From contig JACQFS010000246.1 in NCBI GenBank assembly GCA_016199935.1, positions 1 through 33,918 of the forward strand: a DNA stretch of 33,918 bases, given 5' to 3'. The DNA is from Verrucomicrobiota bacterium (GTDB taxonomy: Bacteria > Verrucomicrobiota > Verrucomicrobiia > Limisphaerales > JACQFS01). Numbering within the stretch: position 1 is the stretch's first letter; each line of letters opens with the position of its first letter. A model generated the notes under the pieces. It saw nothing but the letters and a program-made list of their open reading frames with translations. It searched no databases and was not told where the DNA came from. A program made the position numbers and the translations under genes. Below, one piece after another: positions 1-33,918 of the stretch.

Positions 1-1427
1 ACGTATTTCTCGGTCAGGTCGGCGGCATACATGATGGCGCCGGCTTTGCCGAGGTTCAGATTGATGTGGAGATCGAACTCGTCCGGCGCGGCGGCGGCGC
101 AGAGTTCCTTGAAGGTCGCCTTCGTCGGCTGGCCGCGCTTGAGCGACCAGAGAATTTTTTTGCCGGCTTGTCCCGCCAAAGCGTCCGACGCGGCGGCGGA
201 CGCACTGTAGCCGATGTCCACCTTGTCCTCGACGACGGTCGCGGCGCTGTAGCCGAGCGCGTCAATGATGCGGCCCCAATTCGGGTCGCCGCCGTGCCAA
301 CTCGTCTTCACGAGCGCGCTGTTCGCCACGGCGCGCGCGGCCGCATCGGCATCCTGAATGGTCTTTGCGCCCACGACGCGAACGGTCACGACGCGGTGAA
401 CGCCCTCGCCCTCGCGCACGATCATCTTGGCGAGTTCGAGACAGACGTGGCTGAGAGCCGATTCAAACAGGTCGGCTTCATCAGATTGCCTCTTAAAGCT
501 TTGGTTGAGCTTTCGTTTCATGCTTGGCGTGAGCTTGAGGCTGTGATCGTGGACGAGGTGAGTGCCGAACCGGGCCAGATCGAAGATTTCGTCATTGCCG
601 GCCAACCCGTTGGCCAGCACAAGGACCGTATCGTTGGTGCTCATGTCGCCGTCCACAGTGATCCGATTGAAGCTCTGTGCTACAGCCCGGTTTAGCATGG
701 GCTGTAGCATTTCGGCCTCGATCGCCACGTCGGTGGTGATGAAGCAGAGCATGGTCGCATGAAACATTCCGAGTTGTTGCTCGAGAGTTAGTCCAGCGAT
801 GGTGGCGGGCCGCGCGCCGGTCGGGCTCATGCCGGGCTGAATCATTCCCGCGCCCTTGCAGATGCCGCCGATGCGCACGGTCTTGCCGCCGAGCTTGAAC
901 TCCACGGCGATTTTCTTCGGCCGCGTGTCGCTGGTCATGATGGCCTCGGCGGCTTCGTCGGCGTGCTCCGGCGCATTGCCGAGCAACTGCGCGGCTTCCG
1001 CGATGCCGGCGCGGACATTTTCCATCGGCATGTTCACGCCGATGCGGCCGGTGCTGCCGACGAGGACTTGCTCCGGCGGCAGGTGGAGTTGCGCGGCGGC
1101 GAGGCGCGTCATTTCGAGCGCGTCCTTCATACCTTGCTTGCCGGTGCACGCATTGGCGTTGCCGGAGTTCACCACGATGGCCTGCGCCTTGCCCTTCTTC
1201 ACGCGTTGCGCGCAGACCTTCACGGGCGCGGCGCAAATCTGGTTCGTCGTGAAAAGCCCGGCGACGGCGGCAGGCACTTCGGAAACGATGAGCGTGAGGT
1301 CGCGCTTCTGGCCCTTGTTGGAACCCTTGCCGGTGCCGAGGCGTTTGATGTCGCAAAAAACGCCCGCGCTCAGAAAACCCTGCGGAGCGACGATGGAGCC
1401 TTCGATGGATTTGAGTTTCACTTTCAT
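1..1427 (-). CDS. argJ: Bifunctional ornithine acetyltransferase / N-acetylglutamate synthase ArgJ (3' end outside window)
   Basis: ArgJ moves the acetyl group from N-acetylornithine to glutamate in the cyclic arginine pathway. The reading frame is open from the ATG at 1427 to the left edge, about 475 codons, and probably lacks only the last 10-15 residues. Visible family motifs are KGAGMIQPGM, the self-cleavage region ATMLCFITTD with Thr225 as the expected nucleophile, TVDGDMSTND, and DPNWGR. The start is the first ATG and follows argC by 40 bp, so the two are probably one operon. The protein is longer than the usual roughly 400 residues: about 23 extra residues lie directly before ATML, and about 28 more follow LANGLAGN, encoded by less G+C-rich DNA near 450-560. 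A 10-bp palindrome at 679-708 lies within the gene. The family call is secure; the effect of the inserts is unknown. Confidence 0.93.
   Translation of the reverse strand, partial: MKVKLKSIEGSIVAPQGFLSAGVFCDIKRLGTGKGSNKGQKRDLTLIVSEVPAAVAGLFTTNQICAAPVKVCAQRVKKGKAQAIVVNSGNANACTGKQGMKDALEMTRLAAAQLHLPPEQVLVGSTGRIGVNMPMENVRAGIAEAAQLLGNAPEHADEAAEAIMTSDTRPKKIAVEFKLGGKTVRIGGICKGAGMIQPGMSPTGARPATIAGLTLEQQLGMFHATMLCFITTDVAIEAEMLQPMLNRAVAQSFNRITVDGDMSTNDTVLVLANGLAGNDEIFDLARFGTHLVHDHSLKLTPSMKRKLNQSFKRQSDEADLFESALSHVCLELAKMIVREGEGVHRVVTVRVVGAKTIQDADAAARAVANSALVKTSWHGGDPNWGRIIDALGYSAATVVEDKVDIGYSASAAASDALAGQAGKKILWSLKRGQPTKATFKELCAAAAPDEFDLHINLNLGKAGAIMYAADLTEKY
679..708. repeat. 10-bp-arm palindrome inside argJ
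   Basis: The arms GCTACAGCCC (679-688) and GGGCTGTAGC (699-708) are perfect complements around a 10-nt spacer. They encode part of the conserved stretch LQPMLNRAVAQ without changing its length relative to other ArgJ proteins as I recall them. Confidence 0.7.
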
Positions 1428-1467
1428 CAGGAGAAAATCTTCCCGCGGATGGCGCGGATCAAACGGA

Positions 1468-2529
1468 TCAGACGAGACCGGCAGTTTCCGGGAAGCCGCA
1501 GAGGATGTTCATGCTCTGCACGGCCTGGCCGCTGGCGCCTTTGACGATGTTGTCCTCGGCGCTCATGACGATGAGCCGGCCAGTGCGCGGGTCGAGCCGC
1601 CACGCGATCTCGACGACGTTGGTGCCGGTGACGTTCTTGGTGTCGGGCAATGCCTTACCTTCGAGCACTCGGACGAACGGTTCGTTCGCGTAGGCGGCCT
1701 GATAGCACGCGGTGATCTGCTCGCCGAGCGCGGCGGCTTCGGTGGCATTGCTGAAATGTTTTTCCGGCGCGAGGTAAAGCGTGGTGAGGATGCCGCGATT
1801 CACCGGGATGAGGTGCGGCGTGAACTGAATCGTGACCTTCTCGCCGGACGCGAGCGAGAGCTGCTCCTCAATTTCGGAAAGGTGCCGGTGCTTGGGCACG
1901 CCGTAGGGGCGCACACTTTCGTTGCACTCGACAAAAAGGTAATCCACCTCCGCCTTGCGGCCCGCACCGCTCACGCCGCTCATCGAGTCGGCGATGATGC
2001 CGGTGGGCTTGATGAGCTTCGCGCGGAGCAGCGGAATGGTCGGGAGCAAAATGCTCGTCGGATAACAGCCCGGCGAGGCGATGAGCGTGGCACCCTTGAT
2101 TTTCGCGCGATGAATTTCCGGGAGGCCATAGACGGACTTCTTCAGCAACTCCGGCGCAGGATGGTCGTGCGCGTAGAAATCTTTGTAAACCTCCGCGCTC
2201 TTGAGCCGGAAGTCGGCACTGAGATCAATCACCGTGCAGCCCGCATTCAGCAACGGCACGGCGAACTCCGCCGCGACGCCGTGCGGCAGCGCAAGGAAGA
2301 CAATGTCCGCCTGCTTCGCGAGCACCTCCGCGTTCGGGTCGCTGAAGCGCAGCGCTTTCGACTTCGGATGGCTGGCGAATTTGGGGAAGACCTGCGCGAC
2401 GGATTGTCCCGCGCTCTGGCGTGACGTGACGGCGACGAGTTCCGCGTGCGGGTGGTTGAGGAGCAACCGCACGAGTTCCTCGCCCGAGTAACCGGACGCA
2501 CCGATGATGGCGACATTTCTAGTTGTCAT
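1468..2529 (-). CDS. argC: N-acetyl-gamma-glutamyl-phosphate reductase
   Basis: ArgC reduces N-acetylglutamyl phosphate to the semialdehyde with NADPH, in the cytoplasm, as the third step of arginine synthesis. The 353-residue protein has the usual length. It shows the nucleotide-binding motif GASGYSGEEL at residues 10-19, the catalytic cysteine in SPGCYPT (Cys155), and the family segments GVSGAGRK and PYGVPKHRH. The ATG at 2529 directly precedes the Rossmann strand, so the start is well placed. argJ follows 40 bp downstream on the same strand; the neighbouring argB/argD genes are not in this window. A repeat of CAGGTTTTC words fills the leader up to one base before the start codon. Confidence 0.96.
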   Translation of the reverse strand: MTTRNVAIIGASGYSGEELVRLLLNHPHAELVAVTSRQSAGQSVAQVFPKFASHPKSKALRFSDPNAEVLAKQADIVFLALPHGVAAEFAVPLLNAGCTVIDLSADFRLKSAEVYKDFYAHDHPAPELLKKSVYGLPEIHRAKIKGATLIASPGCYPTSILLPTIPLLRAKLIKPTGIIADSMSGVSGAGRKAEVDYLFVECNESVRPYGVPKHRHLSEIEEQLSLASGEKVTIQFTPHLIPVNRGILTTLYLAPEKHFSNATEAAALGEQITACYQAAYANEPFVRVLEGKALPDTKNVTGTNVVEIAWRLDPRTGRLIVMSAEDNIVKGASGQAVQSMNILCGFPETAGLV

Positions 2530-2622
2530 GTTTTCAGGTTGTCAGGTTTTCAAGTGGCGAGTCGCGGACCTCGCCGCCGCATAGCCAACCTGAAAACCTG
2601 ATAACTTGAAAACCTGAAAACC
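2530..2622. repeat. Inverted/tandem CAGGTTTTC-word repeat in the argC leader
   Basis: Copies of TTTTCAGGTT and CAGGTTTTCAAGT at 2530-2555 are mirrored by AACCTGAAAACC and ACTTGAAAACCTGAAAAC at 2587-2622. The segment between them contains a smaller palindrome, GGCGAG/CTCGCC. The element fills most of the space between the rpsI terminator and argC, so the argC promoter and leader must lie in or near it. Confidence 0.75.
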
Positions 2623-2640
2623 AAGTTCCGAGTTGAAATG

Positions 2641-2672
2641 AAAAACCCCGCCGGCCTGCGCCAGCGGGGTTT
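2641..2672 (-). terminator. Intrinsic terminator of rplM-rpsI
   Basis: On the minus strand, AAACCCCGC pairs with GCGGGGTTT around a 12-nt loop and runs into TTTTTCATTTC. It lies 18 bp after the rpsI stop codon, as expected for a rho-independent terminator. Confidence 0.85.
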
Positions 2673-2689
2673 GGAAACTTTCGCTTCGC

Positions 2690-3088
2690 TCAACGCTTCG
2701 AGAACTGGAAGCGCTTGCGGGCACCCGGCTGGCCGTATTTCTTGCGCTCCTTCATGCGCGAGTCGCGCGTGAGCAGGCCGTCCTTCTTCAGCGCGGGACG
2801 CAGGTTCGCATCCACCTGAAGCAGGGCGCGGGAGATCCCGTGCCGGGACGCGCCCGCCTGGCCGACGGGGCCGCCGCCGTTGACGTTGATCCGCACGTTG
2901 AACTTGCCGGCGGTTTCGGTGAGCGTCAGCGGACGCAGCACCAGACCGCGGAGGTTGTCGGTGGGAAAATAATTTTCAAACGCGCGGCCGTTGACGGTGA
3001 TCTTGCCTTCGCCCGCGGCGAGACGCACCCGCGCGACGGAGGTCTTGCGCCGGCCGGTGCCGAGGAATTCCTGAAGTTTGGTAGCCAT
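2690..3088 (-). CDS. rpsI: 30S ribosomal protein S9
   Basis: This is a structural protein of the small ribosomal subunit. The 132-residue product has the usual S9 length. It starts with [14 protein letters not shown], has the conserved centre [20 protein letters not shown], and ends in the typical [17 protein letters not shown] tail whose last residues reach the ribosomal P site. It follows rplM by 21 bp, the standard bacterial L13-S9 order, and is followed by a strong terminator. Confidence 0.98.
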
Positions 3089-3109
3089 GCTGTGTGGGTT
3101 GGGATGAAA

Positions 3110-3544
3110 TCAGTTCGCGAGCGCGACCGACGCCGGGCCCTGCGCCTGGTGCGGGTGCTTGTCACCCTTGTAAACTTTCAACTTCGTGATGAGCTGCCGG
3201 CCGAGGCGGCCCTTGGGCATCATGCCCCAGACGGCCTTCTCGATGAGCAACTCGGGCCGGCGCTCGCGGCGGTGGGCGACGGTCTCGTATTTCTCGCCGC
3301 CCTTCCAGCCGGAGTAGGTCATGTATTCCTTGTCCGTCTCCTTCTTGCCGGTGACGCGCACCTTTTCAGCGTTGATCACGACCACGAAGTCGCCCGCATC
3401 CCAGAAGGGCGTGAAGATGGGCTTGTGCTTGCCGCGCAGCAGTTGGGCGACCTTGGTGGCGAGGCGGCCCAGCACGGCGCCATTGGCATCCACCACGAGC
3501 CACTTCCGCTGTTGCAAATAATCTTTCGGCAGAAACGTTTTCAT
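3110..3544 (-). CDS. rplM: 50S ribosomal protein L13
   Basis: L13 is an early-assembling protein of the large ribosomal subunit. The 144-residue product has the family features in order: RKWLVVDANGAVLGRLAT near the N-terminus, GDFVVVINAEKVRVTGKK, and the segment AVWGMMPKGRLGRQLITKLKVY. It is the first gene of the rplM-rpsI operon. A plausible promoter lies 25-50 bp upstream. There is no clear Shine-Dalgarno sequence before the ATG, which is common in this window. Confidence 0.98.
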   Translation of the reverse strand: MKTFLPKDYLQQRKWLVVDANGAVLGRLATKVAQLLRGKHKPIFTPFWDAGDFVVVINAEKVRVTGKKETDKEYMTYSGWKGGEKYETVAHRRERRPELLIEKAVWGMMPKGRLGRQLITKLKVYKGDKHPHQAQGPASVALAN

Positions 3545-3569
3545 CGAAATTTCCGTTTAAGGAGCGGCG

Positions 3570-3597
3570 AACGTAGCAAAGGAGCAGGGCAAGTCAA
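3570..3597 (-). promoter_or_regulatory. Putative sigma-70-type promoter of rplM-rpsI
   Basis: On the minus strand TTGACT (3597-3592) and TACGTT (3575-3570) are separated by 16 nt and lie just upstream of the rplM start at 3544. The -35 box is close to consensus and the -10 box is weak. Confidence 0.45.
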
Positions 3598-3665
3598 CAG
3601 GGTTTTGGGACAAACGCGGAAGCACTGCCGAACCGCGCCGCCGCGTCCGCCGACACCCCGCGCTT

Positions 3666-3694
3666 TTGACATTCCCCCGCCGTTCTTCTAGCGT
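3666..3694 (+). promoter_or_regulatory. Putative promoter of hisD
   Basis: A perfect TTGACA (3666-3671) is followed after 17 nt by TAGCGT (3689-3694), which matches the -10 consensus in three positions. The expected start of transcription would be only a few bases before the hisD ATG at 3704, giving a nearly leaderless mRNA. No Shine-Dalgarno sequence is visible. Confidence 0.4.
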
Positions 3695-3703
3695 CCGCGC
3701 CGC

Positions 3704-5002
3704 ATGAACGTCCTCCGGCACACCGACGCGGATTTCGCGGGCCGCCTCGCGCAACTCGCCGCGGCGTCGAGCCTCTTCGACCCCGCCATCGAGCAGCGCG
3801 CGCGCGACATCGTCGAGGCCGTGCGCACGCGCGGCGACGCGGCGCTGCTGGAATTCACCGAGCGCTTCGATGGCGCGAAGCTCACGGCCGAACAACTCGC
3901 CGTGACCTCCGCGGAAAGCTTCGCCGCCTCCGTGCGGGCCGACGACGCCCTGCGCGCCGCCGTGACCGAGGCGGAGAAAAACATCGCGGCCTTTGCGCGC
4001 AAGTCGCGCCGGAAAAACTGGCGGATGAAAAATTCCCACGGCGCGACGGTCGGCGAGAAGTTCGATCCGTTTCAACGCGTCGGCATCTACATCCCCGGCG
4101 GCACCGCGCCGCTGGCCTCGACGGCGCTGATGACCATCACGCTCGCGAAGGTCGCGGGCTGCCGCGAGATCGTCGTCTGCACGCCGTGCGGGCGCGACGG
4201 TTCGATCAACTCCGCGCTCCTCTTCGCCGCGCGCGCGGCGGGGGCAACGGAGATTTACCGGCTCGGCGGCGCGCAGGCCATCGCGGCGCTCGCGCTCGGC
4301 ACGGCGACGATCCGACGCGTGCAGAAAATTTTCGGCCCGGGCAACGCCTACGTCGTCGCGGCCAAGCGCCTGCTGTTCGGCCACGTCGCGATTGACCTGC
4401 TGCCCGGACCCAGCGAAGTGCTCGTGCTCGCGGACGACACGGCGGACGCGAAGTTCGCCGCGGCCGATTTGCTCGCGCAGGCCGAGCACGGCTCCGGCCA
4501 CGAGCGCGTGTGGCTCGTCACGCCCTCGGCGAAATTTCTGAAGGCGGTGCAGAAGGAAATCGCGCGGCAGCTTCCGAAGCTCTCGCGCCGCGAGTTCATC
4601 CAGCGCGCGCTCGACGCGAACGGCTGGCTCATCCAGGTGAAGTCGCTCGCCGACGGCGTGGCCCTCGTGAATCGCCTCGCGCCGGAGCATTGCGAAGTGA
4701 CGACGCGCGGCGCGCGCGAGTTGAGCCAGGGCATCGTGACGGCGGGCGCGATCTTCCTCGGCAACTATTCGCCGACGGTGCTGGGCGATTACGTCGCCGG
4801 TCCCAGCCACACGCTGCCGACCGGCGGCGCGGGCGCGAGCTTCGCCGGCCTGACCGTGGACCAGTTTCAACGCCGCACGAGCGTGGTGGAATACACCAAG
4901 CCGTCGCTCAAGAAGGCGCTCGGCGCGGTGCGGAAGTTTGCCGAACTGGAAGGGCTGGATGCGCACGGCCGCTCGGCCACGATCAGGACGGAGGGCAAAT
5001 GA
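3704..5002 (+). CDS. hisD: Histidinol dehydrogenase
   Basis: HisD oxidises L-histidinol to L-histidine in two NAD-dependent steps, ending histidine synthesis. The 432-residue protein is full length. It shows the GGTAPLAST and GPGNAYV segments, the zinc ligands Gln259 and His262 in LAQAEHGSGH, the catalytic pair in APEHCEV (Glu328-His329), Asp362 in GDYVAGPSHTLPTGG, and a C-terminal His421. The start is the first ATG of the frame and agrees with the family N-terminus. Its TGA overlaps the ATG of hisC (ATGA), so the two are translationally coupled. Confidence 0.97.
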   Translation: MNVLRHTDADFAGRLAQLAAASSLFDPAIEQRARDIVEAVRTRGDAALLEFTERFDGAKLTAEQLAVTSAESFAASVRADDALRAAVTEAEKNIAAFARKSRRKNWRMKNSHGATVGEKFDPFQRVGIYIPGGTAPLASTALMTITLAKVAGCREIVVCTPCGRDGSINSALLFAARAAGATEIYRLGGAQAIAALALGTATIRRVQKIFGPGNAYVVAAKRLLFGHVAIDLLPGPSEVLVLADDTADAKFAAADLLAQAEHGSGHERVWLVTPSAKFLKAVQKEIARQLPKLSRREFIQRALDANGWLIQVKSLADGVALVNRLAPEHCEVTTRGARELSQGIVTAGAIFLGNYSPTVLGDYVAGPSHTLPTGGAGASFAGLTVDQFQRRTSVVEYTKPSLKKALGAVRKFAELEGLDAHGRSATIRTEGK

Positions 5003-6138
5003 AGCTCATCCGTCCGCTCGTGCGCAAGTTGCACGCCTACGTCCCCGGCGAGCAGCCGAAGATCAAGGGCCTCATCAAACTCAACACGAACGAGAATCCC
5101 TACCCGCCCTCGCCGAGGGTGCTGCGCGCCGTGCAGGCGGCGGTGGATAGCCGGCTGCGGCTGTATCCGAACCCGACGGCGCAGGCGTTGCGCGAGCGGC
5201 TCGCGAAACATCATGGGTGCAAAGCGGAGAACATCATCGTCGGCAACGGCTCGGATGAATTGCTCGCGCTGGCGGTGCGGGCGTTTGTGGAGCCGGAGGG
5301 ACGAGCTCCGCGAGTCCCCGATAAGAAAATGTCAGGGACTCGCGGAGCTCGTCCCTCCGAGACTGTTCAGTATTTCACCCCGAGCTACTCGCTCTATCCC
5401 GTGCTCGCGGACATCCACGGAGCGGCGAAGAACGCGGTGCCGCTCGGCGCGGATTTCTCGCTGCCGTCGGTCGCGGAGCTGCGTCGTGGCGGTCAGTGGG
5501 ATTTCCGCGCGGCGCTCACGCTGGTCACCACGCCGAATGCGCCGAGCGGCACGGGCTACGCCACGACGCAGTTGGAAAAACTCTGCCGCGCGCAGCAGGG
5601 CGTCGTGGTGCTCGACGAGGCTTACGTGGATTTCGCGAAGGAGCACGCGCTCAGGCTCGCGCTGAAGTTTCCGCACGTCATCGTGTCGCGGACGTTCAGC
5701 AAGGCCTACTCGCTGTGCTTTCAGCGCATCGGCTACTTCATCGGCCATCCGGAACTCATTGCCGCGCTGGACAAGATTCGCGACAGCTACAATGTCAACG
5801 GCCTCGGCCAGGTCGCCGCGCTGGCGACGCTCGATGACCTTGGTTATTACCGCGCGAACTTCCGCCGCATCGTGGCCACGCGCGAACGCACGGCGGCGGC
5901 GCTGGGCGCGCTGGGCTTCGAGGTGTTGCCGAGCCAGACGAATTTCCTCCTCGCGCGCCCGCCGCGTTTCGTAGCCGAGGCGTGGTTGCAAAAACTCCGC
6001 GCGCGCAAAATTCTCGTGCGCTGGTTCAGCTCGCCCGAGGTCCGCGACTTCCTCCGCCTCACCATCGGCGCCGACGCGGAGATGGACGCGCTGCTGCGCG
6101 CGGCGCGCAATATCCTCGACGGTCCGGCGTCCGCGTGA
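4999..6138 (+). CDS. hisC: Histidinol-phosphate aminotransferase with an in-frame palindromic insert
   Basis: HisC is a PLP enzyme that transaminates imidazole-acetol phosphate to histidinol phosphate. The 379-residue frame begins at the ATG overlapping the hisD stop; an earlier in-frame start inside hisD is not plausible. Family features are LNTNENPYPPSP, GNGSDELL, TPNAPSGT, DEAYVDF and the PLP lysine Lys235 in SRTFSKAYSL. Residues about 99-121 (EGRAPRVPDKK and following) are encoded by a perfect 25-bp inverted repeat at 5294-5359 and have no counterpart in the usual FVEPGD...TPTY region. The insert is 66 bp, so the frame is kept and the enzyme may remain active. The TGA stop directly precedes a half copy of another repeat at 6139. 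Confidence 0.95.
   Translation: MKLIRPLVRKLHAYVPGEQPKIKGLIKLNTNENPYPPSPRVLRAVQAAVDSRLRLYPNPTAQALRERLAKHHGCKAENIIVGNGSDELLALAVRAFVEPEGRAPRVPDKKMSGTRGARPSETVQYFTPSYSLYPVLADIHGAAKNAVPLGADFSLPSVAELRRGGQWDFRAALTLVTTPNAPSGTGYATTQLEKLCRAQQGVVVLDEAYVDFAKEHALRLALKFPHVIVSRTFSKAYSLCFQRIGYFIGHPELIAALDKIRDSYNVNGLGQVAALATLDDLGYYRANFRRIVATRERTAAALGALGFEVLPSQTNFLLARPPRFVAEAWLQKLRARKILVRWFSSPEVRDFLRLTIGADAEMDALLRAARNILDGPASA
5294..5359. repeat. 66-bp inverted-repeat element inside hisC (REPIN-like)
   Basis: Two perfect 25-bp arms, 5294-5318 and 5335-5359, flank a 16-nt spacer. The outer ends read CGGAGGGACGAG. Each arm can itself fold: GGGAC pairs with GTCCC and GC with GC, separated by tandem GA/GA mismatches. 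The length is a multiple of three and both strands of the arm are open in the hisC frame. No clear target-site duplication is seen. Confidence 0.95.
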
Positions 6139-6155
6139 GGTGGGGTGAGACTCCG
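6139..6155. repeat. Solo half-copy of the GGTGGGG-type repeat
   Basis: GGTGGGGTGAGACTCCG matches the tip of the element at 18114 (GGTGGGGCGAGACTCTG) in 15 of 17 positions, but no inverted partner follows. It begins on the first base after the hisC stop codon. Confidence 0.55.
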
Positions 6156-6278
6156 GTTTCGGTTTGCAGGCTTGACCTCGCGTCGCCGCGCACCACACTG
6201 GCGCGCAGAATTCCGCGGCGGACCGGACGCGACGCGGCCGCCGGGGGGAGTTTCCGAAACGACACGAACCAACGCGCT

Positions 6279-6848
6279 GTGTATCTCGAATTTTACGGCC
6301 TGAGAGAGGCACCATTCACCATCACGCCCAATCCGCGCTTCCTGTTCTTCAGCGCGAAGCATCGCGAGGCGTTCAACCACCTCCTCTACGGCATCCGCGA
6401 GCGCAAGGGTTTCGTCCAGCTCACCGGCGAGGTCGGCGCCGGCAAGACCACGCTCTGCCGCGCGATCCTCGACGAGCTCGGTCCCAGCTTCTCCACCGCC
6501 GTCATCCTCAACCCCGTGCTCGACGCCAACGATCTCATCAAGGCCATCGCGATGGAATACGGCTTGGTCGTGCGCGGGCTGGAGCGACTCGAGCTGCGCC
6601 CGCTGCGTCGTAATGAAATTGGACAGTATGTCCAGCATCGCCTCCAGACCGCCGGCTCCACGGGCGGGCCGTTCTTCACCTTCCCGGCGCTCTGGCGCCT
6701 GTATACATACAGCGGCGGCGTGCCCCGGCTCCTCAACGCCCTTTGCGACAAATGTCTTTTGGCAGGCTTCGTGCATCAGACCAATGTGATCAACTTCCGC
6801 CTGGTCGGTCAGGCCATGCGGGAGCTTGAAGGTCACATTGAAGTATGA
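6279..6848 (+). CDS. ExeA/GspA-like ATPase, internally shortened, without Walker B
   Basis: Members of this family are AAA+ ATPases that help place or assemble type II secretion or pilus machinery. The 189-residue product starts at a GTG (6279); upstream residues do not fit the family, whose proteins begin MYLEFYGL..PF. Residues 1-95 match well: YGLREAPFTITPNPRF, then Walker A GEVGAGKT at 50-57. Residues after about 100 match the family C-terminus (LELRPL, YVQHRLQTAGS, YSGGVPRLLNALCDKCLL). The roughly 95 residues normally between, with the IIDEAQ Walker B, sensor and GQPEL segments, are absent, without a frameshift. The stop overlaps the ATG of the next gene (ATGA). It may be a non-hydrolysing relic; an assembly deletion is also possible. 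Confidence 0.82.
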   Translation: MYLEFYGLREAPFTITPNPRFLFFSAKHREAFNHLLYGIRERKGFVQLTGEVGAGKTTLCRAILDELGPSFSTAVILNPVLDANDLIKAIAMEYGLVVRGLERLELRPLRRNEIGQYVQHRLQTAGSTGGPFFTFPALWRLYTYSGGVPRLLNALCDKCLLAGFVHQTNVINFRLVGQAMRELEGHIEV

Positions 6849-7474
6849 GCCTGATCAACGAAGCCCTCAAACAAGCCAGCCAAGTCCAGCCCGTCGCGCC
6901 GCAGCACCCCGCGCCCCGCGCCATGGGCGTGCTGCACCACGCGCGCCACGAGGAACGCCGCCCCGCGTGGATCGCGCTCGTCGTCCTCCCCTTTGCGCTC
7001 ACCGTCGTGCTCCTGCTCGCCGCCTTCTTTCTGCGCGAATGGTGGATGAGCGGTGAGCACCGCGACGCCTCGGCGGAACCGGCCGCGCCCACCGCCGCCG
7101 CGAAAACCGGGACCGCTCCCGCCTTCTCCACTCCCACTCCGTCCGCCGCCGCGGTGACCGCCCCGACGACGTCCCCTGAGTCATTTGTGCCGAAGGTCGA
7201 GGACGCCGCGCCGCGAGACCTCCAGTCCAACGACGGGGAAATCGCCGACGCCTCCGGCACGCTGATCGTCGAGCCGGCCGCGCCGGTGGCGAAACCCGCG
7301 CCCACGTTCAAGCTTCAGGGCATCACCTACAGTGCCGCCTCCTCCTCCGCGCTCATCAACGGCGCGTTCGTCTTCGTCGGCGACGAGGTGAATGGCGCGA
7401 CCGTGGCGAAGATCGAGCGGCAGAGCGTCACCCTCCAGTTCGACGGCGAACTCAAGGTGCTGAAGATGCACTGA
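6845..7474 (+). CDS. GspB-like membrane protein
   Basis: GspB/ExeB proteins span the inner membrane and work with the GspA/ExeA ATPase in type II secretion. The 209-residue product begins MSLINEALKQA, a typical cytoplasmic start for this group. It has one membrane segment at about 42-63 (WIALVVLPFALTVVLLLAAF), a long Ala/Pro/Thr-rich linker in the periplasm, and a C-terminal domain from about 155 with the pattern FKLQGITYS..ALINGAFVFVGDEV. Overlap with the ATPase gene by 4 bp supports a functional pair. A repeat element begins 6 bp after the stop. Confidence 0.8.
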   Translation: MSLINEALKQASQVQPVAPQHPAPRAMGVLHHARHEERRPAWIALVVLPFALTVVLLLAAFFLREWWMSGEHRDASAEPAAPTAAAKTGTAPAFSTPTPSAAAVTAPTTSPESFVPKVEDAAPRDLQSNDGEIADASGTLIVEPAAPVAKPAPTFKLQGITYSAASSSALINGAFVFVGDEVNGATVAKIERQSVTLQFDGELKVLKMH

Positions 7475-7480
7475 GCGCCG

Positions 7481-7567
7481 GGTAGGGCGCGCTGTCCTCA
7501 GCGCGCCGCGGACAGGCCGGACGCTTTCGTTGACATCGCGGCGCGGGGAGGACACCGCTGCCCTACC
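7481..7567. repeat. Imperfect inverted-repeat element (REPIN-like)
   Basis: Arms 7481-7510 and 7537-7567 both begin GGTAGGGC when read inward and pair over about 30 bp with a few mismatches. Each arm has its own hairpin potential, as in GCGCGCTG/CAGCGCGC on the left. The element lies between the GspB-like gene and the CPBP protease gene, on the same strand as both. Confidence 0.85.
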
Positions 7568-7573
7568 ACCCTT

Positions 7574-7619
7574 ACCGCTTTCCTCTTTCCGCTTCCCCGC
7601 TTCCCGCTTTCCCGCTTTC
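7574..7619. repeat. GCTTTCC/GCTTCCC simple-word repeat
   Basis: Five to six variants of CCGCTTTCC or CCGCTTCCC follow one another, giving a pyrimidine-rich tract up to 8 bp before the GTG start of the protease gene. There is no gene here. Confidence 0.6.
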
Positions 7620-7627
7620 ATCCGCGC

Positions 7628-8338
7628 GTGTCATCGCTCCTCCAACGCCTCCGCGGCTCGCCGCTCGCGGTGCGCGTCGTGCCGTTCGCCGTGTTCCTCG
7701 TCCTCACGTGGGCGCAGGGGCAGTGCGGCGAGACGGGGCGCTACTGGTTCTACCTCGCGAAAACCCTGGCGGGCGCGGCCCTGCTCGCGGTCGTGTGGAA
7801 GTCCATCAGCGAATGCCGGTGGGCGTTCAGTTGGGAGGCGGTGGTGGCGGGCGTGGCGGTGTTCGCGCTGTGGGTGGGGCTGGACGGACTCTACCCGCCG
7901 CTCGATGCGCTGCTCGCCAAGGTCGGCCTCGGCGGCACGGCCACGGGCAAGTCCCCCCTGCCCTGGAATCCCCATGCGCAATTCGGCGACGGCTCGGCGC
8001 TCGCGTGGCTCTTCATCGCGGTGCGCGCGCTGGGGTCCACGTTCGTGGTGCCGCCGCTGGAGGAAGTGTTCTACCGCTCGTTCCTCCACCGCTACCTGGT
8101 GAAGACGGACTTCGCCGCGCTGCCGCTGAATCATTTCGGGTGGATGCCGTTCCTCGCCACGGCGGCGGCGTTCGGGCTGACGCACTTCGAGTGGGTGCCG
8201 GGCATCCTGTGCGGGCTGATCTATCAGGGGCTGGTGCTGCGCAAGAACCGGCTGGGCGACGCGCTGACGGCGCACGCCATCACCAACGCGCTGCTCGCCG
8301 CGTGGGTCCTCGGCCGGGGCGCGTGGAAATTCTGGTGA
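7628..8338 (+). CDS. CPBP-family intramembrane protease, PEP-CTERM/exosortase-associated type
   Basis: CPBP (CAAX protease and bacteriocin-processing) enzymes are membrane-embedded glutamate-type peptidases. The 236-residue product starts at GTG 7628 and has about six membrane segments. The active-site motifs are EEVFYR (Glu145, Glu146, Arg150), a histidine in THFEWVPG (His186), and a last conserved pair HAITN (His217, Asn220). The N-terminal layout and C-terminal GRGAWKFW resemble the subgroup that accompanies exosortase sorting systems; no exosortase gene is in the window, so this refinement is inference. The substrate is unknown. The TGA stop lies at the edge of a hairpin word at 8337. Confidence 0.85.
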   Translation: MSSLLQRLRGSPLAVRVVPFAVFLVLTWAQGQCGETGRYWFYLAKTLAGAALLAVVWKSISECRWAFSWEAVVAGVAVFALWVGLDGLYPPLDALLAKVGLGGTATGKSPLPWNPHAQFGDGSALAWLFIAVRALGSTFVVPPLEEVFYRSFLHRYLVKTDFAALPLNHFGWMPFLATAAAFGLTHFEWVPGILCGLIYQGLVLRKNRLGDALTAHAITNALLAAWVLGRGAWKFW

Positions 8339-8353
8339 GCGCGGCGGGGCCGC
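8337..8353. repeat. Short hairpin GAGCGCGGCGGGGCCGC, possible solo repeat half
   Basis: GCGGC and GCCGC pair around GGG, preceded by GAGC as in the elements at 32042 and 33326. The hairpin begins inside the TGA of the CPBP gene and sits in the 24-bp gap to the convergent gene. It could act as a transcript end. Confidence 0.4.
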
Positions 8354-8362
8354 ATTGGCGAT

Positions 8363-8734
8363 TTAGCCGATAAGGCTGTAGCTGGCATGAGACTCCGCCC
8401 AAATCGTATGGGCTTGAGGGGACAATGGGTCGCTGTCGGATAGTTCAATGTGGACTATCTCACGCGCGCTCCAAACTGCGTCAGCGTAACGAAGTGATAG
8501 TAAGGCGTGCGTAGCTTGAATGTCGCTGAAGGGTAAGGGTGACTCCAATTCGACGACAGCCTTGGTCGCGGCCTTGCCTGTCTCGACTGGAATGAAGCGC
8601 GTGACGCGGCCGAAACACTCCACGCGACCACACAACCAAGCTGGGTCGGCATCATAGCCGCCGGACAAGCGAACGCGCTTGTTTAACAATTCAGGCTGCG
8701 GGAGCAGTCGGCGAAGCAGCTTCATGTAGTTCAT
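8363..8734 (-). CDS. Hypothetical protein
   Basis: This frame encodes 123 residues from the ATG at 8734 (MNYMKLLRRLLPQPELLNKRVRL). A second ATG at 8725 is equally possible, and the open frame continues further upstream to 8905, but without a convincing N-terminus. The product looks soluble: it has no signal peptide or membrane segment. The stretch VTRFIPVETGKAATKAVVELESPL followed by EIVHIELSD suggests a small beta-rich domain. I do not recognise the family. The base composition is less G+C-rich than that of its neighbours. It is convergent with the CPBP gene. Confidence 0.5.
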   Translation of the reverse strand: MNYMKLLRRLLPQPELLNKRVRLSGGYDADPAWLCGRVECFGRVTRFIPVETGKAATKAVVELESPLPFSDIQATHALLSLRYADAVWSAREIVHIELSDSDPLSPQAHTIWAESHASYSLIG

Positions 8735-8969
8735 TCCCCGGAAATGCGTAGCGCCATCCAATAGGAACTCCGCCAAACTTCCGTCCGGCCCAGCCCAGCT
8801 TGGTTGGTTCTGTCGCGGTGCATCTGCGGCGTATTTGCGCTCCGGCCGGCCATTCTGGCAAGCCGCGGTTTGGCCCGGCGCAGGTGGCCGCGCTCGTGAG
8901 AGCACGGGTCAACGGACGGCAAAATATTTTCGCGTTGAACGGAGCCTCGCTACGTCCAAACTCGCGCTC

Positions 8970-11309
8970 ATGACCCTTTGCACACGTCTCGGCGGTTTCG
9001 CGCTCGCCGCAATGGCGTTGTTCGCCGTCGCCGCGCGCGGGGCGGAGTTGAAGCCTTACGCCGGGGCCGGGTGCGCGGCGATGGGTCCGTTTTTCACGGA
9101 CGAGGTCTGGGCGAAGGTCGGCGCGCTGGAGTGCGTGAAGTGCCACAAGGCCGGCGGCGATGCCGAGGACAGCAAGCTCGTGCTGCGCGACCTCAGCCGC
9201 GCGACGGGTGCCGCGCGCGATGAGGCGATGCGGGAGAACTGGCGGTCCTTCACCCAGTCCGCGCGCGTGAAGGAGGGCGAGCAGTCGCGTCTGCTGCTGA
9301 AGGCCACCGGCGAGATCAAGCACGGCGGCAAGCAGGTGCTCCTGCCGGACTCGGCCGGCCATCGCGTGCTCGCGGATTTCGTCCGTCGCGTGAACGCGCC
9401 GCCGGCCGCGACGCTCGCGCAGGAGACCGAAGCGGACAAAAACGCGCCGCCGTTCTTCGACGGCATCGCGATGGTGGACGACCGGCGGTTGCTCCGGCGC
9501 GTGACGCTTTCGCTCGCGGGCCGGCTGCCCACGGAGGCGGAACTCGCGGCGATCGGCAAGCAGGGTTTGAAGGCGCTGCCGGCGATTCTCGACGCGGTGC
9601 TGCGGGAGGATGCGTTCTACGACCGGCTGCGCGAGGCGTTCAACGACGTTTTCCTCACGCTCGGCGCGGACGGGAACGCCGATCAGACGTTTCTTTCCTA
9701 TGACCATTTCCCGCAGCGGCACTGGTTTCAGAAATACGAATTCAAGGACATCGCGGACGAGAAGGATCGCAAGCAGGCCGGCTATCGGATGGCGCGCGAA
9801 TATCGCGAGGCGCTCCACGGCGAACCGCTGCGGCTCATCGAGCACATCGTGCGAAACGGAAAGCCCTTCACCGAAATCGTCACGGCGGATTACATCATGG
9901 TCACGCCCTACACCGCGCGTGGATACGGCATCTTCGAGGAAACCAAGGCGCGGTTCAAAAATCCGGACGACCCTTTTGAATATATTCCGGTGCGGCTCAA
10001 GGCGCTCAAGGGCCGCTCGAAGCAGCAGGATCAGGAGTCGGCCACGGGCTTCTATCCGCACGCGGGGCTGCTCAGCACGTTCCAGTATCTGAGCCGCTAC
10101 CCGACGACCGAGACGAACCGCAACCGCCAGCGCGCGCGCGTTTTCTTCCTCCACTTCCTCGGCGTGGACGTGCTCGAGCTCGCCGCGCGCGTGAGCGACG
10201 CCGCCGCGGTGACGGCGAAATACAAAGTGCCCACGATGGAGGCGAGCGAGTGCGTGGTGTGCCACAAGACGATCGATCCGGTGGCGGGTTTGTTTCAGGA
10301 CTACTGGCGGTTCGCGGAGCAAGGAATCTACGGCAAGCGCAAGGGCGGGTGGTTCGAGGACATGTTCGGCGCGGGCTTCGAGGGCGAGGACTTGCCCGGC
10401 GACGAACGCTGGCGCTCGCTGCAATGGCTCGGCGAACGCACCGCGAAGGATCCGCGCTTCGCCGTCGCGATGGTCGAGCACGCTTACTACCTGCTCACCG
10501 GCCGCAAGGTGCTGCTGCCACCGAAGGACATCGAGGACCCGCTCTTCGCCGCGAAGCGCCGCGCGTATCTCGCGCAGCGGAAACAGACGGAGGCCATCGC
10601 CGCGCGCTTTGCCGCGAACGGTTTCAATTTCAAAAACGTGCTCAAGGACTGGGTCGTGTCCGACTTCTACCGCGCCGATGGGCTCGCGACGGTCGCGGCG
10701 AATCCGCAGCGACGCGCGGAACTCGACGATCTCGGCCTCGTGCGAATGCTCGCGCCCGAGCAGGTGGAGCGGAAGGTCGCGGCGATTTTCGGCAAGGGCT
10801 GGGGCCGGCTGAAGCATTCGGACGGCGGACTGGACATGCTCTACGGCGGCATTGACTCGAAGGAAGTCACCGAGCGCGCCGCCGACCCGAGCGGCGCGAT
10901 GGGCGCGATCCAGCGCATCCTCGCGAACGACGTGGCGTGCAAGCAGACCGCGCTGGACTTCAGCCGCGCGCCTGCGGAGAGGAAACTTTTCCCGAACATC
11001 GAGCCGGACGTGGTGCCCGGCACATCGCCCGAGACGGCCGCGAAAATCCGCGCGGCCATCGTGCATCTGCACCAGCGTGTGTTGGGCCGCGACGAAACGC
11101 CGGACTCGCCGGAAGTCACGCGCACGTTCCAGCTTTTCGCCGGCATCGTGAGCGACGCCGCCGAGCACCGGAAGCAACTGGACACGCAGGAAAGCTACAC
11201 CTGCCGCCAGGGCACGCTCGCGCCCGTGCCCGATCCGAAATACACCGTGCGCGCGTGGCGCGGCGTGGTGACGTATCTCCTGCGGCAGCACGAGTTTCTT
11301 TACGAGTGA
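8970..11309 (+). CDS. Secreted DUF1549/DUF1592-like protein with two heme-binding CXXCH motifs
   Basis: The 779-residue protein begins with a signal peptide (MTLCTRLGGFALAAMALFAVAARG), which sets the start at 8970 rather than at upstream codons. Cytochrome-type motifs are CVKCH at 55-59 and CVVCH at 428-432, the latter in the context ECVVCHKTIDPVAGLFQDYW, typical of the DUF1588/DUF1592 group. Between them, DDRRLLRRVTLSLAGRLPT resembles the DUF1549 signature. Such proteins are abundant in Planctomycetes and Verrucomicrobia and usually stand beside a DUF1501 gene, as here (11569). A role in periplasmic oxidation coupled to glycan breakdown is often suggested for the group but is not shown. A 227-bp repeat element separates it from its partner gene. 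Confidence 0.85.
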   Translation: MTLCTRLGGFALAAMALFAVAARGAELKPYAGAGCAAMGPFFTDEVWAKVGALECVKCHKAGGDAEDSKLVLRDLSRATGAARDEAMRENWRSFTQSARVKEGEQSRLLLKATGEIKHGGKQVLLPDSAGHRVLADFVRRVNAPPAATLAQETEADKNAPPFFDGIAMVDDRRLLRRVTLSLAGRLPTEAELAAIGKQGLKALPAILDAVLREDAFYDRLREAFNDVFLTLGADGNADQTFLSYDHFPQRHWFQKYEFKDIADEKDRKQAGYRMAREYREALHGEPLRLIEHIVRNGKPFTEIVTADYIMVTPYTARGYGIFEETKARFKNPDDPFEYIPVRLKALKGRSKQQDQESATGFYPHAGLLSTFQYLSRYPTTETNRNRQRARVFFLHFLGVDVLELAARVSDAAAVTAKYKVPTMEASECVVCHKTIDPVAGLFQDYWRFAEQGIYGKRKGGWFEDMFGAGFEGEDLPGDERWRSLQWLGERTAKDPRFAVAMVEHAYYLLTGRKVLLPPKDIEDPLFAAKRRAYLAQRKQTEAIAARFAANGFNFKNVLKDWVVSDFYRADGLATVAANPQRRAELDDLGLVRMLAPEQVERKVAAIFGKGWGRLKHSDGGLDMLYGGIDSKEVTERAADPSGAMGAIQRILANDVACKQTALDFSRAPAERKLFPNIEPDVVPGTSPETAAKIRAAIVHLHQRVLGRDETPDSPEVTRTFQLFAGIVSDAAEHRKQLDTQESYTCRQGTLAPVPDPKYTVRAWRGVVTYLLRQHEFLYE

Positions 11310-11322
11310 ACACCATGAAGAA

Positions 11323-11549
11323 TTGCCCGCGAAGCACGCGAAGAGACGCGAAAGGTTCCAACGACGCTGCGCGCTCCGACTCCCTCGCCCCGCGAGGAAC
11401 GAGCGGGGAGAGGGTTGGGGAGAGGGGAATCGATGCCGTTTGGATTGCGCACCTCCTCTCCCCGGCCCTCTCCTCCGTTTCACGGAGGAGAGGGAGAAGC
11501 ACGGCGGCCTGCGTTCCCTTTCGCGTGCCTTCGCGTGCTTCGCGGGCAA
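11323..11549. repeat. 227-bp composite inverted-repeat element with nested hairpins
   Basis: Outer arms 11323-11355 and 11517-11549 pair over 33 bp with two mismatches. Inside, 11409-11425 pairs with 11455-11471 (17 bp, two mismatches). Two side hairpins stand at 11382-11414 (12-bp arms, one mismatch) and 11466-11494 (12-bp perfect arms CCCTCTCCTCCG/CGGAGGAGAGGG, loop TTTCA). It fills almost the whole gap between two genes that otherwise look like one operon. No coding frame here is credible. Confidence 0.9.
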
Positions 11550-11568
11550 AACTTTTTTCCACCCACTT

Positions 11569-12858
11569 ATGAGACGAGACTTCCTGAAACTCTGCGGCCT
11601 GCTCGGCCTCGGCTTCACTTGCCCCGGCGGCATCACCTCGTTGCTGCGCGCGGCGGTGAAGGAGGAACCGCCCTACGCGGGGCCGTTCTACATCGTCTTC
11701 AACGCCTCGGGCGGCTGGGACACGACCTACTTGATGGACCCGAAAGGCATCAACGAAATCAACCGGCTTTACGGAGAGGGCGACATCCAGACGAAGGGCG
11801 CGCACAAGTTTGCGCCGACGGGCAAGCAGAAGACCGGCGGGATGAGCAACGAGGAATTCTACGGCGAGTTCGGCGGCGAACTGCTCACGCTCAACGGCCT
11901 CGACTACTCGGTGAACAACCATTCGCCCGGCGCGCGCTACATGGCCACGGGCAAACTCGACAGCCTCGCGTATCCGACCTTCGCCGCGCTCGTCGCCGCG
12001 TGCAAAGGGCCGACGTGCCCGCTCTCGTTCCTCACGTTCGGAAATTATTCCGCCACCGGCAACATCGTCGCGATGTCGCGCGTGCCCTACATCCAGTCGC
12101 TCCGGACGATCGCGAATGCCGACGCCGTCGAGGGCAATCCGCGCACGCCTTACCACGACGACTTCGCGCTCGCGCGCATCGAGGCGGCGTTGCGTGACCA
12201 GCGCGAGGCCCGCGCGACGCAGCCACTCCTCCCGCGGCAGGAGCGCGCCGAGAACATGCTCTACGCCGCGCAAGTGAACTCGAAAGCGATGCAGCGCATC
12301 ACGCCTTTCATCCCGTCATCGATGCCGAAGGATCGCCTCGCGCAGCAGGCCGAGATCGCGCTCGCGTCGTTCAAGGCCGGCGTGTGCGTCTCGGCGAATC
12401 TGAGCATCGGCCAGTTCGACAGCCACGCGAACAACGACCGAGACCAGATGAAGCTGATCCCCGAGTTGCTCGCCGGCATCGCCTACACGATCCGGCGCGC
12501 GGAGGAGTTGAAGATTCGCGACCAGCTCGTCGTAATCATGCAGAGCGAGATGGGCCGCACGCCGAATTACAACGGCGGCAACGGCAAGGACCACTGGTCC
12601 GTCGGCTCCGTCATGTTTCTCGGGCCGCGCATCAAGGGCAACCGCGTCATCGGCGCGACGGACGAGAAACAATTCCACGTCACGCTCAACCCGCAGACGC
12701 TCGCGTGCGAAAAGGAAAAGACCGCCGGCATCCGCGTGCGCCCCGAGCACATCCACGAGGCGCTGCGCCAATACGCCGGGATCGCCGACCACGCGCTCGC
12801 CAAAAAATTCCCGCTCGGCGTCACGGACAAAGACAGGCTCCGGGGCTTCTGGGGCTGA
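11569..12858 (+). CDS. DUF1501-family secreted protein
   Basis: DUF1501 proteins have an alkaline-phosphatase/sulfatase-like fold and are exported by the Tat route. The 429-residue product starts MRRDFLKLCGLLGLGF, a Tat-type twin-arginine signal, which fixes the start at 11569. Recognisable segments are FNASGGWDTTYLMDPKG, NNHSPGARYMATG, FDSHANND, a metal-site-like MQSEMGRTPNYNGGNGKDHW, and a C-terminal HEALRQYAG. It is the probable partner of the upstream heme-binding protein, although a large repeat separates them. The substrate is unknown. Confidence 0.88.
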   Translation: MRRDFLKLCGLLGLGFTCPGGITSLLRAAVKEEPPYAGPFYIVFNASGGWDTTYLMDPKGINEINRLYGEGDIQTKGAHKFAPTGKQKTGGMSNEEFYGEFGGELLTLNGLDYSVNNHSPGARYMATGKLDSLAYPTFAALVAACKGPTCPLSFLTFGNYSATGNIVAMSRVPYIQSLRTIANADAVEGNPRTPYHDDFALARIEAALRDQREARATQPLLPRQERAENMLYAAQVNSKAMQRITPFIPSSMPKDRLAQQAEIALASFKAGVCVSANLSIGQFDSHANNDRDQMKLIPELLAGIAYTIRRAEELKIRDQLVVIMQSEMGRTPNYNGGNGKDHWSVGSVMFLGPRIKGNRVIGATDEKQFHVTLNPQTLACEKEKTAGIRVRPEHIHEALRQYAGIADHALAKKFPLGVTDKDRLRGFWG

Positions 12859-12874
12859 CGCCGTCAGGTCACCG

Positions 12875-14101
12875 ATGAAACGTTTCCTCGTCGCTCTTTC
12901 GCTGGCCGCTCCGTTGCTCGCCGCGGAGCCGGCTTTGTTCGACCTCAAGTTCGACACCGTCAGCACCGGCTTCGACAAAAAATCCTGCTGGGTGCATCCG
13001 CGCGCGGGCGCGATTCCCGGCAACCCACCGAAGGTCGTGCTCACGATGCAGAAGGCGATGCTCGTGGGCAGCGACATTTTTTATGCGCTGAACGAGATGC
13101 GCACCGACGACTTCGGCAAAACGTGGAGCGGACCGGTCGAGCATACGGCCACGCTCGGTCGGCGCGATGAACCGAACGGCGTCGTCGTGGCGGCGAGCGA
13201 CTTCTGGCCCAAGTGGCACGCGAAGTCCGGCACGCTGCTCGGCATCGGACACAATGTCCGTTACGCGAACAACAAGGTCATCGCCGCGCCGCAGCGTTCG
13301 CGCGAGACGGTCTATTCCATCTACGATCCAAACAAACGCACATGGACCGCGTGGGAGCCGCTCGCGATGCCGGCCGACGACCCGCGTTTCTTCAACTCCG
13401 GCGCGGGCTGCGTGCAGCGACTCGACCTGCCCGATGGCGACATCCTGCTCCCGATTTATTTTTCGCCGAAGGGCGGGAAGTTCAGCCGCGTGCTCGTTCT
13501 GCAATGCGGCTTCGACGGGCGCAAGCTCACGGTGAAGGCGATGGGCAACGAGTTGAGCGTGGACACGGACCGCGGCCTGCACGAGCCGTCGCTCACGCGC
13601 TTCAAGGGCCGCTACTACCTCACCATCCGCCACGACCAGCGCGCCTACGTCACGACGAGCGACGACGGTTTGCATTTCGACACGAAGCTCAAGCCGTGGA
13701 CGTGGGACGACGGCACCGACCTCGGCAGCTACAACACGCAGGCCCATTGGGTTACGCACGACGAGGCGCTGTTCCTCTGCTACACGCGGCGCGGCGCGAA
13801 CAACGACCACATCCCGCGCAACCGCGCGCCACTCTTCATCGGCCGCGTGGACCCGGCGAAGCTCCACGTCATCCGCGCGAGCGAGCGCGAGCTGATGCCG
13901 CAGCGTGGCGCGAAGCTCGGCAACTTCGGCGTCACCGAGGTGAACGAAAACGAAACCTGGGTGACCGATGCCGAGTGGATGCAGACCACGGGCCCGAACT
14001 ACGCCGACTTCACGCAATGCATGAAATACGGCTCGGACAACGCCGTCTTCGCCGCGCGCATCCAGTGGAAGAAGCCGAACACGACTTGGAGCCAACGGTG
14101 A
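12875..14101 (+). CDS. Secreted sialidase/BNR-repeat-fold protein
   Basis: The 408-residue product has a clear signal peptide (MKRFLVALSLAAPLLA). The rest looks like a six-bladed beta-propeller of the exo-alpha-sialidase superfamily: repeated Asp-box-like turns such as TDDFGKTWSG and TTSDDGLHFD, and segments of the type HEPSLTRFKGRYYLTIR. The true enzymatic activity cannot be read from the sequence; many Verrucomicrobia carry such proteins with unknown glycoside specificity. It starts 16 bp after the DUF1501 stop, and its TGA is followed after 2 bp by the aldo/keto reductase ATG, which suggests one transcript. Confidence 0.78.
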   Translation: MKRFLVALSLAAPLLAAEPALFDLKFDTVSTGFDKKSCWVHPRAGAIPGNPPKVVLTMQKAMLVGSDIFYALNEMRTDDFGKTWSGPVEHTATLGRRDEPNGVVVAASDFWPKWHAKSGTLLGIGHNVRYANNKVIAAPQRSRETVYSIYDPNKRTWTAWEPLAMPADDPRFFNSGAGCVQRLDLPDGDILLPIYFSPKGGKFSRVLVLQCGFDGRKLTVKAMGNELSVDTDRGLHEPSLTRFKGRYYLTIRHDQRAYVTTSDDGLHFDTKLKPWTWDDGTDLGSYNTQAHWVTHDEALFLCYTRRGANNDHIPRNRAPLFIGRVDPAKLHVIRASERELMPQRGAKLGNFGVTEVNENETWVTDAEWMQTTGPNYADFTQCMKYGSDNAVFAARIQWKKPNTTWSQR

Positions 14102-14103
14102 CG

Positions 14104-15036
14104 ATGGACACCCGCGTCATCACGCCCGCAGGGCTGAGAGTCAGCCGGATCGGCCTCGGCTGCGTGACGTTCGGGCGGGAGATTGATGAGGCCGCTTCGT
14201 TCGCTTTGCTCGATCACGCGTTTGCGCGCGGCGTCACTTTCTTCGACACCGCGGCCGCCTACGGGCTGGGTGCGTCGGAAAAAATCCTCGGCCGATGGCT
14301 GGCTTCGCGTCGGCCCGCCGAAGGCACGGTGATTATCGCCACGAAGATTCTCCCGCCGTATGAACCGGCGCGCATTGCGGAGGCCGTTGGCGAAAGTTTG
14401 CAGAGGCTCGGCCGCGCGACGACTGACCTCCTGTATGTTCACCGCTGGGATGCGACGGCGGAATCGCCCGCCGCACTTGCGGCGCTGGATGCGCTGGTGC
14501 GTGCCGGCAAAATCCGCGCGCTCGGCGTGAGCAACTACAACCAGCAGCAACTTGCGACCGCGCTGGCCTTGCAACAGCAGCACGGCCTCGAACGCTTCAG
14601 CGTGGTGCAGAACAATCACAACCTCGCGGTGAGCGACGTGAGCGCGGAGTTCCGCGAATTCTGCGCCGCGCAGCAGATCGCCATTGTCACTTACAGTCCG
14701 CTCGGTGCGGGATTCCTCACGGGCAAACACCAGCGCGCCGTGCAACCCGGATCGCGCTTCGATTTGGTGCCGGGGCATCAGGACGTTTATTTCCACGACA
14801 CGGCGTATCGGCGGCTCGCCCGATTGGAGTCGGTGGCCGCGCGCACCGGCCATTCACCGGCGCACCTCGCGCTCGCGTGGGCGCTGCATCAGCCGGGCGT
14901 CGCCTCAGTGCTCGTCGGTGGGCGAACCCCGGCGCATCTGGATCAGGCACTTGCCGCTTTGGCGCTCGACGATCCGGCGCTGTTCGCCGAACTTTCAGCA
15001 GAACCTGTGAACTTGCCGAACACCCCATCGCTCTGA
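14104..15036 (+). CDS. Aldo/keto reductase
   Basis: The 310-residue protein has the usual family length and the catalytic tetrad Asp48 and Tyr53 (FFDTAAAYG), Lys81 (IATKI) and His113 (LYVHRWD). Further family signs are SEKILGRWL, the GVSNYN segment, and NNHNLAV. It has no signal peptide and is presumably a cytoplasmic NAD(P)H-dependent oxidoreductase of a sugar or aldehyde. The ATG at 14104 is 2 bp after the sialidase-like gene. A role in processing imported sugars fits the block, but the substrate is not known. Confidence 0.9.
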   Translation: MDTRVITPAGLRVSRIGLGCVTFGREIDEAASFALLDHAFARGVTFFDTAAAYGLGASEKILGRWLASRRPAEGTVIIATKILPPYEPARIAEAVGESLQRLGRATTDLLYVHRWDATAESPAALAALDALVRAGKIRALGVSNYNQQQLATALALQQQHGLERFSVVQNNHNLAVSDVSAEFREFCAAQQIAIVTYSPLGAGFLTGKHQRAVQPGSRFDLVPGHQDVYFHDTAYRRLARLESVAARTGHSPAHLALAWALHQPGVASVLVGGRTPAHLDQALAALALDDPALFAELSAEPVNLPNTPSL

Positions 15037-15063
15037 TTGCATCCATCAAATCCTGAACACACC

Positions 15064-15810
15064 ATGAAATACCTCCCGCTCCTCACCCTCACCGCGCTCC
15101 TGCTCGCCGGCTGCAGTTCGCTCCATCCCACCGCGTCGAATCCGCCGAAAAGTTTTCGCGCGCTCTTCAACGGCACAGACCTCGCCGGCTGGTATGGCTG
15201 GAACCCGCACACGTCGGCCAAGCTCAAGGACGACAAGCTCGCCGCGAACCTCAAGCAGCAGCGGGAAGATTTTCCAAATCACTGGCGCGTGGAGAATGGC
15301 GAACTCGTCAACGCCGGCACCGGCCCCTACGCCACGACCGACGCGGAGTTCGGCGACATCGAATTGCACATTGAATACAAGACCGTCGCCAAGGCCGACA
15401 GCGGCATCTACTTGCGCGGCACGCCGCAGGTGCAGATTTGGGACAAGACGCAGGTGTTCGACGAGAAGAAGCCCGACCGCAAACCCCACCTTGGCTCCGG
15501 CGGCCTATTCAACAACACGCCCAACACGCCCGGTCGCGACCCGCTCGTCGTGGCGGACAAAGAGTTCGGTGAATGGAACAAGTTTCGCATCCGCCAGATC
15601 GGCGCGCGCACCTGGGTGTGGCTCAATGACAAACTCGTCGTGGACGGCAACGTGATGGAAAACTACTGGGACCGCACCAAGCCGCTGCCCGCCAAAGGCC
15701 CGATCATGCTCCAGACCCACGGCGGCGAAATCCGCTGGCGCAACCTCTTCGTGCGCGAGATCGGCGCGGTCGAGGCGAAGAAGATTCTGGCCGAGGCGGA
15801 CAAGAAGTAG
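15064..15810 (+). CDS. DUF1080 (3-keto-disaccharide hydrolase-like) lipoprotein
   Basis: The 248-residue protein starts MKYLPLLTLTALLLAGCSS; LLAGC is a lipobox, so it is probably anchored to a membrane. An in-frame upstream ATG would spoil the signal, so 15064 is chosen. Family motifs are FRALFNGTDLAGWYG, HWRVENGELVNAGTG, DIELHIEYKT..ADSGIYLRG, and the C-terminal GPIMLQTHGGEIRWRNLFVRE. DUF1080 members have a concanavalin-like fold, and some cleave 3-keto-glycosides. It closes the plus-strand block of secreted glycan-related proteins. Confidence 0.92.
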   Translation: MKYLPLLTLTALLLAGCSSLHPTASNPPKSFRALFNGTDLAGWYGWNPHTSAKLKDDKLAANLKQQREDFPNHWRVENGELVNAGTGPYATTDAEFGDIELHIEYKTVAKADSGIYLRGTPQVQIWDKTQVFDEKKPDRKPHLGSGGLFNNTPNTPGRDPLVVADKEFGEWNKFRIRQIGARTWVWLNDKLVVDGNVMENYWDRTKPLPAKGPIMLQTHGGEIRWRNLFVREIGAVEAKKILAEADKK

Positions 15811-15814
15811 GCGC

Positions 15815-15886
15815 GGAGCGGCGACATTTTTGTCGCCGTCGTAATTCAATTTGGATTTACGAGGGCGACAAAAATGTCGCCCCTCC
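15815..15886. repeat. Inverted-repeat element between convergent genes (REPIN-like)
   Basis: Arms 15815-15844 and 15857-15886 pair over 30 bp with two mismatches. Each arm contains its own hairpin GGCGACA-TTTT-TGTCGCC. The right tip, read inward, is GGAGGGGCGAC. It lies between the DUF1080 gene and the PanB-like gene, whose TGA stop begins one base outside the right arm. It may serve as a two-way terminator. Confidence 0.9.
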
Positions 15887-15887
15887 G

Positions 15888-16706
15888 TCACGACACCGAC
15901 TTGCCAAGCGACCCAACCGCTTTCTTCAAGAGCTTCTCATCCATCTCCACGAGATGGCTGCGTGCGGGGAAGCGGCCTTCCTTCACGTCGGCGACGTATT
16001 CGGTGAAGGCGGCGATGCGCTCGCGTTGCAGGCGGCGGTGTTCCTCCAAGAAATTGCGGTAGGCCTTGGCGTGGCGCGGGAGGCGCTCCTCGTAATCGCC
16101 AAGGATGTCGTCGGAGAAAAGGAACTGCGTGTCGCAGCCGCTGCCGGAGCCGAGTGACATGAGGAGCATCTTGGTCTGCGAGCAGAGGAACGTCGCGAGG
16201 TTGTGCGGGACGAGTTCGAGTTCCGCCGCATAGGCCCCGGCGTTTTCCAATTCCTTCATGCGCTGATGGAGTTGCTTCGCCTCGGCGACGGTCTTGCCAA
16301 TGGCGCGGTAGTTGGTCCACGTGACGTGGCGCGGGACCATGCCGAGATGGCCGACGACGGGAATGCGCTCGCGCGCCATCGCCTCGATGAGGAACCGACT
16401 CGCGGAGCAATAGACCGAGCTCGCGCCGAGTTCGAGCGCGCGGAAGCCGACGCGGATCGCCTCCTCCGGCGACGCGAGGCCGTGCGGCGTGGAGCCGGAG
16501 ATGAAGCTGTTGGGCGCGGCGGCGACGAGCAGCGGCAGTCGCGCCTGCGCCTCGGGTGAGTCGAACGGGCAGCTCATCAGGTCCACGCCCGCAGCCTCGG
16601 CGGCGGCGGCTTCCTCGGGCGACTTCACGTGGATGTGCGTGAGGACGCGTTTGCCCTTGAGCTGTTGGAGATCGAAGACGGTGTATTTCTTTCGCGGTCG
16701 GAGCAT
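15888..16706 (-). CDS. PanB-like protein (ketopantoate hydroxymethyltransferase superfamily), divergent
   Basis: The 272-residue product matches the second half of PanB: IPVVGHLGMVPRHV at 115-128, AEAKQLHQRMKELENAGAYAAELELVP, and LGSGSGCDTQFLFSDDILG near 185-203. PanB makes ketopantoate for coenzyme A with a divalent metal. The first half differs: the usual metal-binding VGDS and the D of VADMPF are not present in recognisable form, being replaced by MSCPFDS and an unrelated GSTPHGLASPEE stretch. It may be a related C-C bond enzyme rather than true PanB. The ATG at 16706 is preferred, because the 28 codons upstream are partly repeat DNA. Confidence 0.72.
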   Translation of the reverse strand: MLRPRKKYTVFDLQQLKGKRVLTHIHVKSPEEAAAAEAAGVDLMSCPFDSPEAQARLPLLVAAAPNSFISGSTPHGLASPEEAIRVGFRALELGASSVYCSASRFLIEAMARERIPVVGHLGMVPRHVTWTNYRAIGKTVAEAKQLHQRMKELENAGAYAAELELVPHNLATFLCSQTKMLLMSLGSGSGCDTQFLFSDDILGDYEERLPRHAKAYRNFLEEHRRLQRERIAAFTEYVADVKEGRFPARSHLVEMDEKLLKKAVGSLGKSVS

Positions 16707-16739
16707 GGCGGGAGAGTCGCGAAAGCGGAGGTGAACGAC

Positions 16740-16838
16740 AACCACGAATGGACACGAAGGCACACGAATCCGGGCACTGCGCCTGACCACCGATTCGCTT
16801 CTTGTCCCCTCCGTGTTAATTCGTGTCCATTCGTGGTT
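16740..16838. repeat. AACCACGAATGGACACGAA inverted repeat
   Basis: Two perfect 19-bp arms at 16740-16758 and 16820-16838 face each other in the divergent gap between the PanB-like gene and the P450 gene. The same word family (GGATGGACAC) returns at 31273. The arms cover any upstream in-frame starts of both genes, so the inner ATGs are preferred. Confidence 0.85.
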
Positions 16839-16885
16839 CTCCTGTTTCCTTGAAGCTCCGGGGACAATCCGCGAAACTTGAAGCC

Positions 16886-18058
16886 ATGCCCGACGACTTG
16901 AACCTGCGTGATCCCTTCCGCGAAGCCCGCAAGAAGGACGGCGTGCTCCAGTGTCCGTTCCAGGGCGAGAACCTGCCGATGATCCTGCGCCACGCGGACG
17001 TGCGCGAGGCGGCGAAGGATTGGAAGACGTTCAGTTCGGACGCGCCGTTTCGCGTCCCGATTCCGTCGGAGGAGGCGGTGCGGACGATGCGCCAGTTGCC
17101 CATCGAGACCAATCCGCCGGAGCACACGGAGTATCGCGCCATCGTCGAGCCGTTCTTCCAGCGCGCCAAGCAGCCCGAGGTGATCGCGAAAGTCGAGGCG
17201 TTGATCGCGGAAATATTTTCCAAGGCGCTGGCCCGCGAGTGCATCGAGATCGTGAATGAGTTTGCGCTGCCGGTGCAGTCGCGTGCGCTCACCTATCTGC
17301 TCAACGTGCCGGAGTCGGAGGCGGACACGTGGATCGGCTGGGGCATGCACGTCTTCAAGGTCACCGGCGGCGAGTTCAAGAAAGGCACGGCGCTCGAAGA
17401 CTACCTGCACGCGCAGTTCGACCGCGCGGAGGCAAATCCCGGCGAGGATTTTTTCAGCGCGCTGACCAAGGCCACCTATCGCGGACGCCCGCTGACACGC
17501 GAGGAGATGATGGGCTTTGGCAACCTCACCTTCGCCGGCGGGCGCGACACGATCATCCACAGCATTTCCTCCATCATCGCGTATCTCGGCCGGAACCCCG
17601 CCGCGCTCGAATACCTGCGCGAGGATCCGAAGCGCATCGTCCACGCGGGTGAGGAATTTTTCCGCGTCTTCATGCCGCTCACGCACATCGGCCGCGTGTG
17701 TCCGGTGGAGACGGACGTGCACGGCGTGAAGGTTCCGCCCGGCGGGCGCGTCTCGCTCGCGTGGTCCTCGGCGAACTTTGATGAGGCGGTGTTCGACGCG
17801 CCGGAGGAAATCCGTCTCGACCGCAAACCGAACCCGCACATCTCCTTCGGCTTCGGCACGCACTTGTGCCTCGGCGCGCCGCACGCGCGCCTGATCGTGC
17901 GCTGCCTGTTGCAGGCACTCGTCGGGCGCGTGGCGAAGATCGAGGTGCTCGAAGCGAAGGAGCACATCGAGCACGAGCCGCGCTACGAACGGGCAAACGG
18001 TTTTGATTCGCTGACCGTCAGGTTGACGGCCCTGGACGCATCTGGCCACCGTGAGTGA
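16886..18058 (+). CDS. Cytochrome P450
   Basis: This is a soluble heme monooxygenase of 390 residues, typical of class I bacterial P450s. The heme-ligand signature FGFGTHLCLG spans 321-330 with Cys328 as thiolate ligand. The I-helix motif is AGGRDTI, with an Arg inserted where AGxDTT is usual. An ExxR-type segment is EEFFR, and the N-terminal part has ETNPPEHTEYRAIVEPFF. The start at 16886 avoids the repeat-encoded upstream codons. No ferredoxin or ferredoxin reductase gene is nearby, so its electron supply and substrate are unknown. Confidence 0.93.
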   Translation: MPDDLNLRDPFREARKKDGVLQCPFQGENLPMILRHADVREAAKDWKTFSSDAPFRVPIPSEEAVRTMRQLPIETNPPEHTEYRAIVEPFFQRAKQPEVIAKVEALIAEIFSKALARECIEIVNEFALPVQSRALTYLLNVPESEADTWIGWGMHVFKVTGGEFKKGTALEDYLHAQFDRAEANPGEDFFSALTKATYRGRPLTREEMMGFGNLTFAGGRDTIIHSISSIIAYLGRNPAALEYLREDPKRIVHAGEEFFRVFMPLTHIGRVCPVETDVHGVKVPPGGRVSLAWSSANFDEAVFDAPEEIRLDRKPNPHISFGFGTHLCLGAPHARLIVRCLLQALVGRVAKIEVLEAKEHIEHEPRYERANGFDSLTVRLTALDASGHRE

Positions 18059-18113
18059 TTTACGGTTTCACGGCGAGGCGAGGGCCAGCGGACCAAGCCG
18101 GGGCCAGGCGCGC

Positions 18114-18184
18114 GGTGGGGCGAGACTCTGTCGAGCCGAGTCCCCAAGCCGGCCGAACTCGGCTCGACAGAGTCTCGCCCCACC
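18114..18184. repeat. 71-bp perfect inverted-repeat element (REPIN-like)
   Basis: Perfect 28-bp arms at 18114-18141 and 18157-18184 flank a 15-nt spacer. The tips read GGTGGGGCGAG. Inside each arm GGC and GCC, and GAC and GTC, can pair with tandem GA/GA mismatches between them. It fills the middle of the 228-bp gap between the P450 and SDR genes; nothing else is evident there. Confidence 0.95.
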
Positions 18185-18286
18185 TCGCCACCGCGGGTCA
18201 CACACGATCGCGAGATGCGCACCCGGTGAACGGATCGCTGGATTTCCGCTCGCCTTCATTTCCCTCGCCGCCCAACATTCGCGGCC

Positions 18287-19039
18287 ATGAACCAGATTGA
18301 TCTCAAGGGCCGCGTCGCCATCGTCACCGGCGGCGCGCGCGGGATTGGCTACGCAATTTCACAACGCCTACTCGACTCCGGTGCGAGCGTGAGCCTGTGG
18401 GACATGGACGCGAAGGCGCTCGCGGACGCGGCGAAGGCGCTCGCCGCCCGCGGCACCGTCCACACGCACCAACTCAACCTCACCAACTCCGCCGAAGTGG
18501 ACGCCACTGCGAAGGCGACCCACGCGCACTTCGGCCGGCTCGACATTCTCATCAACAACGCCGGCATCGCGGGCGTGAACAAGAAGCTCTGGGAACTCAC
18601 GCCGGAGGAATGGCGCGTGGTCGTGGACGTGGACCTCAACGCCGTCTTCTACTGCTGCCGCGCCGTCGTGCCGTTCATGCTCGCCGGAAAATACGGGCGC
18701 ATCGTCAACACCGCGTCCATCGCGGGCAAGGAGGGCAACCCCAACGCGTCGCATTACAGCGCGGCCAAGGCCGGCGTCATCGGCCTGACCAAATCGCTCG
18801 GCAAGGAACTCGCGACCAGCGGCATCGTGGTCAACTGCATCACGCCCGCCGTGATCGTGACCGACATCCTCAAGCAATGCACGCAGCAGCACATTGACTA
18901 CATGCTCTCGAAAATTCCGATGGGCCGCTTCGGCAACGTGGACGAGGCGGCGGCGCTGGTGGTGTGGCTCAGTTCGGAGGATTGCTCGTTCAGCACCGGC
19001 GCAGTGTTCGACCTCAGCGGCGGTCGGGCGACGTATTGA
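18287..19039 (+). CDS. Short-chain dehydrogenase/reductase
   Basis: This is an NAD(P)-dependent oxidoreductase of 250 residues, the classical SDR length. It has the cofactor motif TGGARGIG at 14-21, an acidic residue after the second strand (WDMD, about residue 39) that suggests NAD preference, NNAG at 90-93, and the catalytic Ser144, Tyr157 and Lys161 (YSAAK). The C-terminal RFGNVDEAAALVVWLSSEDCSFSTG and GG are those of FabG-like sugar or alcohol dehydrogenases. The substrate is unknown. It may share a pathway with the upstream P450, but a repeat element lies between them. Confidence 0.93.
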   Translation: MNQIDLKGRVAIVTGGARGIGYAISQRLLDSGASVSLWDMDAKALADAAKALAARGTVHTHQLNLTNSAEVDATAKATHAHFGRLDILINNAGIAGVNKKLWELTPEEWRVVVDVDLNAVFYCCRAVVPFMLAGKYGRIVNTASIAGKEGNPNASHYSAAKAGVIGLTKSLGKELATSGIVVNCITPAVIVTDILKQCTQQHIDYMLSKIPMGRFGNVDEAAALVVWLSSEDCSFSTGAVFDLSGGRATY

Positions 19040-19101
19040 GCCGGGCGCGAATGCCGGTGACAATCCGACCGTCGCCGGCTATGATTTCGCCCGTCGAGAA
19101 A

Positions 19102-19311
19102 ATGAACCGCCGCCGTCCAGTCGCCAGTCCGCTTCAAGCTCAACGCTGGGCGCGCCGCCTGACCGCCCGTGTCGAGCGGGTGCTCCGCGCCCACCCGGAC
19201 GCCGACCGCGACAACGTCCGCCACACCCTCATCCTGCTGGAACAACCGCCGCTTGAACGCCTGCAAAGGAGCCTGATCCGTGGTCGCACCACTGCCCTTC
19301 GCCGAAAGTGA
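19102..19311 (+). CDS. Small basic protein upstream of a nucleotidyltransferase
   Basis: The frame encodes 69 residues from ATG 19102 (ATGs at 19081 and 19051 are alternatives). The sequence is rich in Arg and contains VRHTLILLEQPPLERLQRSLIRGR. It overlaps the next gene's start by 32 bp in another frame, the tight arrangement seen in two-gene modules. There is no signal peptide or membrane segment. I do not recognise a named family. That it is expressed is supported by the Shine-Dalgarno sequence for the next gene being placed within it, but this is indirect. Confidence 0.55.
   Translation: MNRRRPVASPLQAQRWARRLTARVERVLRAHPDADRDNVRHTLILLEQPPLERLQRSLIRGRTTALRRK
19266..19271 (+). promoter_or_regulatory. 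Shine-Dalgarno sequence deciding the GTG start at 19280
   Basis: AAGGAG stands 8 nt before GTG 19280. It is one of very few good ribosome-binding sites in the window and supports the GTG as the start of the nucleotidyltransferase gene. Confidence 0.75.
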
Positions 19312-19789
19312 AATCCGCCTGCTGACCGCGTTGCTGCGCGCCCGCGTGCGGTTCATGGTGGTTGGCCTCTCCGCCGCCACCATGCAGGGAGCGCCGGTCG
19401 TGACGCAGGACGTGGACCTGTGGTTCGAGCGGCTGGGCGATCCAAAAATTTCCCGCGCGCTGCAGACGGTGGGCGCCGCCTATGTGCCGCCGAGCATCCT
19501 GAATCCGCCGATGCTGGCCGGCGACGGCGCGGAACTTTTCGACATCGTGCTCACCCTGCACGGGCTTGGGGAATTCCGCGACGAACTGAGGCATTGCGTG
19601 GACGTTCCGCTGGGCCACCACACGCTCAAAGTGCTTTCCCTCGAACGCATCCTCGCCAGCAAACAGGCGGCGAACCGCGCCAAGGACCGGCTCACCATTC
19701 CCGTCCTGCGCGATGCGCTGGCCGCCACGCAATCCGCGAAAGCGCGCCGTCGCCGGCCGAAGGCGCGAAAGTCCCGAAGCAAATCGTGA
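19280..19789 (+). CDS. Nucleotidyltransferase-fold protein (AbiEii/DUF6036-like)
   Basis: The 169-residue product has the pol-beta-type nucleotidyltransferase signature in the form VVGLSAATMQGAPVVTQDVDLWF, where the two Asp of DVD would bind metal. It continues with FDIVLTLHGLGEFRDEL and a helix LSLERILASKQAANRAKDRL, common in small nucleotidyltransferases that act as toxins or modify RNA or proteins. The C-terminus is very basic (KARRRRPKARKSRSKS). The upstream overlapping small gene could be its partner, by analogy with antitoxin pairs; that is inference. Confidence 0.72.
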   Translation: MVAPLPFAESEIRLLTALLRARVRFMVVGLSAATMQGAPVVTQDVDLWFERLGDPKISRALQTVGAAYVPPSILNPPMLAGDGAELFDIVLTLHGLGEFRDELRHCVDVPLGHHTLKVLSLERILASKQAANRAKDRLTIPVLRDALAATQSAKARRRRPKARKSRSKS

Positions 19790-19901
19790 GGGGTGCCGGA
19801 TGGTTGCAACCGACTGGACGAGACGACGGGCGACAAGTTTAGAAAACGCGTGATGCCGCAACATCTTCCAATCGATCCTTTGGCGTAGAAAACTGGAACT
19901 C

Positions 19902-20297
19902 ATGAATCTCAAGCGCGATGTGTTGCTAACAGTCGTTGTCGTGCTCTCGGCGCTGCTTCTGATCGCGCTGCTCGACATTGGTATGACGGCAAGGGGACAG
20001 ATGCGGATAGCCAGATGTTCGGTTCAAATGACAAATGTGCGCGGAGCGTTACAGACTTATCGGACTACCTATGGAAACTTCCCAACCGGCGATGTGCGCC
20101 GGATTTCGGCCATCCTTGGCGGCGAAAATCCTCGCCAGATCTTGTTTCTCGATACGGAAAACGCGAACCGATCCATTCCCTTGATTGATCCTTGGAAAAC
20201 TCCGCTTCGTATCACCTACACCTCGGCTACCAATTTCACCCTGGAGTCGGCTGGGCCAAACGGAAAGTTTGGCGACGCCGATGATTTGATTCGATGA
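19902..20297 (+). CDS. GspG-like (type II pseudopilin-related) membrane-anchored protein
   Basis: The 131-residue product has one N-terminal membrane segment at about 9-28 (LTVVVVLSALLLIALLDIG). Its C-terminal half ends IDPWKTPLRITY...FTLESAGPNGKFGDADDLI, like the calcium-binding end of the major pseudopilin GspG. The prepilin peptidase signature (GFTLxE) is missing at the N-terminus, so it may be a membrane-anchored relative rather than a processed pseudopilin. The gene and its flanks (about 19800-20340) are visibly less G+C-rich than the surroundings, which may indicate transfer. Confidence 0.68.
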   Translation: MNLKRDVLLTVVVVLSALLLIALLDIGMTARGQMRIARCSVQMTNVRGALQTYRTTYGNFPTGDVRRISAILGGENPRQILFLDTENANRSIPLIDPWKTPLRITYTSATNFTLESAGPNGKFGDADDLIR

Positions 20298-20332
20298 CAC
20301 GCTAATTGCATTTGCGCCCGGTCACACGCGAA

Positions 20333-20347
20333 GCCACACAATGTGGC
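20333..20347. terminator. Weak hairpin between convergent genes
   Basis: GCCACA and TGTGGC pair around CAA in the gap between the GspG-like gene and the convergent cytochrome gene. There is no following T tract, so termination is uncertain. Confidence 0.25.
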
Positions 20348-20381
20348 AGCAGTCACTACTCATCCACTTTCGCTTTCACAC

Positions 20382-21194
20382 CTACTTGGCCGTCATTTCA
20401 TGGCGTAAGCGTTCAATGAAGGCGACCAACTCCCACCTCTGCTGCTCCGTCGTCGTCTCGGCAAAACTCGCCATCGGCGTGCCGTTGAGGCCGGTCACGA
20501 GAACCTTGTAGAGGTCCGTGAGTTCGCGCCCGCTGTGAATCCACGGGCGGCGCAGATCGGCCGGGACAATTTTCCGGCCCCACGCATCTTCCAGCGCGAT
20601 GGCGGCCTCACCCTTGCCGTCGCCATTCGTGCCGTGGCAAGCCACGCACGCGACGGTAAAAATTTTCCGGCCCTGCTCCGCGCGAGTGGCGAGTTGCGCG
20701 GAGTCGGCGAACCAATCGGGCGGCTCGGGAATTTTCAACGGCGCGGTGAAGTTTTCCGGCGCGCGCCATTTGCGCGAGAAGGTCTTCACGTATTGCACCA
20801 CGGCACGCCGGTCGCGTTCAGTGAGGATTTCGGAAAAGAACGGCATCGCGGTGCCGGGGATGCCCTGCGTGACGGTGCGGAGCAGATCATCATCGGTCGG
20901 GAGCGCGCCAGAGGGCGTGGTGCGGTATTTGAAGATACCGGTGGTGAAGTTTCGTGGGCGCGGCACAACGGTCACGCCCATCGGCCCCTTGCCGTCGCCG
21001 AACTCGCCGTGGCACGGAATGCAGTTGCGTTGGAAAACGTAGCGGCCCTGAAGATAGAGCGTGTCGTCCGGCGGGGAGAAAAAATTGGTAGCGTCGCGGC
21101 ACGCCGGAGCGCCGGCCTCCGGCCCGGCCGTGCCAAGCATCGCCGCGCCCGCAAGAGCGAGGACGCACGCGAGGCGAAACAGCCGGCGAATCAT
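20382..21194 (-). CDS. Exported cytochrome c with two CXXCH motifs
   Basis: The 270-residue protein begins MIRRLFRLACVLALAGAAMLGTAG, a signal peptide; longer in-frame starts upstream would bury it, so 21194 is chosen. The two heme sites are CIPCHGEFGDGKGPMG and CVACHGTNGDGKGEA, each followed by the distal segment of a cytochrome c domain (GTAMPFFSEILTERDRRAVVQYV, and GTPMASFAETTTEQQRWELVAFI), where Met would be the sixth ligand. It is a di-heme electron carrier of the periplasm, similar to subunits of alternative complex III or to cbb3 oxidase CcoP. No oxidase genes are adjacent. Confidence 0.9.
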   Translation of the reverse strand: MIRRLFRLACVLALAGAAMLGTAGPEAGAPACRDATNFFSPPDDTLYLQGRYVFQRNCIPCHGEFGDGKGPMGVTVVPRPRNFTTGIFKYRTTPSGALPTDDDLLRTVTQGIPGTAMPFFSEILTERDRRAVVQYVKTFSRKWRAPENFTAPLKIPEPPDWFADSAQLATRAEQGRKIFTVACVACHGTNGDGKGEAAIALEDAWGRKIVPADLRRPWIHSGRELTDLYKVLVTGLNGTPMASFAETTTEQQRWELVAFIERLRHEMTAK

Positions 21195-21318
21195 TTCAGC
21201 GGAATGGAACGGTGCGAAGCGGAGGTTGGCCAAGCGTAATTTGCCAATCACCGCACAAGCCTTGGCCGTTTCGTGAAATTCGCTTGTGAGCGCACGCGCG
21301 CGAGTAAACATTCGCGCC

Positions 21319-22233
21319 ATGAAACGTCTCCCCGCACTTTTCCTCCCCGCGCTGCTGCTGGGCCTGCTCGCCGGCTGCATCGAGTTCGACGAGCAGACGA
21401 TGAGCTACCGCTACGACGCCGCGACCGACACGCTGCGCATCTTCCAGGACTACCGCGGCATCCATGCCGAGAAGGGGCCGGTCACGACGGAGGAGCGCGA
21501 GCAGTTCGACTCCGTGCTGAACGGCCAGCGGACTTTTTTCTTCAACAACTGGATCACCGAATTCAACCGCGAGGGCGTCGCCGAGACGCTGGCGAAACTG
21601 CACGACCCGGCGAAACTCGCGGAGATGAAACTGCCCGAGGGCGCCCAACCAAAGCTGGAGAAATTCCTCAAGCTGCTGCTCGAGCACGTGCGTGTGGAGA
21701 ACGGGCCATTCTACCTCGATGCGCGCGGGCAGTTGTGCGGCGTGCAGTATGTCACAGTCACGAAATTCTCGGCCGTGCTCGCGGCGGGCAATGACTACGT
21801 GCCGTTCTTTGCGCGCTCGCAGGCGGAGGAGGGGGAAAAGTCTCCGGAAGAAAAGGCGGTGCTGCTCAAGTTCGCCACCAAGCCAAAGCCCTTCGCGCAG
21901 TTCGACGGCAACGCGATGACGGTGCGCTACCCGGTCACCGCTGCGGAATACGAGAAGGAGTTTGGTGCCGCCGCGGAAGACCCTCAGTCGGCTGAGCGCA
22001 TCCGCAAGGCGGGCCTGAAAGTTTCGTTCGCCGATGACGTGGTGACGTTTCAGTTTGGAAAGAAGTCAGACCAGGTTTCCACCCTCATCCTGCCCTTCAA
22101 GACCAATGCCTACTCTCCGAACCTCATCGAACTGGCGCGCGCCAAGCACAACGTGCGCGAGACGTTCGACACGAAGAAGGCGGCGCAGGAGTTTCTGCTC
22201 AAGGGACGGGCGACGGATGCGGTGAAGAAGTAA
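21319..22233 (+). CDS. Hypothetical lipoprotein
   Basis: The 304-residue product starts MKRLPALFLPALLLGLLAGCIEF, with a lipobox LAGC, so a lipid anchor at Cys20 is expected; this sets the start at 21319. The mature part reads as a mixed alpha/beta domain with MSYRYDAATDTLRIFQDYRGIHA near its N-terminus and VTVTKFSAVLAAGNDYVPFF in the middle. I do not recognise a functional family. It is divergent from the cytochrome c gene and convergent with the DUF1501 gene, with a repeat in the latter gap. Confidence 0.75.
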   Translation: MKRLPALFLPALLLGLLAGCIEFDEQTMSYRYDAATDTLRIFQDYRGIHAEKGPVTTEEREQFDSVLNGQRTFFFNNWITEFNREGVAETLAKLHDPAKLAEMKLPEGAQPKLEKFLKLLLEHVRVENGPFYLDARGQLCGVQYVTVTKFSAVLAAGNDYVPFFARSQAEEGEKSPEEKAVLLKFATKPKPFAQFDGNAMTVRYPVTAAEYEKEFGAAAEDPQSAERIRKAGLKVSFADDVVTFQFGKKSDQVSTLILPFKTNAYSPNLIELARAKHNVRETFDTKKAAQEFLLKGRATDAVKK

Positions 22234-22242
22234 TCACCTTTC

Positions 22243-22304
22243 CCTCGTCCTCGTCGTCGTTCTCGTCCTCGATTTTCGGGCGCTAATTCGAGGACGACGA
22301 CGAG
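22243..22304. repeat. TCGTCCTCG/CGAGGACGA inverted repeat between convergent genes
   Basis: A run of CTCGTCCTCGTCGTCG words at 22243-22271 is complementary, with a shift, to CGAGGACGACGACGAG at 22289-22304. It fills the gap between the lipoprotein and DUF1501 genes and could form a hairpin in both transcripts. Confidence 0.75.
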
Positions 22305-22306
22305 CG

Positions 22307-23740
22307 CTACGCGAGGATGTCCCTCACCACATGGCCCGCCACGTCGGTGAGCCGGAAGTCGCGGCCGCTGAGACGGTAGGTGAGCCGCTCGTGATCCATG
22401 CCCATGAGGTGCAGGATCGTCGCGTGGAGGTCGTTCACGTGGACCTTGTTCTCGACCGCCTTGTGGCCGAGCTCGTCGGACGCGCCGTAGCTCACGCCGC
22501 CCTTCACGCCGCCGCCGGCCAGCCAGTAGGTGAACGCGTGCGGATTGTGATCGCGGCCGGGCTTGGCCGCCTTTTGCGCGAGTGGCAGCCGGCCGAATTC
22601 CCCGCCCCAGATGACGAGCGTCTCGTCGAGCAACCCGCGCGCGGCGAGGTCGGCGAGCAGGCCGGCGACGGGCTGGTCGGTTTCGCGCGCGAAGCCGCCG
22701 TGGTTGCCCACGATGTCGTTGTGGCCGTCCCAACTGAGCTGGTTCTCCATGCCGCCGGAATAAATCTGCACGCACCGCACACCGCGCTCGACGAGCCGCC
22801 GCGCGGTGAGGCATTGCGCGGCGAAATGCGCGCAGTGCTCGCTGTCCAACCCGTAGAGGCGGCGGATGTGCTCCGGCTCGCGGTCGAGCGCGAGCGCCTC
22901 CGGCGCGGCGCTCTGCATGCGGTAGGCGAGCTCGAAGCTCTCGATGCGCGCCGCGAGATCGCTCTCGAACGGATGCTGCGCGTAGTGGGACTGGTTCAAC
23001 TCGCCGAGCAGGTCGAGCTGCGCGCGCTGCTGCGCGACGCTCATCTCTTTCGCGCGAACGAGGTTGTCAATCGGCTCGCCCTGCGGACGGAAATACGTTC
23101 CCTGATAAACGCTCGGCAAAAAGCCCGCGCCCCAGTTCGCCGCCGAGCCTTTCGGCAGGCCGCGCCCGCGCGGGTCGCTCATCACCACGAACGCGGGCAG
23201 GTTGCGGCTCTCGCTGCCGAGGCCGTAGGTGGCCCACGAGCCGACGCACGGGAAACCCATGCGCGGCACGCCGCAGTTCATCATGAAGAGCGCGGGGCTG
23301 TGGTTGTTCGACTCGGTGTGACCCGAATGGATGAACGCCATCTTGTCCACGTGCTGCGCGAGGAACGGGAAAATCTCGGAGACGTGCTTGCCGCACTGGC
23401 CGTGCTGGCGGAACTCGAACGGGCTTTTCATCAGCCCGCCGACGGCGTTGGAAAAAAACCCGGTGAACTTGTCGAAGCCCTCCAGCTCCTTGCCGTCGCG
23501 CTTCGCGAGCTCGGGCTTGTAATCCCACGTGTCCACCTGGCTCGGCCCGCCGTTGGTGAAAATCCAGATCACCGACTTGGCGCGCGCGGGAAAATGCGGT
23601 GCCCGCGGCGCGAGCGGATCGGCGGCGGGCGCGGCGAGCAATTTTTCCTCGCGCATCAAGCTCGCGAGCCCGAGCAAGCCGAGTCCACCGCCGGCACGCT
23701 GGAGCATCTGCCGGCGGGTGAGAAAGGTGTTCGCGTTCAT
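22307..23740 (-). CDS. DUF1501-family secreted protein (PSD1 partner)
   Basis: The 477-residue product starts MNANTFLTRRQMLQRAGGGLGLLG with a twin-arginine signal; the 8 in-frame codons upstream do not add to it. Family segments are WIFTNGGPSQVDTWDYKP, HTESNNHSPALFMMNCG, VQIYSGGMENQLSWDGHNDI, and the metal-site-like GGEFGRLPLAQ followed by GRDHNPHAFTYWLAGGGVKGG. This is the classical longer DUF1501 form, unlike the shorter one at 11569. It begins 7 bp after the PSD1-type gene, so the two form an operon, probably controlled by the divergent AraC-type regulator. Confidence 0.93.
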   Translation of the reverse strand: MNANTFLTRRQMLQRAGGGLGLLGLASLMREEKLLAAPAADPLAPRAPHFPARAKSVIWIFTNGGPSQVDTWDYKPELAKRDGKELEGFDKFTGFFSNAVGGLMKSPFEFRQHGQCGKHVSEIFPFLAQHVDKMAFIHSGHTESNNHSPALFMMNCGVPRMGFPCVGSWATYGLGSESRNLPAFVVMSDPRGRGLPKGSAANWGAGFLPSVYQGTYFRPQGEPIDNLVRAKEMSVAQQRAQLDLLGELNQSHYAQHPFESDLAARIESFELAYRMQSAAPEALALDREPEHIRRLYGLDSEHCAHFAAQCLTARRLVERGVRCVQIYSGGMENQLSWDGHNDIVGNHGGFARETDQPVAGLLADLAARGLLDETLVIWGGEFGRLPLAQKAAKPGRDHNPHAFTYWLAGGGVKGGVSYGASDELGHKAVENKVHVNDLHATILHLMGMDHERLTYRLSGRDFRLTDVAGHVVRDILA

Positions 23741-23747
23741 GTCGTCC

Positions 23748-26700
23748 TCACTGGATGTAAACAAACTCGTTCAAACCGAAAAGCACCTGACAAAAATCCG
23801 TCGCGGCGCGGGTGCGCGCGTCCGGCGCGTCACCGTAGGACGCGGCCTGACGCTCGATGAATTTCACCGCGCTCGTCCGCTCCTTCTCCGTCGGCGCGCG
23901 GCCGAGGGTGAGTTGGTAGCCGCGCTCCACCAGCGCGGCGGAAGTCGGCGCGGATTCGCTCAGGCGCTTCGCGAGATTCGCCGCGGCCTGCCGCGCAGCG
24001 GCGCTGTTCATGAACATCAACGCCTGCGGCGCGATCACCGTCGCGGGCCGCGCGCCCTGGCTGACGAGCGGCTCGGGCGCGTCGAAGAGTTGCATCGTGG
24101 GGATGAGTTTGCTGCGCTTGATCATGAAGTAAATGCTGCGGCGCCTGGAGTTCTCGTCGAGCGTGCCCTTGCCGAACATCGTCGGGTCGAGCAACCCGCC
24201 CACGGCGAGCAGGCTGTCGCGGATCACTTCGCCTTCGAGCCGTTGCGGCGTGTGACGCCACACGAGCGTGTTCTGCGGATCGGCTTTCGCCTTCGTGGGA
24301 TCAAACTTCGACTCCTGCTGATACGCAGCGCTGAGGAGCATCAGCTTGTGCATCGCCTTCAAACTCCAGCCGTTGCGGATCAATTCGCCCGCGAGGAAGT
24401 CGAGCAGCTCGGGATTCGCCGGCTTCTCGCCTTGAAAACCAAAGTCGCTCGGCGTGCCCACGATGCCGCGCCCGAAATGGTGCTGCCACAAGCGATTCAC
24501 GATCACGCGCGCGAGCAGGTGGCCCGCGCCGCTCTCGGTGTCGGTGATCCAGTTCGCAAGGCCCGTGCGGCGCGACGAGGTGCGCGCGCCCGCGGGCGGC
24601 GTGGCGAGCCACGCCTGCTCGTCGCGGTGGTTGCGCATGAGCACCTGCATGAAACCCTGCGTGGCCGGATCCTGCTTCTGGTTCGAATCACCGCGCTTGA
24701 GGACGTAGGTCTGCGGATAAAAGTGCGGGTAGCCGCGGCCGTCGGCGTGATGCTTGATCGGCTTGAAGCCCTCGCTGCTCACCTGCACAAGCACGGTGTC
24801 CGGCTTGGGCTTCGCAGCCAGATGTTTTTCGACGCGCTCGTTCAACGCGCGCCAGTCAGCATCCGTGCGCTTGAACGAGGCGAGCACGAGCGCGCGCTGC
24901 TTCGGCGTGAGTTTGTCCGCGCTGCCCGCATCCCGCAGCGCGACGAGCGGCTCGACGACGCTTTGCAACTGCGACGCCGCCGCGAACTCCGCGCCGCCCG
25001 CATTCGTGGTCACGCTCAGACGCGGCCGGCCGATGGTGTGCTTGGCGTTGTTGCTGAACTCCAACTCAAACGTCAGCACCGTGCCATTGGAAAAACTCAC
25101 GGGCCGCTCGAACTCGAACACCGCCGCGTGATTCCTGCCGAACTGCGGGTCCACCGCCCAGCCGCTCGTCTTGTTCGTGTCGATGGAGGACGCGACCGAG
25201 AGGCTGGTCTGGTTTTGCTCGAAGGTCGCGCGCGGGCGCACGAGCTTCACCGGCGCGGCCTTGCCTTTGCCGTCGGCGGACTTGGCGGTGACGAGGAAAT
25301 CGCTCAGCGAAAAATTTCCGTTGTCCGCGCGGCCGGGGCCTTTCTTCTTGAGCGAAGCGTCGGCGAGCGCTTCGAGCCGCACCGCGGTGATCGAGCCGCT
25401 GACGGCGGGCGCGGTGAACGTCCACGAATCCTGGTCGGGATTCGCGCCGGTCACGAGCAGCGAGCCGTCGTCCTTGCGCGTGAACGTGACGCCTTCCTCT
25501 TTCGCCTTCGCCGCGACGCCGTCGAGCACGAGCCAGTCGAACTCCGGCACGGCCGGCGCGCTCGCGGCCCATTTCGCGAAGCGGCCGGGAAGCTCTTCGC
25601 GCTCGAACTTCAGGAGCGCCCCGGCGAGCGGCGCGTGCTCAGCGTCCCACTTCGCGAGCGCGGCCCGGTGCGCGGCGGGATTCAGGTCCACGTCAATCTC
25701 GCTGCGGATGGTGGTCGCGAAGGTCGCCACGAGCCGGTAGTAATCCTTCGAGGGAATGGGGTCGAACTTGTGATCGTGGCAGCGCGCGCAGCCGACGGAC
25801 ATCCCGAGCAACGCCGTGCCGGTCGTCGCCACCATGTCGTCGAGTTCGTCGTAGCGCGCGGACTCGAATTCCTTTTCCGTGAGTTGCGTGGGGAAAACTC
25901 CCGCGCCGAGAAAACCCGTGGCCATCAGCGCGAGCGGATTGTCCGGCGCGAGTTCGTCGCCGGCGAGTTGCCAGCGCACGAACTGGTCGTAGGGCATGTC
26001 GGCATTCAACGCCTTGATGACAAAGTCGCGGTAGTGGTAGGCGTGCGGGCGATCGTAGTCCTGCTCAAAGCCGTGGCTCTCGGCGAAGCGCGCGAGGTCG
26101 AGCCAGTGGCGACCCCAGCGCTCGCCGTAGTGCTCGCTCGCGAGCAATTTTTCCACGAGGGTTTCGATTGCCGATTGCCGATTGCTCGCTGCCGATTTCA
26201 CGAACGCCTCGACCTCCTCCGGCGTCGGCGGGAGGCCGATGAGGTCGAAATAAATCCGCCGGACCAACGTGCGCGCATCGGCGGCGGCGTTGGGCTTGAG
26301 TCTCTTGGCTTCGAGGCCAGCGAGGACGAAGCGATCCACCGGCGTCTGCTCCCACGTCTTGTTCTTCACCGCCGGTGGCGAAGTTTTCTTCAACGGTTGG
26401 AAGGACCAGAACTGCCGGTCCTGTTCCGTGACCGTCGAGCGATCCTTCTTCGCCACCGCGCCCTTCACGAGCGGCTCGGCGTAAGGCGCGCCGAGGTCCA
26501 CCCACTTCGCGATCTGCGCGATGGCGTCGGCGGGAAGCTTGGGCTTCTTGTTCGGCATCTGGAGTTCGCCTGAGTGCTTGATGGCCTGCACCAGCTTGCT
26601 CTCGGCTGCGTTGAAGGGCACGACCACCGGCCCGTGCGCGCCGCCCTTGAGCAGGCTCTCACGCGTGGCGAGGTCGAGGTCGCCCTTGAGCTTCACGCTC

Positions 26701-26876
26701 GCGCCGTGGCATTCGAGGCAGTTCTCCTTGAGCAAGGCGCCGACGCTTTTCTGAAACAACTCCAGCCCGGCCGTCATGCGCTCGCCGTGATCGGCGGGCA
26801 CGGGTGCCGGCGCGGCGAAAATGGAAACACCCCACAAGCCGAGGCTCACGGCGAGAATTCTGGCGGCACGTTGCAT
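23748..26876 (-). CDS. PSD1-type protein (planctomycete cytochrome C, DUF1549, DUF1553)
   Basis: The 1042-residue protein has a signal peptide (MQRAARILAVSLGLWGVSIFA), a cytochrome-like domain with CLECH at 53-57, a DUF1549 domain (RRIYFDLIGLPPTPEEVEAFV onward) with CARCHDHKFDP at 363-367, and a DUF1553 domain ending LCQVLFGLNEFVYIQ. The order and length are those of the large secreted proteins of Planctomycetes and Verrucomicrobia that pair with DUF1501. It is thought to act at the cell surface on polymers; the activity is unproven. A tandem 7-bp repeat at 26165-26185 adds a NRQSAI stretch. No frameshift was seen. Confidence 0.93.
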   Translation of the reverse strand: MQRAARILAVSLGLWGVSIFAAPAPVPADHGERMTAGLELFQKSVGALLKENCLECHGASVKLKGDLDLATRESLLKGGAHGPVVVPFNAAESKLVQAIKHSGELQMPNKKPKLPADAIAQIAKWVDLGAPYAEPLVKGAVAKKDRSTVTEQDRQFWSFQPLKKTSPPAVKNKTWEQTPVDRFVLAGLEAKRLKPNAAADARTLVRRIYFDLIGLPPTPEEVEAFVKSAASNRQSAIETLVEKLLASEHYGERWGRHWLDLARFAESHGFEQDYDRPHAYHYRDFVIKALNADMPYDQFVRWQLAGDELAPDNPLALMATGFLGAGVFPTQLTEKEFESARYDELDDMVATTGTALLGMSVGCARCHDHKFDPIPSKDYYRLVATFATTIRSEIDVDLNPAAHRAALAKWDAEHAPLAGALLKFEREELPGRFAKWAASAPAVPEFDWLVLDGVAAKAKEEGVTFTRKDDGSLLVTGANPDQDSWTFTAPAVSGSITAVRLEALADASLKKKGPGRADNGNFSLSDFLVTAKSADGKGKAAPVKLVRPRATFEQNQTSLSVASSIDTNKTSGWAVDPQFGRNHAAVFEFERPVSFSNGTVLTFELEFSNNAKHTIGRPRLSVTTNAGGAEFAAASQLQSVVEPLVALRDAGSADKLTPKQRALVLASFKRTDADWRALNERVEKHLAAKPKPDTVLVQVSSEGFKPIKHHADGRGYPHFYPQTYVLKRGDSNQKQDPATQGFMQVLMRNHRDEQAWLATPPAGARTSSRRTGLANWITDTESGAGHLLARVIVNRLWQHHFGRGIVGTPSDFGFQGEKPANPELLDFLAGELIRNGWSLKAMHKLMLLSAAYQQESKFDPTKAKADPQNTLVWRHTPQRLEGEVIRDSLLAVGGLLDPTMFGKGTLDENSRRRSIYFMIKRSKLIPTMQLFDAPEPLVSQGARPATVIAPQALMFMNSAAARQAAANLAKRLSESAPTSAALVERGYQLTLGRAPTEKERTSAVKFIERQAASYGDAPDARTRAATDFCQVLFGLNEFVYIQ
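26165..26185. repeat. Three tandem CGATTGC heptamers in the PSD1 gene
   Basis: CGATTGC occurs three times in a row (21 bp, seven codons), just after the PPTPEEVEAFVKSA segment. Three units keep the frame; gain or loss of one would break it. Confidence 0.8.
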
Positions 26877-26922
26877 GAGGATTTTGGACTGCGCGCAGTG
26901 TAGGTCGTATTCGCAGATTGAC

Positions 26923-26967
26923 CATGTAGATTCTTCCGCGAGGTCATGTCAGATTCTGCCGCAAGCT
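26923..26967. promoter_or_regulatory. Two direct repeats, possible AraC-type operator
   Basis: CATGTAGATTCTTCCGCG (from 26923) and CATGTCAGATTCTGCCGC (from 26945) are imperfect direct repeats 22 bp apart, about two helical turns. A weaker third copy, CATGTAATATCCTCC, starts at 26991. They lie in the divergent gap between the PSD1 gene and the araC-like gene, where an AraC-family dimer would be expected to bind. Confidence 0.6.
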
Positions 26968-27006
26968 GACCGTGGACAACCCGGATGGCTCATGTAATAT
27001 CCTCCG

Positions 27007-27954
27007 GTGCGCAAAGCTCCGAAAGAGACCAAGATCATCGTCTCGCTCTTCCACACGCCGACGGAAGGGAGCCGGGAAATTTTCTACTGCGTGCTCCGCG
27101 CGGGGCACCTCATCGCCGGGCAGGACTACAAGCGCGTGCATCCGAACTATCCCGGCCACAAGCTGCTGCTTTGCCTCAAGGGCGAGGGCTTCATCGAGGT
27201 CAACGGCCGCGCGTTCCCCGTGAAGCCGGGCGATCTCGGCTGGATTTACAACCACCACGCGAACAAGCACTGGCCGGCGGATAATTCGCCGTGGGAAATT
27301 TTGTGGATCCGCGTGGACGGGCCGCACATGGACCAGATTTACAAGACGCTCACCGCGGCGGGCAGCCCGGTGTTCAGCGGCGTGGACGCGCGGCTGGGCG
27401 AGGCGATCTTCCGCCGCATCTTCCGCATCATGCAGAGTCGCGGCGTGGCGATGGAGGCGGCGTTGCACGCGGAGGTCGCGAACGTGGTGAAGCTCCTCTT
27501 CACCTCGCGCCACGAGGCGAACCCGCAGCCGGGCGCGAAGGTGCCGGAAATTCCGATGTCGCTCGTGAAGCCGATGGAGGCGATGCGGCTGTATTACGAA
27601 CAGCCGCTCCGCGTGGCGGATCTCGCGGCCATGGCGGGCATGAGCGTCAGCAATTTTTTCCGCCACTTCAAGGCGGCGACCGGCACCAGCCCGATTGACT
27701 GGTTGAAACGCGAGCGGATCAACCAGGCCAAGCGCCGCCTGCTCGAGACGAACGACAGTCTCGCGAAGATCGCGGAGGAAACCGGCTACTACGACCAGTT
27801 CTATTTCAGCCGCGATTTCAAGCGCGTGACCGGCATCGCGCCCAGTCACTACCGCGCGCGCGAGCGGGCGCACAAGACCGCCATCGGCACGGAGGAAATC
27901 CGAAATCCAAAAACTGAAATGCGAAACAAGGGCGAAGGTCGCGCGCTCGAGTGA
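27007..27954 (+). CDS. AraC-family transcriptional regulator
   Basis: The 315-residue protein starts at GTG 27007. The N-terminal half is a cupin-like sensor domain (HKLLLCLKGEGFIEVNGRAFPVKPGDLGWIYNHH). The C-terminal half is the double helix-turn-helix domain: LRVADLAAMAGMSVSNFFRHFKAATG, and IAEETGYYDQFYFSRDFKRVTGIAPSHYR near 265-295. It is likely to sense a sugar and to control the divergent PSD1-DUF1501 operon through the direct repeats upstream; this is inferred from position. The last 20 or so residues (EEIRNPKTEMRNKGEG) come from an AATCCGAAATCC-type repeat and are not part of the domain. Confidence 0.93.
   Translation: MRKAPKETKIIVSLFHTPTEGSREIFYCVLRAGHLIAGQDYKRVHPNYPGHKLLLCLKGEGFIEVNGRAFPVKPGDLGWIYNHHANKHWPADNSPWEILWIRVDGPHMDQIYKTLTAAGSPVFSGVDARLGEAIFRRIFRIMQSRGVAMEAALHAEVANVVKLLFTSRHEANPQPGAKVPEIPMSLVKPMEAMRLYYEQPLRVADLAAMAGMSVSNFFRHFKAATGTSPIDWLKRERINQAKRRLLETNDSLAKIAEETGYYDQFYFSRDFKRVTGIAPSHYRARERAHKTAIGTEEIRNPKTEMRNKGEGRALE
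27895..27940. repeat. AATCCGAAATCC-type repeat forming the end of the AraC gene
   Basis: GAAATCCGAAATCCAAAAAC and GAAATGCGAAACAAGG match the repeat at 29629-29766. It is read in frame and encodes EIRNPKTEMRNK at the C-terminus. Confidence 0.75.
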
Positions 27955-27960
27955 GCGAAC

Positions 27961-27992
27961 GGCGCGCGCGTTTCAGGCGCTCCGCGTTTTTT
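27961..27992 (+). terminator. Possible terminator after the araC-like gene
   Basis: GGCGCGC (27961-27967) can pair with GCGCTCC (27977-27983) with one mismatch, followed closely by six T at 27987-27992. The stem is imperfect. Confidence 0.3.
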
Positions 27993-28006
27993 CTCGCGCG
28001 GAATTA

Positions 28007-29581
28007 TTACAACCGCCGCTTCGAGCCGAAGGGCCACCAGCCGGTTCCACTGCCGCGCGCGGCCAGCGGTGTGGCGACCTCTTCGCGGAAACGCCGGTCG
28101 AGCCGGATCGAGGCCCACGCAATCCAGAAGACCGGCCAGATCAACAGACCGAAGCAGCCGAACAGCGGCACGATCATGGTCACCCAGGGCGCGACCATCG
28201 TCCACAGCAGCGTCCGCGCCGCCGCCTGGCCGGGCCGAGGCTCGGTCAGGCCGAACCACAAGCCCGCGTAGCTGATCGCGTAGAAATCCAGCACGAAGAG
28301 GCCCATCCCCACGATCCACATCGGAATCAGCATACCGAATGAATTGAGGGCATTGGTCGAATCAGCCCACATGCCCACCGGCAGCACGATGATGCTGATG
28401 CCCACCGACGCCATCAACGCGGGGCCCATGAAGTAGTTCATCAACGTCTCGAGCTGGCCGCGGACGAGTTCGCGCGGGGAAAGTCCGGTGACGAGCAGCA
28501 GTTCGAGCGCGCCGGTGCGCCGCGATTCGTTGAGCGACTGCGGCGCGAGCACGGCCAGCCAGACCTTAAGCACAAAGCACACGCCCATCTGGATCGCGAT
28601 CGAAATGCCGACGCCGACTGACCCGCCGACCGCGGCGACGAGCACGCACACGCCCGCGGCGCCCCAGACCATCCACCAGATCATCCGCCGGCCCGGCAGC
28701 GTGCGTTCGGCCAGCCACAGGGCGGGATTCTCCGCGAGGTGTCCGGTGCTCCATACGTTGGCGGGATTCACACGCGGGCGGGTGAAGCGCTGCCACCACG
28801 AATCCGGCACGCGCTCGCCGGTCTCGCGCCAGGTGCGGATCAACAGCACGCTCGCGGCGGCAAGAAAAAGCAATGCCGTCACCGCCGCTCCCGCGAGCGC
28901 GAGCCAGTAATCCTCCGGCGCGAACTGGAAATGATTCTCGAAGGCGCGCCACAGTCCTCCGATCGACCCCGAGAGAAACACCAGTTCACCGCTCCAGTTC
29001 GTCAAATGCTTCGCCACACCCGGCCCGACGGCCGCTGGGACGATCACTGTCAGCGCGAGCAGCAGCGCCGTCCCGCCCATCGCCGCGAGGCCGCTGCGCG
29101 TGAACGAGGAGACGAACATTCCCGCCGTGAGCGACACGAGCATCGTGGCCGCGAGCGCCAGCAGCACGCGCCAGAATTCTCCCGCCGTCACGCCGCCGAC
29201 GAGCAGCGGCAGCGCGAACACCGGGAACGCCGCGAGCAATGCCGTGAACGAGCGCACCGCCGCCGCGGCGAATTTTCCCAGCACCACGTCGAAGCCGCTC
29301 AGGTCCGTGAGAAACAGCAGGCCGAGCGTGCCCTCGCGCCGTTCCTCGGCGAGCGTATCGGCCGTCACGCGGATGCCCTCGAACAAACAGAACGCGGCCG
29401 CGCCCCAAGTGAGGAAGGCGAACACTGTCCCGCCGACCGACGCTGGCGCCTGGTCCGCGAAGATCAGGAACATCACCGCGACCACGAACGCCGCGCCGCC
29501 CACGAGCACGCGCAGGCGATACGTCGCCACCTGCCGCGCCGCCACCTGGAGCTCGCGCACGACGATGGGGAGGAAGGTCAC
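28007..29581 (-). CDS. ABC-2-type transporter permease
   Basis: The 524-residue product starts at GTG 29581 and reads as an integral membrane protein with about 12 segments in two halves. The first half has the ABC-2 signature region FCLFEGIRVTADTLAEERREGTLGLLFLTDLSGFDVVLGKF; a similar RRTGALELLLVTGLSPRELVRGQ recurs in the second half, so it looks like two fused permease units. Both halves would face a cytoplasmic ATPase, but no ATP-binding gene is adjacent in the window. The cargo is unknown; such permeases often belong to efflux or lipid/polysaccharide exporters. Confidence 0.85.
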   Translation of the reverse strand: MTFLPIVVRELQVAARQVATYRLRVLVGGAAFVVAVMFLIFADQAPASVGGTVFAFLTWGAAAFCLFEGIRVTADTLAEERREGTLGLLFLTDLSGFDVVLGKFAAAAVRSFTALLAAFPVFALPLLVGGVTAGEFWRVLLALAATMLVSLTAGMFVSSFTRSGLAAMGGTALLLALTVIVPAAVGPGVAKHLTNWSGELVFLSGSIGGLWRAFENHFQFAPEDYWLALAGAAVTALLFLAAASVLLIRTWRETGERVPDSWWQRFTRPRVNPANVWSTGHLAENPALWLAERTLPGRRMIWWMVWGAAGVCVLVAAVGGSVGVGISIAIQMGVCFVLKVWLAVLAPQSLNESRRTGALELLLVTGLSPRELVRGQLETLMNYFMGPALMASVGISIIVLPVGMWADSTNALNSFGMLIPMWIVGMGLFVLDFYAISYAGLWFGLTEPRPGQAAARTLLWTMVAPWVTMIVPLFGCFGLLIWPVFWIAWASIRLDRRFREEVATPLAARGSGTGWWPFGSKRRL

Positions 29582-29628
29582 GGCAGTGGTTTAGCCGCGA
29601 AGCGGCACGGCGGCAAATGCGAAGCTCG

Positions 29629-29766
29629 AAATCCGAAACCCGAAATCCGAAACAAATCCAAATTCCAAATGGCGAAATGAGCAAACGGTCGGGTCGCGTT
29701 TTGAGCCTTCGGGTTTGCTCATTCGGATTTGTTTTGGATTTCGGATTTCGGATTTCGGATTTTGTC
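29629..29766. repeat. AATCCGAAATCC inverted repeat, entering the 3' end of pabB
   Basis: Words AATCCGAAA and ACAAATCCAAA on the left are mirrored by TTTCGGATT and GGATTTGTTTTGG on the right; GAGCAAAC/GTTTGCTC pairs at the inner ends. The right arm contains the pabB stop codon (29719-29721). Confidence 0.85.
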
Positions 29767-31251
29767 CTCCCGCGCCGTGAGACTCATCGCCGCGACAAAT
29801 CCCCTGCCCTTCGCCAGCGTCTCCTCGAACTCCGCTGCCGGATCCGAGTCGGCCACGATGCCGGCACCGACGTGGAAGAACGCGCACGCGTCGCGCCGGA
29901 CCGCCGTGCGAATGATGATGCTGAGCTGGCTCTCGCGGTTGAAGCCGAGATAGCCGAGCGCGCCGGTGTAAGGCCCGCGCGTCACCGGCTCCAACTCGTC
30001 AATGATCTCCATCGCGCGAATTTTCGGCGCGCCGGTGATGCTGCCGCCGGGGAAGCACGAGGCGAACGCGGCGAAATGCGTCACGCCGCCGCGCAGCCGG
30101 CCCTCGACGGTGGAGACGAGGTGCTGCACCTGCGGAAATTTTTCGAGCCGCATCAGCTCCGGCACCTGCACGGAGCCGAACTCGCACACGCGGCCCAGAT
30201 CATTCCGCAACAGGTCGGTGATCATCACCAACTCGGCGCGCTCCTTCTCGCTCGATTGCAATTCGTAGCTCAGCCGGGCGTCGGAATCGGCATCCGCGCC
30301 GCGCGGGCGGGTGCCCTTGATCGGACGCGTGACGATGTGCCCGCCACTCATGCGCAGGAATGACTCGGGCGACGACGACACGATTTGAAAATCCCCGCAA
30401 TCGAGAAACGCCGCGAACGGCGCGGGCGAAACGGTCGCGAGCCGACCGAACAATTCCCAGCCGCTGAACGGACACGGCGCTTCGAGCCGCTGCGCGAGGT
30501 TCACTTGGTAGATGTCGCCGGCGCGGATGTAGCGCTGCGCGCGCGCGACTTTGGCGATGAACTCCGCGCGCGAAAGGTTTGAAGCGATGGTCGGGACGCG
30601 TTTCACCGCGTCCCCATCCGGAGCCCCGGCGGGGCGGCTCGCGCGCACGGGTTGAGTTGAGGGCACCCCTTCGGGGCTCAAGTCGGGGACGCGGTGAAAC
30701 GCGTCCCGACCGGAGTTGACGAGGCGCTCGCGCCAGAATTCCGCGCGCTCCTCCGCGCGGTGCCAGCTGCGTGAGCCGTCGGCATCGAGGCCGGTGCTCA
30801 AGATCCAGACTTTGCCAAGGTGATGATCGAAGACGACGAGGCCGTCATAAAAGCCCACGGCGCAGTCCGGCAGTTCGAGATCGTCGACCGCGGCGCGCGG
30901 CAGTTTCGGCTCGACGAAATTTTTCAGGTCGTAGCCCCAATAGCCGAAACAGCCACCGAGCGGGAACGGCAGGTCCGCCTCGTCGAGCAGTTCGTAGCGC
31001 GCCATCAGGCCATCGAGCACGTGCCACGGATTGCCGAAGACTTCGCGCGCTCCGGAAACATCGGCGAGTTCGCAGCGCGAGCCGAAGGCGCGGAAGGAGA
31101 GAAACGGCCGGGCCGCAACGAACGAGTAGCGCGCCGCCGGCAAATCGAAGAGCGCGCTGCGCAAGAGCATGACGCCTGGCTCGCCGCCAAGCGACTCGAC
31201 GAGCGACTCGGGCGTGTGCGTGGTCTGGGTTTCCTGGATCAGCGGGCGCAT
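29719..31251 (-). CDS. pabB: Aminodeoxychorismate synthase component I, with an in-frame palindromic insert
   Basis: PabB turns chorismate to 4-amino-4-deoxychorismate for folate synthesis, using ammonia from a PabA partner that is not in the window. The ATG at 31251 is preferred over the GTG at 31275. The Lys in PIKGTRPRG (Lys312) marks PabB rather than TrpE, which has Ala there. Other motifs are GDIYQVNLAQR, SSSPESFLRM, LVMITDLLRNDLGRVC, FPGGSITGAPKIRAMEII, and GAGIVADSDPAAEFEET. Residues 181-221 (GRDAFHRVPDL... DAVKRVPT) are encoded by the 123-bp element at 30589-30711 and fall in the linker between the two domains. The C-terminal KIRNPKSEIQNKSE is repeat-derived. Confidence 0.92.
   Translation of the reverse strand: MRPLIQETQTTHTPESLVESLGGEPGVMLLRSALFDLPAARYSFVAARPFLSFRAFGSRCELADVSGAREVFGNPWHVLDGLMARYELLDEADLPFPLGGCFGYWGYDLKNFVEPKLPRAAVDDLELPDCAVGFYDGLVVFDHHLGKVWILSTGLDADGSRSWHRAEERAEFWRERLVNSGRDAFHRVPDLSPEGVPSTQPVRASRPAGAPDGDAVKRVPTIASNLSRAEFIAKVARAQRYIRAGDIYQVNLAQRLEAPCPFSGWELFGRLATVSPAPFAAFLDCGDFQIVSSSPESFLRMSGGHIVTRPIKGTRPRGADADSDARLSYELQSSEKERAELVMITDLLRNDLGRVCEFGSVQVPELMRLEKFPQVQHLVSTVEGRLRGGVTHFAAFASCFPGGSITGAPKIRAMEIIDELEPVTRGPYTGALGYLGFNRESQLSIIIRTAVRRDACAFFHVGAGIVADSDPAAEFEETLAKGRGFVAAMSLTAREDKIRNPKSEIQNKSE
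30589..30711. repeat. 123-bp inverted-repeat element inside pabB (REPIN-like)
   Basis: Perfect 27-bp arms at 30589-30615 and 30685-30711 flank a 69-nt spacer. Each arm holds its own hairpin GGGACGCG-TTTCAC-CGCGTCCC, and the tips read GGTCGGGACG. The spacer has further hairpins, such as CCCC-TTC-GGGG. The total length is 41 codons and no stop appears in the pabB frame. Confidence 0.95.
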
Positions 31252-31272
31252 TTCTCGGCGCGAAAAATTAAG

Positions 31273-31297
31273 CACGGATGGACACGGATGGACACGG
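31273..31297. repeat. Tandem CACGGATGGA repeat
   Basis: Two copies of CACGGATGGA followed by CACGG lie between the LOG-family and pabB genes. The word resembles ATGGACACGAA of the element at 16740. Confidence 0.6.
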
Positions 31298-31302
31298 TTT
31301 TC

Positions 31303-31983
31303 CTATTTGAACGCCACTGGAAAATCCTCCGGCGGGCCGACCTTGCGGAGATAATTCAAGATGACTTTCGCCACTTCCTCCGGCTCGTCGCAGAGCGTGA
31401 ACAATTTCAGATCGCCGGGGCTGATGAGCCGGCGCCTCTGCTGCACGCGCCGGCACCAGTCGAGCAGGCCGCGCCAGAAATTGGAGCCGTAGAGCACGAG
31501 CGGGAAATGCGGCATCCGCCCGGTCTGCACGAGCGTGACGATCTCGAACAATTCATCGAGTGTGCCGAAGCCGCCGGGCATGAAGACGAAGCCCGAGCTG
31601 TATTTCGCGAGGCAGACCTTGCGCGCGAAGAAATAGTGGAAGTTGATCGGGATGTTGCTGAAGGGATTGGGCTTCTGCTCGTGCGGCAGTTCGATGTTGA
31701 GGCCGATGCTCCGTCCGCCGGCTTCGGCGCAACCCTTGTTGGCCGCCTCCATGATGCCGGGGCCGCCGCCGGTGATGGTGGCGACGTTTTGTTTCGCGAG
31801 TTGGCGCGCGATCTGCGCCGTGGCCTGGCAGAGCGGGTCGCGCGGCTTCACGCGCGCCGAGCCAAAGATGGTCACGGCGGGGCAGACCTTGGAAAGTTTG
31901 TCAAAGCCCTCGACGAATTCCGCCATGATGCGGAAGACGCGCCAGGGATCCTCGTGATACATGCCGCAGGTGATGCCGTTCAT
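31303..31983 (-). CDS. LOG-family (TIGR00730) nucleotide 5'-monophosphate phosphoribohydrolase-like protein
   Basis: LOG-family enzymes remove the ribose phosphate from nucleotide monophosphates, in some cases releasing cytokinins; others are broad AMP-type nucleosidases. The 226-residue protein has the two signature motifs GGGPGIMEAANKG at 72-84 and PGGFGTLDELFE at 136-147, with the paired basic residues RK (121-122) between them. The ATG at 31983 leads straight into the family N-terminus. It is followed on the same strand by pabB after about 50 bp. Confidence 0.88.
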   Translation of the reverse strand: MNGITCGMYHEDPWRVFRIMAEFVEGFDKLSKVCPAVTIFGSARVKPRDPLCQATAQIARQLAKQNVATITGGGPGIMEAANKGCAEAGGRSIGLNIELPHEQKPNPFSNIPINFHYFFARKVCLAKYSSGFVFMPGGFGTLDELFEIVTLVQTGRMPHFPLVLYGSNFWRGLLDWCRRVQQRRRLISPGDLKLFTLCDEPEEVAKVILNYLRKVGPPEDFPVAFK

Positions 31984-31994
31984 GGGGGGATGAT

Positions 31995-32015
31995 GAGTGA
32001 GGAGTGAGGAGTAAT
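31995..32015. repeat. GAGTGAG tandem words
   Basis: GAGTGAG, GAGTGAG and GAGTAAT stand in tandem just upstream of the LOG-family start on the minus strand. No function is evident. Confidence 0.5.
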
Positions 32016-32041
32016 GAAGGGAAAAGCGGTGGGCGATCCCG

Positions 32042-32144
32042 GAGCGCGGCCTTCAGGCCGCTTCAACGTCCGCACTCCGTAGCGCTCTGAAACTTTTCAA
32101 CTGCATTCCAGTTCGCACGTCGAAGCGGCCTGAAGGCCGCGCTC
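32042..32144. repeat. 103-bp perfect inverted-repeat element (REPIN-like)
   Basis: Perfect 23-bp arms at 32042-32064 and 32122-32144, tips GAGCGCGGCC, flank a 57-nt spacer. Each arm is nearly self-complementary (GCGGCCT/AGGCCGC). It sits in the divergent gap between the LOG-family and aquaporin genes, so it lies near or within both promoters. Confidence 0.93.
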
Positions 32145-32202
32145 TGCGGTCATCAAATTGTCACTCGCCCTTCACGCAACCGTCGGCTAGAAACTCCCGC
32201 GC

Positions 32203-32883
32203 ATGATGAAACGACTCGCCGCGGAATTTTTCGGGACCTTCTGCCTCGTCTTCGCGGGCACGGGGGCGATCGTCATCAACGAGGTCAGCCACGGCGCCAT
32301 CGGCCACGCGGGCATCGCGCTCACATTCGGGCTGGTGGTGCTGGCGATGATCTACACCGTGGGCGACATCTCGGGCGCGCATTTGAATCCGGCGGTGACG
32401 CTCGGCTTCGTGGGCGCACGGCGTTTCCCCGCGGCCGACGCGGTGCCCTACATTCTGAGCCAGTGCGCCGGGGCGTTTGCGGCGAGCGGATTCCTGCGTG
32501 TGCTCTTTCCCGAAAACGCCACGCTCGGCGCGACACTTCCGGCGGGCACAGCGTGGCAATCGTTCGCGCTCGAAGTCGCGCTCGCGGCGATCCTGATGTT
32601 CGTCATCCTCGGCGTTTCGACGGGTGCGAAGGAGAAAGGCATCACGGCGGGAATCGCGGTCGGCGCGGTGATCGCGTTTGAGGCGATGTTCGCGGGACCA
32701 ATCTGCGGCGCCTCGATGAATCCGGCGCGCTCACTTGCGCCGGCCGTCATCAGCGGACATTTCGAGCACCTCTGGGTTTACCTCGCGGCTCCGATCTTAG
32801 GCGCGCTGCTCGCCGTGGGCGCGTGCCGGTGCGTGCGCGAAAGCGGCTGCTGCTGCGCCGCGAAATGTGCTTCCGCAAATTGA
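32203..32883 (+). CDS. MIP/aquaporin-family channel, arsenic-linked, with cysteine-rich tail
   Basis: The 226-residue protein has six membrane segments and the two pore motifs GAHLNPAVT (NPA 62-64) and GASMNPARS (NPA 173-175, followed by Arg176). The His found in the selectivity filter of water-selective AqpZ is replaced here by a small residue near 161, so the pore may be wider. The C-terminus is [20 protein letters not shown], six Cys in about 19 residues. arsC follows 13 bp downstream. In AqpS-ArsC pairs the channel lets arsenite leave after arsenate reduction, and that role is the best inference here. The Met-Met start could be 32203 or 32206. Confidence 0.9.
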
Positions 32884-32896
32884 ACCGCTCCCGCTC

Positions 32897-33331
32897 ATGA
32901 AACAAAAAGTCCTCTTCGTCTGCATCCACAACAGCGCGCGCAGCCAGATGGCCGAGGCGTTCCTGAACCAGCTTTGCGGTGACGCCTTCGAGGCGCAGAG
33001 CGCGGGCATCGAGCCGGGGAAACTGAACCCCGTCGTCGTCGAGGCGATGCGCGAAGTGGGCGTGGATATTTCCGGCAACCGCACGAAGTCCTGTGCCGAG
33101 ATGCTCACGTCGCGGCAGCAATTCGCGTTCGTTGTGACGGTGTGCGACGAGACGAGCGCGGAGCGGTGCCCGATTTTTCCCGGCGGGATGACGCGGCTCC
33201 ACTGGGGCTTTCCCGATCCGTCCGGCTTCCAAGGCACGCCCGAGGAGAAGCTCGCGTTCACACGCGGGGTGCGCGACGAGATCAAGGCGAAGATCGAGGC
33301 GTGGTGTGCGGAGATGTGCGCGACGGCGTGA
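32897..33331 (+). CDS. arsC: Arsenate reductase ArsC, thioredoxin-coupled low-molecular-weight phosphatase type
   Basis: ArsC reduces arsenate to arsenite in the cytoplasm. The 144-residue protein begins [22 protein letters not shown], with the phosphatase-like loop CIHNSARS and nucleophile Cys9. The other two redox cysteines are Cys83 and Cys91 in [19 protein letters not shown], as in the thioredoxin-dependent enzymes. The ATG at 32897 directly precedes the first strand. It probably forms an operon with the aquaporin gene. Its TGA stop lies inside the left arm of a repeat (33326-33347). No arsR regulator gene is seen in the window. Confidence 0.95.
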
Positions 33332-33444
33332 CGGAGCGCGGCTGTCCCAGCCGCAGCGCTTCCGATTCACACGCCCGTAGAAAATCTCCACGGGCTTCGG
33401 TCGGCCCACCCGCGGCGGCTGAGGACAGCCGCGCTCCGTCACGC
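33326..33444. repeat. 119-bp inverted-repeat element containing the stop codons of two convergent genes
   Basis: Perfect 22-bp arms at 33326-33347 and 33423-33444 read GCGTGACGGAGCGCGGCTGT at their outer part. Pairing continues with CAGCCGC against GCGGCTG after a small offset. The TGA in each arm is the stop of arsC (33329-33331) and of the aspartate kinase gene (33441-33439). The centre has another hairpin, GCCCGT/ACGGGC. It may act as a two-way terminator. Confidence 0.95.
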
Positions 33445-33918
33445 GATGAACGCCGCGTGGATGGCCTTGGTCGCCTGCTCACCCTTCGCGAGTTCGATGA
33501 CGACGGAGATTTTGATTTCGCTCGTGGAAATCATGCCGATGTTCACGCTCTCTTTCGCCAGCGTCTCAAACATCTTCGCCGCCACCCCGCTGTGGCTCTT
33601 CATCCCAACGCCCACGATGGAGAGCTTGGCGATTTTTTCGTCCACCGAGAGTTCGCGGTAGCCGGACTCGGCCTTCAATCCCTCGATCACCTTCTGCGCC
33701 TTGAGCAGGTCAGGTTTGTCCACGGTGAAGGAAATGTCCGTCGCGGCGGTGCCGTGGCTGACGTTCTGCACGATCATGTCCACGCTGATGGCCGCGTCGG
33801 CGAGCGACTTGAAAATGCGCGCGGCCTGGCCCGGCTTGTCGGGCACGCCCACGACGGTGAGCTTGGCCTGGTTTTTGTCGAGCGCGACGCCGCGCACGAC
33901 GATGTCTTCCATGCTGCG
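33439..33918 (-). CDS. lysC: Aspartate kinase, C-terminal regulatory part (5' part outside window)
   Basis: The frame is open to the right edge and is the C-terminal roughly 160 residues of aspartokinase, which phosphorylates aspartate for lysine, threonine and methionine synthesis. Two ACT domains are visible: [36 protein letters not shown], and [41 protein letters not shown]. These bind the end-product amino acids for feedback control. The [15 protein letters not shown] segment before them is typical of the alpha/beta-type enzymes. An internal start for a separate beta subunit at 33912 is possible. The stop codon lies in a repeat arm. Confidence 0.93.

Follow-up and report, generated by a model that had tools for sequence, protein, structure and literature searches.

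Mobile palindromes that lie in frame inside genes are an already known kind; the classic example is that of the Rickettsia palindromic elements. GTAG-tagged REPs, which form head-to-head dimers 20-100 bp apart, also have in-frame intragenic copies (Di Nocera et al. 2013, PMC3733652), and in-frame dimers are most numerous in Opitutus terrae, like the host of the present locus a verrucomicrobium (PMC3733652). Units of the GTAG type have a GTAG or GTMG-degenerate tag at the foot of a hairpin with a stem of 5-13 bp and a loop of 2-20 nt; their families often number 20-100 units, with thousands in some and fewer in others, and the RAYT gene, missing in some species, is flanked by the same repeat (PMC3733652). 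Recurrence at one and the same site has a precedent in Xanthomonas recB (PMC3733652).

The window, by which we mean the whole stretch of 33,918 nucleotides analysed here, contains a pabB gene with an inverted repeat in its inter-domain linker. The outer arms (30589-30615 and 30685-30711) are 27 bp long, as originally predicted, and pair without a mismatch; wider arms (30589-30634 and 30666-30711) have a complementarity of 87%, and for the coding-strand RNA of the element the folding energy is -96.7 kcal/mol, with z = -10.6 relative to dinucleotide shuffles. The best reading of the segment is that two REP-like units stand head to head, each made of GTCG and a hairpin with an 8-bp stem and a 6-nt loop (TTTCAC). 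The units face each other with their tags outside and 71 bp between them, so that tag, hairpin and opposed units 20-100 bp apart all agree with the GTAG type. Features are collected in the table.

Features of the pabB locus, of the rest of the window and of other stretches of the same assembly
Feature	Position	Strand	Remarks
pabB, aminodeoxychorismate synthase component I	29719..31275	-	518 aa from GTG; in-frame ATG eight codons downstream
pabB element, REP-like head-to-head dimer	30589..30711	.	123 bp, in the pabB frame; encodes GRDAFHRVPDLSPEGVPSTQPVRASRPAGAPDGDAVKRVPT
REP-like unit 1	30590..30614	+	GTCG + GGGACGCG-TTTCAC-CGCGTCCC hairpin; pattern search of own genome
REP-like unit 2	30686..30710	-	inverted copy of unit 1; pattern search of own genome
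Middle between units	30615..30685	.	71 nt; second, weaker inner palindrome GGAGCCCCGGCGGGG / CCCCTTCGGGGCTC
Peptide VPDLSPEGVPSTQPVR	within pabB element		would come from translation through the element
Second in-frame palindrome, hisC (ORF about 4966-6138 +)	5294..5359	.	family other than that of the pabB element
Other-family palindromes in the window	32035-32151, 15814-15887, 18110-18188, 11318-11554		between genes or at a gene's end
RAYT-like gene at C16	L051:6467-7480		GTAG repeats GTAGCGCAGATTGTCAATCTGC on both sides
Y1 transposase gene at C171	L045:441-1062		151 aa; inverted hairpin-bearing ends CTCATTAACACC (CTCATTAACACCCCGC...)
Near-tandem-word inverted repeats	L054:1815-1922, L044:2575-2663, L075:11967-12059, L081:5115-5183 and others		

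A pattern search of the 5.03-Mb genome returned five copies of the exact-stem pabB unit and one stem variant, that is, six units in four places, a low copy number beside the 20-100 units often found in GTAG-type REP families. The tag is GTCG on both pabB units and GTAG on three of the four others. The unit on C121 lies just past a gene's stop codon, paired with the stem variant. Outside its own genome, the exact unit was found in a public species collection in one other Verrucomicrobiota MAG only, twice, in palindrome-rich DNA. The genome encodes four Y1_Tnp genes, none of which was seen flanked by GTMGGGACGCG, the ends of the pabB unit. Because no RAYT gene was seen flanked by the pabB repeat, the element is called REP-like here and is not filed as a GTAG family; a cognate gene may lie in a gap or may have been lost. 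At least two of the four Y1_Tnp genes are themselves flanked by palindromic repeats, of other families. One is the RAYT-like gene at C16, a REPtron whose repeats have another stem sequence. The other is the gene at C171, whose ends are common to 146-153-bp mini-elements elsewhere (family 7); by these shared ends the mini-elements are apparently non-autonomous derivatives of the C171 transposon. Sequence support for Y1 mobilisation thus lies with other element families of this genome; for the pabB element we infer it.

The pabB ORF is uninterrupted across the element, which corresponds to about aa 189-229 and hence to the linker between Anth_synt_I_N (aa 19-157) and Chorismate_bind (aa 236-489; both Pfam). 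The motifs are kept, as had been claimed, and the catalytic Lys of PIKGT is intact (K312 counted from the ATG, K320 from the GTG). The best solved relative of this PabB is E. coli PabB (1k0e, E=2.4e-86), and the alignment between the two breaks between query residues 176 and 231, where an E. coli linker of ~13 residues stays unaligned. We compared the protein with the PabB encoded at 48 loci in relatives, none of which belongs to its own family but all to its order. Their inter-domain segment is hypervariable in sequence and spans 58-114 aa (median 63.5), and the element's 41 codons are absent from it (about 48 loci). The original prediction had named conservation of the linker residues across phyla as the observation that would speak against it; these residues are conserved neither within the order nor in E. 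coli PabB. The pabB gene of the window carries a repeat-bearing, in-frame, lineage-specific insertion.

The claim that the element adds 41 residues holds for the codons that it encodes and not for the net gain. The inter-domain segment of the window's PabB measures 85 aa, and only 44 aa without the element, against a minimum of 58 in relatives; the element would therefore have come with, or preceded, a loss of native residues. Judged by these lengths, the net gain is ~22 residues, about 15-20 native residues are missing, and the event is not a clean insertion into an intact linker. A second palindromic repeat (29627-29764; arms 29627-29663 and 29721-29757), built of ATCCGAAATCC words, overlaps the 3' end of the same gene and supplies its stop codon and last about 14 residues (KIRNPKSEIQNKSE).

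Inverted-repeat elements were counted in 1.08 Mb taken as stretches of the 5.03-Mb assembly, which held 189 of them, against none in a Markov shuffle; a simple clustering threshold divided them into 26 multi-member families and 34 singletons. Genes were called with a codon-based finder seeded on known window genes, which was right about the frame in 299 of 300 tests. A codon model trained on the longest ORFs was dropped because of antisense-ORF contamination (frame recall 176/300). Although 87% of the sample is coding, 139 elements fall between genes, 28 run across the end of a gene and 22 are contained in predicted genes, or about 980 per Mb between genes versus 23 per Mb in coding DNA. Elements are thus depleted about 40-fold in coding DNA. 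The proposal that such elements are regularly turned into coding sequence therefore stands as to their recurrence (22 in genes in 1.08 Mb) and is not supported as to an active tendency.

Where one strand is coding on both sides of an element, 18 elements keep the frame open, one keeps the frame, contains a stop and lies between two predicted genes, and five change the frame. None of these five was retained as a frameshift within a gene, since four separate two different protein families and one sits at the end of the upstream ORF. Even with all five counted as real, the excess over one third in frame is significant (p = 1.3e-5). In-gene element lengths showed no significant surplus of multiples of three (10/22), although the ends of an inverted repeat do not exactly mark the limits of an insertion. 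The in-frame pattern fits purifying selection acting on random insertion, and the lack of confirmed out-of-frame cases is what purifying selection against frameshifts gives. From this genome-wide pattern we infer that the pabB element persists neutrally while selection keeps the frame intact. Hosts of in-gene elements include MnmG, a MiaB-like radical SAM protein, D-galactarate/altronate dehydratase, an OPT transporter, a histidine kinase and several DUF1549/DUF1553 proteins. Members of family 9 differ from one another in the frame that is read.

Some elements of the sample deserve separate mention. Three DUF1553 proteins share the site of an in-frame family-1 palindrome, which follows YRQS/T and is read as VAADVRRL in each (L042:3773-3874, L042:18209-18302, L089:900-993); this shared site may reflect shared descent of paralogues. 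A 66-codon palindromic segment lies in frame inside mnmG (gidA; L053:3606-3803). In several families the inverted repeats consist of short words set almost in tandem (AATGACG, CACGGATGGA, TTGAACC, AAGGAGTAAT), which sets them apart from hairpin REPs.

Elsewhere in the order, too, elements were found at the same PabB linker. When 48 further pabB genes were scanned, strong inverted repeats (score >= 15) lay in this linker only, and in three other families the element types there differ from that of the window. G029 has a palindromic element with 56 matching stretches in its own genome, G021 has half of an element of the family-7 type with 41 matching stretches, and G002 has a 153-bp palindrome with 46-bp arms. 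The G002 and G029 elements look like clean additions, as subtracting 51 from 114 and 31 from 94 leaves 63 in each. The long PabB linker of G041 was rejected as an element, its insert being unique in the G041 genome. The second in-frame event predicted for the window is likewise real, and concerns hisC and another family. Its element has a same-family counterpart in G002, in the same loop and with an equal-length 13-nt spacer, and G014 has a different palindrome in that loop. The arms of the pair in the window's genome and G002 differ by paired changes, and such variants also occur within the genome; the pair may go back to a single old insertion or to two.

Taken together, these observations make it probable (about 0.82) that the 123-bp pabB segment is a short non-autonomous REP-like mobile element, a dimer of the BIME/REPIN kind, mobilised in trans by a Y1 transposase, inserted in a tolerant linker and persisting through its kept frame. 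Two inverted GTMG-tagged hairpins would have landed as a dimer in the inter-domain linker, most likely mobilised in trans by a Y1 (HUH, RAYT/TIRYT-type) transposase. The element would have been retained because the net insertion preserved the frame, one element frame is free of stops, and the linker is free in length and sequence. Translation would be expected to yield an inert, probably disordered 41-residue stretch. The perfect 27-bp arms around a less perfect middle, and the low copy number of the unit, would also suit a palindrome that formed locally during replication, through templated inversion or the correction of a quasi-palindrome; the arm recurs, however, at three loci elsewhere in the genome and in the other Verrucomicrobiota MAG, so that the sequence is dispersed and not of local making, which makes this origin improbable. 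We give still less weight to a chimeric inverted join arising in assembly or binning. The draft is fragmented (260 contigs, 4.3% contamination), but the ORF is open and in frame with all motifs present, and many similar elements are distributed non-randomly between genes, with the same pattern in relatives.

On the other hand, the insertion could have been domesticated, with the encoded linker or the mRNA hairpin selected for function in domain spacing, partner binding or slowed translation between domains. That at least four families of the order have different kinds of element at this linker, and two families a same-family element at the hisC loop, is consistent with such selection. The elements nevertheless differ in family and in encoded residues, so that no common peptide was selected; G041 has an equally long linker with no repeat element; and repeated use of one site is to be expected if insertion is tolerated nowhere but in this loop. 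We consider domestication unlikely. Doubtful too, if marginally less so, is the broader proposal that the PabB linker and the HisC loop are recurrent sites at which unrelated Y1-mobilised palindromes independently became coding across the order, some being kept because a longer linker was useful. The reuse of the same linker and loop by unrelated elements is modestly new. Under the preferred reading of a tolerated mobile dimer, the locus offers a clear example, open to checking, of protein sequence contributed by mobile palindromes outside Rickettsia. Four different insertions at a single linker of the same enzyme form a natural series in which neutral and selected retention become testable, and which lets the strength of selection on random insertions be measured (a depletion of about 40-fold within genes and not one confirmed frameshift).

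Among described systems, the pabB element resembles the intragenic REP dimers of Di Nocera et al. in its outside GTMG tag, 8-bp stem, head-to-head arrangement and in-frame position in genes for known proteins, in tolerant linkers or loops (PMC3733652). It differs from them in the very low copy number of its family, its TTTCAC loop, the lack of a cognate RAYT among the genes seen, and its 41 aa compared with a typical 20-30 (PMC3733652). Like Rickettsia palindromic elements, it belongs to palindromes of ~100-150 bp found in frame in unrelated housekeeping genes and apparently tolerated there (PMC10969869, PMC3733652); compared by description, those elements belong to another phylum and are described as coding for a conserved peptide, whereas family 9 here is frame-variable. 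Coxiella QMITEs are also small inverted-repeat elements sometimes fused in frame with genes, but are described as MITEs, and their in-frame mid-ORF cases lie mostly in hypothetical proteins (PMC5896051). TIRYT and RAYT-derived mini-elements are the remaining parallel, with repeat-flanked Y1 genes and dispersed short derivatives (PMC3733652), represented in this genome by the genes at C16 and C171; the pabB family differs in that no such gene was seen for it in this assembly.
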